A stretch of 64,000 bases of DNA, taken from positions 2,976,001-3,040,000 of the forward strand of contig NZ_CP043329.1 of NCBI RefSeq assembly GCF_008195825.1. The letters run 5' to 3'. Under the pieces are notes generated by a model. That model saw only the letters and a program-made list of their open reading frames with translations, was not told the origin of the DNA and did no database searches. Below are positions 1 to 64,000 of the stretch, piece after piece; positions within the stretch are counted from its first letter, which is position 1; each line of letters begins with the position of its first letter. The translations under genes were made by a program, and so were the position numbers. Source of the DNA: Pedobacter aquae. GTDB lineage: Bacteria; Bacteroidota; Bacteroidia; Sphingobacteriales; Sphingobacteriaceae.

Positions 1-3000
1 ACTTGTAGTATTCCATTTACATAACTGATGTTATAGTTTTGAGCCGAAGCACCTGATACCGTTATTGGGTAATTGCCTAATGGACTATTTAATACTGCCG
101 TAGTGCTAAAGCTAGGCTGAATTATCAATACTGTTGCATCTTCTCCAGCTATAAAACCATTATAATTTGCGGTAAACACTGGGTTTGCTGTACCCACAAA
201 CTTTTGTTTATCTGCTGCTGTAATGATTAATGCTTTAGCTGTGATGTTAGCTGTGGTACTTGCAGTCGTGTTTACTGTATAATTTCCTGCATCTGTACCG
301 CTGATGCTAATACCTGATACTGATACTGCTTTACCTGTGCCTACATTTCTATCGATAAACGTGGCTGTAGTATAAGCTGCTGTTAGTATATCACCCGATA
401 TTCTATCATCAGATAATGTAACGGTTGCTGATGTATTACCATTATACTCTTTGTTAACACCCGTTGCTGTTACCAATAAAGATTTTGCGGTGATATTAGC
501 TGTAAAACCTGTGGTAGGTTGTGATAAGGTATAATTAGCCGCTGCTGTTCCGCCTAAAGTATAATTACTGATAATGGTGATGGCTTTTCCTGTCCCTACA
601 TTTTTATCATTGAAACTTGCTGTCGCTGTTCCGCCGATGGTAACATTATCACTACCTACTATTCCAGTAAGGCTAGCCGTTCCGGTAATGGTTGCAGCAG
701 TATTTCTATCGTATACTTTATTTGCAATGCTTATACCTGTTACAGTTAAAGCTTTCGGATTTACCGTACTGCTTATGGTAGCTATCTTAACACTATCTGC
801 ATTTAGACTGCTTAGTGCGATGTTACCGCTGTAATTTCCTGCTGGCGTGTTAGCTGCTAGTCTGATATAAACAGGGGTACTATTTATGGTGCCTGTAGTT
901 CCTACTGTTAGGGTAGAAGTAAAGGTTGTATTATCTGCGGAAACCTCAAAACCTGTAGGAGGAGTTACTTTAATCCCTGCTTGCATACTTGCACCTGAAA
1001 CATTGAAACTAATAGCACTTGAAGGAGTGCCATAAGTGCTACTCATGGCCGTTAGCGTTCCGCTATTTGAAATAACTGGTGGGTCTATATTTTTGAAAAT
1101 GGACACGAAATTTGCCCCACTGTTGGCAACAGCAAAATCTAGTCTGCCGTCTCCATCTAAATCACCAATAGCTACATTTTGAGGGCGTCTGCCTGTTGTA
1201 AAGTTCACTACCGGTGCAAGAGAAGATAAATTTATATCTCCTGGCGTTGAAGTATTTCTGTAAACTAATAGTGCATTGTTGTTATAACTTACAGAAGCAA
1301 TATCAGGTTTACCGTTACCATCTAAATCACCAATTGCAATTCCATACTGTGTATTTATATTATTGAAGTTTATCTTGGTTGCAAAATTACTGCTTGTAAT
1401 TGCACCATTGATATCGTTCTTTAAAACAGTCATGTATGAGTCTGCATAGAATCCTACCACGATATCAGCTTTACCATCGCTATCTATATCGCCCATGCTC
1501 ACTGCAAATGGATTTCCGCTTAAAGAAATATTTACTGCTGAGGCAAAGCTTCCGCTATTAATACTTCCTACGGTGCTGGTATTTTTAAGAATAGATAAAG
1601 TTTTAGAGCTATATATAACAACAGCTAAGTCTGATTTACCATCATTATCTAAATCTCCTACAGCTAACCCTTGTGGTTGGAAACCTACGCCAAAATCTAC
1701 CCTAGGGGCAAAAGAAATTACAGAACCAGCGCTTGTATTTCCGAAAACCGAAACTGAATTACTAGAAAGGTTAAGCACAGTAATGTCTAACTTTCCATCT
1801 AAATCTATATCACTAATTTTTACATTTATTGGATTTAAGCCAGTAGCTATAGTACCAACAGATGTAAAACTTGTAGTACTAAAATTACCGCTTGTTGTAG
1901 TATTTCTAAATATTTGCATATTGTTACTACCTACAACAACTAAATCCAATTTACCATCACCATCTAAATCTCCTTTAGCAATACCGGTTGAAAACCCACC
2001 ATAACTAACTGGTATATCAACCTTGGTATCAAAACCACCATTTCCATTATTTCTAAATAATGAAACAAAACTAGCTCCGTTATTAGAAGCTGCCATATCT
2101 AATTTTCCGTCTCCGTCAAAGTCGCCTAAGGTTACATCAAATGTTCCATTACCAGCCGTATAATCTACTTTAGCTGCAAAATCTCCGGTGCCTAGCTTAG
2201 CTTTTGAAGGGCTGAAAATTGGATTGAAATTAAGAGGACTTTCTGCGGCTAATTTAGTTTGGGTATTTAATAAAGTAATGGCGCCATAAGTAGCACCAGA
2301 CGGAACTGTTACTGTTAAACTTGTTGTTGTTGCCCCATTTACTATTCCTTTGGTTGCACCAAAGAAAACTATATTATTTGCAGATGTAGTACTAAAGTTC
2401 GTCCCTGTAATCGTTATCACATCTCCCGGCTTTGCACTTTCTGGGCTAAAACTGGTGATTGTAGGTGGAGCTGTAAAAATCACTAACTCTTTATTAGCGC
2501 CCAATGAACTTGATGCTCCTGGTGCTGCTAAAGTTAAATTAGCATCTACATTGGTAATTCCTTTTATAGTACCGTTATTTAAACTTAAAGCTGAGGTAGA
2601 AGTATAATCCAAATCTGTACTTACATCCCCGGCTTGTACGGTATAATTAAAAGTTAAGGTATCCGTACCGCTACCAGAGATATAATTAGCCCATTGGTCT
2701 ACTGTACCTGTTTCTAAACGAAGCCTAGGGTTACCTGTAACATTCACTATTTTATCAAATGCAACTTTTATTGGAATGATATCACCTATCTGATAAGTAC
2801 CATTAGCTGATGATGAGCTTACTAGGTTTACAATAGGAGCAATATCAGCATTACGTAAAACAGAGATAGAATTTGATGCGGTATTGCTATTGGATACCAC
2901 TAAATCAAGGCGACCATCGCCATCAAAATCTGTTAAAGCTACCGAAATAGGATTAGTGCCAGTTGTGTGAATCGTCTTGTCAAAAATCAAGAATGCACTA

Positions 3001-6000
3001 GTGCTATTATTCTTAAAAATGTTAATCGAGCTAGCATTGATGTTAGCTACTGCTAAATCTACTTTGCCATCTCCATCTACATCACCCATGGTAAGTTCTC
3101 TCGGACTATCCATAGCAAAATAAGCTTGACCATCAGCAAAACTTAGGATATTATTTGTTCCTGTGTTTTTATAAAAGGAAACGGTATTTGAGTTGGTATT
3201 AGAAACTGCGATATCGGCCTTACCATCTTGGTCTAAATCGCCAATCGCTACAGATAGCGGGAAAGACTGTGTATCATAGCTATTATCTAAAACAAAACTT
3301 AGTGCATTAACCGAGCTTGTATTGCGATACAAGGCTAACTTACTGGCACCGAAATTGGTTATAGCTATATCTAATTTGCCATCTCCGTTTACATCTCCTA
3401 AAGCCAATGCAGAAGGATTGCTACCTGCACCCGTACTCAATGTATTTGCTGAAGCAAAAGTAATTGCTCCAACATTACTAGTATTTCTAAATATAGAAAA
3501 GCTATTATTCCCAAACTCATTGATAACTAAATCAAGTTTACCATCACCATCAAAATCTCCAATCTTTATTTGGCCTGGGTTACTTTGTGTTATATAATCT
3601 TGTTTAGCTTCAAAGCTGATAGTCCCGCTGGATCCATTATTTCTTAAGGTAGAAATGCTATTTGATGATGAATTGACAATAGCTAAATCTAGCTTACCAT
3701 CACCATCAAAATCTCCAGACTGAACAGAAACTGGTGTAGTACCGGTGACAAAATCTATCTTATTAGCAAAGCTGATGCTTGTACCGTTTCCTGTGTTTCT
3801 GAAAATTGAAACTGTATTGTCTGCATTATTAATTACAGCTACATCGGGATATCCATCGCCATCAAAATCTCCAGTAGTTAAAGCTTGTGGCCTATTGCCG
3901 GTAGCAAAATCCACCTTAGGTTCAAAATCTGAATTAGTGAAAGTAAGTTTAGATGGACTGTAAATTGGGTTGAAACTTGATGGGCTTTGTGCTAACAAAT
4001 TAGAACCTGTATTTAACACGCTTGTTGGTGCGTAAGTAGCACCTGTTGGTACGGTTACCGTTAAACTGGTTGCTGTTGCCGCTGTAACGGTTGCTTTTGT
4101 TGCGCCAAAGTATACTATATTATTCGCTGCTGTAGTGTTAAAGCCTGTTCCGGTTATGGTTACTACATCGCCCGGTTTGGCACTTAATGGTGTAAATGAA
4201 GTAATGGTTGGAGACGGAATCAATATCACTAAATTTTTATTTGCACCTAATGAACCAGCCGCCCCCGTTGTTGGTAGCATAAGTATAGCATCTACAGTGG
4301 TTGTTACACTTTTTATGGTGCCATCATTTAAAGCTAAAGCTGAGCTAGAGATATAATCTAAATCAGCACTTATATCTCCATTTTGTACAGTATAGTTGAA
4401 AGTTAAAGTATTGGTTCCGGTACCGGATGCATAGTTGATAATACGGTCTGTAGCACCTGTTTCTAGCGTTAATTGCGGTGTTCCTGTAACATCTACAGCT
4501 TCATTAAAAGTGATGGTAATAGGAATATTTTCTCCTAGGTAATAACTACCATCTGCTTTTGTAGAGGTAACATTGGTAATGCTTGGAGGTATTTCAGTAT
4601 TTCGTAAAACAGATACTCCATTTGACTGCGAATTAGCAGTTGCAATATCTGGTTTCCCATCGCCATCCAAGTCTGCAATACTTACAGATAGTGGAGTTGA
4701 ACCTACATTAACATTAACCCCTGTAGCTAAACTTGAAGTGCTTATACTACCCACCGAGCTAGTATTTCTGAAAATTGATACTGTACTAGAATTCGCATTC
4801 ATAGCAGCAATATCGGGCTTACCATCTCCATCTATATCACCAATAGCTAGGGCGTATGGGCCATTACCCACACCAGTTGCAAAATCAACTTTTGTAGCAA
4901 AAGAACTAGATGATATATTTCCTGTTGAATGAGTATTTTGAAATACTGATAAACTATTGTTATTTCTATTTGCAACTATTAATTCGGGTTTCCCATCTAA
5001 ATCAACATCTGTAATTGAAACAGCCCATGGTCCAAGTTCTGTATTAAAATCAACTTTAGTTGCAAATGAACTACTCGATATATTGCCACTTACATGTATA
5101 TTTTGGAAAACAGAAACTGTGTTAATTGAAGCATTGGCTGTGGCAATATCTAGCTTCCCATCGCCATCTATATCTCCAACTGTAATTAACTGAGGGGAAG
5201 CACCTAAACCAATAGCAAAATCAACTTTGGCAGCAAATGAACTAGTTGTTATAGAGCCACTAGCTGCTGTATTTTGTAATACAGAAAAAGTATTATGGCC
5301 AGGGTTAGCTGTTGCTATGTCTGGCTTTCCGTCTCTATTAAAATCTCCAACAGCTACTGATGTTGGCTGCAGACCTGTAGCAAAGTCAACTTTGGCAGCA
5401 AATGAAGATGTTGTGATGCTTCCAGTAGTACTGGTATTACGAAATACCGAAACACTATGGCCTCCATAATTTGCTACAACAATATCTAACTTACCATCCC
5501 CATCAACGTCTGTAATTGAAACTGCAATTGGAAAATTCCCTGTTGTAAAATCAACTTTTGTGGCAAATGAACCAGAAGTGATACTTCCACTAGAACTTGT
5601 ATTATGGAATACAGATAGGCTATTAGCTCCGTAGTTAACAACTGCCATATCTAGCTTACCATCCCCATCTAAATCTCCATTAGCAATAGAATAAGTTGCA
5701 CTTCCAGCTGAAAAATCTTGCCTTGGTGAAAAATCTAATAGTGAAATCCCTGTTTTAGATGGACTAAAAGTTGGTATAAAACTTTCTCTGCTAGATGCAG
5801 CTAAACTCGTTACAGAATTTAAAACTTTAATAGGTCCAAACATAGCACCACTAGGTACTGTTACTGTTAAACTTGAGGCTGTTGCTGCGGTTACTAGTGC
5901 TTTTGTTGCACCAAAGAATACTACATTATTGGTTGCTGTGGTGTTAAAGTTAGTACCTGTTATGGTAATTACATCGCCTGGTTTGGCGCTTAAAGGACTA

Positions 6001-6914
6001 AAGCTAATAATTACAGGTATAGACCTTACCAAATGCGTTGCACCTGCATTATAGTCCGCAGTAAATCCGTTGGTGCCATTTCCATTGCCTAAATCATCAG
6101 TAAGATTAGTACTATTCTTTAAATCTAATCTTAATGATCCTAAACCTGAAATAGCATTTACAGTAACATCAACAGAACTTCCTGTAGTAGCACTTACACT
6201 ACTGATATTCCCACTAGCCGTACCTGTTGAAGTAAGTATAAAGTCATCAACACTGATATTATTAGCGTTCTCATCAAAAGTAACACGATAAATTACAGAG
6301 CTAGCACTTTCTTGCGGTGAAGCTAGTAATGAAATACTTGTTACTTCGGGTGCTGATAAGTCAACAGCAGGACCTACCGTAAAACCATTAAAAAGGGCTC
6401 TCATTCCGGGAGATGTAATCACCACCTTATCTACATTAGAAAAGATAGCATCGGGTAATTCATTTGGTCCATAAGCAATGGTTCCTAATGGAGTAAGGCC
6501 TAAGTTAACAAGCCCAGTTGACATTGAATTTCTAAAGCCTCGAACTGTAATTGATGCCCCAAAAGTAAACCCAACTTCAGCCACTCTAAAACCATTAAAA
6601 TCAAAATTACCTGATGATGATGAAATGACTAAACCATCAAATCCAGTTTGATAATTACTGGGTCCCAATCCCTCAAAAACCCCAAAACTATTGAAAGAAT
6701 AATAAAATATATCTCCACCTGTAGAAACGCCCAAACCATTACTGGCGAAAATGTTAAATGTAAATCCAGAAATATCAGTAGAACCTCCTTCGCCGTCTAC
6801 AGCCTCTGTTCCAAGATTGGTACCACTTGCGACTGAGAAATTTAAAGTTCCAGTTTGCGCATACAGGCAATTGCTTGTGAGTATAATAAAAATGAAGAGT
6901 AGCAATTTTTTCAT
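1..6914 (-). CDS. Giant secreted IPT/FG-GAP repeat protein (3' end beyond window)
   Basis: Open minus-strand frame of about 2,304 codons from ATG at 6914 to the window edge with no stop; the C-terminus is missing. It begins with a signal peptide ending in LYAQ, then a unique domain (about residues 20-190) and a bacterial Ig-like segment. Three super-units follow: an IPT/TIG domain ([20 protein letters not shown]), seven FG-GAP/VCBS repeats with calcium-loop motifs such as [10 protein letters not shown], and an Ig-like domain. IPT domains lie near 5.8-6.0, 4.0-4.2 and 2.25-2.48 kb. After the third set come another Ig-like domain (about 1080-750), YDG-type repeats and an MBG-like domain. Each set of seven probably folds as an integrin-like propeller. 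It is presumably cell-surface or secreted by T9SS, but the sorting domain would lie outside the window. The ligand is unknown. The next gene upstream is a paralogue 93 bp away. Confidence 0.9.
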
Positions 6915-7007
6915 AAAATTATATTGAGGGTAAATTATTTAATTCTTATATCTTGTTTCTTTATGATTGCAAAGACTATACTTTTGATAAAATTTGATTT
7001 CAACTTT

Positions 7008-10000
7008 TTACTGTTTAATAATTTGCTTAGTTGTTATTTTTCCTGTTCCGGTTAACCTGATATGGTAAAATCCTGTGCTAAGTTTATTGATATCTAAACT
7101 GATGCTGTTTTCTTGCTTTTGAATAGTTTGACTCATTAATATCTTACCAGTTAGGTCTATGACTTCTAATTTCTGGTAAACATCAGCCTCAAAACTTAAA
7201 TTAATTAAACTGCTTGCTGGGTTAGGGTAAACTGTTAACTCTTTTGAACCAAGCGTTACATTTACAGCTCTTACACCTAAATCTGTTTGTTTACCATTAT
7301 CATCATATTGTATTAATTGATAATAATTTGAACCACTAGCAGGTCTAGTGTCTGTATAATCATACTGTGCTTGTTGTGTTGAGTTTCCTGAACCGTTTAC
7401 TTTAGCTATGGAACTAAAATTTTTACCATCTGTTGATTTTAAAATTTCAAAATAGCTGTTATTCGTTTCTGATGCTGTTAGCCAATTTAACTGCACTGTT
7501 CCATTAGTTTGAAGTTTGGCTTGGTAACTTATTAATGATACTGGTAAAGGAACTATATCTGCATTCCTAATAACTGAAACATTATCAGAGAATTCATTTG
7601 CAACTATTAAGTCGGGTTTGGTGTCTCCATCTATATCACCTACAATGACGTTTCTAGTTACGAGACCCGCCGTAATTTGAACTACAGAACCGAAGTTAAT
7701 GCTACCAATGCTAGAAGTGTTTGGAAAAACATTCACAAAGCTATTATTAGCAGTCAACAAATCTGGTTTTCCATCGCTATCTATATCGCCTAAAGCAAAA
7801 GAATCATGAGAACCTAATAAAAAATCAACCTTTGCGGCAAAGTTGATGTTTCCGGGTGTAGAGGTATTGAGAAAACATGAAAATCTTGAATCAAAACCAT
7901 AAGTTACCGCCACATCAAGTTTTGTATCTCCATCCAAATCACCAATTACCATAGAAACATCATATTCTCTGGTACGAATAAAAACTCCATTTTCAAAACT
8001 TACCACCCCATTTATAGATGTATTACGATACACGGTAAATCCCGTATCTCCTCCTAATACCAAGTCTAATAGGTTATCTCCGTCTATATCTGCCGCGGTA
8101 ATATTATAGGTGTAAAGCTGCCCAACAATAGTTATAGCGCTACTAAAACTTATGCTTCCGCTTGAGGATGAGTTAGGATATACCAAAATCTCCCCATCTT
8201 TGGCAACTGCAATATCAGGTTTACCATCGCTATTAAAATCCCCAATGGTAAACCAAGAATAAAAGCTAGCGTTAACAACCAAAAATTCTTTTGCAGCAAA
8301 GCTAATGTTGCCGCTGGTTGATGTATTTCTAAATATTGAAATATTGGCACTAGCTGAATTAGATACAATTACATCGGGCTTCCCATCTCCATCTATATCG
8401 CTAATAATTACATTAATAGGAAGAACAGTGCTAAGATCAATTTTGTCAGCAAAACTGCTTGATGAAATACTTCCATTAGTTGCAGTGTTTCTTAGAACTG
8501 ATATTGTATTGCCAACATAATTTGCAACCACCAAATCGGCTTTGCCGTCTCCATCTAAATCACCACTTGCCGTAAATATAGGGCTATCGCCAGCTGCAAA
8601 GTCTACTTTATCATCGGTAGTGAATACACCTGCTTTGCTAGGACTAAAAAGTGGATGGAACTTTTTTAAACTTTGGGCCGCTAAAGTTGTACCTGTATTT
8701 AAAACATTAAGATAATCGTAAGTTGCTCCCACTGGCACAGTAACCGTTAAACTAGTTGCTGTTGCCGCTGTAACAGTTGCTCTGGTAGCTCCAAAAAACA
8801 CCACATTATTTGTAGTTGTGGTATTAAAGTTAGTGCCTGTTATGGTTACTGCATCTCCTGGTTTGGCGTTTAACGGGGAGAAACTGGTAATAGTTGGAGG
8901 TAGGTCCGTATTTCTCAATATAGAAATTGTATTACTCAGATAATGAGATGTAACCAAATCAGGTTTATGATCACCATCTAAATCTGCGATGACTACAGAA
9001 TGAGGATTATTTCCAATGCTCAAGCTTACCGAAGAGCTAAAACTTAACATTCCGCTACTACTGGTATTACGTAACAATGAAAATGTATTTGACCCCAAAA
9101 CAGGCACTATAAAGTCAGGCCTACTGTCCCCGTCTAAATCACCTATAGAGAAATATTCATGAATATTACCAGTTGTAACATCAATTTTAGGATTAAGATT
9201 AAAGTTACCGTTACTGCTGGCATTAAGAAAGACAGAAATATTACTCGAGTTACGATTGAGTATTGCTAGATCAGACTTTCCGTCTCCATCAAAGTCATCA
9301 ATAGCAACCGCAATTGGTCTAGTTCCGGCAGTAAAATCAACTTTTGGATTAAAGTTAACATTACCAATACTACTTGCGTTCAGGAATACAGAAAAATTAT
9401 TGGAGCCAAAATTAGTAACAGCTAAATCAAGCTTTCCGTCGGCATTTAAGTCTCCAATAGCAATAAATCTTGAGGAAGATCCTGCAACAACATCTACTTT
9501 AGGTGCAAAACTAAGACTACCAGTAGTACTGGTGTTACGAAGTATGGAAATATCGCCAGATGATTCGTTAACAACTGCTAAATCAGGCTTTCCGTCTCCA
9601 TCTAAATCACCAATAGATGCTATACGAGGACTACTGCCCGTTGTAAAATCTATTTTATTATCAAATGAACCTGCATCTAACAAACCAGTTGTGCTTATAT
9701 TACGAAATACCGAAATACTAGATGAACCATAGTTGGTAACTACTAAATCAGGTTTACCATCTCCATCTAAATCTCTTATCGCTACTGCAAATGGTTCATT
9801 TTCTGTTGCAAAATCTACCTTAGTTGCAAAACTGGCTGATGTGATATTTCCAATATTACTGATATTGTGATATACAGAAACCGTATTTGAATTCTTGTTA
9901 GCAACCGCCAAATCAGATTTTCCATCTCCATCCAAATCGCTAACTGCTATAAGATGAGGAGCATTACCTGCCGCTAAAACTTGCTCTGCCGCAAAATCTG

Positions 10001-10388
10001 CCGTTGTAATATTTGTTTTTTCAGGACTATAAATCGGATTAAAACTACCTAAGCTTTGTGTAGCTAAACCAGTGGCTGTATTTAATAAAGTTATGGGTGC
10101 AAAAGTTGCTCCAGTGGGTACCGTTACTATTAAGCTCGTAGTAGTTGCCGCTGTTACAGCTGCCTTTGTTGCTCCAAAGAAAACCACGTTATTTGTAGTT
10201 GTAGTATTGAAATTTGTCCCAGTAATTGTAACTGCATCGCCTGGTTTGGCGCTTAATGGATTAAACGAAGTAATACTAGGCACTTGTGCGCTAACATTAA
10301 TGGAAGCAAATATTAAAGCGAAAAGTGAGATTAAAACTTTATTTACTTTGAATTTAAGTAAAGATTTACAAGTAAAAATTGTAATCAT
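7008..10388 (-). CDS. Secreted IPT/FG-GAP repeat protein with T9SS sorting domain
   Basis: 1,126 residues. The N-terminus carries a signal peptide (ends NVSAQ). Two super-units follow, each an IPT/TIG domain (starting [13 protein letters not shown] and ITSFSPLNAKPGD) and seven FG-GAP/VCBS repeats with DxDGDGxxD calcium-loop motifs. The last part, about 180 residues, is an Ig/fibronectin-like domain (VQLNWLTASETNN) and a typical type IX secretion C-terminal domain (VYPNPASS, ending TGKITTKQIIKQ). The protein should therefore cross the outer membrane by T9SS and be attached to the surface or released. It is a paralogue of the larger downstream protein; the IPT and repeat units are near-interchangeable. 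The ligand or target is not predictable. The upstream 396 bp holds repeated GCCYAAAAR motifs and then an AraC-family gene. Confidence 0.93.
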   Translation of the reverse strand: MITIFTCKSLLKFKVNKVLISLFALIFASINVSAQVPSITSFNPLSAKPGDAVTITGTNFNTTTTNNVVFFGATKAAVTAATTTSLIVTVPTGATFAPITLLNTATGLATQSLGSFNPIYSPEKTNITTADFAAEQVLAAGNAPHLIAVSDLDGDGKSDLAVANKNSNTVSVYHNISNIGNITSASFATKVDFATENEPFAVAIRDLDGDGKPDLVVTNYGSSSISVFRNISTTGLLDAGSFDNKIDFTTGSSPRIASIGDLDGDGKPDLAVVNESSGDISILRNTSTTGSLSFAPKVDVVAGSSSRFIAIGDLNADGKLDLAVTNFGSNNFSVFLNASSIGNVNFNPKVDFTAGTRPIAVAIDDFDGDGKSDLAILNRNSSNISVFLNASSNGNFNLNPKIDVTTGNIHEYFSIGDLDGDSRPDFIVPVLGSNTFSLLRNTSSSGMLSFSSSVSLSIGNNPHSVVIADLDGDHKPDLVTSHYLSNTISILRNTDLPPTITSFSPLNAKPGDAVTITGTNFNTTTTNNVVFFGATRATVTAATATSLTVTVPVGATYDYLNVLNTGTTLAAQSLKKFHPLFSPSKAGVFTTDDKVDFAAGDSPIFTASGDLDGDGKADLVVANYVGNTISVLRNTATNGSISSSSFADKIDLSTVLPINVIISDIDGDGKPDVIVSNSASANISIFRNTSTSGNISFAAKEFLVVNASFYSWFTIGDFNSDGKPDIAVAKDGEILVYPNSSSSGSISFSSAITIVGQLYTYNITAADIDGDNLLDLVLGGDTGFTVYRNTSINGVVSFENGVFIRTREYDVSMVIGDLDGDTKLDVAVTYGFDSRFSCFLNTSTPGNINFAAKVDFLLGSHDSFALGDIDSDGKPDLLTANNSFVNVFPNTSSIGSINFGSVVQITAGLVTRNVIVGDIDGDTKPDLIVANEFSDNVSVIRNADIVPLPVSLISYQAKLQTNGTVQLNWLTASETNNSYFEILKSTDGKNFSSIAKVNGSGNSTQQAQYDYTDTRPASGSNYYQLIQYDDNGKQTDLGVRAVNVTLGSKELTVYPNPASSLINLSFEADVYQKLEVIDLTGKILMSQTIQKQENSISLDINKLSTGFYHIRLTGTGKITTKQIIKQ

Positions 10389-10784
10389 ATAATGTTTATA
10401 AGTTAAAATAAGAGAGCTTAAAAAGCTTATTATACTTTATAGAAAACATATTAAACTTTTATGAGAGTAAAATTAGACTAAGGATTTCAATTTATGTAGC
10501 CTAAAAAGACGCGGATATAGCCCAAAAGGACAGAATTATAAATAGTTATGGAAATCAGAGCCTAAAAGCATCATTTAAATTCCACTTTTGGGCAAAAAAT
10601 GACACAATTTAGCTTTCTGATATTGATTTAAGTTATGCTAAACTCTTTTTAATAGGAAAAATAGCCGTTTTATGATCTCTTATAAAAAGAAATCATATAA
10701 AATGGGTTAATTATCCAAAAAATTAGAGATTTTGATACTTATAACACCTTAAATCTATTAGTATTTGTTTTATATAACTTTATA
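10389..10784. other. Intergenic region with repeated short motifs
   Basis: No credible gene in these 396 bases. It is very AT-rich. Between about 10497 and 10594 it carries four related copies of GCCYAAAARGAC (see the regulatory feature). It should contain the promoter of the downstream FG-GAP gene and the 3' end of the AraC transcript. I could not place a confident -7 element. Confidence 0.5.
10497..10594. promoter_or_regulatory. Cluster of four GCCYAAAARGAC-like motifs, candidate regulator sites
   Basis: Copies: TAGCCTAAAAAGAC at 10497-10510, TAGCCCAAAAGGAC at 10518-10531, GAGCCTAAAAGCA at 10558-10570, and an inverted copy (TGCCCAAAAGTGG on the minus strand) at 10582-10594. The first two are 21 bp apart and the third 40 bp further, close to whole helical turns. 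They lie 110-206 bp upstream of the start of the FG-GAP gene at 10388 and downstream of the AraC gene. Binding by that AraC regulator is inference only. Confidence 0.4.
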
Positions 10785-11843
10785 CTATACGCTTGAAGGA
10801 TTAGTATGATGATAGCTTTTAAAAGCTAAAGTAAATTTACTGGCATTGTTATAACCCATGGTAAAGGCTAAATCTTTAACTTTTATCTTATCTTCTTTCA
10901 ATAATTTCATCGCTAAATCCATTTGTTTAGCCCTAAACCATTTTAAAGTACTTATCCTAAACCACTGCTTAAATAAGGTTTTAACTTTTGTAGGTGAGGT
11001 ATTCGTATAATTTGCTAAAAAACTAATGCCAGGAAAATCTTTCAACAAATTGTTCTCTAAATAATCGATGATTTTAATCATGATTAATTTATCTTCTTTA
11101 GAAAAATTAATATCTGTTAAATCTTTGGTTATACCATCAAAAAATTCTCCTAATAGACTTAATGATCTTGACTTAAATAAAAATTTAGCTGATTCTCCTT
11201 GACTGATGGACTTAATTCCTAAAAACAATTGTTCAATTTTATATTGGGCATCAACTACCGGATTTTTAATAAATGGGTTGTACTTTAATTCTGAACTAAA
11301 TAAAACTTTAAGTGGATGGTTATCATCGAGTTTAGATATAGAAAAATTTCTCTCTAACCAATGTTCATCAAAAGAAAAGCAAATGATAAGATTGCTAGAA
11401 TCTTTATAATGATAAGCATTGAGTTGTTCGCCAGGATGATAAAGTGTCCAAATTTTATCTATCATCGTATGACCATTTAAATTTCCCTTTTTATCATTTT
11501 TATCGCTGTAGCTGATGTATGATAAATTATAGAAGCCCTTGGTAACCACCTGATCTTTGTTGATGAAAGCTAAATTTGTTTTGTAATGACAATCTGAAAT
11601 CATTACCCACAATCCTTCCTCAATTTCAAAATAATATAAGGCACCCTTTAGAAATAATGTATTGGTTTTTAGTACTTGTTCATTGGGGTAATGATGCATA
11701 AAAGGTAACGCTTTTACAGATTCTACCATTAATTTAGGATGCGTAAATTGGTAAGGGAACTCAAAAAATCCATTATTATACTTAAATGCTTTAGCTAGAA
11801 TTTTCTTTTTCCAGTGGTTTACTATTTCAAGTATATTTTCCAA
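10785..11843 (-). CDS. AraC-family transcriptional regulator
   Basis: 352 residues. The C-terminal ~100 residues form the AraC double helix-turn-helix: LKDFPGISFLANYTNTSPTKVKTLFK is the first helix-turn-helix region and VKDLAFTMGYNNASKFTLAF the second with its classic GY/F-x2 pattern. The N-terminal ~240 residues are a sensing domain I cannot assign; they include many aromatic residues and no membrane segment. The gene lies on the same strand as, and just upstream of, the two FG-GAP repeat genes, so it may control them. Effector unknown. The C-terminus ends soon after the second helix-turn-helix, slightly short for the family. Confidence 0.85.
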   Translation of the reverse strand: MENILEIVNHWKKKILAKAFKYNNGFFEFPYQFTHPKLMVESVKALPFMHHYPNEQVLKTNTLFLKGALYYFEIEEGLWVMISDCHYKTNLAFINKDQVVTKGFYNLSYISYSDKNDKKGNLNGHTMIDKIWTLYHPGEQLNAYHYKDSSNLIICFSFDEHWLERNFSISKLDDNHPLKVLFSSELKYNPFIKNPVVDAQYKIEQLFLGIKSISQGESAKFLFKSRSLSLLGEFFDGITKDLTDINFSKEDKLIMIKIIDYLENNLLKDFPGISFLANYTNTSPTKVKTLFKQWFRISTLKWFRAKQMDLAMKLLKEDKIKVKDLAFTMGYNNASKFTLAFKSYHHTNPSSV

Positions 11844-11924
11844 AATTTTATTAGAGAGATTAAATTAATTAGTAATATAAATAAACAAAAAAATGATTAA
11901 AATAACAAAATTGATATTGCAAAC

Positions 11925-12179
11925 TTGAATGTTATGGCTCGTTTTTCTAAGAATATCATAGCCTCTAATAATTGGAAAGATATTAAAGCTTATTGTGAAA
12001 TTCATCAAATTGAATACCTATCTACTATGGATTTCATTTATGAGGCATACCAAAGTAAAATTTTAAGTTTGGCAGAATGCGACTTGATGATATATAACCT
12101 TATCACTGCTAAACAACCAGCTAAGTTACCATGTAAAAATCTGGAAGAATACTGTAAAATGAATGGTTTAACGCTCTAG
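11925..12179 (+). CDS. Small hypothetical protein, 81-84 aa
   Basis: The frame opens at a TTG (11925); an ATG at 11934 gives 81 residues and is a more likely start. An in-frame stop at 11898 limits extension. The sequence is mixed charged/hydrophobic with no signal peptide or membrane helix (motifs IEYLSTMDFIYEAY, LSLAECDLMI). It reminds me of C-terminal regions of small PIN-like or toxin-antitoxin-associated proteins, but I cannot support that assignment. It sits alone between the divergent AraC gene and the convergent barrel gene. Coding use resembles its neighbours, which supports a real gene. Confidence 0.5.
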   Translation: MNVMARFSKNIIASNNWKDIKAYCEIHQIEYLSTMDFIYEAYQSKILSLAECDLMIYNLITAKQPAKLPCKNLEEYCKMNGLTL

Positions 12180-12190
12180 TTCCCTTAACC

Positions 12191-15100
12191 CTAAAAATAA
12201 GCCCTCACCTGCAAGCCTCCGGTATGAATAGTTCTTACTTCATTAGATTTTCTTCCTTCGTAGGTGAGATTAAGTTGTATGCCATTAGAAATGGTTCTTT
12301 GGAAACCTGCCGACCAGGTAAGGTTGCTACCCGGCTGTAAGCCATCTAATAATTCGTAAGCTACGGGTGTATTGTTATTTCCTTCAAACTTGTTGTTGAT
12401 GAGATTGAGTTGCGCCGTAAAAGTTCCTTTTTTAAGTAGATTATATCTTACCTCAGAACCCAAACGCAGGTTTAAAGTTTCTTCGCCACCAAAGGCACTA
12501 CCGTTGCTTTGCTTTCTTAGGCCCGAGTTTAGGGTGATTTTAAAATCGGTAGTAAACTGGTAGCCAAACTCCGGTTTAAACTCATAAAAACTAATGGCAT
12601 AATTACGCTCTGCAAAAAGTTCTGATGTAAAATCTTTAGCCCCGTTTTTAAACTCGATACTAAAATTACTCTTTCTAATAAAGTTCCAACGCAGTCTTAA
12701 ACCTTGTTCTTGCTGGTTACGACTATCAAAACCATTGGTTAGCAAAATCTTACTGGCTGTATTTTGGATATTGATATCGATGCCCCAAACAGCATTTAAG
12801 CGATTATAAAATAAGGTGTTCCTGATAAAAGAGTTTAAAGAAACCAAGTTTTGCGCATCAATATTGGTTTGGAAAGGATTAAATAAAATATTACCATCGC
12901 CAGCTAAAACTTTCTTATCTATCCTTAAAGCAGATATAGAAGAAAACTTAGCCATCAGTTTAGAAATGCCTTCTTTTTTCTTGAAGATACTTGCAGGGTT
13001 AAGCCTTAAAGTTTGGTTGATGCTGGTGAAATTAGACCTGATAAACTCGTTATTAGGCCTAAAAATACGGATGTAACGGGCTTGGTCTGGGAAGCGAGAA
13101 ATCTCAAATTCGTTTAACTCTTTAATACCATTGCTGTTATAATCATTCCAAGCGTAAATACCCTGCCCAGGCTGTACTTCTAAATAAATAAATTCTCTTC
13201 GGGGTTCTTGCCCTGTACCTAGCTCATAAAAAGTATTCAGGTTTAAAAAGCCTTTAAAAGCATTCAAGTTATAATCTACCCTGCCTAAAAGCGTTTCCTC
13301 GTCTCGGTTTAAGCTATCTAATTTCAGGTAATTGATGGTACGGTAACTGGTATTTATGGTTAAGGTAGATTTCCCTTTTTTATTGAGCTCTAGTTTACCA
13401 GTAAAAGTATTGGCTTTGCTAAAAGGCGTAAGTTGGCTGCCATCGGGCATATCATCAAAACGGGTAATATAACCTAGTTGAAAGCCTGTTTTGCTATTGG
13501 ACAAAGAGCGAATAAAAAAATCGTACTCTCTAAAATTGAAAGATTGTAAAGTTAATTGCTTGCTAATGCTGTTATAGGTTTTGTTAAGCTCTTCTTCATA
13601 ACGGGTACCTGTTTCAAAGCTTTTAAAAGCTTTGGTTAATATGAGTTTTTGCTTAAAAAAATCGCCTTCATCTAAACCAACTTCAGACTGCAAAAGACTG
13701 GCATCATAACTAAATAGATATTTCTTGTAAGCAAATCTGGAGTTTACAGCTTGTTGTATAGCACTGTAATTGGCTCCTCTGGTAAAGCTAGATATTTGAT
13801 ATTTCAATTGCTTGGCATCGGTTTTAAACAAACCTAAAGAAAGGGTGGTCCAATGCTCATTTGCTTGTTCTAAATTGAGGCCTCTAAAATTAAAATCGCG
13901 GTCAAATTCTACTGGGCGATATCTTTCTAAAGGTTTAAATTGCTGGTTCACGTACTCGTAGCTAATTTGGGTGTTTAACTTTAGTCCGGTAGAATCATTC
14001 CCGGCTAAACGGTTTTGCTGACTTAAAACTACTTTGTAAGCCAAGCCCTTATTATCTGCATTTTGCAAATCAGAAAACAGGTTTACATCGTTATTACTCA
14101 TCCCAACCTCGGTAAATAAACGTGTTTTTTTTGCGATTTGATAATCAGCGTTAAGCGTTAACAATTGCTGCTTTTTGGGTGTAATTAATAGGGTAACAGG
14201 TTCAAAATCTCCTTGCGGGATATTGTTAATAGGCGCTACAAATACATAAACCCTACCGTTGGCAGTACTAGCAGCATCAACCCGATAGTTACCCCGGTTT
14301 GCCCCCACAAAAGAAAAGCCTACGCGGTATTTTGCCAATTGCGGATTGGTAGAATAAACATAAACTTGGTTAAAGCCCAAAGTATCTAATCGGCGGTATA
14401 AAATCTCGTTCTCATTAAATGTAACCGAATCTATATTAGGAAATAATGCCTGATTGATATTATTACCAATACCGCTTAAAAATTGCTGCTGCTCTTGACT
14501 TAAATCTTGTAAAAAGGGGCGGTTAGGATTGTCTTGTTCTGAGTATAAGTTGAAGCCAATTTTTAGTTTTTCTGATTTAAAATCCTGATTAACATAGTAT
14601 AAACTTCTGCCAAAAACCTTATCAGAATATTCAAACTCTACCACAATACGGGTAAAACGGGTAATTAACCTTTTGGTAGTAAAAGTAAGCTCTGAGGTGT
14701 TATAATCAACAACATAATCGTTATCCTGCCCTCTCAACAGCAATTGCCCATCTATAAAAACACGCTCTGTACCAGATAAAATCACAATAAATTGTTCGCC
14801 ATTATTCCCGGTTAAACGGTAAGGGCCTTGGTTGCCTTCTATACCATCAAACTGGTTACGGGCCGAGCGACCTTTGGCCACCGCACCAGCTACCTGCGTA
14901 TTAAAAAGCTGTCCCTTTTTATTTTTATAGCTGTTTGATACATAAGCACCTTGCGTACGTTTAAAATAATTCATGAAATAGCTATCGGGTTTACGCAACT
15001 CGTAATCGCCAGCAATTAAGGTAGTTTCTTTACGCTTTAGCTGGATAAAAACCCTATCAAAATCATTAATCTGTTGGGTATTTCCTTCTGGTTGTATGGG

Positions 15101-15637
15101 TAAATTATCATCAGAAATGGCGGCAGAAAACTCTATTTCATTATTGAGTTTACCAGCCAACTGCAATACCATATTAGAGTTTACAGATAAATCTTGATTG
15201 TTACCAAAACCTATACTGCGGGAAATGCTTCCGCTTTTTTCTATTCCATCAAAATTAAAAAGGGTATTGTCTTCTTGCTTTGGGCGGTAAATAAATGGAT
15301 TGTTATTGATAACCGCTTCTTCTATTAAACTTGGGTTTTTACGAAAGCTTTTTTGCGTTAACAAAAGCGGAAAAGTACGGTAACTGATGGTAACAGAATC
15401 TACAGCTGGCTTCTGCTTCCAAATGAGTAAAGCATTTGGATAATCTATTTTATAAGTGCTGCTATCTATCAATTGCTCATGAAAAACTTTGAGCGTATTA
15501 GGCAGAATGCTTAGTGTATCAATAAAAATAGTATCGGCTACAGCTATTTTTTTGGATTGAAAATTACTCTTGAATTGGGCAAAACTATGCTCAGCAGTTA
15601 AAAGCAATATAAAGCCGATGAGTAGTTTCTTAATCAT
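12191..15637 (-). CDS. Large predicted outer-membrane beta-barrel protein
   Basis: 1,148 residues with signal peptide (ends EHSFAQ). The N-terminal third contains segments such as GSISRSIGFGNNQDLSVNS and QPEGNTQQINDFDRVFIQ. I recall such signatures in large Bacteroidota outer-membrane proteins related to the T9SS translocon SprA, but this protein is far shorter than SprA. The rest is dense alternating beta-strand sequence with aromatic girdles and ends in QVRAYF, a typical barrel terminus with final Phe. A Ca-like loop (YNSNGIKELNEFE) precedes the barrel. Its ATG overlaps the stop of the upstream histidine kinase by 4 bp (ATGA), so the two are translationally coupled. Transport or structural role is unknown. 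No TonB plug is evident. Confidence 0.8.
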   Translation of the reverse strand: MIKKLLIGFILLLTAEHSFAQFKSNFQSKKIAVADTIFIDTLSILPNTLKVFHEQLIDSSTYKIDYPNALLIWKQKPAVDSVTISYRTFPLLLTQKSFRKNPSLIEEAVINNNPFIYRPKQEDNTLFNFDGIEKSGSISRSIGFGNNQDLSVNSNMVLQLAGKLNNEIEFSAAISDDNLPIQPEGNTQQINDFDRVFIQLKRKETTLIAGDYELRKPDSYFMNYFKRTQGAYVSNSYKNKKGQLFNTQVAGAVAKGRSARNQFDGIEGNQGPYRLTGNNGEQFIVILSGTERVFIDGQLLLRGQDNDYVVDYNTSELTFTTKRLITRFTRIVVEFEYSDKVFGRSLYYVNQDFKSEKLKIGFNLYSEQDNPNRPFLQDLSQEQQQFLSGIGNNINQALFPNIDSVTFNENEILYRRLDTLGFNQVYVYSTNPQLAKYRVGFSFVGANRGNYRVDAASTANGRVYVFVAPINNIPQGDFEPVTLLITPKKQQLLTLNADYQIAKKTRLFTEVGMSNNDVNLFSDLQNADNKGLAYKVVLSQQNRLAGNDSTGLKLNTQISYEYVNQQFKPLERYRPVEFDRDFNFRGLNLEQANEHWTTLSLGLFKTDAKQLKYQISSFTRGANYSAIQQAVNSRFAYKKYLFSYDASLLQSEVGLDEGDFFKQKLILTKAFKSFETGTRYEEELNKTYNSISKQLTLQSFNFREYDFFIRSLSNSKTGFQLGYITRFDDMPDGSQLTPFSKANTFTGKLELNKKGKSTLTINTSYRTINYLKLDSLNRDEETLLGRVDYNLNAFKGFLNLNTFYELGTGQEPRREFIYLEVQPGQGIYAWNDYNSNGIKELNEFEISRFPDQARYIRIFRPNNEFIRSNFTSINQTLRLNPASIFKKKEGISKLMAKFSSISALRIDKKVLAGDGNILFNPFQTNIDAQNLVSLNSFIRNTLFYNRLNAVWGIDINIQNTASKILLTNGFDSRNQQEQGLRLRWNFIRKSNFSIEFKNGAKDFTSELFAERNYAISFYEFKPEFGYQFTTDFKITLNSGLRKQSNGSAFGGEETLNLRLGSEVRYNLLKKGTFTAQLNLINNKFEGNNNTPVAYELLDGLQPGSNLTWSAGFQRTISNGIQLNLTYEGRKSNEVRTIHTGGLQVRAYF

Positions 15638-18600
15638 TTATTTACCAGAGGCAAGATAATGAAGAAAGATGTTCCTGCATTAATTTGCGTAGTAAAATAA
15701 ATATTTCCGCCTATATTCTCTACAGCTTGTTTCACAAATGCCAAGCCTAAACCCGTTCCAGAGCTTTTGGTGGTGAAATTAGGTGTAAATATTTTGCTTC
15801 TTAAGTCTTCTGCTATACCTGCACCATTATCTTGTACCTTAATTTCTACCTTTTCGGTATAAATTTGGCAACTGATATTGATGATACCTGCTTTATTTTC
15901 TGGCATAGCTTCAATAGCGTTTTTAAGTAAATTATTGAAAGAGCGTAAAAGCTGGTCTCTATCTGCCTTTATCCAAAGCTTAGCAAAGTCTTCTTCCTCA
16001 TAAATAATTTGTACACCTTCCATTTGTTTATAAATATGGATGGCTTGGTTTAAAACATCAACCAATTCAAAAACTTCAAGTTTTAAATCGGGCATTTTGG
16101 CAAAGTTAGAAAACTCTGATGCGATGCTGCTTAAACTATCTATCTGTTCTAAGAAAGATTTGCTAAACTTCTCAAACTTGGTGTCAAATTTTGGATCTTT
16201 CTCTTTCCAAGAGCGCTCTAACATTTGTATACCTAAACGAAGTGGCGTAAGCGGATTTTTAATTTCGTGTGCTACCTGCTTAGCCATCTCACGCCAAGCG
16301 GTTTCTCTTTCAGATTGTGCCAATTTATTAGCACTTTCTTCTAAAGCCAAAATCATTTTATTATACTCGGTAATGAGGTTACCTATCTCATCATTTCTAC
16401 GCCAGAATATAGGTTTATTCTTTCTACCAATAACTGTTTTAGCCATACTTTCCTGTATCAGCGTAAGCGGCGATGTAATTTGATTGGCTACCACAAAAGC
16501 AAAGAAACCTATTGCCACAAAAACCAAAACGTAAATATTAATTAATAAGTTTAAGAAGTTTCCTATCCTTTGGTTAAACTCGTTCTGGTTAGAAAAATAA
16601 GGTAATTGCAAATAAGCAATCACATTATTACCTGCATTTTTAACAGGCATATAGGCAGATTTATAGTTTAAATTGCCAATACGCTCATCCTGTAAAAGTT
16701 CTGCTTTTTGTAATAAACGCAATTGTATTAGCGCATTGGCATCCATCCTTTTGGCTTGTATACCTAAATTGTAAATGCGGGGTTGGGTAGAGTTGATGAG
16801 GATACCGTTTACATCGTACAAATTTAAATCGGTATTGTACATTTTAGAGAATTCTGAAAAAGACATCATGTCTTCCTCTATGTTTAAAGCGGTATTTCTA
16901 TATTTCACCCTGCTCTCAAAAGCTTCAACAATAATTTTAATACGCTCTTTAATCAAATCATCTTGCTGCTCTTTGTATTGAATAGATATGTAAGAGAACG
17001 TGATTAAACCCACAATTGCCAAGGAGCTGACCACAGCCATCACCAAAGCTATTTGTATACGGGTTTTATACAACATTTTGCCGCTATTGATAAATAAGCG
17101 GAATTTTAAATTACGGAAATTTAACTTGTGTGTGGTTACAAAAACCCAAATCCATTTGTAAGAAACAATCAATAAGCCAAAAACCAAAAACAAGATAAAG
17201 AAGAAAGACAAAGAGGCTATTTCTCTCCAAAAAGTATGGTACTCTTTACTAATAACAATATATTTATGAGGTGAAGGCTGATAAATCATGTGGCTATAAT
17301 TGTCTTTCCTGAGGATTACAAAATCTTTAAGCTTGCCACTAAAATCTTTATTTACAAGGTCGTATATAAAATTACCGGTTTGGTAAATCAGCTTATTATT
17401 GTTGTAATAAGCATAAGAATAATCCACATAATCTTCAATAGAAATAAGCTTTCCATCTTTAAACAATTGCGGAAAAGTACCAAACTCTCTAATATCTTTA
17501 GACCTTAACTCTATCACCATAGAGCCTAGTATGGTATCTTTTTCCTTTACAGGGATGATAGCAAAGTAGTTTTGTAAACCAAAAGTATTACTTACCCTAT
17601 AAAAGTTATCAGAAACCTTAATAGCGCCACTTTCTACCAGGGTTTTATAGGTGTTTAACTCTTCTTCATTTTCTTCTAAAGCACTGCCATCAGGCTTAAA
17701 AGCAAAGAGCTTAAAATCATATTCGCCCAAATATCCCGTAAGGTAATAGTTCTGAAACCTAGCGTATAAGCGCTTTCTATAGCCTTCTGGGTTTTTAAAA
17801 TAGGATGATAAAATATCGTCTTTAAATATCTCTTCCTCAATTTCTGTAAACAGGATGAGGGCATGAGGGTCATCTGCCGATTCTAATTTAATAGCCAACC
17901 TTTTACGGGTTTCTAGTTCTTTGATATTCTCGTAGCGGTTTAGTTTGATAGATACCAGTGTGGCCAATATCAAGGTTATCAATACCAAAGCCGGGAAAAC
18001 TACTTTACCATTATACTGGTAAACAACGCGAGCAATAATCAGTATCAGGAGAAAAATAAGCAGCAAGAAAACGGTATTCTCATCAAAAAAAGACTGGTAT
18101 AAATTAAAAGCTATTAAAACCACCACCATAATAGCCGCTTTAATTTCTAACTTGATATTGATATAAGCAGAAAAAGTGATGAGTATAACAACAATTAAAT
18201 AATAGGTAAGCAGGGTTAATAATAGCAAACTGATACCTAAAACGCTCCAACCGTCTAGGTTTACAATGTTGGTAACCTTAAAATTGATGTTAGAGTTAAA
18301 CACCAATCCAAAAAATAAATCAGACAGTAAGTTAGAAAGTAAGGCTATAAAAAACGCCGCATAAATGATGATGGGATAACCAAACCAAGGCTTGTTAACG
18401 GGTTTAAATATCTTCTCTTTATAGCTAAACACAAATATGGTAAACCATAATGCCAGTAAAACATTCAGGCCATAATCTGCCAAAGAGGGCGAATAATAAT
18501 TGGAAGCATAAATCCTCGGACTAAAAATATCCAGATTATATAAGGCATCAGGGAAATGATATTGCAACCCTACAAAACGCAGAGCAAGAAAAGCAAATAG

Positions 18601-19335
18601 CAAAGCCAAAGAGGCCAATATGGGCTTGCCGTGGTCTGCATAATACTTACAAACGCTATTGATAAGCAAGCATAAAGTTAGAAGGCCAATGGCCCACATC
18701 AGAATTTCTATATTGGTATAAGGGATGCTATTGATGCCTGCAATACGCTTAATAGAGAACAAATAGAGGTCTTCCAGATTTCTAATATCTGCTACATTTT
18801 TATCATTAATATCTGCAATGCCAATGGTAGGGTCTTTAATGATGCTATTGCTGCTATGATCATTTAAGAATTGGTTTTTGTAGGGATATTTATCTTTTAC
18901 AAGGATATAAAAAAGGATGCTGTAGCTTTTGTCTTCTTTCTTAATAACGTCATACCAACCGTTTTGGTATTCTACAAAAGAAGCCCCTTGTTTAATGTTT
19001 AAGGCGTAGCTGGCGCTAATTTTATTATCAGACCAAAAAACCAGTTGATCATTTTTAAATACCTGAAAATATATTTGTTTTGAGGTGAAGTAGTTAATGA
19101 TATCTAAAGCTTCAGACGCATTTTTATTGATACGCTCTAAGTTTTGAAAGCGTACAGAATCTGCCAGATAATCATAAATAAAAAGCTCTTTTTCGCCTAG
19201 CTTATCTGCAATATCTTGGGCTACATCTTCTAGGTTTGAAGAACGCGTTGCTGCCCATCTAGCTGTTAATGAGGTTGCAAATAAACCAATGGTAACAATT
19301 AATAAAAGCCAGCGAATTTTAGTATTTGTCTTCAA
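15634..19335 (-). CDS. NtrY-like multi-pass membrane sensor histidine kinase
   Basis: 1,233 residues, unusually long. An N-terminal membrane helix and an extracytoplasmic region are followed by a block of multiple transmembrane segments (about residues 205-460), a second extracytoplasmic region, another helix pair, a HAMP domain (QITSPLTLIQESM, DEIGNLITEYN), a HisKA domain with phospho-acceptor His near residue 1024 (AHEIKNPLTPLRLG) and a HATPase_c domain (N box LLKNAIEAMP, G1 DNGAGI, G2 GTGLGLAF). The order resembles NtrY kinases. There is no response regulator beside it. Its only operon partner is the large barrel protein, overlapping by 4 bp. Signal unknown. A terminator separates it from fabD. 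Confidence 0.9.
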   Translation of the reverse strand: MKTNTKIRWLLLIVTIGLFATSLTARWAATRSSNLEDVAQDIADKLGEKELFIYDYLADSVRFQNLERINKNASEALDIINYFTSKQIYFQVFKNDQLVFWSDNKISASYALNIKQGASFVEYQNGWYDVIKKEDKSYSILFYILVKDKYPYKNQFLNDHSSNSIIKDPTIGIADINDKNVADIRNLEDLYLFSIKRIAGINSIPYTNIEILMWAIGLLTLCLLINSVCKYYADHGKPILASLALLFAFLALRFVGLQYHFPDALYNLDIFSPRIYASNYYSPSLADYGLNVLLALWFTIFVFSYKEKIFKPVNKPWFGYPIIIYAAFFIALLSNLLSDLFFGLVFNSNINFKVTNIVNLDGWSVLGISLLLLTLLTYYLIVVILITFSAYINIKLEIKAAIMVVVLIAFNLYQSFFDENTVFLLLIFLLILIIARVVYQYNGKVVFPALVLITLILATLVSIKLNRYENIKELETRKRLAIKLESADDPHALILFTEIEEEIFKDDILSSYFKNPEGYRKRLYARFQNYYLTGYLGEYDFKLFAFKPDGSALEENEEELNTYKTLVESGAIKVSDNFYRVSNTFGLQNYFAIIPVKEKDTILGSMVIELRSKDIREFGTFPQLFKDGKLISIEDYVDYSYAYYNNNKLIYQTGNFIYDLVNKDFSGKLKDFVILRKDNYSHMIYQPSPHKYIVISKEYHTFWREIASLSFFFILFLVFGLLIVSYKWIWVFVTTHKLNFRNLKFRLFINSGKMLYKTRIQIALVMAVVSSLAIVGLITFSYISIQYKEQQDDLIKERIKIIVEAFESRVKYRNTALNIEEDMMSFSEFSKMYNTDLNLYDVNGILINSTQPRIYNLGIQAKRMDANALIQLRLLQKAELLQDERIGNLNYKSAYMPVKNAGNNVIAYLQLPYFSNQNEFNQRIGNFLNLLINIYVLVFVAIGFFAFVVANQITSPLTLIQESMAKTVIGRKNKPIFWRRNDEIGNLITEYNKMILALEESANKLAQSERETAWREMAKQVAHEIKNPLTPLRLGIQMLERSWKEKDPKFDTKFEKFSKSFLEQIDSLSSIASEFSNFAKMPDLKLEVFELVDVLNQAIHIYKQMEGVQIIYEEEDFAKLWIKADRDQLLRSFNNLLKNAIEAMPENKAGIINISCQIYTEKVEIKVQDNGAGIAEDLRSKIFTPNFTTKSSGTGLGLAFVKQAVENIGGNIYFTTQINAGTSFFIILPLVNK

Positions 19336-19397
19336 TTGGATTAAAGCTTATTCATGCTAAAAACTTAAAGATAGTACAAACTTAAAAATCAAGCCAA

Positions 19398-19433
19398 AAA
19401 AATAACGGGAAAGTGTTTCTTTCCCGTTATTTA
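19398..19433 (-). terminator. Intrinsic terminator of fabD
   Basis: Perfect hairpin AATAACGGGAAAG / CTTTCCCGTTATT (arms 19401-19413 and 19420-19432) followed on the minus strand by a run of T. It lies 14 bp after the fabD stop and before the histidine kinase start at 19335, so it separates the two transcription units. Confidence 0.8.
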
Positions 19434-19446
19434 AATTTTTTGTTCT

Positions 19447-20328
19447 TTATAAGCTTGCGCTTGATGTACTTACACTTCTATCTACTTTTTTAACCAAACC
19501 TTGTAAAACATTACCCGGTCCAACCTCTACAAACTCGGTACCGCCATCTGCCAACATTTTTTGTACAGTTTGCGTCCACTTTACAGAACCTGTAAGTTGT
19601 GCAATTAAATTAGCTTTAATAGCTTCTACCTCGGTATAAGGTTTTGCATCAATATTTTGATAAACTGGGCAAATAGGTTCGTTAAATTGTGTAGCTACAA
19701 TAGCTGCCTCTAACTCTACCCTTGCTGCTTCCATTAATGGCGAGTGGAAAGCACCACCAACATTTAATTTTAAAGCTCTTTTTGCTCCGGCTGCGGTTAA
19801 TAATTCGCAAGCTTTATCAATACCAGCAATACTACCAGAAATAACCAATTGCCCAGGGCAGTTATAATTGGCTGGCACCACAACGTCACTTACACGCTGG
19901 CAAATATCTTCAACCGTAAAATCATCTAAACCTAAAATTGCCGCCATGGTAGATGGTTGTAACTCACAAGCTTTTTGCATGGCATTGGCTCTGGCAGCAA
20001 CCAGTCTTAAACCATCTTCAAAAGATAAAGCTCCGGCTGATACTAAGGCAGAAAACTCGCCCAAAGAATGCCCAGCAACCATATCAGGCTTAAAATCATC
20101 ACCTAAAACTTTAGCCAATATAACCGAGTGTAAGAAAATAGCGGGTTGTGTAACATTGGTTTGCTTTAAATCTTCATCTGTACCATTAAACATGATATCT
20201 GTGATGCTGAAACCTAAGATTTCATTTGCTTTTTCAAACAAATCTTTCGCTTGCGCTGATGTTTCATAAAGGTCTTTACCCATCCCTACAAACTGTGCCC
20301 CCTGACCAGGAAAAATATATGCTCTCAT
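19447..20328 (-). CDS. fabD: Malonyl-CoA-ACP transacylase
   Basis: 293 residues, the normal family length. It moves malonyl groups from CoA to acyl carrier protein for fatty-acid chain extension in the cytoplasm. Visible landmarks: oxyanion-hole motif FPGQGAQ near the start, nucleophile Ser in GHSLGE (about residue 90), an Arg in the AARANAMQ segment that binds the malonyl carboxylate, and catalytic His in GGAFHSPLM (about residue 200), followed by the C-terminal EVGPGNVLQGLVKK motif. Single-gene unit with its own downstream terminator. Confidence 0.96.
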   Translation of the reverse strand: MRAYIFPGQGAQFVGMGKDLYETSAQAKDLFEKANEILGFSITDIMFNGTDEDLKQTNVTQPAIFLHSVILAKVLGDDFKPDMVAGHSLGEFSALVSAGALSFEDGLRLVAARANAMQKACELQPSTMAAILGLDDFTVEDICQRVSDVVVPANYNCPGQLVISGSIAGIDKACELLTAAGAKRALKLNVGGAFHSPLMEAARVELEAAIVATQFNEPICPVYQNIDAKPYTEVEAIKANLIAQLTGSVKWTQTVQKMLADGGTEFVEVGPGNVLQGLVKKVDRSVSTSSASL

Positions 20329-20423
20329 TGTGTTTTATTTGGTTTAAAATATAATTAGCATGTTTTAAAAAGGCTTCTACTCTGCTTAGCCTGACAAAAC
20401 AGGGTATGTTAAAATTTTACTAT

Positions 20424-21058
20424 TTAAGCTAAATTTGCAGCTATCAGCCTTAAAAACTCAGACCGTGTTTTTTCTATAATAAATTGTCCTGTAAAGGCCG
20501 ATGTTGTAGTAACAGAATTTTGTTTTTGTATCCCACGCATACTCATACACATGTGTTTACACTCCATCACTACGGCAACACCCGCAGGTTTAAGCGTATC
20601 TTGTATACAATCTCTAATCTCGTTAGTTAACCTTTCTTGTACTTGTAACCTTCTGGCAAAAATATCTACTACTCTAGGTATTTTACTTAAGCCCACAATA
20701 TGCCCGTTAGGGATGTAAGCAATATGCGCCTTACCAAAAAAGGTAACATGTGGTGCTCACACATCGAGTATACTTCTATATCTTTTACGATAACCATTTG
20801 GCTATAATCTTCCTGAAACATGGCAGAACGTAAAACCTCTGCTGCATCTAAATCATAACCGTGGGTTAAAAACTGTAAAGCTTTAGCAACACGCTCTGGC
20901 GTTTTTAGCAAGCCTTCCCTTTCTGGGTTTTCGCCTATTTCAGAAAGTATTTCTGCATAATTGGCTGCTATTTTATTGATTTTTTTACTGTTATAACGGT
21001 CTATTTTAGCATAGCCATTTTCTTCAGCAAAATCATCATGTTGGTTATCAAGACTCAT
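20424..21058 (-). CDS. folE: GTP cyclohydrolase I, interrupted by a one-base frameshift
   Basis: FolE converts GTP to dihydroneopterin triphosphate, first step of folate/pterin synthesis. The reading frame is split: residues up to MCEHHMLPF lie in one frame (from ATG 21058) and [20 protein letters not shown] onward in another. Adding one T to the six-T run at 20736-20741 (minus strand) restores [26 protein letters not shown], the expected family core; the whole gene is then about 211 residues, normal length. Zinc ligands Cys and His (CEHH; later MECKHMCM) are present. Nine bp downstream of the QueD/PTPS gene, so likely one operon making a pterin or deazapurine precursor. Sequencing error is more likely than a true loss. 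Confidence 0.93.
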
Positions 21059-21067
21059 ACGGATGTG

Positions 21068-21481
21068 TTAATCGCCAAAATACTCAACGTAATTATTGGC
21101 AGTTTCATAAAGTTTTATGCTATGCAATTGCGCTCCTCTAGCAGCAATATGAGATTCTAATTGTTTCCAAATTTCTATGGCTAAAACCTCTGTAGATGCC
21201 ATTTTACCTTTCATAAAATCAACATCTAAATTTAAATTTCTATGGTCTAGCTTATCAATAACATTTACTAAAATAATATCTTTTAGCTCTTTTAAATCAA
21301 TCACAAAACCCGTATCAGGATTAATATTACCTTTTATAGTAACATATAAATCATAATTATGGCCATGCCAGTTAGCATTTGCGCATCTACCAAAAAGCTC
21401 TTCGTTTTTCTCTTTGCTCCAATCCTCACGGTAAAGTTTATGGGCAGCATTAAAATGCTCTTTTCTTGTAATGTAAATCAT
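21068..21481 (-). CDS. 6-carboxytetrahydropterin / 6-pyruvoyltetrahydropterin synthase family
   Basis: 137 residues. Converts dihydroneopterin triphosphate to a tetrahydropterin product: QueD activity in queuosine synthesis or PTPS activity in pterin synthesis. Zinc-binding His residues are in FNAAHKL and WHGHNY; the catalytic Cys is in GRCANANWHGHN and a catalytic triad Asp/His in DKLDHRNLN. The C-terminal Glu in YETANNYVEY binds the pterin. It is followed after 9 bp by folE, which makes its substrate. Which of the two activities applies cannot be told from sequence alone. Confidence 0.9.
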   Translation of the reverse strand: MIYITRKEHFNAAHKLYREDWSKEKNEELFGRCANANWHGHNYDLYVTIKGNINPDTGFVIDLKELKDIILVNVIDKLDHRNLNLDVDFMKGKMASTEVLAIEIWKQLESHIAARGAQLHSIKLYETANNYVEYFGD

Positions 21482-21564
21482 TTTTGCCTAAATAATGCGC
21501 AAATATACGCAAAGCATTTACAAGGATAAGAAACACTTTAAATCATTGTACGTAAATTTGTTGA

Positions 21565-22212
21565 ATGAGGATACTAATTGTTGTTGCAACCTATCAAGAA
21601 ATAGCGCCATTGTTTAAAAAATTAAGCATCCCCGAAAAGGGTTTAAGCTTCACTTATTTAGCTCATGAAATTGATATTGTGGTTACCGGAGTTGGCATGG
21701 TGGCTACCGCTTATGCATTAGGGAAAGCACTAGAAAACCAAACTTATAACATGGCTATAAACGCTGGTATAGCGGGTAGCTTTAGTAAACGCATAGCCAT
21801 TGGCGAAGTAGTACAGGTTAAAAAGGATATTTTAGCCGAGCTTGGCGCCGAGGATGATGAAGAGTTTTTAAGCTTAGAGGAAATGCAATTGGGCGAAGTT
21901 GAATTTTTAGAACAATTACATGACAGCTTCCAAACCGATTTAAAAAAGGTAACAGCCATTACCGTGAATAAAGTGCATGGTAATGAAGACAGCATTGAAG
22001 ATGTAAAAGAACGTTTGTTCCCTCAAACAGAAAGTATGGAGGGCGCAGCTTTCTTTTACGCTTGCGAAGAAGCAGGTGTGGCCGGCATGCAAGTAAGAGC
22101 CATTTCTAATTATGTAGAAAAAAGAAATAAAGCAAACTGGAACATCCCTTTAGCTGTTAAGAATTTGAATGAATGGCTAAGCCAATACTTAAATACTTTG
22201 TCTAAAAAATAA
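21565..22212 (+). CDS. mqnB: Futalosine hydrolase
   Basis: 215 residues, nucleoside phosphorylase/MTAN fold: N-terminal MRILIVVATYQEIAPL, VVTGVGMVATAYALG, NAGIAGSF, and the substrate-binding ESMEGAAFFYAC followed by AISNYVEKRN. MqnB hydrolyses futalosine to dehypoxanthine futalosine in the alternative (futalosine) menaquinone pathway. MqnD for a later step is the next gene on the same strand, which supports this over a generic purine nucleosidase. The intervening 427 bp make one operon uncertain. ATG at 21565 follows a TAAATTTG only 5 bp upstream. Confidence 0.88.
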   Translation: MRILIVVATYQEIAPLFKKLSIPEKGLSFTYLAHEIDIVVTGVGMVATAYALGKALENQTYNMAINAGIAGSFSKRIAIGEVVQVKKDILAELGAEDDEEFLSLEEMQLGEVEFLEQLHDSFQTDLKKVTAITVNKVHGNEDSIEDVKERLFPQTESMEGAAFFYACEEAGVAGMQVRAISNYVEKRNKANWNIPLAVKNLNEWLSQYLNTLSKK

Positions 22213-22639
22213 AATTGAGTAAAGTCTAAGCACTAGGCTAAGTCGTTTGTCATCTTGAGATTTAATATAAATTAATAGTATGATTATGTTTCTGTTTTGA
22301 AGTCTGGCCCAAGCATTAACAACCGTTTACGCTTAATTCCGCCTTGGCGGTTGCGGCAGCTACAGAACTAGCCTTAGCAAAACCTTTAGAAGCAAGCGGC
22401 GTAGCGGAGAGTTTTTGGGTACTTTTTGCGGAAACATGCGTAGCATTCATGAAGGCCAAAACATAAAACTAATACTTTGAATAAAAGTACCTTGACATGG
22501 CCGGTCAAGAGGCCGGAAAGCCAGTGGGTAAACGCCCGATTTTAAGGTATAAATAATGGCTTCAACTCTGCACAGCCTAAATATAATAGCATTAAAAAAT
22601 ACGTTCTATTTGATTGATGATTTTTAAAATACCAAACAC
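22213..22639. repeat. Noncoding 427 bp with dispersed-repeat-like inverted repeat
   Basis: No credible gene between mqnB and mqnD. The GC-richer middle (about 22300-22540) contains an inverted repeat GGTACTTTT (22418-22426) / AAAAGTACC (22483-22491) and two GGCCGG copies near 22500-22516. Text of this kind, AGCGGCGTAGCGG followed by TTTTTGGGTACTTTT, is familiar from Bacteroidota intergenic regions, so it is probably a dispersed repeat remnant rather than a gene. Confidence 0.45.
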
Positions 22640-23482
22640 ATGAAACTAAGCTTAGGCTTCTCGCCATGCCCCAATGATACTTTTATTTTTGATGCCCTTA
22701 TCCATAAAAAAATAGATACTGAAGGTTTAGATTTTGAGGTTTCTTATGATGACGTAGAAACATTAAACCAGAAAGCTTTTAACCAACAGTTGGATATTAC
22801 CAAGTTAAGTTACCATGCTTTTGCTTATGCTTTAGAAAACTACGTTTTACTTGATGCTGGCAGTGCCCTAGGTTTTGGTGTAGGCCCTTTATTAATTGCC
22901 AACCAAGATTTTGATGAAAGCCTTATCCAGCAACAGCCAGAATTGCTGAAAGTTGGTATACCCGGAAAATACACCACGGCTAACTTTTTACTTGGCGTTG
23001 CTTACCCGCAATTGCAAAACAAACAAGAAATTGTATTCTCTCAAATAGAGCAGCAACTCTTAAACAAGGAAATAGATTTAGGCCTCATTATTCATGAAAA
23101 CCGCTTTACCTATCATGAAAAAGGTTTAAAGAAAATCATGGATTTGGGCGATTATTGGGAGAAGACCACGCAATCAGCCATTCCTTTAGGCGGTATTGTG
23201 ATTAAGCGTTCTTTACCAGATGAAGTAAAATTAAAGGTTAACCGTTTGATTAGAAAATCTGTAGAGTTTGCTTTTGCAAACCCCAAATCGGGTTTAGATT
23301 ATATACGTTCTCACGCTCAGGAAATGAGCGAGGAAGTGATGTATAAACATATCTCTTTATATGTAAACCAATATTCGGTTGATTTAGGTGCAGAAGGTCG
23401 TAAGGCTATTCAGCAGCTTTTTCAAACGGCATTGGAGAAAAAAATCATCCCAAATTATAGTAAGTCTATTTTCTTAACCTGA
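22640..23482 (+). CDS. mqnD: 1,4-dihydroxy-6-naphthoate synthase
   Basis: 280 residues, periplasmic-binding-protein-like fold without signal peptide. Signature SPCPNDTFIFDAL at the N-terminus, then FEVSYDDVETLNQKAF, GVGPLLIAN and LIIHENRFTY. MqnD converts cyclic dehypoxanthine futalosine to 1,4-dihydroxy-6-naphthoate in menaquinone synthesis. Co-located with mqnB. Family match is strong over the full length. Confidence 0.93.
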   Translation: MKLSLGFSPCPNDTFIFDALIHKKIDTEGLDFEVSYDDVETLNQKAFNQQLDITKLSYHAFAYALENYVLLDAGSALGFGVGPLLIANQDFDESLIQQQPELLKVGIPGKYTTANFLLGVAYPQLQNKQEIVFSQIEQQLLNKEIDLGLIIHENRFTYHEKGLKKIMDLGDYWEKTTQSAIPLGGIVIKRSLPDEVKLKVNRLIRKSVEFAFANPKSGLDYIRSHAQEMSEEVMYKHISLYVNQYSVDLGAEGRKAIQQLFQTALEKKIIPNYSKSIFLT

Positions 23483-23568
23483 TATAGATTTTGCTTATAT
23501 CCTCATCATGATTATCGCTTTTTAGTACTAGGTTATTATAGCGAAATTTGATTCATCAAAAGGATATC

Positions 23569-23706
23569 ATGCAGCAAGAACATTACATCAGCATAGAACA
23601 TATTTCTTTAGCAAAAGAAGCTAAGGCTGATGAAATGGTAGAAAAAGAAATACAAGGTATTTGGCCTTTTTCTTTTATCTGGCAAATGCTTAATGGTAAC
23701 TGGTAA
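23569..23706 (+). CDS. Possible small ORF, 45 aa
   Basis: ATG at 23569 preceded by an AAAAGGA sequence 4-5 bp upstream; reads MQQEHYISIEHISLAKEA to NGNW, 45 residues, with a Trp/Phe-rich end. No family recognised. Overlaps the next small ORF in another frame, so the two may be one frameshifted gene. Evidence is weak: length, a plausible ribosome site and a rho-independent terminator shared downstream. Confidence 0.25.
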   Translation: MQQEHYISIEHISLAKEAKADEMVEKEIQGIWPFSFIWQMLNGNW

Positions 23707-23818
23707 AAAACAGAAAATTACTATCAATAATTTAATAGATAAGTGCTTAAAGGATAGTGTTTATTCATGTGCTGAAGATGTTGTTGTGAGTGTAGAAATA
23801 AAGAGAGAGGAATCATAA
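23693..23818 (+). CDS. Possible small ORF, 41 aa
   Basis: ATG at 23693 (inside the end of the previous ORF), 41 residues (MVTGKKQKITINNLIDKC to VEIKREES). No family recognised. It could be translated by stop-start coupling, be the second half of a frameshifted small gene, or be chance. Confidence 0.2.
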   Translation: MVTGKKQKITINNLIDKCLKDSVYSCAEDVVVSVEIKREES

Positions 23819-23865
23819 ACACGAAAGAGAATAATTATTGATGGTTATTGATAGGTGTTTACACC

Positions 23866-23899
23866 GAGAAGGGATGGTTTAAAATCATCCCTTTTTTTA
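23866..23899 (+). terminator. Intrinsic terminator between small ORFs and the permease gene
   Basis: Hairpin AAGGGATG (23869-23876) / CATCCCTT (23886-23893) followed by a run of seven T. It serves the plus strand, and may also end the minus-strand permease gene, whose stop is at 23897. Confidence 0.7.
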
Positions 23900-25122
23900 T
23901 AAGTCTTCTTTCAACTTCTCAAACCTTTTAATGCTTAACCTCGAGCTTATAAAAGCTGCAATAAAAGATATGGTAAACACAGTCATAAATACCAAGAAAA
24001 AGTCTGCTATTTTAAGCTTTACAGGATAAGCATCTACCAATAAATTGGCTTGCCCCATACTTATTAAACCAAACTCTTGTTGTAGTAAACAAAATGCTAA
24101 ACCTGCTAAAAGGCCTAAAAAGCAGCCCAACATAGCTATCATCAAACCTTCGTAAAGAAAAATTCTACTAATCATGGTTTTAGATGCACCCAAACTATTC
24201 AAAATAGCAATATCTCTTCTTTTGTCAATCACTAGCATGGTTAAAGAACCAATAATATTAAAAATAGCGATAATGAGTATAAAGGTTAAGATGAGATAAA
24301 TAGCCCATTTCTCTGAATTTAAGATTTTATAAAGCAAAGCATTTTGTTGTATTCGGTTTTTCACTATAAAGGCACTTCCCAAGTTTTTTTCTAGGTGTTT
24401 TTTAAAAGCCTCAACATTGTCTTGGTCTTTCAGAAAAATCTCTATAGCCGATACATTTCTGGATTCTTGCAATAAAGTACGGGCAGTTTCTATAGGCACA
24501 ATAACCATATCGCTTTCTTCTTGCTGGGTCTGAAAAACGCCTACGGGTTGTAAGTATGCTGCCACAAATTCATCGGCAGGGGTAAATGCGCTTTGAGTAC
24601 CTTTTTTGGGCGAATATATCTCTAACCTTTTTAACGGATTATTGATATTTACCCCTAAAACATATTGTACCGTAGCCCCAATAACAACCAATTGTTCTGC
24701 TGTATCTCCTAGTATAAATTCGCCCTGTACCAAAGATGAATCTAACAGGCTATTCTTCAAGAAATCTTCACTTACTCCTTTTACTTTGCCAATAAATTGT
24801 AAATCATCATACCTTAATAAAGCTTTTTCTTGCAAAACATGGGTATAAGAAAAATTTGAGCATCGCTTTCTAGCTGTTTAAAAAAAGGCGTTTGCGGGTC
24901 GAAACTTTTGCCTTTAGCAGCTTCTACTTTAAGGTGTGGCGAATAGCTATCATACATAGATAAAACCAAGCCTTCAAAACCATTAAATACCGATAAAATG
25001 ATGATTAAGGCTGCACTACCAATAAATACACCCAGCATAGAAATACCAGATATCATATTGATAGCGTTGGTAGATTTCTTAGAGAATAAATACCGCTTAG
25101 CTATGTAGAATGATGCATTCAC
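23897..25122 (-). CDS. LolC/E-type ABC transporter permease, interrupted by a one-base frameshift
   Basis: FtsX/MacB-type permease of the LolC/E kind, expected to release lipoproteins from the inner membrane. The N-terminal piece (from ATG 25122) has membrane helix 1 (MISGISMLGVFIGSAALIII) and the start of the periplasmic domain; the second frame continues with HVLQEKALLRYDDLQFIGKV, then three C-terminal helices and a cytosolic loop (ILNSLGASKTMISRIF). Adding one T to the five-T run at 24850-24854 joins the frames with no gap and gives about 409 residues, normal for the family. Its ATG overlaps the stop of the MBL hydrolase by 4 bp. The ATP-binding subunit is not in the window. Confidence 0.9.
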
Positions 25123-25760
25123 CTATTAAAAAAAGGATTATACTGTTTCTCGTAACCTATTGTAGTTTCAGGACCATGCCCCGGGTAAACTACAATATCA
25201 TCTGGCAAGGTAAATACCTTATTTTGGATACTGTTGATAAGGGTTTGATAATCTCCACCGGGTAAATCTGTACGACCAATGCTCCCTCTAAACAACACAT
25301 CGCCGCCTATCATAAATTTATCTGCTCTGCTTAAAAAGCAAAGGTGTGCTGGCGAATGACCGGGTGCAAAAACAAGCTCTAAACTGCTGTTTCCTAAGTT
25401 TACAAAGCCCGTTTCTGGTAAAAATACTTCTGGCTCTGGCGATAACTCGTACCTAAAACCCTGTTGTGGTGCATAAGCGGGTACTGCCTGCAAAACCGGA
25501 AGCTCGCCTTTATGAAATTGCGGCTTTAAGCCATAATTATCAAAGATGAATTTATTGCCCAAAACATGGTCTATATGACAATGGGTATTAAGGAATAAAA
25601 CCGGTTTTAACCCTTCTTCTTTAATGAAATTGATGACCTCGTTTTGCTCTGCAGCGGTATACATGCCGGGGTCTATAATCACACATTCTTTAGTTTCATC
25701 GTAAAGAATGTAGCTATTTTCCTGATAAGGGTTATTTACAAAAATCTGTATCTGAATCAT
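25119..25760 (-). CDS. MBL-fold metallohydrolase (glyoxalase II-like)
   Basis: 213 residues. Metal site: THCHIDHVLG (HxHxDH), His in PGHSPAHLCF, Asp in GGDVLFRGSIGR, and His in VYPGHGPETT. The length and motifs fit the small YcbL/glyoxalase II-like subgroup, hydrolysing thioesters or similar substrates in the cytoplasm. Exact substrate cannot be predicted. Middle gene of a tight minus-strand operon: alpha/beta hydrolase, this gene (1 bp gap), then the permease (4 bp overlap). Confidence 0.9.
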   Translation of the reverse strand: MIQIQIFVNNPYQENSYILYDETKECVIIDPGMYTAAEQNEVINFIKEEGLKPVLFLNTHCHIDHVLGNKFIFDNYGLKPQFHKGELPVLQAVPAYAPQQGFRYELSPEPEVFLPETGFVNLGNSSLELVFAPGHSPAHLCFLSRADKFMIGGDVLFRGSIGRTDLPGGDYQTLINSIQNKVFTLPDDIVVYPGHGPETTIGYEKQYNPFFNR

Positions 25761-25761
25761 A

Positions 25762-27071
25762 TTATTGCTTTATCCAAGCTGCTATATCATTAATTAAAAC
25801 GGCTTCTACATTAGCCACTTGTTGGTATTGGCTTACTGTACCTTTTTCTGAAACAAAGCTAAATAAATGATTAAGCATAGGGTAAAATTTAAAGCTAACG
25901 TTCTTCTTATTTTTCAATGCTTTTTGCCATTCGTTATAATCTATAGTGCTTACCTGAAAATCATTTCCGCCTTGTATGACCAATATTTTGGTCTTCAATT
26001 TCTTTGCCGTTTCTACTTGGTTTAGGTTATTGATATCTAGCCAATAAGAAACAGGTAGGCCAAGCATAACAGAATCGGCAGGTAAAGCACCTGTTTTTAA
26101 GTTGGCTACTTGCTGTATATCTTTTAAAGCTTTGTCTAAACTGGCTTTTAAAGTTGCAGAGGTGTCTTTACTTTGCTCAAACAAGTATTTATTTTGTTCG
26201 CTAATGATATCAGTAAATTTTCTTGCTGGTGCTGCCGCTAAAATGATACCTTTTACATCTGGGTTTTGGGTGGCTATAAGTGGTGCTACCATACCACCCA
26301 AGCTATGCCCAAAAACGTAAAGCTGTGCTTTATCTATTTCTGGAAGAGTTTTAGCAAAAGCCAAAGCAGCTTCAGCATCGTCAACGGTTTCTTCTTTTAA
26401 GGTAAAAGCTTTGGTAAATTCTTTCTGATAAATGGTAGTACGTTTTACGTATCTGATGCTGGCTATCCCTTGTGATGCTAAGCCTAGCGCTAAATCTTTA
26501 AAAGGTTTTTGTGCACCAACGCTTTCATCCATATCTGCCGGACCAGAGCCATGTACCAATATCACCACAGGGAAATTTTCGCCTGTTTTTGGTTTTGTTA
26601 AGACCCCTGGAAGCTCATGTGTGCCAGATTTAATAGTGATAAATTCTTCTTTATAGCTAGCAGTATCAGCGTAAGCGGGTAATTTATAGGTTGGGATATT
26701 TGGTCGGGCGGCAATAAAAAAGCCTATCAACTTTTGGTCTTTATTAAACACAAACTGGAAAGGCTGGTTGCCTTTCTCAAAAGAACAGTTTAAAATTACA
26801 GATTGAAAATCATCCTGACTACGGTTTTCTGCACCATCAATAGAAGTTAAATTACCCATACGGGCTGTAATTTGTTTCCAAACAGCTTCTAACGTTGCTG
26901 GCGGAACTTTAGCTTTAAGACTATCGGCAAAAAAACCTTGAGCTTCTTCAAATTTGCGCTGATTTAGCCTGTCAAAAAATCGCTTGCATTGTTCATGTAG
27001 CCAATTAACCCTTGCGCAAAAGCCCCTGTGCTACATAATAGCGTTAATAGCAATAATTTAAATCTTCTCAT
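25762..27071 (-). CDS. Secreted DUF3887 + alpha/beta hydrolase, one-base frameshift near start
   Basis: True start is probably ATG 27071, giving a signal peptide MRRFKLLLLTLLCSTGAFAQ. Adding one T to the six-T run at 26974-26979 restores the frame: ...ASDFFDRLNQRKFEEAQGFF joins the long frame that otherwise seems to begin at 26859. The N-terminal ~100 residues look like a DUF3887 domain; the rest is an alpha/beta hydrolase: HGSGPADMDESVG, nucleophile Ser in GHSLGG, Asp in GGNDFQVS and His in LNHLFSF. Likely a periplasmic esterase or peptidase-like hydrolase; substrate unknown. First gene of the operon with the MBL hydrolase and permease. Confidence 0.87.
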
Positions 27072-27095
27072 TTATGTGTTAACGTTTAATTTTTA

Positions 27096-28598
27096 TTATT
27101 CTTCCTCTTGCTCGTAAATTTCATCTGTAAGTTGTTGCATTTTTTTCCTGTAAGCAGGATGATCTGTTTTAAACTCTTTATACAACAACTCGTAAATTTT
27201 AAGCTTATTACCATAGTATTTGAAGAAATGCTTTGCATTTTTTTCTTCTTCTGATGGTAAAGGAGTATTCTTTAATTCCTTCAGCACAATTTCATTCTTT
27301 CTTATGACAGGAATCATCTTGGTTTCTAGCAAGACAATCCGCTCTACTTTTGTGAGCGTATCATAATCAGAAGAGTAAAAGTAAGAAGAAATAAGGTTTA
27401 AGTCGACCATCATTTTATCTTTTGATTTTCTGTAGGCTTCTAAATCATATTTAGGCATAAAAAACACCCAAGATGATACTGCCAAAAGTATCAATACATA
27501 ACTTACCATCCTTATAAAATAGCGTTTAGAGCGCTCTGCTTTGGTATAAGCCCAATAAGAGAAAATCCCGAAGATGTAACCAGAAATAAAACCTCCAAAA
27601 TGGGCGGCATGGTCTATCCCTTCTCCGCTTGGCCATAAAGTAATGATACTTATCAATACAGTACTTATCAAAAATGCGGTTCTGGCTTTAGCATCAAAAA
27701 AGTTTGTACTTAAATAAGCTAAGAAAACACCAAACATACCCATAATAGCTCCAGAAGCGCCAACCCCCATTTCCTCGTACCTAAAACCAATAGAGGTAAT
27801 GCTTGCGCAGATGCCTGTCATGAGGTATAAACCTAAAAAATTCCATTTACCAACCCTGCCTTCTATGATAGAACCAATGTAGGCCAGAAAAATCATGTTA
27901 AAGAAAATATGACTCACAGAACCATGAGAAAAACAGGCGGTAAATAATCGCCAGTATTCTCCGTTTAAAACCAAATTACGTTCTATACCGCCATAAAGTA
28001 GCTTTCCAAAAGCTGTACTTTTTTCTTTTACATCTGATACCCCCTTTTGGTTAAGTGCAAAAACATAAGCGAAAAAGATAATACGCTGTAAAATAAAAAC
28101 TAGGCAATTAACAGCTATCAATACGGGTACTACCTGATAATTTTTTCTAGGGATAAATATGGTGCCTAAATGTGTAAACTTATCTTTAGCCCCAAGCGGG
28201 GTATAAGAAAGATTTATACCCGGATGCTGGTAAAAACTATCTTTAAACCTTTGGATATTCCCTTCTATATCTGTCTGGATATGAAAGGCACAATACTCAA
28301 TCTCGGTAATGAGTAATTCTATATTTTTTTCGTTTTTGCCATAATCGTATAAAAAAGCCTGATACCCCACGCATTCACTTTTAATATGCGCAATTTCATT
28401 TTCTATAACTACGGTAATCTGCTCAGAATATGATTCCCATGAAATGGGTGTATAAGCTATTAAACCTTTATCATCTGCATAGCTTACTTTCCAATTTAAA
28501 TTTTCAAAAGCGTTAAAAACTATTGCTAAATACTTATCGGTTCCAAAACCATGTAATGGAACTTGTGCTGTTTTTTTAGGTGAAATGCCCCAGGCCAT
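27096..28598 (-). CDS. Rhomboid-family intramembrane serine protease
   Basis: 500 residues. A long N-terminal cytosolic region (about 160 residues) precedes a membrane core: catalytic Ser in GVGASGAIMG and His in HAAHFGGFISG, with the HGSVSHIFFNM (first-helix His/Asn-like) segment. Rhomboids cut transmembrane helices of client proteins within the inner membrane. The C-terminal ~120 residues form a charged, probably helical cytosolic tail ending IYEQEEE. The N-terminal domain is unassigned. A separate gene downstream of the prolyl oligopeptidase. Confidence 0.9.
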   Translation of the reverse strand: MAWGISPKKTAQVPLHGFGTDKYLAIVFNAFENLNWKVSYADDKGLIAYTPISWESYSEQITVVIENEIAHIKSECVGYQAFLYDYGKNEKNIELLITEIEYCAFHIQTDIEGNIQRFKDSFYQHPGINLSYTPLGAKDKFTHLGTIFIPRKNYQVVPVLIAVNCLVFILQRIIFFAYVFALNQKGVSDVKEKSTAFGKLLYGGIERNLVLNGEYWRLFTACFSHGSVSHIFFNMIFLAYIGSIIEGRVGKWNFLGLYLMTGICASITSIGFRYEEMGVGASGAIMGMFGVFLAYLSTNFFDAKARTAFLISTVLISIITLWPSGEGIDHAAHFGGFISGYIFGIFSYWAYTKAERSKRYFIRMVSYVLILLAVSSWVFFMPKYDLEAYRKSKDKMMVDLNLISSYFYSSDYDTLTKVERIVLLETKMIPVIRKNEIVLKELKNTPLPSEEEKNAKHFFKYYGNKLKIYELLYKEFKTDHPAYRKKMQQLTDEIYEQEEE

Positions 28599-28671
28599 AT
28601 CCTAATATAGAAAGCTTCTGAAAATAAAAAAAGTATTGGCTATAATTAGTATGTTCCAATACAGAAAAGAC

Positions 28672-28706
28672 ATAAAAAAACAGCGCCTTTAAGAAAAGAC
28701 GCTGCT
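28672..28706 (-). terminator. Intrinsic terminator of the prolyl oligopeptidase gene
   Basis: Hairpin CAGCG-c-CTTT / AAAG-a-CGCTG with loop AAGA (28681-28704), flanked by seven A on the plus strand (28674-28680), hence a T run on the minus strand. It lies just after the minus-strand stop at 28738. Confidence 0.75.
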
Positions 28707-28737
28707 TGTAAATGTTTAGGAAAATCAGCGGTAACGC

Positions 28738-30894
28738 TTACTTAACCACATGATAACTAACCCCCATGTTTTGGAACATGAAAGCCCATTTATCTGCTTG
28801 TTCTTCTATAATTTTTGATGTTGGTTTACCAGCACCATGTCCGGCATTGGTCTCAATCCTGATTAAAACTGGTGCTGTACCTTTGTGGTATTCTTGTAAA
28901 CGAGCAGCAAACTTAAACGAGTGTGCAGGTACCACGCGGTCATCATGGTCGGCAGTGCTAACCATAGTAGCAGGATATGCAGTACCAGCTTTTAATGCGC
29001 TATAAGGAGAATATTTATTTAGATAAGTAAACATCTCTTTAGAATCGTTAGCTGTACCATAATCATAAGCCCAACCAGCGCCAGCCGTAAATTTATGGTA
29101 GCGTAGCATATCTAACACCCCAACAGCCGGGAAAGCAACTTTAAATAAATCTGGTCTTTGTGTTATACAAGCACCTACCAATAAACCACCGTTAGAACCG
29201 CCAGAAATAGCCAAATAATCAGTTGATGTATATTTTTGGTCTATCAGGTATTGGGCAGCAGCAATAAAATCATCAAATACATTTTGCTTTTGCATCTTAG
29301 TGCCTGCAATGTGCCATTTCTCGCCATACTCGCCTCCGCCACGAAGGTTTGCTACTGCATATATACCGCCTTGCTCTAATAAAATAATATTTGCGGTGCT
29401 AAATGCCGGCGTTAGGCTGATACTAAATCCTCCGTAACCATATAAAAGCGTTGGGTTTTTACCGTTTAGCTCAACACCTTTTTTGTAAGTAATAATCATA
29501 GGTACTTTGGTACCATCTTTAGAAGTATAAAAAACTTGTTTAGACTCGTATAAAGAAGGGTCAAATTTCACCGCAGATGCTTTATAAACTTCTGATTTTC
29601 CGTTTTTAATATCATATTTAAATATCGTTGGCGGATAGATGTAAGAAGTAAAAGTATAATATAATTCCTCATCTGTTTCTTTAGCACCAAAACCAGAAGC
29701 AGTACCTACACCAGGCAGCTCAATTTCCATTTCTTTCTTACCATCCATAGTAAATTGAACCACGTAAGAAGTAGCGTCTTTAAGATAGTTAGCAAAGATT
29801 CTTCCGCCTCCTGTACTAGCATTCAATACGTTTTGAGTCTCTGGAATTAAATCTTTCCAGTTTTTAGGACTCGCATCGGCAGCATTAGCCGTTACTACTT
29901 TATAATTTGGAGCATTTAAATTGGTTTGGATGTATAGCACATCGCCTTTATTGCCAATTACTTGATGTTCGTTATCAAAATCATCAACCACCTTAACAAT
30001 AGCGCTGTTAGGCTTGCTTAAATCTTGCATGTAAAGCTCGTTACCTGTGGTAGAGTTTGCAGCAGAAATGATTAAGAAGCGTTCATCTTCTGTAAGGTTT
30101 GCACCGATGTATCTTCTTGGTGTTTGGTTACCGCCAAAAAGTAAAACATCTTCTTTTTGGGAAGTGCCAAGTTTATGAAAATACAATTTATGGTATTGGG
30201 TTAAACCCGATAATTGACTTCCGGCAGCAGGTTTATCATAACTGCTGTAGTAAAAACCATCGTTTCCTTTCCAGGCTAAGCCCGAGAATTTAACATCTAT
30301 CAAAGTATCGCCAACAATGGCCTTATCTTGTGTTTTAAGAACTACAACTTTACGCCAGTCTGAACCACCTTCGGATATTTGATAAGCCGCCAAACTACCA
30401 TCTTTAGAAAAACTTATTCCTGCTAAAGAACTGGTTCCATCAGCAGAGAATTTGTTAGGATCTAAAAATACTTCAGGTTCTTTTCCATCAGCCTGACGAT
30501 ATAAAACAGCTTGATTTTGTAAACCATCGTTTTTATAGAAATAAGTATAAGCACCTTCTTTAAAAGGGGCCGAGAATTTCTCGTAATTCCAAAGTTCTGA
30601 TAAACGACTTTTGATTGCCTCTTTATAAGGAATTTGCGTTAAATAGTTTTGCGTTACCTTATTTTGGGCCTGTACCCAAGCTTTGGTTTCGGCAGATAAA
30701 TCATCCTCTAACCAACGGTATGGGTCTTCTACGATGGTTCCAAAATAATCGTCTTTTACGCTTTCTTTTTTAGTATCCGGATAGGCTAATACATTTATCT
30801 TTTCTGCTGGGGCTATCATATCATGTTGTTTGGTACTGTTACATGCCGAGAGTACCACGGCAGTAGCAGCAAAAAATAGATTCAATTTTTTCAT
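28738..30894 (-). CDS. Prolyl oligopeptidase (S9A), lipoprotein
   Basis: 718 residues from ATG 30894, chosen because it gives a lipoprotein signal (MKKLNLFFAATAVVLSAC, lipobox LSAC); the frame is open 38 codons further upstream. N-terminal beta-propeller domain (DPYRWLEDD typical of S9A) and a C-terminal alpha/beta hydrolase domain: catalytic Ser in SGGSNGGLL, Asp in HDDRVVP, His in NAGHGAGKP. Cleaves peptides after proline; expected in the periplasm or on the outer membrane. Own terminator downstream. Confidence 0.93.
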   Translation of the reverse strand: MKKLNLFFAATAVVLSACNSTKQHDMIAPAEKINVLAYPDTKKESVKDDYFGTIVEDPYRWLEDDLSAETKAWVQAQNKVTQNYLTQIPYKEAIKSRLSELWNYEKFSAPFKEGAYTYFYKNDGLQNQAVLYRQADGKEPEVFLDPNKFSADGTSSLAGISFSKDGSLAAYQISEGGSDWRKVVVLKTQDKAIVGDTLIDVKFSGLAWKGNDGFYYSSYDKPAAGSQLSGLTQYHKLYFHKLGTSQKEDVLLFGGNQTPRRYIGANLTEDERFLIISAANSTTGNELYMQDLSKPNSAIVKVVDDFDNEHQVIGNKGDVLYIQTNLNAPNYKVVTANAADASPKNWKDLIPETQNVLNASTGGGRIFANYLKDATSYVVQFTMDGKKEMEIELPGVGTASGFGAKETDEELYYTFTSYIYPPTIFKYDIKNGKSEVYKASAVKFDPSLYESKQVFYTSKDGTKVPMIITYKKGVELNGKNPTLLYGYGGFSISLTPAFSTANIILLEQGGIYAVANLRGGGEYGEKWHIAGTKMQKQNVFDDFIAAAQYLIDQKYTSTDYLAISGGSNGGLLVGACITQRPDLFKVAFPAVGVLDMLRYHKFTAGAGWAYDYGTANDSKEMFTYLNKYSPYSALKAGTAYPATMVSTADHDDRVVPAHSFKFAARLQEYHKGTAPVLIRIETNAGHGAGKPTSKIIEEQADKWAFMFQNMGVSYHVVK

Positions 30895-31013
30895 TTTATT
30901 CTGTTTAGTTAGTGCGATGTATAAAATTAACGCTTGTTCTACTACAGAAAGAAATTGTTGTGTAATATGTTTGAGAGATTTTATCAAAGCATAAAACACA
31001 GTCACCATTTTTA

Positions 31014-32399
31014 CTACTCTTCTATCAATTTATCATCCAATAGTTTAGAAGTTTTAGCTCCTAATTTCCTAAGCTGTTCTGCCCGGGTAACCAAATTGCC
31101 ATTACCAGTACTTAACTTCCCTAAAGCATCTTGATAAGCCTTTTGAGATTTATCTAAGCTATCGCCAATTTTCTGAATATCGCTTACAAAACCTACAAAC
31201 TTATCGTACAAAGCGCCTGCTTTTGTAGCTATATCAATGGCGTTTTTGGTTTGTTGTTCTTGTTTCCAGATAGAAGCTACCGTTTTTAAAGTAGCCAATA
31301 GGGTTGATGGTGTTACAATAACTACTTTCTTATTCCACGCAAAGTCAAACAACTCTTGGTCGTACTGTACGGCAATAGCAAAAGAAGACTCTATAGGGAT
31401 AAATAACAACACAAATTCTGGAGAGTTTATCTGATATAAATCTTGATAGTTTTTATTGCTTAAACCTTGGATATGGCTTTTTATAGAGTTTACATGTAGT
31501 TTGGTTAAAGCTTCACGTTCTGTCTCTTCATCGCAATTAACCAGTTTTTCATAGGCCACTAAAGAAACTTTAGCATCTATAATGATGTGTTTATTTTCTG
31601 GCAGGTTTAATAAAATATCGGGCAGATAACGGTTTCCATCTTCGGCAATAAAACCCGCTTGTTTGCTATAATTGATACCTTCTATTAAGCCCGAGCCTTC
31701 TAAAAGTTTATCTAAAACCATCTCGCCCCAGTTACCTTGCTTTTTGTTATCACCTTTTAAAGCTTTGGTAAGGTTACTGGCATCATCTTGTATCAGTTTG
31801 GTTTGTTTTATCAACTCGTCTATAGTGCCTTTTAAGGTAAAGCGTTCGTTAGCTTCTACTTTATAAGTTTGCTCTACTTTTTGCTCAAAAGCTTTTATGT
31901 TTTCTTTCAAAGGATTTAACAAAACATCCAAATTAGCTTTGTTTACATCCGTAAATTCTTTGGTTTTCTCTTTCAGGATTTGATTAGCAACATTTTCAAA
32001 TTCGGTTTTAAAGCGCTGTTGTAACTCGGCCATGTATTGTTTTTGCTCTTCTAAGCGCTGTTGTTGTGCTTTGAAAGATTCTTCTAATGTTGCAATTTTT
32101 TTACGCTCAGCATTTAAAACATCTTGAAGCTCCTTTTTATCATCTTCTAAGGTATTTATCCTCCCTAAAAGTTTAAACTCGGCATCTTGCTTTTCTTCTT
32201 TTAAGAGATTTATAACAGCAGTTTTTTCTTCTGTTAAGCTTTTCTGTTGTTGCTGACTAACCGCCAGATTAATCTTTAACTGCTCGTTTTCTGCTTTTAA
32301 TTCATTCCATAAAGCATCATTGGTGTTTGATGAAGGCTTTTTTAGAAAAAGAAAAACGGCTATAAGTAATATAATGATGGCTGTGATGATATATTCCAT
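31014..32399 (-). CDS. rmuC: DNA recombination protein RmuC family
   Basis: 461 residues: an N-terminal membrane helix (IITAIIILLIAVFLFL), a long coiled coil rich in Glu, Gln and Lys (about 30-180), then the RmuC nuclease-like domain with KKQGNWGEMVLDKLLEGSGL, DAKVSLVAYE and the TPSTLLATLKTVASIW segment. RmuC limits inversion between short repeats in E. coli; molecular activity is presumed. Transcribed divergently from the M61 peptidase gene. Confidence 0.93.
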   Translation of the reverse strand: MEYIITAIIILLIAVFLFLKKPSSNTNDALWNELKAENEQLKINLAVSQQQQKSLTEEKTAVINLLKEEKQDAEFKLLGRINTLEDDKKELQDVLNAERKKIATLEESFKAQQQRLEEQKQYMAELQQRFKTEFENVANQILKEKTKEFTDVNKANLDVLLNPLKENIKAFEQKVEQTYKVEANERFTLKGTIDELIKQTKLIQDDASNLTKALKGDNKKQGNWGEMVLDKLLEGSGLIEGINYSKQAGFIAEDGNRYLPDILLNLPENKHIIIDAKVSLVAYEKLVNCDEETEREALTKLHVNSIKSHIQGLSNKNYQDLYQINSPEFVLLFIPIESSFAIAVQYDQELFDFAWNKKVVIVTPSTLLATLKTVASIWKQEQQTKNAIDIATKAGALYDKFVGFVSDIQKIGDSLDKSQKAYQDALGKLSTGNGNLVTRAEQLRKLGAKTSKLLDDKLIEE

Positions 32400-32458
32400 G
32401 ATTTTAGAATTTTATCAAAAATAGTAAATGAAATACTGTTTGAGGGTAAGGAGTTGAA

Positions 32459-32488
32459 AGTATAAAGTACAGAGTATAAAGTATAAAG
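32459..32488. repeat. Short direct repeats AGTATAAAG
   Basis: Three near-direct copies at 32459-32467, 32473-32481 and about 32480-32488 in the promoter-side gap between rmuC and the M61 peptidase. They look like a micro-repeat common in AT-rich Bacteroidota DNA; function unknown. Confidence 0.4.
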
Positions 32489-32568
32489 ATCTTCTAACCA
32501 ATAACAATTACTTTACAAAAAGCTAAAAACTTCAATTTTTCTTTAATTTCAACCTTCTTTATATCAAT

Positions 32569-34398
32569 ATGGTGAAAAAATTATCTCTTTTAATTGCTCT
32601 TAGTTTAAATGGTTTCAGAATATGGGCACAAGAAAACCCAATTTCTTATACCCTTTCCTTAAATAATGCGGTACATCACGAAGCTCAAATTAGTTTAGTA
32701 ATACCTAACCCGCCACAAGATAGTTTTGTAGTAAAAATGGCAAGGTCTTCGCCCGGAAGATACGCCACTCACGAGTTTGGTAAAAATGTTTACGATGTTT
32801 TGGCCTATCAAGCTGATGGAAAACAGCTAAAAATCAAACAAATTGAAGGCGATGCTTTCCAAATTTCCGGACATCAAGGTAGCGTTAAAATTACCTATAC
32901 CTTATTTGGTAACCGGGTAGATGGTACTTATGTAGGCATAGATCATCGCCATGCACATTTGAATATTCCAGCTTCTTTTATGTTTGTGCCGGCATTGCAA
33001 GAAAGACCAATCGACTTAAAAATTTTACTGCCTAATAAGCAATGGCAAGTTTATACGCAATTACCTGTAGATAGTGGTATCTATAAAGCCAAAAATCTAC
33101 AGTATTTTATGGATAGCCCCATAGAAATATCAGCAGCTACAATGAAAAGTTTTGATGTTTTAAATAAAGATGGTAGCGCCCAAAAAATTAAAATTGTTTA
33201 CCATGGTGCTGCCGCCGATTCTACTTTGCAGGATTTAACCTCAAAAACCAAAAAAATTGTTAAAGAAGCGGAGGCTGTTTTTGGCGAGTTGCCTCAGTTT
33301 GATTTTAAAGAGTATACTTTTCTAATTGATGTTTTACCTAGTAACGCCTCAGACGGGATGGAGCACCGCAACTCAACCGTTATTCCGCAGCAAGCAGCAA
33401 ATTTAGAGAGTAGTATTTCTGATGTTCTAAGCACCATCTCACACGAGTTTTTCCACGCTTGGAATGTAGAACGTATCAGACCTAAAACTTTAGAACCTTT
33501 TAATTTCGAAAAAGCCAATATGAGTGATGAGTTATGGTTTGCAGAAGGCTTTACACAATATTATGGCGAATTATTACAGGCAAGAGCTGGCGTTACCAGC
33601 ATTGATGATTTTCTAAACAACCAAGGTTATTTCTTAAATAGCGTACTCAACTCGCCAGGAGCAAACCGTTACTCGCCCATAGAAATAAGCAGAAGAGCTG
33701 TTTTTGTAGATGCTGGCGTGGCTATAGATCCAACCAATAATCATAACATATATAGTTCTTATTATCTTTACGGCAATATCATCGCTTTAGCCTTAGATTT
33801 AAGCTTACAAAGCCAGTTTAATCTTTCTTTAGATGATTATATGAAACTGCTTTGGCAAAAGCATGGCAAAACAGAAATCCCATATACAGTTGCAGATTTA
33901 CAACAAACTTTAGCAACACTTACCAGTGATGATTTTGCTAAAACTTTCTTCGCCAACTACATCTATGGCATACAAAAACCCAATTATAGAGCTTTGTTAG
34001 CTAAAGCCGGATACGACTTAAATCGTACCAAACCATTTGCTGCTTATGTAGGGAATCTAAGATTTAACTCCGAAAATGGGAAACTTAAATTACTTTCTTC
34101 AGCATTGTTTAACACCCCTATTTATGATGCAGGTATAGCAGCAGGCGATTATATTTTAAGTGCCGATAGTACAAACTTCTCTAAGTCTGAAGACTTTGAA
34201 GCTTTTTTGGCCACCAAAAAACCTGGCGAGCAAATTACCCTCACTTATGAAAGAGATGGAAAAGTTAAAAATACTTTACTTACCTTAACTTATAATCCAA
34301 CTTTAGGCTTAAATACTTATGAAAAGCTGGGTATGGAATTAACACCAGAGATTCTTGCTTTTAGAGAGAAATGGCTCAAATCAAAATCAATAGAATAA
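32569..34398 (+). CDS. M61-family metallopeptidase with PDZ domain, secreted
   Basis: 609 residues with signal peptide (ends RIWAQ). M61 glycyl-aminopeptidase-type core: zinc motif SHEFFHAWNVERIRP (HExxH) and third ligand Glu in LWFAEGFTQYYGE. The C-terminal ~120 residues contain a PDZ domain (IYDAGIAAGDYILSADSTNF, ITLTYERDG). Expected in the periplasm for peptide degradation. It is the first of three peptidase genes in a row: M28 overlaps its stop by one base and S9B follows, suggesting a co-transcribed peptide-catabolism unit. Confidence 0.92.
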   Translation: MVKKLSLLIALSLNGFRIWAQENPISYTLSLNNAVHHEAQISLVIPNPPQDSFVVKMARSSPGRYATHEFGKNVYDVLAYQADGKQLKIKQIEGDAFQISGHQGSVKITYTLFGNRVDGTYVGIDHRHAHLNIPASFMFVPALQERPIDLKILLPNKQWQVYTQLPVDSGIYKAKNLQYFMDSPIEISAATMKSFDVLNKDGSAQKIKIVYHGAAADSTLQDLTSKTKKIVKEAEAVFGELPQFDFKEYTFLIDVLPSNASDGMEHRNSTVIPQQAANLESSISDVLSTISHEFFHAWNVERIRPKTLEPFNFEKANMSDELWFAEGFTQYYGELLQARAGVTSIDDFLNNQGYFLNSVLNSPGANRYSPIEISRRAVFVDAGVAIDPTNNHNIYSSYYLYGNIIALALDLSLQSQFNLSLDDYMKLLWQKHGKTEIPYTVADLQQTLATLTSDDFAKTFFANYIYGIQKPNYRALLAKAGYDLNRTKPFAAYVGNLRFNSENGKLKLLSSALFNTPIYDAGIAAGDYILSADSTNFSKSEDFEAFLATKKPGEQITLTYERDGKVKNTLLTLTYNPTLGLNTYEKLGMELTPEILAFREKWLKSKSIE

Positions 34399-35345
34399 TG
34401 ATAAAGAAGATAATTTATACAGTTTCTTTAGGGATGGCTTTCTCGGCTTGCCAAGCACAACCCATACCCAACGTTAAGCTTCATGTAAAAGATGTAGAGG
34501 CTCATATTAAAACGCTTTCCGCGGATGATATGCGTGGCAGAAATGCCTTGGTGAAGGAAGACATTGCTAAAGCAGCAAATTACATTGCTTATCAGTTTGA
34601 GCAGGCAGGCTTACAACCCTTTAATGGCTTAAACTACTATTTTCAGAATTTTAAGTACCAAAAACTAGATTTATATAATGTTGTAGGTGTAGTGCCCGGT
34701 AATTCTCTAAAAGATGAATATGTAATTTTTTCTGCTCATTATGATCATATCGGGCTTATTAAGCCAACGGGAAAAGATTCTATTGCCAACGGTGCAGATG
34801 ATGATGCCTCTGGTGTAGCCGCAGTTTTAGAACTGGCTAAATATTTTGCGCAAAAAAAGGATAACGAAAGAACCTTAATTTTTGTGGCTTTTACAGCAGA
34901 AGAAATTGGCGGATACGGTTCTCAATTTTTCTCCAAGCAATTAAATCCCGATAAGGTGAAGGCTATGTTTAACATAGAAATGATAGGTAAAGAATCAAAA
35001 TTTGGGAAGAAAAACGCTTTTATAACAGGTTTTAATCATTCTGATTTTGGGCAAATTTTACAGAAAAATTTAAAAGGTAGCGAGTTTACTTTTCATCCAG
35101 ACCCATATCCAGAGCAAAACTTGTTTTACCGTTCTGATAATGCCACTTTAGCGAGATTAGGTGTGCCAGCACATACCATTTCTACCGTACAAATAGATAA
35201 AGACAATTTCTACCATACCGTAGATGATGAAATTGAAACTCTGGATGCTGAAAATGTTACAGAAACCATTAAAGCTATCATCATTAGCGCAACATCAATT
35301 ATTAAAGGAGACGATACGCCAAACAGGGTATCACTAAAAAAATAA
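34398..35345 (+). CDS. M28-family metallopeptidase, lipoprotein
   Basis: 315 residues from ATG 34398, chosen because it overlaps the upstream stop (TAATG) and gives a lipoprotein-like signal MIKKIIYTVSLGMAFSAC; the frame also has an ATG at 34371 inside the M61 gene. Zinc aminopeptidase signatures: FSAHYDHIG, ADDDASGVAAV, TAEEIGGYGS, and later VPAHTIST. Removes N-terminal residues from peptides in the periplasm. Part of the M61-M28-S9B run. Confidence 0.92.
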   Translation: MIKKIIYTVSLGMAFSACQAQPIPNVKLHVKDVEAHIKTLSADDMRGRNALVKEDIAKAANYIAYQFEQAGLQPFNGLNYYFQNFKYQKLDLYNVVGVVPGNSLKDEYVIFSAHYDHIGLIKPTGKDSIANGADDDASGVAAVLELAKYFAQKKDNERTLIFVAFTAEEIGGYGSQFFSKQLNPDKVKAMFNIEMIGKESKFGKKNAFITGFNHSDFGQILQKNLKGSEFTFHPDPYPEQNLFYRSDNATLARLGVPAHTISTVQIDKDNFYHTVDDEIETLDAENVTETIKAIIISATSIIKGDDTPNRVSLKK

Positions 35346-35356
35346 AATAGGTCATC

Positions 35357-37549
35357 ATGAAAAATAACTTTCAGAAAATGAGTAAAATAGTTTTAGCTGT
35401 TTTATTATTCATCAGTTTTTTAAATGTAAAAGCACAATTTGGACCTGGCACACAGTGGTCGCAAGATGGCTTTACTTACTATGAAATTAATGATAAGGGT
35501 ATCGTAGAAATAGATATCAGAAACCCTAAAAACGAAACCACTATTTTAAGCACAGCGGCTTTAACTCCGCCCAACGGCAAACCTTTAGACGTTAAAAGGT
35601 TTAGTTTAAGTTATGATAAAAAGAAGTTATTACTGCACACCAATACCGTAAAAGTATGGCGTTATGATACCCGTGGCGATTACTGGGTTTATGATACACA
35701 AAGCAAAAAATTGCAGCAGTTGGGTAAAGACAAACCTGTATCATCTTTAATGTTTGCTAAATTCTCTCCAGATGGTACCCGTGTAGCTTATGTAAGTAAA
35801 AACAATATTTATGTGGAGGAATTGGCTAGCGGAAGAAATAAAGCCTTAACTACCGATGGGGCTAACAAACTCATTAACGGTACTTTTGATTGGGTTTATG
35901 AAGAAGAATTTGGTTGTAGAGATGGTTTTAGATGGTCGCCAAACGGGCAATCTATAGCTTACTGGCAATTAGACGCTCGTAAAACCAAAGATTATCTGAT
36001 GATTAATAATACTGATTCTTTGTATCCTTTCACCATTCCGGTAGAATATCCAGTGGTGGGCGAAGACCCTAGCCGATGCCGTATTGGTGTAGTATCATCT
36101 GGCGGCGGACCAACAAAGTGGATGGCTGTACCTGGCGATGCTGTACAGCATTATATCCCACGTATGGAATGGGCCAACAACAACAATCAGTTAATTATAC
36201 AGCAATTAAACCGCAGACAAAACATCAGTAAGGTGATGCTTTGCAATGCCATAGACGGTAAAGTAAAAACCATTTATGAAGAAAAAGAAACCGCTTGGAT
36301 AGATATTAAATCTAGATGGAATGATGACGACCCTACAGGTTGGGATTGGATAAAAGAAGGTAAAGAATACATTTGGGTGAGCGAGAAAGACGGATGGCGC
36401 CATATTTACAGTATTGGTTTAGATGGTAAAGAAAAATTAATCACCAAAGGAGATTACGATATCATCAATATCAGTTTAATTGATGAAAAAAACGGACTGA
36501 TTTACTTTACAGCCTCGCCAGACAATGCCACAGAAACTTATCTATATCGTGTTAAAATTGATGGAAGCAGTAAAGCTGTAAGGGTTAGTCCGGCAAACCA
36601 AGCTGGCACACATGATTATGATATATCGCCAAACGGAAAAGTAGCTTTACATAGCTTTTCTAGTACGGCAAACTACCCGGTTTCACAAGTGGTAACTTTG
36701 CCAGAACACAAAATTATATCAGAAAAAGAAACTCCGGCAAGGTTTAAATCTATGAAACTACCGCAGGTAGAGTTTTTTAAAGTAAAAACAGAAGATGGTA
36801 TTGAAATGGACGGCTGGATGGTAAAACCTAACAATTTTGACCCTTCAAAGAAATATCCTGTTGTATTTTATGTTTATGGCGAGCCAGCATCGCAAACCGT
36901 GGTAAACAGGTTTGGAATGGGCCTTAACCGATTATATGTAGGTAATATGGCCAATGATGGTTACATCTATATGTCTGTTGAGGGACGTGGCGCACCAGCT
37001 CCAAAAGGCAGAGAATGGCGCAAATCTATCTATAGAAATATTGGTATTTTAAACATCAGAGACCAAGCTATGGCAGCTAAAGAGATTTTAAAATGGCCTT
37101 ATGTAGATAAAGATCGTATAGCTGTTTGGGGTTGGAGTGGTGGTGGCTCTTCTACCTTAAATCTTTTATTTCAATATCCTGAGATTTACAAAACCGGAAT
37201 TTCTATTGCTGCCGTAGATAATCAGCTTAATTATGATAACATTTATCAGGAGCGTTATATGGGCTTATTGCCAGAAGATAAAGAGTTTTTTGTAAAAGGC
37301 TCGCCACTAGCACACGCTAGCAAATTACAAGGCAATTTATTATTGATACATGGCACTGGCGATGATAATGTGCATTATAACAATGCAGAACAAATGATAA
37401 ATGAATTAATCAAACACAATAAAACCTTCCAAATGATGAGCTATCCTAACAGAAGCCATAGCATATCTGAAGGCGAGGGAACTACAAAACATTTAGCAAG
37501 TACTTTTACTAAATTCTTGAAAGAGCATTGCCCTCCGGGAGGGAAATAG
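35357..37549 (+). CDS. Dipeptidyl peptidase IV-type S9B peptidase, secreted
   Basis: 730 residues with signal peptide (ends LNVKAQ). DPP IV N-terminal propeller with DWVYEEEFGCRDGFRWSP, the double-Glu signature that anchors the substrate N-terminus; the C-terminal alpha/beta hydrolase has nucleophile Ser in WGWSGGGSS, Asp in GTGDDNVHY and His in NRSHSISE. Releases X-Pro/X-Ala dipeptides. Third gene of the peptidase run, 11 bp after M28; followed by a bidirectional terminator. Confidence 0.94.
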   Translation: MKNNFQKMSKIVLAVLLFISFLNVKAQFGPGTQWSQDGFTYYEINDKGIVEIDIRNPKNETTILSTAALTPPNGKPLDVKRFSLSYDKKKLLLHTNTVKVWRYDTRGDYWVYDTQSKKLQQLGKDKPVSSLMFAKFSPDGTRVAYVSKNNIYVEELASGRNKALTTDGANKLINGTFDWVYEEEFGCRDGFRWSPNGQSIAYWQLDARKTKDYLMINNTDSLYPFTIPVEYPVVGEDPSRCRIGVVSSGGGPTKWMAVPGDAVQHYIPRMEWANNNNQLIIQQLNRRQNISKVMLCNAIDGKVKTIYEEKETAWIDIKSRWNDDDPTGWDWIKEGKEYIWVSEKDGWRHIYSIGLDGKEKLITKGDYDIINISLIDEKNGLIYFTASPDNATETYLYRVKIDGSSKAVRVSPANQAGTHDYDISPNGKVALHSFSSTANYPVSQVVTLPEHKIISEKETPARFKSMKLPQVEFFKVKTEDGIEMDGWMVKPNNFDPSKKYPVVFYVYGEPASQTVVNRFGMGLNRLYVGNMANDGYIYMSVEGRGAPAPKGREWRKSIYRNIGILNIRDQAMAAKEILKWPYVDKDRIAVWGWSGGGSSTLNLLFQYPEIYKTGISIAAVDNQLNYDNIYQERYMGLLPEDKEFFVKGSPLAHASKLQGNLLLIHGTGDDNVHYNNAEQMINELIKHNKTFQMMSYPNRSHSISEGEGTTKHLASTFTKFLKEHCPPGGK

Positions 37550-37564
37550 TAGATTTTTATCTAT

Positions 37565-37605
37565 AGAAAAAGCCCTTAAAGATGATTTTAAGGGCTTTTT
37601 TATGT
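37565..37605. terminator. Bidirectional intrinsic terminator between S9B and ssb
   Basis: Hairpin AAAAAGCCCTTAAA / TTTTAAGGGCTTTTT (37567-37601), with an A run on the left and a T run on the right. It can stop the plus-strand S9B gene and the minus-strand ssb gene, which converge here. Confidence 0.85.
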
Positions 37606-37620
37606 TTTTATGATGTAGGT

Positions 37621-38061
37621 TTAAAAAGGTAAATCGTCATCAACAGGGTCTAAACTAAAGTTAGATGCCGCTGCTGGATTATCACTTTTATCGGCCTGAG
37701 CCGTTGTTCCGTTAGTACCATTTTCAAAATCGCTTTTTCTACCAAGCATCGTGAAATTTTCTGCTACAACTTCTGTGGTGTACTTTTTATGCCCTTCTTT
37801 ATCTTCAAAAGAGCGAGTTCTTAACTTACCTTCAATATAAACCAGTTTGCCTTTTTGCAAGTATTTAGATGCAACATCGGCAAGACCACGCCACATTACA
37901 ATGTTATGCCACTCGGTTTGTTCTATTCTTTTACCGTCTTTATTATAAGTTTCTGATGTAGCCAAAGGGAAACTAGCTACGGTAACATTTCCCTCTAAAT
38001 GCCTAACTTCTGGGTCTTTCCCTAAGTGGCCAACTAAAATAACCTTGTTGATACCTGACAT
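37621..38061 (-). CDS. ssb: Single-stranded DNA-binding protein
   Basis: 146 residues, OB-fold: MSGINKVILVGHLGKDPEVR at the N-terminus, WHNIVMWRGLADVASKYLQK and KLVYIEGKLRTRSFEDKEG in the middle, an unstructured linker and the acidic tip DPVDDDLPF that recruits DNA-repair partners. The neighbour mutY lies 19 bp upstream, so they probably form one operon. Confidence 0.95.
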   Translation of the reverse strand: MSGINKVILVGHLGKDPEVRHLEGNVTVASFPLATSETYNKDGKRIEQTEWHNIVMWRGLADVASKYLQKGKLVYIEGKLRTRSFEDKEGHKKYTTEVVAENFTMLGRKSDFENGTNGTTAQADKSDNPAAASNFSLDPVDDDLPF

Positions 38062-38080
38062 AAATCTTAATTAATTTTCT

Positions 38081-39130
38081 TCAATTTAAGTATTTTTTTA
38101 AAAAAGCAAAAATTAATTTAGGTTGTGCGTATTGGTCTAAGTCGTTTAAATTCAGCCATAACCATCCGTTCTCTTGCACAATTTCTTCATTAATACTATC
38201 AATTTCAATAAATGTGCTAAAAATTCTTTGATGCGTTAAAATATGTTTAATAGGAAAAGAAACAGCTTCTATTTTAGCATCTGAAGGAAACCATAACGAG
38301 TAATTAGGATGCGATTTTAACTCTGCCAGTGTAGGTTCTTGGTTAAACTCTATCATTGGGAAATCATGTAAACCAGCCCATATATCGCTGTTATCTCTTC
38401 TTTTAAGTAGGATATCATTCTCCTTCCTCACTACAAAATAAGAAAAGAAGCGCTGCTTTATCTTTAAGGTTTTAAGCTTAACCGGCAATTCACTAATTTT
38501 TTTGTGTTGATAAGCATAGCAAGAAGTTATAAAAGGACAAATGCTACAGTTAGGATTTTTGGGTTTACATTGTAAAGCACCAAACTCAATCATGGCTTGG
38601 TTATGCTCTCCGGCCAAATATGGGTTTAATAATTCATTTGCAAGCTCCTGAAACTCTTTATTCCCTTTTGGCGTGTTGATAGGTGTTTCTACACCAAAGT
38701 GCCTAGAAATCAATCTATATACATTGCCATCTACAACTGCCCGGGCTTCGTTTGCAGAAAATGATGATATTGCAGCGGCAGTATAAGCTCCAATACCTGT
38801 TAGCTTAATCAAAGAAGTATAGTCAGACGGGAAAATACCACCATGCTCTTCCATAACTTTTATGGCAGTTTTAAGCATATTTCTCCCTCTAGAGTAATAT
38901 CCTAACCCTTGCCAAAGACGTAAAACCTCATCTTCAGAGGCTTCGGCAAAAGCTTTTACTGTTGGGAAACGTTCTGCAAACTTGAAATAATAAGGCATTC
39001 CTTGTTCTACCCGTGTTTGTTGGAGTATAATCTCAGAAAGCCAAATTAAATAAGCATCATGGGTATCCCGCCAAGGTAAGTCTCTCTTATTTGCTCTATA
39101 CCAATGCATTAAGATGTCAGAAAATTTCAT
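38081..39130 (-). CDS. mutY: A/G-specific adenine glycosylase
   Basis: 349 residues from ATG 39130 (an earlier ATG lies at 39136). Removes adenine mispaired with 8-oxoguanine. Catalytic Glu in LSEIILQQTRV, helix-hairpin-helix LTGIGAYTAAAI, catalytic Asp in AVVDGNVYRL, and the iron-sulfur cluster CKPKNPNCSICPFITSC (Cys spacing 6-2-5). The C-terminal NUDIX-like domain recognises the oxidised guanine (FSYFVVRKENDILL). Operon with ssb. Confidence 0.95.
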   Translation of the reverse strand: MKFSDILMHWYRANKRDLPWRDTHDAYLIWLSEIILQQTRVEQGMPYYFKFAERFPTVKAFAEASEDEVLRLWQGLGYYSRGRNMLKTAIKVMEEHGGIFPSDYTSLIKLTGIGAYTAAAISSFSANEARAVVDGNVYRLISRHFGVETPINTPKGNKEFQELANELLNPYLAGEHNQAMIEFGALQCKPKNPNCSICPFITSCYAYQHKKISELPVKLKTLKIKQRFFSYFVVRKENDILLKRRDNSDIWAGLHDFPMIEFNQEPTLAELKSHPNYSLWFPSDAKIEAVSFPIKHILTHQRIFSTFIEIDSINEEIVQENGWLWLNLNDLDQYAQPKLIFAFLKKYLN

Positions 39131-39244
39131 GCACAAAATTACGTTTAATGCTTTAAAAACATTAAAAAATAGCTTAGAGGTTGTATGATAGCTTGTTGAT
39201 TCAAAATTTTACGTATTTATTTTCCTTTATTCAACTAAAAGCAA

Positions 39245-39253
39245 TACTTTTGC
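39245..39253 (+). promoter_or_regulatory. Bacteroidota -7 element of the HU gene
   Basis: TACTTTTGC matches the Bacteroidota consensus TAnnTTTG and lies 52 bp before the HU start, in an AT-rich divergent gap. A -33 TTTG at the standard distance is not clear. Confidence 0.5.
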
Positions 39254-39304
39254 ATCCCCAAATATTAGGTAGAATTAATTAAATATAAAAAAGAACATAT
39301 AGAC

Positions 39305-39604
39305 ATGACAAAGGCAGAGATAATTGCTGAAATTGCAAATAAGACAGGAATTGAGAAAGTTGATGTGCAAGAAACCGTAGAGGCATTCTTTAAAGTGGTT
39401 AAGAACTCAATGGTAAGTGGAGAAAATGTTTATGTTAGAGGTTTTGGAAGTTTTGTTGTTAAAAAGAGAGCAGAAAAAACAGCTAGAAATATTTCTAAAA
39501 ATACAGCAATAATTATCCCAGAGCACTTTGTGCCAAGTTTTAAACCTGCAAAAGTATTTGTAGACAAAGTAAAATCAGGTAATAAAGCATCAGTTAAAGC
39601 TTAA
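39305..39604 (+). CDS. HU/IHF-family DNA-binding protein
   Basis: 99 residues. MTKAEIIAEIANKTGIEKVDV and VYVRGFGSFVVKKRAEKTARNISKNT are the HU signature; the arm ends with HFVPSFKPAKVF. Bends and compacts DNA as a dimer. A TPR-protein gene follows after 4 bp, suggesting one transcript. Confidence 0.95.
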   Translation: MTKAEIIAEIANKTGIEKVDVQETVEAFFKVVKNSMVSGENVYVRGFGSFVVKKRAEKTARNISKNTAIIIPEHFVPSFKPAKVFVDKVKSGNKASVKA

Positions 39605-39608
39605 AATT

Positions 39609-40463
39609 ATGAAGACTAAACAATATATTGTAATAGGTAGTGTAGTGGTGTTGATGGGTATATTGTTGAGTCTTGATATTAAAGGCTTAGTAAAACAAGA
39701 AGATGCTTCTGAGGTTCAAGAAGGTAATACCGCTACAGCAACTTCAGGTGCTGCGGTTTCTTCGGTTTCACAAGAAAGTATCAGCGCTGCCGCGAAACAA
39801 AATATTAATGTTAGTTTAGCAGCAGAGATAGAAAAACTTGAAAAAGAGTTAAAAGGCGCTTCTGATGATGAAGCTGTAGCATTACAAAAACAGTTAGCTC
39901 AGAAATGGGAAGATGTAAATCAGCCTTTACCTGCAGCTTTTGCTTATGAAGCTATTGCTACGAAACAACCAGCCTTAGAAAACTGGTTAAAAGCAGGAGA
40001 TAAATTTACTGAAGGTTATCAGAATTATAGTGATACCACTGCGATTCCGGGATTGATAGAAAAAGCGAAAAATGCCTATTCAAAAGCATTAGAGCTTAAC
40101 AAAGAAAGTTTAGAAGCTCAAACCGGTTTAGGTGTAGCTTATGTTAGTGAAGGTAAAAGTCCAATGCAAGGAATACAAATGTTGCTTGCTGTGGTACAAA
40201 AAGACCCAAAAAACTTAAGCGCAAATTTGAACCTAGGCTTGTTTTCTATGAAATCTGGTCAGTTTAACAAAGCTGTAGACCGTTTTAAAACAGTTATAGC
40301 AGTTGATCCTAAGCCGGAAGCCTACTTCTATTTAGCAACCAGTTATGAAAACTTAGGGATGAAAAAAGAAGCAATAGCCGCTTACGAAAAAAGTAAAGCG
40401 CTTGCTGCAGACCCAGGTTTAACAAACTTTGTTGATAGAAAAATAAAAGAATTAAGTAATTAG
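39609..40463 (+). CDS. Membrane-anchored TPR-repeat protein
   Basis: 284 residues. N-terminal membrane helix (IVIGSVVVLMGILLSLDI), a low-complexity Ala/Ser/Thr segment, a short coiled coil (about 75-95), then three to four TPR motifs (NAYSKALELNKESLEAQ, NLGLFSMKSGQFNKAVDRF, YFYLATSYENLGMKKEAI). A scaffold or periplasmic assembly factor; partners unknown. Between HU and the small ribosomal peptide. Confidence 0.85.
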   Translation: MKTKQYIVIGSVVVLMGILLSLDIKGLVKQEDASEVQEGNTATATSGAAVSSVSQESISAAAKQNINVSLAAEIEKLEKELKGASDDEAVALQKQLAQKWEDVNQPLPAAFAYEAIATKQPALENWLKAGDKFTEGYQNYSDTTAIPGLIEKAKNAYSKALELNKESLEAQTGLGVAYVSEGKSPMQGIQMLLAVVQKDPKNLSANLNLGLFSMKSGQFNKAVDRFKTVIAVDPKPEAYFYLATSYENLGMKKEAIAAYEKSKALAADPGLTNFVDRKIKELSN

Positions 40464-40483
40464 ATAACATAAAATTTAAGATT

Positions 40484-40573
40484 ATGCCAAGCGGTAAAAA
40501 AAGAAAAAGACATAAAATGGCTACTCATAAACGTAAAAAACGTTTAAGAAAAAACAGACACAAGAAAAAATAA
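40484..40573 (+). CDS. 29-aa basic AURKAIP1/COX24-like ribosomal peptide
   Basis: 29 residues, over half Lys or Arg (MPSGKKRKRHKMATHKRKKR, then LRKNRHKKK). I recognise it as the conserved Bacteroidota small basic peptide annotated with the AURKAIP1/COX24 domain; relatives in mitochondria (mS38) and mycobacteria (bS22) bind the small ribosomal subunit. ATG 20 bp after the TPR gene; a strong terminator follows. Function in this organism is inferred. Confidence 0.8.
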   Translation: MPSGKKRKRHKMATHKRKKRLRKNRHKKK

Positions 40574-40584
40574 TTTCTTGAACG

Positions 40585-40632
40585 CTTAACACGATGCTCT
40601 TTTCATAAACAAAAGAGCTTTGTGTTTTCTGT
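40585..40632 (+). terminator. Intrinsic terminator after the small ribosomal peptide
   Basis: Imperfect hairpin AACACgAtGCTCTTTT / AAAAGAGCtTtGTGTT (40588-40626) followed by a TTTTCTGTTTT tract. It ends the HU-TPR-peptide unit. Confidence 0.75.
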
Positions 40633-40658
40633 TTTCATCACATTTCCTAAAAATTTCC

Positions 40659-40683
40659 TTTGTAGATTAAAGTTCTATATTTG
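40659..40683 (+). promoter_or_regulatory. Candidate promoter of the RNase G gene
   Basis: TATATTTG at 40676-40683 matches the -7 consensus; TTTG at 40659-40662 may be the -33 element though the spacing (13 bp) is short. Start of the gene is about 20 bp downstream. Confidence 0.4.
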
Positions 40684-40703
40684 AGCTTTCTAAAAATTAG
40701 CTA

Positions 40704-42253
40704 TTGGTAAAGGAGTTAATCATTAATTCTACCCCAATTGGGGTAACTATTGCATTACTGCAAGACAAACAACTCGTAGAATTAAACAAAGAGCAAGTCA
40801 ACAACAACTATGCTGTTGGCGATATTTATCTGGGTCGCATTAAAAAATAATGCCCGGTTTAAATGCTGCTTTTGTTGATGTTGGTTACGAGAAGGATGCC
40901 TTTTTGCATTATTTGGATCTTGGTCCACAAGTACAGACTTTGTTAAAATTAACGAAGGTGGCTCGTAATGGCAATTTTAACGATTATTTGTTATCAAATT
41001 TCAAGAAAGAAACAGATATAGATAAGTCTGGTAAAATATCTACTGTATTAACTAAAAATACACTTTTACCTGTTCAAATTGCAAAAGAGCCTATTTCTAC
41101 AAAAGGTCCTCGCTTAAGTTCAGACCTTTCTATTGCCGGAAGATTTGTTGTTTTAGTACCTTTTTCTGATGTTATTTCTATCTCTAAAAAGATAAAAAGT
41201 AATACAGAGCGTACAAGACTCAGAAAAATTGTGGAAGGTATAAAACCAAAAAACTTTGGGGTTATCATCAGAACAGTTTCTGAGAAAAAAGGAGTAACAG
41301 AAATACAAAAAGATATTTTAGACTTGGTTTCTAAGTGGGAGTCTTTCATGAAAAAACTTCCTTCAACAGAGCCATCTAAAAGAATTTTAGGCGAGATGGG
41401 TAGAGCATCAACCATCTTAAGAGATATACTAAATGCTGATTTTACTCATGTTCATGTAAATGACCCTGCTATTTACGAAGAAGTAAAATCTTATGTACAT
41501 GAGATTTCTCCGGAGATGGAGAAAATTGTAAAGCTTTACAAAGGTAAAGAACCTATTTTCGAACATTTTGGTATCGAGAAACAAATTAAAGGTTCATTTG
41601 GTAAAACGGTAAATCTTGCTGGTGGTGCTTATTTAGTGGTAGAGCATACAGAAGCGCTACATGTTATTGATGTAAACAGCGGTAACAGAACAGCCAACCC
41701 AGAAAATCAGGAAGAAAACGCTTTACAAGTTAATAAAGAAGCAGCCAAAGAAATTGCCAGACAGCTGAGGTTAAGAGATATGGGCGGCATTGTAGTCATA
41801 GATTTTATCGACATGCACAAAGCGCCAAACAGAAAAGAACTGTTTGATTTCTTGAAGGCAGAAATGAACCACGATAGAGCTAAGCATACCATCTTACCTC
41901 CTAGTAAATTTGGTCTAGTTCAAATTACTCGTCAAAGGGTAAGACCAGAAATGAATATCGTGACGAGCGAAAAATGCCCAACTTGCGATGGTACAGGAGA
42001 AATTAAAGCCAGTATTGTTTTGCTTGATGATATAGAAAGTAACCTAGACTATATTTTAAACGAACAAGCCGAGAAAGGTATCACGCTTTGTGTGCATCCA
42101 TACATAGAAGCTTTTATTAAAAAAGGTTTATTCTCTAAACAAGTGAAATGGTTCTTTAAATATAACCAATGGGTTAAGGTTAAAGCCATATCATCTTACC
42201 ATTTAACAGAATTCCATTTCTTAAGCAGTAAAGAAGAAGAAATTAAGCTTTAA
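40704..42253 (+). CDS. rng: Ribonuclease G/E family, one-base frameshift near the 5' end
   Basis: The intact frame runs from 40850 (MPGLNAAFVDVGYEKDAFLH), but that is mid-domain. Upstream DNA encodes the missing start: from TTG 40704, VKELIINSTPIGVTIALLQD through YAVGDIYLGRIKK. Adding one A to the six-A run at 40842-40847 joins the two (GRIKKIMPGLNAAF), giving about 517 residues, normal for the family. The S1 domain, catalytic acidic residues in VIDVNSGN and DFIDM, and the zinc-link Cys in CPTCDGTG are visible. Processes rRNA and mRNA. Probably not a true pseudogene. Confidence 0.93.
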
Positions 42254-42297
42254 AATTATGGCCGATATTTTGTTTATGATGCTGTAAAAACAACATC

Positions 42298-42486
42298 ATG
42301 AACATTAAAAGAACCTTCGGAACTATATTAACCATTTTAGGAATTATTGGCTTAATTTATACAGCAGTAAATGTTATACAGCAATCTGCTGATACCAGAA
42401 GCTTAATTGTAGTTGGTATATTGGGGGTTATATTTTTCTTTACCGGTATAAGTTTGGTGAGAACAACGGCTGATACTTCTAAATAA
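42298..42486 (+). CDS. Small two-helix membrane protein, 62 aa
   Basis: 62 residues with two membrane helices (FGTILTILGIIGLIYTAV and LIVVGILGVIFFFTGISLV). It begins 44 bp after RNase G on the same strand. I recall similar small two-helix membrane proteins as common in Bacteroidota. Function unknown. Confidence 0.65.
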   Translation: MNIKRTFGTILTILGIIGLIYTAVNVIQQSADTRSLIVVGILGVIFFFTGISLVRTTADTSK

Positions 42487-43539
42487 CTAAGAAATAACCT
42501 CTTTATTTATCTTTTCTTCTACCATTTCCTTTTCCTCTGAGCTTGCTTTTTCTTCCTCATTCAAATAACTTGAAGCGGGTTTAAGCGCTAAATCTATAAA
42601 CATGGGGAAATGGTCTGAGCCAGCATAAGGTAAACGTTTTATCCTATTCACCATAAATTCTTTAGAGCAAAAAATATGGTCTAGTGGAAAGCGTAAAATG
42701 TAACTCTTTGCATTAAAAGTATTAAAAAAGCCTCTTCCCTTCCTGGGGTCTAACAATTCAGAGGTTCTACAAAACAACTCTGTTGTATAACTCCAGGCAA
42801 CATCATTCAAATCTCCCATCACAATTACAGGCAATTTTTGCTCCTTAGCCCATTTTCCTATCATTAGCAATTCCTTATCTCGGGCTGTAGAGCGTGGGTT
42901 TTCTTGCGGAACAGGTGGCTCGGGGTGCACACAATATAATTGGATTCTATTTCCGTCTGCTAAAATAACTTTTACACTTATGGATGGTACATCATCCTTA
43001 ACCATAAAATGAACTTGAGCATCCTCTAAAGGTAGTTTAGAAAAGAAAATCATCCCGTAAGTATTCTCTAACGGACATAAAATCTGGTGAGGATAGTCCT
43101 TCTCGGTTTCAGCTTTTAGTTTATCTGTCCACCTTTGGTTGGCTTCCACAAAGCATAAAACATCAGGCTTAAATTGTTGAATCTGCTTAATGATGCTGTA
43201 ATCTGTATTGTCTTGTAAGACATTAAATATCAAGATACTGATATGCGATTCTTGACCTTCAAGATTGGTTTGAATTTGCTTTTTACTTACAAGAGTAAAA
43301 GGGTAAACCAAATAGAAAAGATATAGGTTATTGATAACAGATAAACCAAGAAAGGTATAATCCCATACACCATGCTGATTAAAGAAAATGATAAACGTAA
43401 AAAACAGGAATAAACTAATCAATAACTTTTGAAAGCGAGGATACTCAAACACCCTAAATATCCAGTAATCATGTCTGACAAAGGGAATAAACGAAAAAAG
43501 GATAAATAAATATCCTAAGACAAGATTAACGGTTTTCAT
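42487..43539 (-). CDS. Membrane-anchored endonuclease/exonuclease/phosphatase family protein
   Basis: 350 residues. Three N-terminal membrane segments (about 1-90) precede the EEP catalytic domain: ILIFNVLQDN, CFVEANQRW (Glu metal ligand), VMGDLNDVAWS, and SDHFPMFIDL with the general-base His. The C-terminal ~30 residues are Glu/Lys-rich. The catalytic domain faces out in the usual topology. The substrate could be a nucleic acid, a phospholipid or an inositol phosphate; not decided by sequence. Confidence 0.88.
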   Translation of the reverse strand: MKTVNLVLGYLFILFSFIPFVRHDYWIFRVFEYPRFQKLLISLFLFFTFIIFFNQHGVWDYTFLGLSVINNLYLFYLVYPFTLVSKKQIQTNLEGQESHISILIFNVLQDNTDYSIIKQIQQFKPDVLCFVEANQRWTDKLKAETEKDYPHQILCPLENTYGMIFFSKLPLEDAQVHFMVKDDVPSISVKVILADGNRIQLYCVHPEPPVPQENPRSTARDKELLMIGKWAKEQKLPVIVMGDLNDVAWSYTTELFCRTSELLDPRKGRGFFNTFNAKSYILRFPLDHIFCSKEFMVNRIKRLPYAGSDHFPMFIDLALKPASSYLNEEEKASSEEKEMVEEKINKEVIS

Positions 43540-43556
43540 AAGCAGAATAGCGTAGA

Positions 43557-43587
43557 AATAAAAAATCCTGCTGTTGAGCAGGATTAC
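43557..43587 (-). terminator. Intrinsic terminator of the NlpC/P60 gene
   Basis: Hairpin AATCCTGCT / AGCAGGATT with loop GTTG (43564-43585); plus-strand A run before it is a T run on the minus strand. It lies 9 bp after the NlpC/P60 stop. Confidence 0.75.
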
Positions 43588-43593
43588 AATATT

Positions 43594-44157
43594 TTAGTTT
43601 TGCATTTTATCTTTAATTGATTCTAGTAATCTTCCGCCTTTGTAGAAGTATCTCTGCCAGTAAGGCTCGTTTAAATTACTAATCATAACACCTTTGCTAG
43701 AAGATGCGTGGGCAAATTTATTATCACCAATATAAACACCTACATGGCTGATAGATTTACTTTTGATTTTAAAGAATACCAAATCTCCTTCTTTCAATTC
43801 AACCTTACTTATAGGGTTTACCATACTGAAGATATTTCTAGAATTGCTTCCAATCATGGTGTTAAAAGTCTTCTCGTATAACTGGAAAGCAAAACCAGAG
43901 CAGTCTACACCTTTTTGCGTATCTCCACCTAAACGGTAAGGGGTACCTAACCAATCATAAATAAATTGGTACATTTTGGTGTTTGATGTAGCAGATATAG
44001 CCACACCCATAACTTGCGAGAAAAACTGGCTTGCTAAATTATCAGGATCTGAAATTTCTTGTTTGGAAGCGCTATTTGAAGAGGTAGATTTAGAATTTTG
44101 GGCAATACTATTTAGCGAAAAACTAGCTAGGAGTATTAAAATCATGATTTTCTTCAT
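43594..44157 (-). CDS. NlpC/P60 (C40) cell-wall endopeptidase
   Basis: 187 residues with signal peptide (ends LNSIAQ). C40 cysteine peptidase core: nucleophile Cys in KGVDCSGFAFQLY, His in SHVGVYIGDN and the third site in FAHASSSKG. Cleaves peptide bonds in peptidoglycan stems. No extra wall-binding domain. Separate transcription unit with its own terminator. Confidence 0.92.
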   Translation of the reverse strand: MKKIMILILLASFSLNSIAQNSKSTSSNSASKQEISDPDNLASQFFSQVMGVAISATSNTKMYQFIYDWLGTPYRLGGDTQKGVDCSGFAFQLYEKTFNTMIGSNSRNIFSMVNPISKVELKEGDLVFFKIKSKSISHVGVYIGDNKFAHASSSKGVMISNLNEPYWQRYFYKGGRLLESIKDKMQN

Positions 44158-44388
44158 TCAAATATATTTTTTAGGGTTGAACGTTTGTCTCTAACGACCT
44201 TTACAAAATATTATTTTGCAGCGGGACAAAAGTAAGCCTTATCTACTGCCTTTCCAACAATATTACTAAACTTTTAACAATTTTTAACAATAGATATGTA
44301 AAATAGTAAAAATTACTACCTTATAGGTTTTTTATTTGTTGATATATTAATAGATTTGCTTTCCTATATTAATTAGATATAATAACGA

Positions 44389-45384
44389 ATGAGTTCAGTT
44401 GCGATAACCAAAGAAACATACCTTTACTGGTATGAATTAATGCTTCTACTAAGAAGGTTCGAAGAAAAAGCAGGGCAATTATACGGACAGCAAAAGATAA
44501 GAGGTTTTTGCCACTTATACATCGGACAAGAAGCTGTCATAGCTGGTACCATGTCTGCTACCAAAAAAGATGATAGCTTAATAACCGCTTATAGAGATCA
44601 CGCTCATCCTATTGCAAAAGGAATGTCTCCAAACGCTGCTATGGCAGAGATGTACGGAAAAGCAACAGGCTGTTCTAAAGGAAAAGGTGGTTCTATGCAC
44701 TTCTTCGATAAAGAAAATAAATTCTATGGTGGTCATGGTATTGTTGGAGGTCAAATTCCACTAGGTGCCGGACTTGCGTTTGCAGAACAATATTTAGGAA
44801 CAGATAATGTAAATGTTTGCTATATGGGCGATGGTGCTGTACGCCAAGGCTCATTAAACGAAACATTTAACATGGCTATGCTATGGAAATTACCCGTGAT
44901 ATTTGTTGTTGAGAATAATGGTTATGCTATGGGTACTTCTGTAGCAAGAACATCTAACACAACAGATATCTATAAATTAGGACTTGGTTATGAAATGCCA
45001 TGTGCTCCTGTTGATGGTATGGACCCTGTTGCAGTACATAACGCAATGGATGAAGCCGTTCAAAGAGCTAGAAGAGGCGAAGGACCAACTTTCTTAGAAA
45101 TAAGAACATACAGATATAAAGGTCACTCTATGTCTGATCCTCAGAAATACAGAACCAAAGAAGAGGTTGAAGAATACAAAGCTAAAGACCCTATTGAAGT
45201 TGTAAAAGCTAAAATTGAAAAAGAGAAGTGGGCAGACCAAGCTTGGTTTGATGACGTAGCAGCTAAAATTAAAAATCAGATAGAAGAAGCAGTAAAATTT
45301 GCTGAAGAATCTCCTTGGCCAGATCCATCAGAATTATTTACTGATGTTTATGTACAGGAAAACTATCCATTTATCAAAGACTAA
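44389..45384 (+). CDS. pdhA: Pyruvate dehydrogenase E1 component, alpha subunit
   Basis: 331 residues. Thiamin-diphosphate motif MGDGAVRQGSLNETFNMA...VENN, HIYIGQEAV-type start region (FCHLYIGQEAVIAG) and the phosphorylation-loop-like region YRYKGHSMSDPQKYR. The E1 alpha subunit with E1 beta (not in the window) decarboxylates pyruvate and loads E2. It is followed by E2 after a terminator-like hairpin, so the genes may be partly uncoupled. Confidence 0.95.
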   Translation: MSSVAITKETYLYWYELMLLLRRFEEKAGQLYGQQKIRGFCHLYIGQEAVIAGTMSATKKDDSLITAYRDHAHPIAKGMSPNAAMAEMYGKATGCSKGKGGSMHFFDKENKFYGGHGIVGGQIPLGAGLAFAEQYLGTDNVNVCYMGDGAVRQGSLNETFNMAMLWKLPVIFVVENNGYAMGTSVARTSNTTDIYKLGLGYEMPCAPVDGMDPVAVHNAMDEAVQRARRGEGPTFLEIRTYRYKGHSMSDPQKYRTKEEVEEYKAKDPIEVVKAKIEKEKWADQAWFDDVAAKIKNQIEEAVKFAEESPWPDPSELFTDVYVQENYPFIKD

Positions 45385-45390
45385 GATTTT

Positions 45391-45432
45391 ATAACCGGAT
45401 GTAGGAGCTTATCCTATATCCGGTTTCTATTT
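45391..45432 (+). terminator. Hairpin between pdhA and the E2 gene
   Basis: AACCGGATGTAGGA / TCCTATATCCGGTT (45393-45424) with a GCTTA loop and a T-rich tail. It may terminate pdhA or attenuate read-through to E2. Confidence 0.65.
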
Positions 45433-45462
45433 TTAAATAACCGTATTAATACTTAAAATATA

Positions 45463-47070
45463 ATGGCTGAAGCAATAAAAATGCCTAAAATGAGCGATAC
45501 CATGAGTGAAGGGGTATTAGCTAAATGGCATAAGAAAGTTGGTGATAAAATAAAAGCAGGTGATGTAGTTGCAGAAATTGAAACAGACAAAGCAACTATG
45601 GATTTTGAATCTTTCCAAGAAGGTACACTTCTATATATTGGTGTAGAGGAAGGTAATGCTGTTCCGGTTGATGCTCTTATTGCAATCATTGGCGAAGCTG
45701 GTGAAGATTATAAATCAGTATTAGAAGGTTCAGGAACTGCAAAAGCCGAAGAGCAAAAAGAAGAAGCTGCTGCGCCTGTAGCTGCTGACGAAGAAGATGT
45801 TGATGTTTCTGGTATACCTGCTGCTGTTATTCGTATGCCACTTTTAAGTGATACCATGACAGAAGGTGTTATCAATAAATGGAACTTTAAAGTTGGAGAC
45901 AAAGTTAAAGCTGATGATTCTTTAGCTGATGTAGAGACTGATAAAGCTACCATGGAAGTAGTAGGTTATGAAGAAGGTACACTTTTATATATTGGTGTTG
46001 AAGAAGGTAAAGCTGCCCAAGTAAATGATATTATTGCTATTGTTGGTAAAGAAGGTACAGATATACAACCTTTATTAAAAGCAGGTAAAGGTGGTGCTGC
46101 AAAGAAAGAAAAATCTGCAGAGCCAGCTCAAGTTGCTGCTGAAGCTACAACTTCTGCTCCTGTTAAAGAGGAAGCATCATCATCAGATGATAGCAGAGTT
46201 AAAGCTTCTCCTCTAGCTAAAAAAATAGCGCAAGAGAAAGGCATTAGCTTATCAGAAATTAAAGGAAGTGCTGAAGGCGGCCGTATTGTTAAAAAAGACG
46301 TAGAAGATTATAAACCAGCTGCTAAAGCAGAAGGAGCTTCAAAAGAAGCATCAGCACCGCAAGTAGTTATTCCTACTTTTGTTGGCGAAGAGAAATTTAC
46401 CGAAAAACCAATGTCGCAAATGCGTAAAGTAATTGCGAAACGTTTAGGCGAATCTTTATTCACTGCACCACACTTCTACTTAACTATCAGTATTGATATG
46501 GATGGCGCTATGGCTGCTCGTACGCAAATTAATGCAGTAGCACCAGTAAAAGTATCATTCAATGATATCGTTATCAAAGCGGTTGCGGTTGCATTAAAAC
46601 AACATCCTGCTGTAAATTCTTCTTTCAGAGGAGATAAAATACGTTTTAACGAGCATACCAATATTGGTGTTGCAATGGCTGTAGAAGATGGCTTATTGGT
46701 GCCAGTAGTGCGTTTTGCAGATGGCAAGAGCTTATCTCAAATATCTGCCGAAGTTAAAGACTATGCACAAAAAGCAAAAGCTAAGAAATTACAACCATCA
46801 GACTGGGAAGGTTCTACTTTCACGGTTTCTAACTTAGGGATGTTTGGTATAGATGAATTTACATCTATCATTAACTCTCCAGACGGGGCTATTTTATCTG
46901 TTGGAGCTATACAACAAGTTCCTGTAGTTAAAAATGGTGCGGTTGTTCCAGGAAATGTCATGAAATTAACCCTAGGTTGCGACCATAGGGTAATTGATGG
47001 CGCTACCGGAGCCGCTTTCTTACAAACATTAAAAGGTTTATTAGAAGCGCCTATTAGATTATTGGCGTAA
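45463..47070 (+). CDS. Pyruvate dehydrogenase E2 (dihydrolipoamide acetyltransferase), two lipoyl domains
   Basis: 535 residues. Two lipoyl domains: residues about 1-77 and 122-200, each with a lipoyl-Lys motif (ETDKATMDFESF and ETDKATMEVVGY). Ala/Glu-rich linkers separate these from the subunit-binding domain (about 250-286, KASPLAKKIAQEKGI) and the catalytic core with the HxxxD active site DHRVIDGA near the C-terminus. Transfers acetyl groups from E1 to CoA. Gene after E1 alpha; a terminator follows. Confidence 0.95.
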   Translation: MAEAIKMPKMSDTMSEGVLAKWHKKVGDKIKAGDVVAEIETDKATMDFESFQEGTLLYIGVEEGNAVPVDALIAIIGEAGEDYKSVLEGSGTAKAEEQKEEAAAPVAADEEDVDVSGIPAAVIRMPLLSDTMTEGVINKWNFKVGDKVKADDSLADVETDKATMEVVGYEEGTLLYIGVEEGKAAQVNDIIAIVGKEGTDIQPLLKAGKGGAAKKEKSAEPAQVAAEATTSAPVKEEASSSDDSRVKASPLAKKIAQEKGISLSEIKGSAEGGRIVKKDVEDYKPAAKAEGASKEASAPQVVIPTFVGEEKFTEKPMSQMRKVIAKRLGESLFTAPHFYLTISIDMDGAMAARTQINAVAPVKVSFNDIVIKAVAVALKQHPAVNSSFRGDKIRFNEHTNIGVAMAVEDGLLVPVVRFADGKSLSQISAEVKDYAQKAKAKKLQPSDWEGSTFTVSNLGMFGIDEFTSIINSPDGAILSVGAIQQVPVVKNGAVVPGNVMKLTLGCDHRVIDGATGAAFLQTLKGLLEAPIRLLA

Positions 47071-47091
47071 TATTTTATAGAATTTTTGCTA

Positions 47092-47131
47092 AGACCCGTT
47101 TTGTACCTACAGGTATGGAACGGGTTTTTTT
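47092..47131 (+). terminator. Intrinsic terminator of the E2 gene
   Basis: ACCCGTT (47094-47100) / AACGGGT (47119-47125) with further pairing GTACCT/AGGTAT inside, followed by seven T. It overlaps the end of the convergent hypothetical gene by 2 bp. Confidence 0.8.
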
Positions 47132-47966
47132 ATTTCATGAAAGGGGTTACAGCTTTCATCCTAATAAAAGATTCGAATTTAAACCTTCCGGTATATTTCA
47201 ATTTGTTTTCTTTATTTTGATGAAACTTAAATATTTCAAACTCATCGAATAAAACTCTTGATTCTAAGGTATTTAAAGTGATTTTACCTTTGCTGTTTTG
47301 TTTAAAAGTCATGTAAGCCTCATCTATTGATTCTAGAATATTTGCTTTTTCAATAATATATTTAGGAGTTCCTATTTTAGTTCCTTGAGTTTTCTCTCTA
47401 AGTGGTTTGATTAAATTATAGTTGAGATGTAGCAAATTATGCGTTAAAGTGTCTAAACTAAAATCTCCTGTATAAGTATCAGAGCTAAATGAAATTAAGT
47501 AATAGTTTTCTTTTACATAAACATCGTACTTATAACTATTAAAATCATTTAGAAATTTGTACGAGTCTAGTTCAAAAAGTTTATTTAATCTCCCATAAAA
47601 AGAACCATATCTTAAAAGGCTACTAAAATCATTTGTACTAAAAAAGGTGTTATTATAAAAGCTTTCCCCATTTAAATCTATAAACTTATAATTTCTATTA
47701 TGTAAGGCTTTTAATTGGAAATTTCCAATTTGGTTTATCAAAATCACAGTATCTGAATTATTTCTAATAGCCTCTGCATTAATTTTTAAATTCAGAAATT
47801 CTTTAGAGAGGTTATTATTCGTTTTAGCTTTCATCTTTTGGATTAAACTGATAACAAATTCCTTAGGGTAAACTCTTACTTCTTTTAGTGATATAGGATT
47901 TTGAGCATAAGACTTTTGATTAAAAATTATTAGAATAATAATTAAAAATGCTAAAACTTTTTTCAT
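47130..47966 (-). CDS. Hypothetical secreted protein, 278 aa
   Basis: Signal peptide (ends KSYAQ), then a mixed alpha/beta region beginning SLKEVRVYPKEFVISLIQKM. No catalytic motif and no membrane segment are seen after the signal. The opening recalls proteins that carry a CarboxypepD_reg-like domain with an extended C-terminal region, but the domain itself is absent. Convergent with pdh E2 and 48 bp downstream of another small secreted gene. Confidence 0.7.
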   Translation of the reverse strand: MKKVLAFLIIILIIFNQKSYAQNPISLKEVRVYPKEFVISLIQKMKAKTNNNLSKEFLNLKINAEAIRNNSDTVILINQIGNFQLKALHNRNYKFIDLNGESFYNNTFFSTNDFSSLLRYGSFYGRLNKLFELDSYKFLNDFNSYKYDVYVKENYYLISFSSDTYTGDFSLDTLTHNLLHLNYNLIKPLREKTQGTKIGTPKYIIEKANILESIDEAYMTFKQNSKGKITLNTLESRVLFDEFEIFKFHQNKENKLKYTGRFKFESFIRMKAVTPFMK

Positions 47967-47983
47967 TATAATAAATTAAATAT

Positions 47984-48009
47984 AAAGGTGCCTACGTATG
48001 TAGGCACTT
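47984..48009 (-). terminator. Intrinsic terminator of the small secreted gene
   Basis: Perfect GTGCCTAC / GTAGGCAC hairpin with loop GTAT (47988-48007), flanked by A-rich sequence on the plus strand, which is T-rich on the minus strand. It lies 7 bp after the stop at 48014. Confidence 0.65.
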
Positions 48010-48013
48010 CAAA

Positions 48014-48229
48014 TTAACTCAATCCAAACCAATCCCATTGACCATCTGGATTAGAATGACATTCATTCGTGTACTTGCGTAAAATTCTCAACCCAAAAAT
48101 TTTTATTTCGAAATAATCAGTACAGCCTGTTATTTCTCCTGATACTTCTTCATAACCATAAACAGAAGTTGATAAAATGGCTAATGGTAAAATAATGCCA
48201 ATTACGGCTTTTTTAGTAATTTTTAACAT
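48014..48229 (-). CDS. Small secreted hypothetical protein, 71 aa
   Basis: From ATG 48229 (the frame is open to 48271) it gives a clean signal peptide (MLKITKKAVIGIILPLAILS, ending VYGY or so) and a ~45-residue mature chain with two Cys (GCTDYF and TNECHSN), so a disulphide is possible. No family recognised. Just upstream is a long AT-rich gap. Confidence 0.6.
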   Translation of the reverse strand: MLKITKKAVIGIILPLAILSTSVYGYEEVSGEITGCTDYFEIKIFGLRILRKYTNECHSNPDGQWDWFGLS

Positions 48230-48501
48230 AAATGTAGATTTAAATTTCGCTACTCTTAACGCTTTTCGCAAGACCGCTTATGATGCTTTTACAAGTGTCA
48301 TCAATATGTTTTCACTATCATTAAATTAATAAAAATAAAATAAATATTAAAATAAAATCTAAAAAAGATAATTTTAAATCTTTAAAATAATTAATTTAAT
48401 CATAATTCAAAATTTATTTATTTTACTTAAATTAGAAATATTAACCACTCATCTTAACCAAAATTTAACATATAGCTTTATCAAAATAATTATATTGCAC
48501 T

Positions 48502-49548
48502 ATGAAATTACGCACCCTCGTATTTTTGAATGCATTGGCTGTTGGTATCTCTATCGGGATAGTAAATTATTACTTTCAGCATAGCTGGTATTACTTCAGT
48601 ATCAGTATGGGGATATCTACCTGCGTAAGTTATTTGGTTTTTTACCTCCTGATAGAAAAATACGTTTACTCTAAAATCAAAATCATTTATAAGCTTATAC
48701 ACAACTTAAAATTGGGTAAAGACCTTAAAGATGCTTTGGGTGAATATGTAAGTCCGGACCCCATAAACGATGTTGAGCAAGAAGTAAAAGAATGGGCAAG
48801 AGATAAAAAAACCGAAATAGACGATTTAAAAAAGCAGGAAAAATTTAGGAGAGAATTTCTATCAAACATTTCACATGAGTTTAAAACACCACTATTTGCT
48901 ATTGAAGGTTATGTGGATGCTTTACAGGATGGTGCTTTGGAAGACCCCGAGTTAGCTAAACAATTTTTAAATAAAGTATCTAGAAATGTTGAAAGACTTA
49001 GCTTTCTGATTAAAGATTTAAATGAAATATCTAAGCTAGAAAGTGGAGACATCCCAATCAATTACCAAAAATTTGATGTTACCATACTCATCAAAGAAGT
49101 TATGGAAGCGTTAGAGCTAAAAGCTCAGAAATATCACATCAGCCTAACTTTTAAAGAAAAATATCAACAACCCACCTTTGTAAATGCAGATAGGGAAAAA
49201 ATTAGGCAGGTTTTAGTGAATTTGATAGATAACTCCTTTAAATATGGTAAAGAATATGGTAGTACCTCTATCACCATATTTGAGATGCATGAGCAAATTT
49301 TAATAGAAATTACCGATAACGGAATTGGTATTGAGGAGAAATACCTACCACGTTTATTTGAAAGATTTTACAGAACAGACTCCAGCAGGTCAAGACAAAT
49401 TGGTGGTTCTGGCTTAGGTTTAGCTATTGTGAAGCATATTGTAGAAGCACATAACCAAACCATACATGTAAGAAGTACTACGGGCTTAGGTTCTACCTTT
49501 GGTTTTACCTTAGAAAGAGCCAAAGATTCTTTGTTACCTTTCCCATAA
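48502..49548 (+). CDS. PhoR-like sensor histidine kinase
   Basis: 348 residues. Two N-terminal membrane helices with almost no periplasmic loop (about residues 5-58), a short linker, HisKA with phospho-acceptor His in NISHEFKTPLFAIEGYVDAL, and HATPase_c (N box LVNLIDNSFKYG, G1 DNGIGIEEKY, G2 GGSGLGLAIVK). Followed on the same strand by a DUF47 protein and a phosphate transporter, so it most likely reports on phosphate status. The cognate regulator is not adjacent; it probably lies elsewhere. Confidence 0.9.
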   Translation: MKLRTLVFLNALAVGISIGIVNYYFQHSWYYFSISMGISTCVSYLVFYLLIEKYVYSKIKIIYKLIHNLKLGKDLKDALGEYVSPDPINDVEQEVKEWARDKKTEIDDLKKQEKFRREFLSNISHEFKTPLFAIEGYVDALQDGALEDPELAKQFLNKVSRNVERLSFLIKDLNEISKLESGDIPINYQKFDVTILIKEVMEALELKAQKYHISLTFKEKYQQPTFVNADREKIRQVLVNLIDNSFKYGKEYGSTSITIFEMHEQILIEITDNGIGIEEKYLPRLFERFYRTDSSRSRQIGGSGLGLAIVKHIVEAHNQTIHVRSTTGLGSTFGFTLERAKDSLLPFP

Positions 49549-49599
49549 TCTATGTTAAGTAGTAAACTAAAAATTAACAATTACTTAACATTGGGATGT

Positions 49600-49607
49600 T
49601 AGCTTTG
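49600..49607 (+). promoter_or_regulatory. Candidate -7 element of the DUF47-PiT operon
   Basis: TAGCTTTG matches TAnnTTTG and lies 22 bp before the DUF47 start. A -33 element is not clear. Confidence 0.4.
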
Positions 49608-49629
49608 TAATCTAAAGCTAATACAAGAA

Positions 49630-50268
49630 ATGAACAATATTTTTTCTTATTTCATTCCTAAAGACAGAAAGTTTTTTCCTCTTTTCGAAAAAGCAAGTGC
49701 AAACCTTATAGACATGGCTAACCAACTGGAAGGCCTAGTAAATTCTCCGGAAGCATTAAGAGAACCTTATTACAAAAGCATAGAAAATCTTGAGCATAAA
49801 GGCGATGAAATTACTCACCAAATTTATTTAGAGCTAAGCAAAACCTTTATCACTCCTTTTGATAGAGAAGATATCCATGCTTTAGCTTCTGCTTTAGATG
49901 ATATTGCAGATTATATCCATGGTTCTGCTAACAGAATGTTATTGTACAACGTTACAGAAATGACAGAGCCTATTAAGAAATTAGCTGATTTAGTGAAACA
50001 AGGTTGTGTGGATGTAGAAAAAGCGGTTAAAGAGCTTAAGAATTTAAAAAACATCCGTGTGATTACTGATTCTTGTGTAAGAATTAACAGCATAGAAAAC
50101 CAAGCAGATTACGTTTTTGACAAAGCAGTAGGAGATCTTTTTGATTATGAAGATGATGCTAAAACCATCATTAAATACAAAGAGGTTTTATCGGCATTAG
50201 AAACCGCAACAGATATGTGCGAGGATGTAGCTAATGTATTAGAATCAATCTTGGTTAAAAACGCATAA
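49630..50268 (+). CDS. DUF47/PhoU-like phosphate transport regulator
   Basis: 212 residues, mostly alpha-helical: FIPKDRKFFPLFEKASANLI, then GDEITHQIYLELSKTFITPFDREDIHALA and DDIADYIHGSANRM, typical of the PhoU-like DUF47 proteins that accompany PiT transporters. It probably moderates transporter activity. The transporter gene starts 25 bp downstream. Confidence 0.93.
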   Translation: MNNIFSYFIPKDRKFFPLFEKASANLIDMANQLEGLVNSPEALREPYYKSIENLEHKGDEITHQIYLELSKTFITPFDREDIHALASALDDIADYIHGSANRMLLYNVTEMTEPIKKLADLVKQGCVDVEKAVKELKNLKNIRVITDSCVRINSIENQADYVFDKAVGDLFDYEDDAKTIIKYKEVLSALETATDMCEDVANVLESILVKNA

Positions 50269-50293
50269 GTTTATTTATTCTTAAACAAATCTA

Positions 50294-51304
50294 ATGGTAA
50301 CTACACTTCTTGTTATTGTTATTATAATGGCTATAATTTTTGACTACATCAATGGTTTCCATGATGCAGCAAACTCTATTGCTACTATAGTATCAACCAA
50401 GGTACTAACGCCTTTTCAGGCTGTACTTTGGGCAGCAACTTTTAATTTTGCTGCATATTTTTACTTTACAGATCATAAAGTAGCCAATACCATAGCTAAA
50501 ACAGTTGTAGAAGACTATATAACGCTAGAGGTTATTTTAGCAGGTCTTTCTGCCGCAATAGGTTGGAATTTGTTAACCTGGTATTACGGTATCCCATCCA
50601 GTTCATCTCATACCCTTATTGGTGGTTTTGCTGGTGCTGGTATAGCACACTCTTTAATTTTAGGAGATGGTATCTTACAAGCCATTAACATCTCTCCTAT
50701 CTTAAAAACAGTTTCTTTTATTGTGTTAGCTCCACTCATAGGAGCCACCATATCCATCATCATTACTTTAATCATCATCAATATAGCTCGCTACGCCAGA
50801 CCTGCAACTGCAGAAAGATGGTTTAAAAGGCTTCAATTAATATCATCAGCAGCATTAAGTTTTGCTCATGGTGGTAATGATGCCCAAAAAGTTATGGGTA
50901 TTATTTATGTAGCCCTAGTTGCTAGCAGCGTTTTACAAAACGGAGATACCATGCCAGAGTGGATTCCTATTGTATGTTATGCGGCTATTGCTTTAGGTAC
51001 CATGAGTGGTGGTTGGAAGATTGTAAAAACCATGGGTACAAAAATCACTAAAGTTAATGCTTTAGAAGGCGTAAGTGCAGAAACTGCAGGCGCTTTAACT
51101 TTAGGTATTACCGAGCATTTTGGTATCCCGGTATCTACTACCCATACCATTACAGGTTCTATTATTGGTGTAGGTATCACTAAAAGTTTCTCTGCTGTAA
51201 AATGGGGAGTTACTTATAGCTTAATATGGGCTTGGGTTTTAACCATTCCTGTATCAGCAACTTTAGCTGGTTTAGTTTATGCCATTATCCATTATATATT
51301 TTAA
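50294..51304 (+). CDS. PiT-family inorganic phosphate transporter
   Basis: 336 residues, about ten membrane helices. The duplicated PiT signature is visible: N-half GFHDAANSIATIVSTKVLTP and C-half LSFAHGGNDAQKVMGIIY, with HTLIGGFAGAGIA and ITEHFGIPVSTTHTITG as the matching repeat. Moves phosphate with a cation across the inner membrane. Operon with the DUF47 protein. A strong terminator follows. Confidence 0.95.
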   Translation: MVTTLLVIVIIMAIIFDYINGFHDAANSIATIVSTKVLTPFQAVLWAATFNFAAYFYFTDHKVANTIAKTVVEDYITLEVILAGLSAAIGWNLLTWYYGIPSSSSHTLIGGFAGAGIAHSLILGDGILQAINISPILKTVSFIVLAPLIGATISIIITLIIINIARYARPATAERWFKRLQLISSAALSFAHGGNDAQKVMGIIYVALVASSVLQNGDTMPEWIPIVCYAAIALGTMSGGWKIVKTMGTKITKVNALEGVSAETAGALTLGITEHFGIPVSTTHTITGSIIGVGITKSFSAVKWGVTYSLIWAWVLTIPVSATLAGLVYAIIHYIF

Positions 51305-51324
51305 TAAGCATATTTTCTAAATAT

Positions 51325-51363
51325 TAGAAAGGGAAGCAATTTTAGATTTGCTTCCCTTTTTTT
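51325..51363 (+). terminator. Intrinsic terminator of the PiT gene
   Basis: AAAGGGAAGCAA / TTGCTTCCCTTT hairpin (51328-51358) followed by a run of T. About 25 bp after the PiT stop. Confidence 0.85.
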
Positions 51364-51468
51364 ATGGCTTATAGCTAACTAACTTGATGCTTTAAAGCTT
51401 TCCGCCCATAAGATTGGTTGATTTTTGATGGATTGGTTGATTAAGCTATCCACTCATAAGATTTATTT

Positions 51469-51555
51469 TTTTAACCACGGAGTACGCCGAGGTCACAAAA
51501 CTGGGTGTCGACTTATAAAAGCTCTCTGTGAACTCTGTGTCCTTTGTGGTTAAAA
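51469..51555. repeat. Inverted-repeat element TTTTAACCAC...GTGGTTAAAA
   Basis: Perfect 10-bp arms 77 bp apart, with weaker pairing between GAGGTCACA (51489-51497) and TGTGAACTC (51527-51535). Text such as ACCACGGAG ... CTCTGTG is familiar as a dispersed repeat in many bacterial genomes; the role is unknown. Confidence 0.5.
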
Positions 51556-51674
51556 CAATTCTAAGTTTTTCTATAGAGAATGGACTGAACAATGAAGATG
51601 ATCAAATTCCTATGATATATAAACTTTCTGCTTTTAGCCTTTAGCTTTAAAGATTGATTAAGCTTTCCACCTTC

Positions 51675-51817
51675 TCCGTACCATGTTCGGGTCTTGTTCG
51701 GGAAATGGCCCTATTTTTCCGAAGGTGTCACGAAGAAGCTGCGAAGAAGCCTCGAAGGAAGTATGGATAAAACGTGGATAAAAGGTGGGGTATAGGTGGG
51801 CTATACGTGGACTTGTG
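51675..51817. repeat. 11-bp phased degenerate tandem array, about 13 units
   Basis: Reads as 13 consecutive 11-bp units, in three sub-families: TTCGGGNNNTG (51686 and 51697), NCGAAGRAGNN (51730, 51741, 51752, and a related unit at 51719), and NTGGRNTANNN (51763, 51774, 51785, 51796 and 51807). A shared C/T-G pair near positions 2-4 keeps phase across all three. No open frame is maintained. 11 bp is close to one DNA turn. Confidence 0.5.
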
Positions 51818-52071
51818 TTAAGAAAATTTCTTTTTGATATAGGATGTTATAGAAGAGGTTAACAAAGATATAAAAAATAGAAACTCATTAAAACTGTATC
51901 CTAATTTTTGACTTTCAATAAAAATTTACTTTATTAGAATTAAATTCTGCTTTATGAAAAATACCTATGGAATTGGATGATAATTTAGAAAATTTAATAA
52001 TAGCATGATACTTTGTGCAGATACGGCCATTTTATGTTGTATTTGTGCAAGTTTATGGGATATATATACTA

Positions 52072-52737
52072 GTTAGCGGTAACTGTAAACAACGACCTGA
52101 ATCAAAATTTAACAATAAACCAAAACAAAAAATGAAAAAACTTTTATTATTCGCTCTCCTAATCGCAATCTCTTTCCACTCTAGCGGACAAAGCGCCATC
52201 GAAAAAATAGAACTTAAAGCTAACGGATTTGTGGGAAATGACACCACTAAAAACTTTGTAGTGATAGAGCTTCCTGGGAAGAAAAAAAATGACTTATATA
52301 AAAGCACCCTTGTTTATTTAAGCTCTATGTATAAATATCCAGACAAAGTATTAACAATCGTTGACGGCGAATCAATAATTATCAACGGATTCACGGAATC
52401 TATAAAAGGAAGTCTGAGCTGGTACAAATATCTTTTCTATTATAGAATTAGCATTCAATTTAAAGACGGGAAAATAAAATTTGAACCATCAACGAGCAGT
52501 TTAACGGAAATATGGGCTGAAGGAAAAGAAAGAAAGTTCTACATATCCAGTAAAGACTCTCCTGACCCATATGATATGAATGTTGTTTACATAGTTTCAA
52601 AAGGCAATCAGATTCTAATAAATAAAGAGATAAAGTTAAGTATGGAAGAATGGGCAAATTCCTATTTAAAGCAATTGATTAAAGGAATATCTAAAAGCGA
52701 CTGGTAAATATGACTAAAAAGAACAGCAACCGCTAAC
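52072..52737. mobile_element. Cassette-like single-gene unit bounded by a 9-bp inverted repeat
   Basis: GTTAGCGGT (52072-52080) and ACCGCTAAC (52729-52737) are exact reverse complements and enclose one gene (52132-52707) with little spare sequence. Just beyond the right copy is a long imperfect hairpin (52741-52798). I recall similar GTTAGYGG...CCGCTAAC boundaries around orphan genes in Bacteroidota. No integrase or transposase is nearby. Confidence 0.4.
52132..52707 (+). CDS. Hypothetical secreted protein, 191 aa
   Basis: Start at ATG 52132, chosen because MKKLLLFALLIAISFHSSGQ is a clean signal peptide; the frame is open 39 codons upstream across the cassette boundary. The mature chain is beta-rich and charged (SSMYKYPDKVLTIVDGESII, WYKYLFYYRISIQFKDGKIK), with no known motif. 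I recall such proteins as a DUF4468-like type (phosphate-free beta domains with SMYKYP), but I cannot confirm. The gene is alone inside the inverted-repeat unit. Confidence 0.65.
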   Translation: MKKLLLFALLIAISFHSSGQSAIEKIELKANGFVGNDTTKNFVVIELPGKKKNDLYKSTLVYLSSMYKYPDKVLTIVDGESIIINGFTESIKGSLSWYKYLFYYRISIQFKDGKIKFEPSTSSLTEIWAEGKERKFYISSKDSPDPYDMNVVYIVSKGNQILINKEIKLSMEEWANSYLKQLIKGISKSDW

Positions 52738-52740
52738 AAC

Positions 52741-52798
52741 AGGTTTAATCATTTGCGGTGCGAAGTGCTATCCCTCAATGGCGCAAGAATGATGACCT
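52741..52798. repeat. Imperfect hairpin at the right edge of the cassette-like unit
   Basis: AGGT-ATCAT-TGCG (52741-52757) pairs with CGCA-ATGAT-ACCT (52782-52798) with small bulges; the loop is about 24 nt. Bulged arms of this sort are reminiscent of attC-type folded recombination sites, but no integron integrase is near and the core motifs of attC are not evident. Confidence 0.4.
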
Positions 52799-52980
52799 AG
52801 CCAAGCGGGCAAAGGCTTCTTATGCCTTATAAAGCAGAAACTTTGACTATACACTAAATTAAAGAAATTACAAGGCACAAGTATCCAATACACAGTCTTA
52901 GGCTAAATACCTTGCGCAATCTACGGGGGCGATATCGCCCTAATAACTAAACATCCTCTGAATACCGTCATAAGTATTTT
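52799..52980. other. Noncoding stretch before hipB
   Basis: No gene seen. It contains a perfect 14-bp palindrome GGGCGATATCGCCC at 52927-52940 and otherwise unremarkable AT-rich sequence. Confidence 0.45.
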
Positions 52981-53031
52981 ACTATAATGATTGTTATTTC
53001 AATCATTATAGTTATTTTTGTTTTAAATAAC
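52981..53031 (+). promoter_or_regulatory. Two palindromes upstream of hipB, candidate autoregulatory operators
   Basis: A perfect 13-bp-arm palindrome, ACTATAATGATTG / CAATCATTATAGT (52981-52993 and 53000-53012), is followed by GTTATTT / AAATAAC (53011-53031). HipB-type regulators bind such palindromes to repress their own operon. The hipB start is 10 bp downstream. Confidence 0.55.
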
Positions 53032-53041
53032 AATCAAAATA

Positions 53042-53332
53042 ATGGAAAAGAGAAAACATGTTATTTTTCCAAAATATAATCAGCTATTGAGTCAAATGGG
53101 TGAAAATATGAAGTTAGCCAGAAAGCGTCGTAAGCTAACAACTACTCAAGTAGCTGAAAGAGCTAACATAGCTCGTTCAACTTTATATTTGATAGAGAAA
53201 GGTGATCCAAGCGTTGCCTTAGGGGCTTATTTTAATGTATTGCGTGTTTTGGGTTTACAGGAAGATATACTGAAGCTTGGAGCTGATGATATTTTTGGAA
53301 GAAAACTACAAGATCTTGAACTATTGAAATAA
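53042..53332 (+). CDS. hipB: HipB-like XRE-family antitoxin/regulator
   Basis: 96 residues. XRE helix-turn-helix: MGENMKLARKRRKLTTTQVA, ERANIARSTLYLIEKGDPSV, LGAYFNVLRVLGLQEDI. Binds DNA and, in hip systems, neutralises the HipA kinase. The hipA gene starts 7 bp downstream. Two palindromes sit directly upstream. Confidence 0.85.
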   Translation: MEKRKHVIFPKYNQLLSQMGENMKLARKRRKLTTTQVAERANIARSTLYLIEKGDPSVALGAYFNVLRVLGLQEDILKLGADDIFGRKLQDLELLK

Positions 53333-53339
53333 CAAGATA

Positions 53340-54595
53340 ATGGCACAGCAAAAATTTGATATATACGTGTTTGCTCATTGGAAAGGAATGACTGAACCTA
53401 AATTGATAGGGACATTATCGGCACATTACGCTAAAGGAAAAAAGGCATTTAGTTTTGAATATGATAATGTCTGGATAAACTCTGAACACCAACAATTAAT
53501 TGATCCTGATATACAGTTTTATTCAGGGACGCAATTTCCTAACCAAAAAGAAAATTTCGGACTTTTTCTAGATAGTATGCCTGATACTTGGGGGCGTACA
53601 TTGATGAAACGAAGGGCTGCACAACAAGCCAGAGAAAAAGGTGAAAGAGCACCAACCTTATATGAGATTGATTATTTACTCGGCGTTTATGATGAGAGTC
53701 GTATGGGTGCTTTACGATTCAAAATCGACTTAGAAGGTGATTTTTTAGATATCAATAAAGAAACACCTACACCACCTTGGTCATCTATTCGCCAATTACA
53801 GCATGCAGTAGACAGTATTGAAAATGATAACGAAAATAAGGATTTTAAAAAATGGTTGGCTATATTAATGGCTCCAGGTTCTTCGTTAGGCGGGGCTAGA
53901 CCTAAAGCAAATATTTTGGATGAAAATGGTTGTTTGTGGATTGCAAAATTTCCTTCCAGAAATGATACCCTTGATAAAGCCGCTTGGGAATTCTTAGCTT
54001 ATCAACTTGCTATACAAGCTGGTATTGATATGGCACAATGTAAATTAGAAAAATAGCAGGTAATTATCATACTTTTTTTACAAAACGTTTTGATAGGGAT
54101 TATTCAGAACGTATACATTTCGCATCTGCCATGACCATGACTGGAAATAATGAAGATACTATTAGAGACAAACCCGCAAGTTATCTAGATATTGCAGAAT
54201 TTATCCAAAACCATGGGGTTTATATTGAACAGAATCTCCATCAGCTTTGGCGAAGGATTGTTTTTAATATTGCCATATCTAATACAGATGATCATTTGCG
54301 TAACCACGGGTTTTTATTAACAGATAAGGGTTGGATACTTTCTCCGGCTTATGATATAAATCCGTCTATTGATAAGGATGGCTTGGCGCTTAATATTGAT
54401 ATGGATGATAACGCCTTGAGTATGGATTTAGCTAAAAATGTAGGTGATTTTTTTAGACTAGATAATAAGAAAATGGACGTGATCATAGATGAGGTATTAG
54501 CAAGTGTTAGTAATTGGAGGAAAATAGCATCAAATATTGGAATATCAAGGTCAGAACAAGAATTAATGCAAGCAGCATTTCTTTTTAATCATTAA
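53340..54595 (+). CDS. hipA: HipA-family Ser/Thr kinase toxin, interrupted by a one-base frameshift
   Basis: First half (53340-54056): N-terminal HipA domain and start of the kinase (GSSLGGARPKANILDENGCL, IAKFPSRND, WEFLAYQLAIQAGID). It ends in KLEK plus stop. Second half (from ATG 54131): RIVFNIAISNTDDHLRNHGF, the kinase active-site Asp/Asn region, and LSPAYDINPS. Adding one A to the five-A run 54050-54054 restores KLEKIAGNYHTFFTKRFDRDY between them, making a ~418-residue protein. HipA kinases phosphorylate glutamyl-tRNA synthetase and cause growth arrest. The break could be a sequencing error or a genuine inactivation; the toxin is the one broken gene here where true loss is plausible. Confidence 0.88.
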
Positions 54596-54785
54596 ATCAT
54601 AATAACCCTATTAAAAGCGGGTAAAGTGCAGTATGCAGTAGATATTTTTATGATTATCAAGAAGGTATAGATTTAATAGAAATTGATGTGTTAAAGTAAT
54701 GAAAGCACAAGTCAGAGAACAATCAATCAAATCTAAAACCAAGCCCCCCTTTTTTATCCCCCACCTTTAAGTGTATATTCGTGTT

Positions 54786-55178
54786 ATGCTTTGGACACAA
54801 CGTTTTTTTGCTTTGTTAGATGTTATTTGTTTAATCTTATTGGCACAGCAAGCTTATACACAATACCAATCTTTGCTATCAAACGAGGTTTTAACCAGTT
54901 TAGAATTCTTCTCTAGAACGCTATTTTTATTGGGTTGGTTTTCCTTAATTTTTTCGGCAATTTTATTGGCTATTCCTAAAAAAGCAGGACTTTGGTTGTA
55001 TTATGCACAGCTCCCGCTAAGGCTTATCTTTTTTATTTTCTCTTTCGGATTTATTTCTTTACTCACCTATATTGTCAACTGGCAAATCATCACCAATATC
55101 TTGATGCCTTTAATTGTTTTTGGCGAGTTATTGAGGCTTTATTATTCTGTACAGATACACAAGGTTTATCATAAATAA
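54786..55178 (+). CDS. Hypothetical membrane protein, 130 aa
   Basis: The open frame starts at a GTG (54771); ATG 54786 is preferred (MLWTQRFFALLDVICLILLA). Three to four membrane helices (LLDVICLILLAQ, TLFLLGWFSLIFSAILLAI, LIFFIFSFGFISLLTYIV, ILMPLIVFGELLRLYYS). No family recognised. It sits upstream of aat on the same strand. Confidence 0.65.
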   Translation: MLWTQRFFALLDVICLILLAQQAYTQYQSLLSNEVLTSLEFFSRTLFLLGWFSLIFSAILLAIPKKAGLWLYYAQLPLRLIFFIFSFGFISLLTYIVNWQIITNILMPLIVFGELLRLYYSVQIHKVYHK

Positions 55179-55317
55179 AAAAATCTGTTCCCAACCACAG
55201 GAACAGATTAACCAAATAAATCAAAAAATTATCTAATAAAAGATGCAGTATGAGTGTATAAATAAAAACCAAATTTTGGACAGCCAAAACAAGCCCTAAG
55301 TTTAATGCCTATAAAAA

Positions 55318-55325
55318 TACTTTTG
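55318..55325 (+). promoter_or_regulatory. Candidate -7 element of aat
   Basis: TACTTTTG matches TAnnTTTG and lies only 8 bp before the aat ATG, so the transcript may have a very short leader. Confidence 0.4.
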
Positions 55326-55333
55326 TAACAAAG

Positions 55334-55963
55334 ATGATATTTGAGCTCAGTGAAGATTTAGTTTTCCCTAATCCAGCTTATGCTGAGGACGATGGTTTAC
55401 TCGCCCTAGGCGGAGATTTATCTGTTGAGCGTTTACTGCTGGCTTACAGCAATGGTATATTCCCTTGGTTTAATGATGATACTCCTATTCTTTGGTATGC
55501 CCCACACCAGCGCTTTGTATTATTTCCTGATGAAGTAAAAATCAGCAAAAGCATGAAACAAATTTTAAAACGCCAAGAGTTTCAAATATCTCTAAATAAA
55601 GCTTTCGCTGATGTTATTACCGCCTGTGCAACCATAAACCGTCATGAACAAGACGGCACCTGGATTACCAAAGATATGCAAGCTGCTTATATCAACCTTC
55701 ATGAAAAAGGCTACGCACATGCCATTGAGGTTTGGAAAGATGATAAATTAGTAGGCGGCTTATATGGCGTTTTCATCAATGGTGTTTTCTGTGGCGAATC
55801 TATGTTTGCCCATGTAAGTAATGCCTCTAAAATGGCTTTGATATGGCTTTGCCAAAATTTAGAGCTTAAACTTATTGATTGTCAGGTTCATACCTCGCAT
55901 CTAGAAAGTATGGGGGCTAAAATGATAGACAGAGAAAGCTATCTTAAAATCTTACAGTCTTAA
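55334..55963 (+). CDS. aat: Leucyl/phenylalanyl-tRNA-protein transferase
   Basis: 209 residues. Signatures: YSNGIFPWFNDDTPILWYAP, GTWITKDMQAAYINLHEKGYAHAIEVW, FCGESMFAHVSNASKMALIW and HLESMGAK. Adds Leu or Phe to the N-terminus of substrate proteins, creating N-degrons for ClpAP/ClpS. Stop is adjacent to the convergent anti-sigma gene. Confidence 0.95.
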   Translation: MIFELSEDLVFPNPAYAEDDGLLALGGDLSVERLLLAYSNGIFPWFNDDTPILWYAPHQRFVLFPDEVKISKSMKQILKRQEFQISLNKAFADVITACATINRHEQDGTWITKDMQAAYINLHEKGYAHAIEVWKDDKLVGGLYGVFINGVFCGESMFAHVSNASKMALIWLCQNLELKLIDCQVHTSHLESMGAKMIDRESYLKILQS

Positions 55964-57187
55964 TTAGTTAAACCTGATACTTACTTTAAAAGTTTCTGGC
56001 TTTCCGTTAGATGAGCCTTGCCACGATGAATAGTTTTTAATCAATTCAATAGCTTTGGCATCAGCCAGTTTATTCAAACTTTTAAGGATGTTAAAATCTT
56101 TAAGCTCGCCATTAGGCATAATGGTAAACTGTACTGCAACAGCGCCTCTGGAGCCTGCTAATTTATTATTGGCCTTGATGTATTTTCTAAAATCAACCCA
56201 GCCTTTAACCGGACCAGCAATTTTATTGATTTTACTACCATAGCCTACCACAACTACTTCTGATAGTGATTTTTCATCCTCCTTTAACGTGAAGTTTACT
56301 TTATTTTGATTAGCCAGCTTTACATCCTCATCTAAAAAACCTAAATAAGAACTGTTAAGCGTTTGCCCTTGTGTGGCAGCAATAGAAAACTCGCCCTCTG
56401 CATTGCTAAGCGCTACCTCCTTAGTTTGTTGGTTGGTAATTTGTACACCAGGCAAAGGCAAGCCGTTTTCATCAACTACTTTACCAGAAACTTTAGCTCC
56501 TGAGGCTGTTTTACTTAAAGTGGCACTTTCTGGATTTTGTATAGCTACACCAGCAGCCCTTCCAGATAAAGTAGCTACAGCACCAGTAATATCTCTTTTA
56601 GCTACTGTACCATAGCCTATAACTATAACCTCGTCTAAATCTAAAGTATCTTTCTTTTGTGTTGCTTCTAGCGGGATAGGCTCTGCTATACCTTGCTCAG
56701 AAAATTTACTTTTTGGTTTTTTTATGGTGGTAACCACAGCAGGACTTTCTTCTATGATTTTAAAATTCTCATCCTCTTTTAACGTTTGAGCATCACCGTT
56801 AAGGATATTATCTTCTTCTTTCTCGCCTTGTGGCACTTTGGTTATCTCGGGCACATCCTTCATTCTGATAGCCGTATTTTCTATAGGTTGGTTCAGGTAA
56901 ATACTTACAAAGCCAATAAGTAGCACAACAGAAGCCGCAATAGCCCAACTTGTATAAGCGCCTAAAAATTTTTGCTTACGCTGATGTTTCTCAATGCTTT
57001 GTTCTAAACGCTCATTTAAATCAGCTATTTCTTTCGCTTGAAGCGGATGGTTTTGAAAACCATCTAAAGCATCGGCAAGAAAAGGGTCGTCCAGTGCTCT
57101 TTGCTCTAATTGTTGCATAGAACGGCTATCCAACTCGTTAAGATGGTATTTTTGTATAAGTTCTATATCTGTTAGTTGCTTATTCAC
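55964..57187 (-). CDS. Chimeric anti-sigma-like protein with CarboxypepD_reg and TonB-C domains
   Basis: 407 residues. Cytosolic N-terminus (IELIQKYHLNELDSRSMQQL, ALDDPFLADALDGF) like anti-sigma/ZraP-type tails, one membrane helix (IAASVVLLIGFVSIYLNQ), then a periplasmic part: LDEVIVIGYGTVAKRDITGA, which resembles the SusC plug start; a CarboxypepD_reg domain (GKVVDENGLPLPGVQITNQ); a second SEVVVVGYGS motif; and a TonB C-terminal-like end (AVAVQFTIMPNGELKDFNIL). Its start overlaps the ECF sigma gene by 8 bp, so it presumably holds that sigma factor inactive and senses a periplasmic signal. Confidence 0.8.
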   Translation of the reverse strand: MNKQLTDIELIQKYHLNELDSRSMQQLEQRALDDPFLADALDGFQNHPLQAKEIADLNERLEQSIEKHQRKQKFLGAYTSWAIAASVVLLIGFVSIYLNQPIENTAIRMKDVPEITKVPQGEKEEDNILNGDAQTLKEDENFKIIEESPAVVTTIKKPKSKFSEQGIAEPIPLEATQKKDTLDLDEVIVIGYGTVAKRDITGAVATLSGRAAGVAIQNPESATLSKTASGAKVSGKVVDENGLPLPGVQITNQQTKEVALSNAEGEFSIAATQGQTLNSSYLGFLDEDVKLANQNKVNFTLKEDEKSLSEVVVVGYGSKINKIAGPVKGWVDFRKYIKANNKLAGSRGAVAVQFTIMPNGELKDFNILKSLNKLADAKAIELIKNYSSWQGSSNGKPETFKVSIRFN

Positions 57188-57728
57188 CGTTCTTTTCTAT
57201 ACAAATTTTTAAATTTCTTTTCCCGTTTTGGATATAGCTTTTTACTTTCTGTAACTCGTAACCTGTTAAAGTTGCAACCTCTGCATAACACTTTTGTTGT
57301 AGATAGAATAAATCTACACTTAATTTTTGCTCCTCATTAAGACTTTCTAAACAGCGTTCCATTGCTTTTAACTTTTGCTCTTTCTCTTGGCTATCTTCAT
57401 GATGCAAAAAAGGTTCATTTTCCATAAGCACATCATCAAAAGAAATGGTTATGTTTTTCTGTGCCTTACGCAAAGCCATCAAACAAAAGTTTCTACAAAC
57501 CACATAAAGCCAGCTTTTAAAATAGCTTATTTCGTGTGTTTTTACTTTTTGTATAAGCTCTTCAAAAATCTGGATAACGGTATCTTTACTAAGCTCCTCA
57601 TCTTTGAGATATTTTAGAGCCACACCATAAACCAACGGCATATAAGGTTTATACAGCTCTCCTAAGACATTTAAGTCACCAGATTTTTTATACTGTATAA
57701 TCAGTTTATGGTCTGTAGCTGTATCCAA
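57180..57728 (-). CDS. ECF-type RNA polymerase sigma factor
   Basis: 182 residues. Region 2 (YKPYMPLVYGVALKYLKDEE, SWLYVVCRNFCLMALRK) and region 4 (LNEEQKLSVDLFYLQQKCYA, EVATLTGYELQKVKSYIQNG). Coupled with the downstream membrane protein by an 8-bp overlap, the usual sigma/anti-sigma pair. Divergent from the vWA-protein gene (98 bp between the two starts), a likely target. Confidence 0.88.
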   Translation of the reverse strand: MDTATDHKLIIQYKKSGDLNVLGELYKPYMPLVYGVALKYLKDEELSKDTVIQIFEELIQKVKTHEISYFKSWLYVVCRNFCLMALRKAQKNITISFDDVLMENEPFLHHEDSQEKEQKLKAMERCLESLNEEQKLSVDLFYLQQKCYAEVATLTGYELQKVKSYIQNGKRNLKICIEKNGE

Positions 57729-57826
57729 GTTTAATAGGAGTATTAGATTTTAAATCAATAATAATAAAAATTATTCTGTCTTATGGAATTTTAGCTTTTA
57801 TAACATCTCATCTAAAAAACTAAAAC

Positions 57827-59679
57827 ATGAAAACACTTACATTATTTCTGATGGTCTTTTTCCCGGTATGGGTTTGCGGCCAAATCAACACCAAAACCAT
57901 AAGCGGTTATGTTTACCAAAGTTCTGATAAAACGCCACTTCCAGGCGTTGCTGTTCAGGTTAAAAACAATCCGAAACAAAGAACGCTTACCAATGCCAAG
58001 GGATATTTTAAAATTTCTATATCTTCTAACGATAAGATATTAGCGTTTAGTTTTTTAGGATTTAAAAAAAAGAAGTGGTCATCAAAAAGCAAGCCTCGCT
58101 TAAGGTTTATCTTGAGGAAGACAGCAATACCTTAGATGAAGTAGTAATTATGGGTTATGGCGCAGTAGCTAAAAGAGATTTGACAGGTGCTGTATCCGGA
58201 AAGGTTGCTGGTTTAGCGCCCCAGCATTATATAATGAATCATCATGCTCCACAAGATTTTAATACAGAATCTTACTCGGCCATTTCAGAAAATGGGTTTA
58301 AAACTTCGCTCTCCAATCCGCTATCAACTTTCTCTATTGATGTAGATGCTGCTTCTTATAGTAATATGAGGCGTTTTATCCAAAACGGACAGTTACCACC
58401 TAAAGATGCCGTACGTATAGAAGAGCTGATAAATTATTTCCAGTATCCTTATGCGGCACCTAAAGGAAAACATCCTATCCATATCCAAACAGAGATAACA
58501 ACAGCACCTTGGAACAAGAAACACCAGTTAGTAAAAATCGGCTTAAAAGCCAAACAAATAGCAACGGATAATTTACCTGCCGCCAATTTGGTTTTCTTGA
58601 TAGATGTTTCTGGCTCTATGCAAGGTCCTAGCAGATTGGGTTTACTAAAAACGGCTTTTAAACTATTAACAGATCAACTTCGCGAGCAAGATAAAGTTTC
58701 TATAGTGGTTTATGCTGGTGCAGCAGGCGTAGTATTACCGGCTACTTCTGGCGCTGATAAAACTAAAATTAAAGCTGCCTTAGAGCAATTAGAGGCCGGT
58801 GGCTCTACTGCTGGAGGTGCAGGTATTAAAAAAGCCTATGAAATCGCTCGCTCTCAGTTTATTAAAGGCGGCAATAACCGAGTTATTTTAGCTACCGATG
58901 GTGATTTTAACGTAGGTGCTTCTAGCGATGCTGAAATGCAACGTCTGATTGAGGAAAACCGAAATGATGGTGTGTTTTTAACTGTTTTAGGTTTTGGAAT
59001 GGGCAATTTAAAAGATAGCAAGATGGAGGCTTTGGCCGATAAAGGAAATGGCAATTACGCTTATATTGATAATATGAATGAGGCCAAGAAAGTGTTGGTT
59101 AACGAGTTTGGTTCTACCCTGTTTACCATAGCCAAGGATGTTAAATTACAGGTAGAGTTTAATCCATCAAAAGTTAAAGCTTACCGTTTAATAGGTTACG
59201 AAAACAAGTTGTTAAATAAAGAAGATTTTACTGATGATACTAAAGATGCTGGCGATATGGGTGCTGGCCACTCGGTAACAGCTTTATATGAAGTTATCCC
59301 GGTAGGTGTGCAAAGCGCATTTGTGAAAAAGGATGACGATTTAAAATACCAAGAAGCAGGTAGCATCAAAAATTCGGCTGAGTTATTGACGGTTAATGTG
59401 CGTTATAAAAATCCGGGAAACGAAGAAAGTATTTTATTGAGTCACCCTTTCATAGCCGCTGATGCTTCTCTTGAAAAAACATCAACAGATTTAAAATTTG
59501 CGGCTGCTATAGCTACATTTGGAATGTATTTAAGAAATTCTGAATATTTACAAGATTTTAATTTCGCCGAATTGCTCACTTTAGCAAAAGCTGGTAAAGG
59601 CGATGATAAAGAAGGGTACCGGGCCGAGTTTATACAACTGATAGAAAATGCTCGTTTAATAAAATCATCAAAAGAATAA
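57827..59679 (+). CDS. vWA-domain protein (YfbK/DUF3520 type) with CarboxypepD_reg domain, one-base frameshift
   Basis: First frame (57827 on): signal peptide (ends WVCGQ) and CarboxypepD_reg domain (SGYVYQSSDKTPLPGVAVQV). Second frame: VVIKKQASLKVYLEEDSNTL, a SusC-plug-like motif LDEVVIMGYGAVAKRDLTGA, a vWFA domain with MIDAS motif DVSGSMQGPS, TAGGAGIKKAYEIA and ATDGDFNVG, then a DUF3520-like end. Adding one A to the eight-A run at 58064-58071 joins the frames as FKKKEVVIKKQAS. Full protein about 617 residues, exported, function unknown. DUF4197 gene follows after 3 bp. Confidence 0.88.
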
Positions 59680-59682
59680 AAC

Positions 59683-60414
59683 ATGAAAAAAATTGCTTTA
59701 GCAGCAGCTATTACAACTACTTTTTTATTAAGCAGTTGCGAAACTTTAAACCAATATGCAGGTGCTTATGGTGGTGTACTTAACCAGGTAGTTACACCAA
59801 CCCAAACCGAAATGAGTATGGGTTTAAAACAAGCCTTAGAATTTGGTACTAATTACAGTGCCGATAGATTATCTGCCAAAGATGGTTTCTTAGGCAATAT
59901 GGCTGTTAAGATTTTATTTCCTGATGAAGCCAAAAAAGTAGAAAACACTTTGCGTTCTTTAGGTTTAAACCAGCTTTGCGATAATGTTATCTTGAGTTTA
60001 AACCGAGCTGCAGAAGATGCCGCAAAAGAAGCTAAGCCTATTTTTGTGGCTGCTATAAAGCAAATGACTTTTCAGGATGTAAGTAATATTTTATTAGGCC
60101 AACAAGATGCTGCTACCAATTATTTTAAAAGAACAACCAGCAGTTTATTAGCGCAAAAATTTAGACCTGTTATAGAAAGTAGCATCAATAAAGTGGGGGC
60201 TACCCGTTACTGGACGGATGTTACCACCCGGTACAATAAAATACCTTTGGTAAAACCTATACAAACAGATTTAACAGGTTATGTTACCGATAAAGCTATA
60301 GCCGGCCTATTTGTAGAAATCGCTCAAGAAGAGTTAAAAATAAGACAGCAAGCAGCAGCAAGGTCTACGCCTTTATTGCAAAAAGTTTTTGGTTACGCAG
60401 CCACTAAAAAATAA
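59683..60414 (+). CDS. DUF4197 lipoprotein
   Basis: 243 residues. Lipoprotein signal MKKIALAAAITTTFLLSSC, then a helical domain typical of DUF4197 (GLKQALEFGTNYSADRLS, FLGNMAVKILFPDEAKKVE, AAIKQMTFQDVSNILLGQQDAATNYFK). Its biochemical role is not established. Three bp downstream of the vWA protein, likely one operon. Confidence 0.9.
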   Translation: MKKIALAAAITTTFLLSSCETLNQYAGAYGGVLNQVVTPTQTEMSMGLKQALEFGTNYSADRLSAKDGFLGNMAVKILFPDEAKKVENTLRSLGLNQLCDNVILSLNRAAEDAAKEAKPIFVAAIKQMTFQDVSNILLGQQDAATNYFKRTTSSLLAQKFRPVIESSINKVGATRYWTDVTTRYNKIPLVKPIQTDLTGYVTDKAIAGLFVEIAQEELKIRQQAAARSTPLLQKVFGYAATKK

Positions 60415-60420
60415 AGGGTT

Positions 60421-60756
60421 ATGGAGTTTATCAACTGGGCAGATTTTGAAAAAGTTGAGCTAAGGGCAGGAACCATTATTGAAGTAGCACCTTTTCCGGA
60501 AGCAAAGAAACCCGCTTGGAAGGTGAAAGTAGATTTTGGTGAGCTAGGTCTTAAATGGTCTAGCGCACAAATTACTACTCACTATCAGGCAGAAGATTTA
60601 ATAGGCAAACAAATTATAGGTGTGGTAAATTTTCCAAAAAAGCAAATAGGCAAGTTCATGTCTGAGTTTTTAGTTACCGGTTTCCCGGATGAAAATGGCG
60701 CTATTGTACTGGCCACAACAGAGCATAAAGTACCAAACGGAGCAAAATTGATTTAG
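60421..60756 (+). CDS. csaA: CsaA-like tRNA-binding protein
   Basis: 111 residues, OB-fold of the CsaA/EMAP-II type: INWADFEKVELRAGTIIEV, FPEAKKPAWKVKVDFG, KWSSAQITTHY, VVNFPKKQIGKFMSEFLVTG. Suggested chaperone-like tRNA binding. Tight spacing with DUF4197 (6 bp) and tadA (2 bp). Confidence 0.93.
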   Translation: MEFINWADFEKVELRAGTIIEVAPFPEAKKPAWKVKVDFGELGLKWSSAQITTHYQAEDLIGKQIIGVVNFPKKQIGKFMSEFLVTGFPDENGAIVLATTEHKVPNGAKLI

Positions 60757-60758
60757 AT

Positions 60759-61235
60759 ATGCGTTACACATTTGGCGAAGAGCCTGAAATATCTACAGAC
60801 GAGTTTTACATGAAAGAAGCCTATAAGGAAGCTTTATTGGCCTTAGCGGCTGATGAAGTGCCCATTGGCGCTATTGTTGTAGCCGCTAATGGTAGAATTA
60901 TTGGCAGAGGGTATAACCTTACAGAGCGTTTAAATGATGTTACAGCCCATGCAGAAATGCAAGCTTTTACAGCGGCAAGCAATGCCATGGGGGGCAAATA
61001 TTTAAAAGATTGCACTTTATATGTAACCATGGAGCCTTGTGTAATGTGTGCTGGCGCTTCTTACTGGACACAAGTAAGTAAAATTGTTTTTGGAGCTTAC
61101 GATACCCAAAGAGGTTTTAGCAGGGTTAGTCCTTCAATATTACACCCCAAAACTATTTTTGTAGGGGGCATTTTGCAAGAAAGCTGTGGAGATTTGGTAC
61201 GTAAATTTTTTCAAGAGAAGAGAAACAAATCTTAA
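60759..61235 (+). CDS. tadA: tRNA-specific adenosine deaminase (TadA family)
   Basis: 158 residues. Cytidine/deoxycytidylate-deaminase-like fold: zinc site HAEMQAF (catalytic Glu) and EPCVMCAGA (two Cys), with VPIGAIVV before and IVFGAYDTQRGF after. Converts adenosine to inosine at wobble 34 of tRNA-Arg. Two bp downstream of csaA. A guanine deaminase is less likely. Confidence 0.9.
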   Translation: MRYTFGEEPEISTDEFYMKEAYKEALLALAADEVPIGAIVVAANGRIIGRGYNLTERLNDVTAHAEMQAFTAASNAMGGKYLKDCTLYVTMEPCVMCAGASYWTQVSKIVFGAYDTQRGFSRVSPSILHPKTIFVGGILQESCGDLVRKFFQEKRNKS

Positions 61236-61267
61236 CATTAATAAAACAAAAAATACTTGTAGTACTT

Positions 61268-61275
61268 TATCTTTG
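61268..61275 (+). promoter_or_regulatory. Candidate -7 element of the superoxide dismutase gene
   Basis: TATCTTTG matches TAnnTTTG, 42 bp before the ATG at 61318; the -33 is not clear. Confidence 0.45.
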
Positions 61276-61317
61276 TAACTATTAACTCATATTGTTAAAT
61301 CTTAAAATAAATAAATT

Positions 61318-61920
61318 ATGGCTTTTGAATTACCAGCGTTACCATACGCAACTAACGCATTAGAACCACATATTGATGCTACTACAATGGAAATCCACCA
61401 TGGCAAACACCATGCTGCTTACGTTACCAATTTAAACAAAGCTTTAGAAGGTAAAGAAGACGGTTCTTCTATTGAAGAAATTTGCCAAAACATTTCTGCT
61501 TACCCTGCTGCGGTAAGAAATAATGGTGGCGGTCACTACAATCACTCTTTATTTTGGGCTGTAATGGGTCCAAATGCTGGTGGCGCACCAAGTGGCGAGT
61601 TGGCTGATGCTATTAATGCAGCTTTTGGTTCTTTTGAAGATTTCAAAACTAAATTTGCTGAAGCAGGTGCTACTCGTTTTGGTTCTGGTTGGGCTTGGTT
61701 AATTGTTGCTGATGGTAAATTAGCAGTAACTTCAACTCCAAACCAAGACAACCCTTTAATGGATATTGCTGAGGTTAAAGGTACGCCAATCTTAGGTATG
61801 GATGTTTGGGAACATGCTTACTACTTAAAATATCAAAACAAACGTCCTGATTATATTGCTGCATTTTGGAATGTAGTAAACTGGGATGCTGTTGCAGAGC
61901 GTTTTGCAGCTGCAAAATAA
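61318..61920 (+). CDS. Superoxide dismutase (Fe/Mn)
   Basis: 200 residues. Metal ligands: His in [12 protein letters not shown], His in [13 protein letters not shown], Asp and His in [13 protein letters not shown]. Dismutes superoxide in the cytoplasm. Metal preference (Fe, Mn or either) is not settled by reading. Single gene with its own terminator. Confidence 0.95.
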
Positions 61921-61939
61921 TTTGGCATTATTTTAATGC

Positions 61940-61977
61940 TTAAAAAGCGGGGGGAAATTCATCTCTCCGCTTTTTTA
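61940..61977 (+). terminator. Intrinsic terminator of the superoxide dismutase gene
   Basis: AAAAAGCGG / CCGCTTTTTT hairpin (61942-61976) ending in a T run. Confidence 0.8.
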
Positions 61978-61983
61978 TGATCT

Positions 61984-62145
61984 ATGAAAAAATTATCCAT
62001 CCCAAGCTTATTGCTTTTGTTAACCCTGTTAAGCAGTTGCGAAGCTATAGGTACTATTTTTAAAGCTGGTTATTATGTAGGTATATTTGTTGTGGTGATT
62101 ATATTGGTCATCATATTTTTTATATACAACAAATTTAGAAGATGA
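61984..62145 (+). CDS. Small lipoprotein/membrane protein, 53 aa
   Basis: 53 residues: lipoprotein-like N-terminus MKKLSIPSLLLLLTLLSSC and a second hydrophobic helix (VGIFVVVIILVIIFFIY) before NKFRR. I recall very similar small lipoprotein/single-helix proteins in Bacteroidota. Its stop overlaps the MDR start by 4 bp (ATGA). Confidence 0.65.
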   Translation: MKKLSIPSLLLLLTLLSSCEAIGTIFKAGYYVGIFVVVIILVIIFFIYNKFRR

Positions 62146-63149
62146 TGAAAGCTTTAGTGCTTCACGGCATAAAAGAACCCCTTAAATTAGAAGAAGTTAG
62201 CAAGCCTACACTTAACGCTGGCGAGGTATTGGTAAAGATAAAAGCAGCAGCTTTTAACCGTAGAGATTACTGGATACAACAAGGTAAATATGCAGGCTTA
62301 AAGTTCCCTATTACTTTAGGTTCTGATGGCTGTGGTGTTATAGCAGAAGTTTTTGACGATGCCAACCAACACTGGATAGGCAAAGAAGTAGTTATAAACC
62401 CTTCTTTTAACTGGGGCGATGCTCCAAATTATCAAGGAAAAGATTTTAAAATATTGGGTTTGCCAGATGATGGTACTTTTGCAGCATATGTTAAAGTACC
62501 TGTAGCACAAGTTTACGAAAAGCCTAAATATCTAAACTATATAGAAGCGGCAGCTTTCCCCTTGGCAGGATTAACCGCATACCGAGCTTTATTTACCAAA
62601 GCACAACTTCAAAAAGATGAGAAAGTACTCCTCGTTGGTATAGGTGGTGGCGCAGCTACTTTTGCTTTACTTTGGGCTATTCATGCAGGTGCTGAGGTTT
62701 ATGTAACCTCTGGTTCTGATGATAAAATAGCCAAAGCAATTACACTAGGAGCAAAGGGTGGTATAAATTATAAAAGCGAAAGCTATGATACAGATTTACA
62801 AGCCTTAGCTGCCGATGGTTTTGATGTGATTATTGATAGCGCTATTGGTGAAGGTTTCGCCAAGCATTTAAACCATGTAAAACCTGGTGCTCGTTTGGTT
62901 TTCTTTGGGGCTACAGCCGGAGATTTACCTCCTCTAAATGCCCGTATCATCTTCTGGAAACAACTACAAATTATGGGCACTACTATGGGTACGGCTCAAG
63001 AATTTGAGGATATGCTGCAATTTATGACCAAACATGAAATTAAACCTGTGGTAGAAAGTGTTTTTGCTTGTGAAGATGCAGAGCAAGCTATCCGTTTAAT
63101 GGATCAATCAGACCAGTTTGGAAAGATTGTTATCACATTTAACGATTAA
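62142..63149 (+). CDS. Zinc-independent MDR/quinone-oxidoreductase-type dehydrogenase
   Basis: 335 residues. GroES-like N-terminal half (VLVKIKAAAFNRRDYWIQQ, GSDGCGVIAE) and Rossmann half with LVGIGGGAATFALLWAIHAG. The structural-zinc Cys cluster of classical alcohol dehydrogenases is absent. NADPH-dependent reduction of a quinone or enone is the family role. Its stop overlaps the convergent regulator stop by 4 bp. Confidence 0.88.
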   Translation: MMKALVLHGIKEPLKLEEVSKPTLNAGEVLVKIKAAAFNRRDYWIQQGKYAGLKFPITLGSDGCGVIAEVFDDANQHWIGKEVVINPSFNWGDAPNYQGKDFKILGLPDDGTFAAYVKVPVAQVYEKPKYLNYIEAAAFPLAGLTAYRALFTKAQLQKDEKVLLVGIGGGAATFALLWAIHAGAEVYVTSGSDDKIAKAITLGAKGGINYKSESYDTDLQALAADGFDVIIDSAIGEGFAKHLNHVKPGARLVFFGATAGDLPPLNARIIFWKQLQIMGTTMGTAQEFEDMLQFMTKHEIKPVVESVFACEDAEQAIRLMDQSDQFGKIVITFND

Positions 63150-63868
63150 ACATTTCTACTCTCTATAGCTTTAAAAAATCCATCCCGGTAGGTGTCTCCT
63201 ATCGGGATAATTTTATCTCCAATAGTAATCCGGCTACGTTCTATACTTTCAATTTTATCTAAAGCAAGAATATAAGATTTATGTACCCTGATGAATTGAT
63301 GCTCTGGTAAAACATCCTCCATTTTTTTCATGCTTTGTAGGGTAATAATACGTTCTGTTTTGGTATAGATGGAGATATAATCTTTCAAACCCTCTATAAA
63401 CAAAATATCATTCAAGTATATTTTTTGGATTTTATGCTCTGTTTTAACGAAAATAAAATTATTGATGGGGGCTGGAGCAGCATTAGTTTCTACAGGAAGC
63501 GGAGCAGCTACATTACATAACAATTGTTGTGCTTTTTGTGCTGCTTGGTAAAAACGCTCAAAAGCTACTGGCTTTAATAGATAATCAACCACATTAAGTT
63601 CGTAACCTTCTAAAGCATACTCTTGGTAAGCGGTAGTTAAAATAACCTTACACTTTCCGTTAGCAATTTTTAAAAACTGAATGCCTGTAAGTTCTGGCAT
63701 TTGTACATCTAGGAAAACCAAATCAGCTTCGCCATTTTGTACGGCCATTAAAGCTTCAATAGGGTTTTGGTAGCTCTTAACTAAAGTAAGAAAAGGTATT
63801 TTCTCAATATAATCAGAGATTATATCAATAGCCAAAGGCTCGTCATCTACAACAAGGCAGCGTATCAT
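63146..63868 (-). CDS. LytTR-family response regulator
   Basis: 240 residues. Receiver domain (Asp pair VVDDEPLAIDIIS, phospho-acceptor Asp in LVFLDVQMPELTG, TAYQEYALEGYELNVVDYLLKP) and a C-terminal LytTR DNA-binding domain (FIRVHKSYILALDKIESIER). Pairs with the sensor kinase whose end is 2 bp upstream. Confidence 0.93.
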   Translation of the reverse strand: MIRCLVVDDEPLAIDIISDYIEKIPFLTLVKSYQNPIEALMAVQNGEADLVFLDVQMPELTGIQFLKIANGKCKVILTTAYQEYALEGYELNVVDYLLKPVAFERFYQAAQKAQQLLCNVAAPLPVETNAAPAPINNFIFVKTEHKIQKIYLNDILFIEGLKDYISIYTKTERIITLQSMKKMEDVLPEHQFIRVHKSYILALDKIESIERSRITIGDKIIPIGDTYRDGFFKAIESRNV

Positions 63869-63870
63869 GG

Positions 63871-64000
63871 CTATAAATTTAAATATAATTCGCAGAAATA
63901 ATGCTCTTCGCCATCCTCTACGGTAAGTTTATATTGCTGTGGATAGGTGAGGTCTAAACGTCTTTTAACATTTACCATACCTATACCACCAGTTTGATCT
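63871..64000 (-). CDS. LytS-type sensor histidine kinase, C-terminal end only
   Basis: Only about 43 residues are in the window: TGGIGMVNVKRRLDLTYPQQ is the G-box and beyond of HATPase_c in LytS-type kinases; the stop is at 63871-63873. The rest of the gene is to the right of the window. It is 2 bp from the LytTR regulator, so they form one operon. Confidence 0.85.
   Translation of the reverse strand, partial: DQTGGIGMVNVKRRLDLTYPQQYKLTVEDGEEHYFCELYLNL

Follow-up and report, generated by a model that had tools for sequence, protein, structure and literature searches.

Two adjacent minus-strand genes, A and B, at the start of a 64,000-nucleotide stretch of the Pedobacter aquae genome (hereafter the window) encode long series of FG-GAP repeats, which raises the question of whether the repeats are organized in whole propeller modules, how the number of repeats per module is kept and what such arrays do. 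Translation of the two genes gave 35 DxDxDG (FG-GAP/VCBS) motifs, grouped into three blocks of seven in gene A and two blocks of seven in gene B, with a blade-to-blade spacing of 50–57 aa within blocks. Independent blade and IPT HMMs returned the same 5 × 7 layout, and because all 35 motifs fall in it, chance grouping of the repeats was rejected. All five blocks thereby show the seven repeats with a putative Ca-binding DxDxDG loop that characterize the FG-GAP family. Every block is preceded by an IPT/TIG domain (Pfam PF01833; three stretches in A, two in B), and the five blocks end, in order, in RNTE, RNAD, KNID, RNTD and RNAD. FG-GAP_3, FG-GAP and TIG were matched in both genes, with PF13517 scoring 435.7 and 294.9 bits for the two proteins (cut-off 26.9) and PF01839 matched as well. 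Exactly seven repeats per block, an IPT/TIG domain ahead of each and similar RNTE/RNAD/KNID-like block ends had all been claimed in the initial annotation, which proposed HMMER searches as a check, and each of these claims held. A Pfam match to TcdB_toxin_midN was considered as an indication of a toxin and rejected: it covers ~31 residues of FG-GAP repeat without an individually significant stretch of its own, and is therefore a repeat cross-match.

The layout needed correction in two respects. Gene A runs past the window edge (part inside the window 3..6914, minus strand; whole gene at 2974845–2982914 of the genome, 2689 aa) and encodes, in order, a signal peptide, an N-terminal region, three IPT + 7-blade units, two YDG domains, MBG_2, a cadherin-like stretch and a type IX secretion system (T9SS) type B tail, as assigned from the sequence, Pfam and tail models. 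The N-terminal region (aa 22–297; 6024..6851, minus) is without a Pfam match, and a relative, G011, has an IPT + propeller unit in its place. Motif counts and HMMs delimit units A1 (aa 298–780; 4575..6023), A2 (aa 901–1362; 2829..4214) and A3 (aa 1482–1946; 1077..2471), all on the minus strand. The units are not strictly contiguous because a ~115-aa linker domain intervenes twice, between block 1 and IPT 2 (4215..4559, minus; a weak Pfam resemblance to Big_12, E 0.0095, below the Big_12 cut-off) and between block 2 and IPT 3 (2472..2813, minus; seen directly in the sequence). The YDG and MBG_2 domains matched by Pfam occupy 6..1000 on the minus strand, both ends being approximate, and are followed beyond the window by the cadherin-like stretch and the tail.

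Gene B (7008..10388, minus; 1126 aa) encodes units B1 (aa 35–498; 8895..10286) and B2 (aa 496–946; 7551..8903), both supported by motif count, HMMs and 28 strands in the structure model, then a beta-sandwich region (aa 951–1045; 7254..7538), probably FN3-like to judge by the secondary structure of the model, and a type A sorting domain (Por_Secre_tail; 7011..7232, from Pfam and TIGR04183), all on the minus strand. A promoter scan of the spacer separating genes A and B gave nothing above chance. The gene immediately upstream of gene B, likewise on the minus strand, codes for an AraC-type regulator (HTH_18; 10785–11843) that might control both genes. Further along, a gene at 12191–15637 (minus) encodes a 1148-aa signal-peptide protein with no Pfam match at E ≤ 0.01 and overlaps the upstream gene for a 1233-aa histidine kinase by a few bases.

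We then assessed the fold of single units, a check set beforehand. An AlphaFold model of unit A1, built from 98 aligned units, had a pLDDT of 96.0 and a pTM of 0.94 and showed a 7-strand IPT domain followed by 28 strands, four per blade, predicted to form a closed ring of seven four-stranded blades. VIA-align matched the unit to integrin alphaIIb (Z 33.2, rmsd 2.4, 330 residues), and the ring (model ~94–480) to integrin alpha heads over its whole extent (Z 32–33, rmsd 2.4–2.8, ~330 residues), although the latter tie with other seven-bladed propellers as fold matches. By sequence, the unit profile found CRTAC1 and integrins alphaIIb and alphaV. The model of whole gene B contained two IPT + 28-strand propellers, the beta-sandwich and the tail in an uncertain domain arrangement (pTM 0.49), with a Z of about 33 between its first ring and integrins. 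The earlier proposal that the locus is an array of whole seven-bladed propeller modules thus agrees with both models, in which the units are predicted to be an IPT domain plus a closed, integrin-type seven-bladed beta-propeller.

Constancy of the blade number was assessed on blocks from the window, from its relatives and from 74 named loci; a few records occur in both sources of loci. Seven blades were found in about 193 of 195 IPT-preceded blocks that were neither cut off nor interrupted, 192 of them by HMM and one, in L112, by eye (8 by HMM). In L110, 14 blades follow one IPT, which is twice seven and was taken as two rings; at L110:4086-8942, two rings' worth of blades stand without an IPT in between. 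L084 has at least 8 blades in a block cut by the contig end, and the block in L130 is broken by an in-frame stop. Against search bias for full-length units we used an IPT-only query, blind to blade number: all 28 complete blocks had seven blades, and two loci with bare TIG repeats were also returned. Unit length ranged from 440 to 491 aa. With nearly all blocks holding seven, a random repeat tail is ruled out, and repeat counts did not vary between close relatives, the observation that would have spoken against the modular reading. In a control set of FG-GAP blocks without IPT from the same class, 16 of 22 ORFs also had seven blades (two of the 16 look near-identical), the remainder having 14, about 28, 5–6, 8 or 12, some of them truncated at contig ends. 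This rules out the IPT domain as the specific cause of seven, and since blocks without IPT mostly hold seven blades or multiples, the number belongs to the propeller family rather than to the locus. For the same reason, a constant seven does not on its own argue for unit duplication, contrary to what had been supposed; evidence for whole-unit duplication and loss came instead from relatives, DNA self-matches and the grouping of units.

Units per ORF varied from 1 to 9 across relatives, the nearest named ones being Pedobacter glucosidilyticus DSM 23534 and UBA7667, a MAG filed under the same species. The locus comprises 3+2+2 units in relative G009, where gene B is 97% identical to that of the window and a further gene of two units, M, separates A from B, and 5+2 units in G011, with a five-unit gene A and a gene B 88% identical. 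Window DNA at 6910–7300 matches the G009 gene M tail and spacer at 98% and above ~7450 matches G009 gene B at 100%, the tails of M and B being nearly identical between ~7300 and ~7450. By these alignments, gene B of the window is chimeric, combining the middle (M) and last genes of G009, with a recombination tract at 6910..7450 (no strand assigned) spanning the A/B spacer and the gene B tail. The outgroup G011 keeps the spacer behind gene B (93/93 identical to that of G009), and the M signal peptide begins its gene A. The simplest account, based on one outgroup, places M behind B in the common ancestor and has the window lineage losing M by a crossover between gene tails, while the simplest account of G011 would be a merger of M-type and A-type sequence into one gene. 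The absence of M from the window could conceivably be an assembly error, but this would need a jump between tails that are 87% alike.

Unit bodies and IPT stretches also appear to have been exchanged. Unit A5 of G011 sits at the place of window unit A3 with a blade identity of only 31–54%, compared to 75–98% in the remaining orthologous pairs, so that this unit acquired other blades yet still counts seven. The flanks of this unit (locus L041), unlike its blades, are orthologous to those of A3, and the unit body has been replaced. In orthologous units, synonymous difference was 0.456 for IPT versus 0.16–0.24 for blades, and orthologous IPTs were about as different as paralogous ones; the simplest reading would be exchange of IPT stretches between units. 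In other loci, tandem DNA self-alignments were offset by whole units (one, two or three). Of 128 units, 45 grouped with a unit of their own ORF, compared to 3.1 after shuffling. The five window units are only 45–54% identical to one another, which speaks against a recent duplication common to all of them. In the window's genome, two more FG-GAP proteins (L056 and L057, at 742 kb and 1502 kb) have few, weak repeats and no such IPT unit. Elsewhere, an ORF at L101:4202-22003, at least 5934 aa long, carries nine IPT-propeller units, behind which a ~228-bp repeat is arrayed in tandem.

A competing origin of the constant seven is that single blades were amplified independently time and again, closing at seven on every occasion, without duplication of whole units. 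Blades inside one unit have a mean identity of 53.8%, as high as the 54.2% between same-index blades in different units of the ORF; in some units it reaches 80%, and continuous amplification is documented for propellers (PMC9218822). We nevertheless consider this origin improbable, as same-index blades within an ORF are more alike than different-index blades (54.2% vs. 50.4%; permutation p 0.001 for the window units), long DNA self-matches span whole units and sets of units, and close relatives show unit-by-unit orthology. Blade similarity within a unit often equals that to blades of other units, so blade-level amplification also occurred in the past, and duplication and loss of whole units remains the preferred reading for the arrays.

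Export of both proteins to the surface by the T9SS is well supported by their tails and by the neighborhood of gene A. The gene A tail is of type B (CHU_C/TIGR04131; 81 bits, cut-off 27, and 64.2 bits, cut-off 35), and a PorP/SprF gene lies immediately downstream (TIGR03519, 166 bits, cut-off 90.55), the features of a type B substrate with its cognate PorP/SprF; the gene B tail has those of a type A substrate (TIGR04183, 44.1 bits, cut-off 23), and the genome encodes the SprA translocon. PorP-like proteins hold type B substrates, and porP-like genes are usually directly downstream of them (PMC9143113; PMC12618676). Among 69 unit-bearing ORFs with a complete end, single-sequence searches recognized 35 type A and 13 type B tails.

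Across 1218 blades, the most variable columns fell in loops 4-1 and 2-3, and conservation was strongest in the nearly invariant Dx[DN]xDG calcium loop. In integrins, the face formed by loops 4-1 and 2-3 is the ligand-binding face. VCBS-type propellers typically recognize carbohydrates and also mediate protein interactions (PMC9218822). Together these observations favor multivalent adhesion. The ratio dN/dS was 0.35 in upper-face loops and 0.22 in the rest of the blade, and because the loop value is under 1, loop variability may be mere tolerance.

We therefore propose, with a probability of about 0.6 for the explanation as a whole, that genes A and B code for secreted surface proteins that repeat one module, an Ig-like IPT/TIG domain followed by one calcium-binding, integrin-type seven-bladed propeller. 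The proteins would leave the cell by type IX secretion, gene B by its type A tail and gene A by its type B tail, with the PorP/SprF partner next door holding the gene A protein at the outer surface. Homologous recombination between similar IPT stretches and gene tails would add, remove, fuse and swap units while the blade number per ring stays fixed; since a propeller closes on seven blades, whole-unit changes would leave a foldable protein. Glycans or other surface ligands are the most likely targets of the face carrying the variable 4-1 and 2-3 loops; with several heads in a row, binding would become multivalent adhesion, which we take as the probable function. Calcium binding, surface location, the type of ligand and ring closure as the cause of the constancy are presumed here.

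The main rival to adhesion gives the proteins a role as surface scaffolds or spacers in the matrix, in which propellers are stable beads that lengthen a stalk and have no specific ligands. Units are regular (440–491 aa), their number varies freely and conservation peaks in a structural element, the calcium loop, as a scaffold would have it; however, variability is far higher in loops 4-1 and 2-3 than elsewhere, which fits a recognition face, and ligand-binding integrins are among the solved relatives, and we regard a pure scaffold as rather unlikely. That the propellers are carbohydrate-active (lyase-like) catalytic domains and not binding domains is suggested by sequence or fold matches that include rhamnogalacturonan lyases and aldos-2-ulose dehydratase, but in sequence the lyases match over short stretches located on the calcium loop, and the sole catalytic family above its Pfam cut-off, a lactonase beta-propeller, exceeds it by 0.7 bits without an individually significant stretch, which leaves an enzymatic role very improbable.

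The literature searched yielded no description of IPT-propeller arrays or their recombination, and no paper on FG-GAP together with T9SS, in a search thin on subscription journals. The initial annotation had likewise known of no such five-unit locus, yet five is not exceptional, given up to nine units per ORF. The fold is ordinary and the modular reading sound; the array architecture is mildly new, with clear evolutionary dynamics. More tentatively, the arrays may be widespread modular surface receptors of Bacteroidota and Ignavibacteria in which the closed IPT-propeller unit is the unit of evolution, the IPT DNA acting as a recombination patch that lets cells vary the number and set of binding heads with rings intact. 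They offer a clean natural case in which the folding unit is the recombination unit, blade number being frozen as propeller number varies, and the orthologous and paralogous rings at hand can be used to test propeller closure as a constraint on repeat evolution and to study how surface binding repertoires change.

Among known systems, the arrays share with integrin alpha N-terminal propellers the predicted whole-ring fold (Z about 33), the Ca loop and seven blades, but identity is about 14–17%, the window units have a Ca motif in every blade, Pfam found no integrin alpha leg, transmembrane helix or beta partner domains in either protein, and both proteins end in T9SS sorting domains. With SprB-type T9SS type B adhesins and SprF they share a large repetitive protein with a type B tail and an adjacent PorP/SprF gene, whereas the repeats here are IPT + propeller units. 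Bacterial seven-bladed FG-GAP propellers, sometimes two in tandem, were described in 2011 (Chouhan et al. 2011, PMC3192720) and are alike in their seven FG-GAP repeats, each with a Ca-binding motif, and in tandem copies; that study covers one or two propellers and leaves TIG unmentioned, whereas IPT + propeller arrays of 1 to 9, T9SS tails and unit recombination are features here. The VCBS/FG-GAP supercluster (Pereira and Lupas 2021, 2022; PMC8023676, PMC9218822) shares DxDxDG blades and ongoing amplification. Its repetitive VCBS propellers, however, drift in blade number between near relatives (3, 4, 6, 9), whereas the rings described here stay at seven and it is the number of whole units that changes.

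Follow-up and report, generated by a model that had tools for sequence, protein, structure and literature searches.

Several described systems of short repeated DNA can be set beside the array described here. ParR on parC and the Xis-type proteins are small DNA-binding proteins which polymerise as filaments on tandem sites of about 10–13 bp. Their context is plasmid partition or phage excision, and neither was seen here. REP/BIME elements with their RAYT (TnpA-REP) are, like the present arrays, dispersed intergenic palindromic repeats, and REP sequences are genome-specific, as are these arrays. In one published account, REPs measure 20–40 bp and carry the tags GTAG and CGTC (PMC3733652). In contrast, the arrays here extend over 60–150 bp, have an internal pitch of 11 bp and show no link to Y1 genes, and the core of the array under study, about 150 bp of 11-bp units, does not have the form of a 20–40 bp REP palindrome.

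A further close system is CarH. According to the relevant report, CarH tetramers set their MerR-type domains on tandem 11-bp direct repeats along one face of the DNA (PMC9304148). As described there, the CarH/CarA operators resemble our arrays in that each has several tandem units of 11 bp and tolerates degenerate ones. They lie close to a promoter, but comprise 3–5 repeats, direct only, of one motif (nnnnTnnACAn), are not dispersed, and are served by a regulator with a cobalamin domain (PMC9304148). The CarH-like features of the window (the whole 64-kb stretch of DNA that was analysed) are the 11-bp pitch and the direct units 9–13 of its array, together with relatives upstream of DUF6266-type genes. 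By eye, the motif as given in that source is not matched by the window units TTCG-N7 and GTGG-N7 (PMC9304148). Unlike in CarH, the unit sequence of the present arrays varies from one gene to the next, and for the regulator there is a candidate only. When set beside arrays which stand within 450 bp upstream of a DUF6266-type gene, the window copy has the units only, and its sister copy L014 has such a gene.

Architecture and dispersal of the window array

The non-coding stretch at 51675–51817 (143 bp) consists of 13 units of 11 bp, which bears out the division that an earlier note on this DNA had made by eye. The self-match at lag 11 is 0.568, against 0.257 ± 0.037 in dinucleotide-preserving shuffles (n = 2000), none of which was as high at this lag or reached 0.568 at any lag from 5 to 39; the autocorrelation peak by which the note had proposed to judge the period thus stands far above shuffled controls. 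Further peaks occur at lag 22 (0.446) and lag 33 (0.391). Among all 143-bp segments of the 64 kb, the lag-11 maximum (0.583) is located at the array, while the runner-up elsewhere is an A/T-rich segment at 48278 (0.492). Because the units diverge, Tandem Repeats Finder reports only three fragments of the array (scores 40–43).

Units 1–3 are TTCG-N7 and units 5–8 are of the reverse-complementary CGAA type, forming inverted arms about unit 4, and units 9–13 are direct GTGG-N7 units (Table 1). The three sub-families which had been described as changing along the array in constant phase are real, although a single motif, read in opposite orientations, accounts for two of them. A GCTTTAR-like pattern ahead of the window array was seen by eye, as was, in several copies, a reverse-strand TANNTTTG box within the flank on the right.

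Table 1. Positions of features in the window, and loci of related arrays and genes. Positions are those of the window unless a locus or genome is named.
Feature	Position or locus	Strand	Remarks
Left arm: CCTTC and TTCG-type units 1–3 (51675–51707)	51670..51707	+	93–98% identity per unit, 25 copies
Centre between the two arms (unit 4), GCCCTATTTTT	51708..51718	.	90% identity, 25 copies
Right arm: CGAA-type units 5–8	51719..51762	-	78–91% identity; most variable part among copies
Second array: GTGG-N7 direct units 9–13	51763..51817	+	Units 9–12, 95–98% identity, 25 copies
Right flank, ending in GGTTAACAAAGATATA	51818..51872	+	Partly conserved, 74% identity
Inverted repeat CCACGGAGTACGC...CTTTGTGGTTAAA	51466–51560		Also dispersed at other genomic sites; next to the same arrays in L009–L012
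DUF4468 gene, cassette-like	52126–52707		Flanked by two further dispersed repeats, 51905–52080 and 52715–52980
HipB/HipA-like toxin–antitoxin pair	53042–54595		HipA part in two frames, 53340–54056 and 54131–54595
Intact 274-codon frame, start TTG	G000:3249630–3250451 (L014:3631–4452)		Directly 3' of array copy G000_3249 (L014)
Y1 transposase (RAYT-like) gene bordered by CTAGGTATATCCTAG repeats	L089:1990–2300; L090		
TTCG hairpins and second, 10-bp array	L312, L314, L321, L322		Upstream of DUF6266, genus
TAACAGGGTRC units	L320, L326, L329, L330		Upstream of DUF6266, genus
CTTACGTTTCT units	L315		Upstream of DUF6266, genus
CTAACTATATG units	L351		Upstream of DUF6266, other family
GGATAGACAAA units	L362		Upstream of DUF6266, other family
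TTTGACTCTTC units	L364		Upstream of DUF6266, other family
GGGGACTT-type array	L381		Upstream of homologue of the L014 protein, p 0.01
TTGGACTT-type array	L378		Upstream of homologue of the L014 protein, p 0.01
GTGG units, by eye like the second array of the window	L377 (G008)		Upstream of homologue of the L014 protein, p 0.12, not significant
TTCG array within a predicted frame longer than 1100 bp	L208, L221, L230, L231, L241, L253, L257, L271, L275, L282		

The window array and its near-full copies, with their core of about 150 bp, are referred to here as family A. The genome of origin (G000) contains seven dispersed long copies including that of the window, to which the other six are 85–90% identical (query 51640–51830). 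Near-full copies number 27 in 4 of the 18 genomes searched in the genus, namely 7 in G000, 7 in G007, 8 in G003 and 5 in G004, so that the dispersed copies which the note had suggested seeking in related genomes do exist, in the genome of origin and in the genus; the remaining genomes of the genus hold no full copy and have either short pieces or none. Of the 27, 26 were compared (G003:C31 is without a locus) and 25 aligned (L037 was left out). Over the aligned copies the 13 units are 78–98% identical, against 50–56% in the far flanks, and units 9–12 (the GTGG part) and units 1–3 are best kept. Only two copies have a gap within units 1–12, L024 of a single base and L034 of precisely one unit (11 bp), and unit 13 contains a column varying by 1–3 bases among copies.

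The window copy lies behind a phosphate-transporter (pit) gene and a terminator-like hairpin. This site carries the array in four species, being filled also in G007, G003 and G004 (17 pit loci compared, of which L150 and L151 were unreadable downstream). The cassette-like gene unit that had been described as following the array is present, but it does not belong to the array, which occurs at other sites without the cassette. Several copies of the 3' repeat of this DUF4468 cassette were found behind the pit gene of G007. No named repeat family had been recognised before, and none was found in Rfam or in the literature searched either. The Rfam search gave nothing at gathering score, the one match being MIR1509 outside the array (22.6 bits against a cut-off of 87), and the literature search on 11-bp repeats in Bacteroidetes returned nothing relevant.

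The TTCG pattern across the phylum and its DUF6266 neighbours

The pattern TTCG-N7-TTCG ... CGAA-N7-CGAA is present in 32 of the 121 family genomes and in 12 of the 25 genera, with few matches to the reversed control. A stricter 3+3 form gave at least 120 stretches in named genomes. Among the 80 matches listed for this form in named records, 77 belong, by record title, to Bacteroidota and the other three to MAGs of Synergistaceae, Hormoscilla and Thermoanaerobaculia. The 3+2 form occurs in 6 of 296 phylum genomes and in 26 viral contigs, none of which has a DUF6266-type frame. Unit sequences differ between organisms and the 11-bp pitch is constant. In 117 of the 120 arrays listed, identical ones having been removed, the spacers of neighbouring units in one arm match at 4.15 of 7 positions, against 2.48 for units of different arrays.

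With respect to gene orientation, the 120 arrays listed comprise 49 tandem, 18 convergent and 14 divergent sites, 20 inside predicted frames of 150 codons or longer and 19 at an edge, and the background of long intergenic gaps comprises 94 tandem, 29 convergent and 49 divergent sites; divergent sites are at most slightly under-represented around the pattern arrays. Ten of these loci have the TTCG array within a predicted frame exceeding 1100 bp (Table 1), which may be a gene wrongly extended at its upstream end.

When the genes up to 1.5 kb away from the 120 arrays listed were clustered, one family stood out, DUF6266 (PF19781). A profile search found a full-length DUF6266 gene at 8 of these 120 loci, 120–694 bp from the array, which was upstream in all eight (sign test, 0.004). 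A ninth locus (L244) has a gene of a sister family with the array downstream, and a DUF6266-type gene is absent from 111 of the 120. At L265, a DUF6266 fragment was detected by clustering and was not recovered by the profiles. Outside the genus, 5 of the 49 arrays among the matches listed are located 216–292 bp from a DUF6266 gene, all of them upstream.

The association is also found when the search starts from the gene. A 10/11-bp periodicity (lag 10 or 11 against first-order Markov shuffles, p ≤ 0.05) is significant in the 450-bp upstream regions of 54 of 76 DUF6266 genes: 20 of 26 in the genus, where the matches come from 10 of 18 genomes, 16 of 28 in the phylum and 18 of 22 in a fresh set of further family loci, the genus loci being partly orthologous and the counts therefore not independent. 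No significant array was found upstream of 6, 12 and 4 genes of these respective sets; L328, apparently read in the wrong frame, is counted as a miss. As controls, the upstream regions of Y1 transposase loci (0 of 30) and the downstream flanks of DUF6266 genes (1 of 22) were scored in the same way.

At the level of genomes, DUF6266 is present in 28 of 32 array-bearing family genomes versus 32 of the 89 others (n = 121; p = 3e-7). The corresponding values are p = 5e-5 for family genomes of at least 3.3 Mb only and, for the 296 phylum genomes, 3 of 6 versus 18 of 290 (p = 0.005), kinship being ignored in all three comparisons.

The units differ from one DUF6266 gene to another, but the pitch does not (Table 1). 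A second array with a pitch of 10 bp (GYCAA-N5 or GGCAAA-N4) was also observed upstream of the DUF6266 start, often beside the 11-bp array, at L313, L321, L322, L357, L395 and L397. The structure model of a DUF6266 protein (L236; pLDDT 81) contains helices, a low-confidence region at residues 1–36, and a C-terminal fibronectin-III-like domain, with residues 110–213 matching fibronectin-III domains. As predicted, this combination of a helical part and a fibronectin-III-like domain says nothing of DNA binding, and no matches were obtained by sequence to solved structures or to PHROGs. At L314, L312 and L322 there is a conserved row of an HTH_17 gene, the array, DUF6266, a small membrane-protein-like frame and a CHAP hydrolase. 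Since the small frame downstream of L314 is membrane-protein-like by eye and is accompanied by a CHAP-domain hydrolase, the module may concern export or lysis, and we speculate that it is a unit of this kind.

The gene-bearing copy and the orphan status of the window array

Arrays of the kind of family A normally sit 100–450 bp upstream of DUF6266-type genes, i.e., of DUF6266 itself or of the sister family represented by the intact frame next to copy L014 (Table 1). The product of this frame has no match in Pfam or NCBIfam, and the equivalent of the right flank of the window array extends in this copy up to the gene. The sister family and DUF6266 share only the N-terminal motif SGKxGN..VG..R.KP, with 27 N-terminal columns in common (hhalign E value 4.5e-4, probability 33%), which weakly suggests a common origin of their N-termini. 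Homologues of the L014 protein occur in G008 and G016 and have upstream 11-bp arrays. A remnant of the L014 gene is found beside copy G003_24 (34-residue match, E value 2e-5), and a weak, doubtful match beside copy G004_33 (E value 0.08).

No DUF6266-type gene lies within about 1.5 kb at 25 of the 26 family-A loci, that of the window included, and no promoter could be convincingly placed for family A, again including the window copy. This copy is called an orphan because its units are present and a DUF6266-type gene is absent nearby. As the sister copy L014 is gene-bearing and the window copy is gene-less, the simplest reading of the window array is that of an orphaned DUF6266-type 5' element. 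It may have been left as a relic after loss of the gene, which we infer tentatively, or be a copy dispersed on its own.

A putative operator array and the competing explanations

On balance, we consider it somewhat probable that the window array belongs, as an orphan copy, to a dispersed 5' cis-regulatory element, the units of which are bound by winged-helix proteins that control the DUF6266 promoter. One 11-bp unit would correspond to one helical turn, so that the same half-site would come round to one side of the DNA at each of the 13 units. The array may be bound by a small winged-helix protein of HTH_17/MerR type, encoded just upstream in many of the hairpin-subtype DUF6266 loci, head-to-tail with one domain per unit; the bound row would control the promoter of the DUF6266 gene, and the inverted arms would let two protein rows meet at the centre. 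Fixed pitch, variable sequence, a single face and a location upstream of genes are the properties that a row of DNA-binding domains would call for. A gene for HTH_17 (PF12728) adjoins DUF6266 at 9 of 26 loci in the genus, 3 of 28 in the phylum and 0 of 30 control loci; in hairpin-subtype modules it is located just upstream, and it has weak similarity to MerR. It was found at 0 of 26 family-A loci. Most non-hairpin DUF6266 loci likewise lack it and would need a different protein in its place. By analogy with CarH, an operator array read one unit per turn by MerR/HTH_17-like proteins would be the best mechanism, to which the RNA-hairpin, RAYT-REP and minisatellite readings are weaker alternatives. 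The earlier note had offered protein binding or DNA bending; the former fits best, while bending is weakly supported, the curvature results being mixed.

An unlikely alternative, and the strongest of those considered, is a REP- or MITE-like mobile repeat, in which the array would be the recognised end of a small element copied by some enzyme and the DUF6266 genes would ride along. The seven similar copies with different flanks in one genome, the position after the pit gene in four species with no full copy elsewhere in the genus, and the array-specific unit types seen in the spacer comparison would all agree with this. However, none of the 30 Y1/RAYT loci is significantly periodic upstream, a RAYT/Y1 transposase is rejected as the partner of the array, and near Y1 genes just a short weak stretch was found, at the one orthologous pair L089/L090. 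Moreover, no clean empty site was found for the one copy tested (G000_3249), which differs from its relatives by about 2 kb, and an upstream-only position relative to DUF6266 would be odd for a mere transposon end. The CTAGGTATATCCTAG repeats and the Y1 gene which they border (Table 1) are likely a separate REP system of this genome.

A functionless degenerate minisatellite, grown by slippage and then copied, had also been suggested and is improbable. The loss of exactly one unit in L034 and the greater likeness of units to their neighbours than to those of other arrays are consistent with slippage, but the unit number is otherwise constant with strong conservation over 25 copies, the pitch is unchanged across the phylum despite different units, and the arrays lie upstream of one gene family; such a minisatellite fails to explain either the dispersed copies of constant unit number or this tie. 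We give still less weight to intrinsically curved DNA that would loop or activate a promoter without a specific protein. With assumed wedge parameters, the window array has a modelled curvature of 0.12, its shuffles one of 0.045 (p = 0.022), and three 10-bp arrays are also curved (0 of 500 shuffles each), whereas the direct 11-bp arrays L351, L320 and L315 show no such curvature (p = 0.95, 0.78 and 0.44). Least probable of all is a structured RNA or bidirectional terminator formed by the inverted arms, since, although the 25 copies share a predicted consensus fold in which 33 pairs form at −21.9 kcal/mol, both tests of RNA structure were negative (covariation term −0.13, with both sides changed in 1 of 33 pairs; arm pairing 3.98 of 7 in register against 3.84 off register in the 117 distinct arrays listed, Wilcoxon p = 0.28), the array is preceded by a terminator-like hairpin that belongs to the pit gene, and many DUF6266 arrays are direct and without arms.

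The operator-array reading can be extended, more tentatively and with doubt as to the whole, to the proposal that the operator arrays of Bacteroidota may form a class not described before, which combines helical phasing with specificity for single genes. Most DUF6266-type modules have units of their own sequence, while the pitch of 10–11 bp would be kept, implying a co-evolving row of DNA-reading protein, orphan arrays would be dispersed operators or relics, and the module of HTH_17, array, DUF6266, membrane protein and CHAP hydrolase in one subtype may be a unit for export or lysis that has so far escaped notice. The link to the arrays offers a handle on DUF6266, on which no paper was found in the literature searched. 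A cis-element that keeps its pitch while swapping its sequence from gene to gene would also provide a testable case of regulator–operator co-evolution, and of the birth and orphaning of arrays across a phylum.

Among the other features of this DNA, the HipA part of the toxin–antitoxin pair downstream of the cassette, being split over two frames (Table 1), is perhaps a broken gene. Intergenic stretches with a 7-bp period are common, 18 segments having been found at lag 7 in 464 kb (G000 samples L095–L114 and the window).
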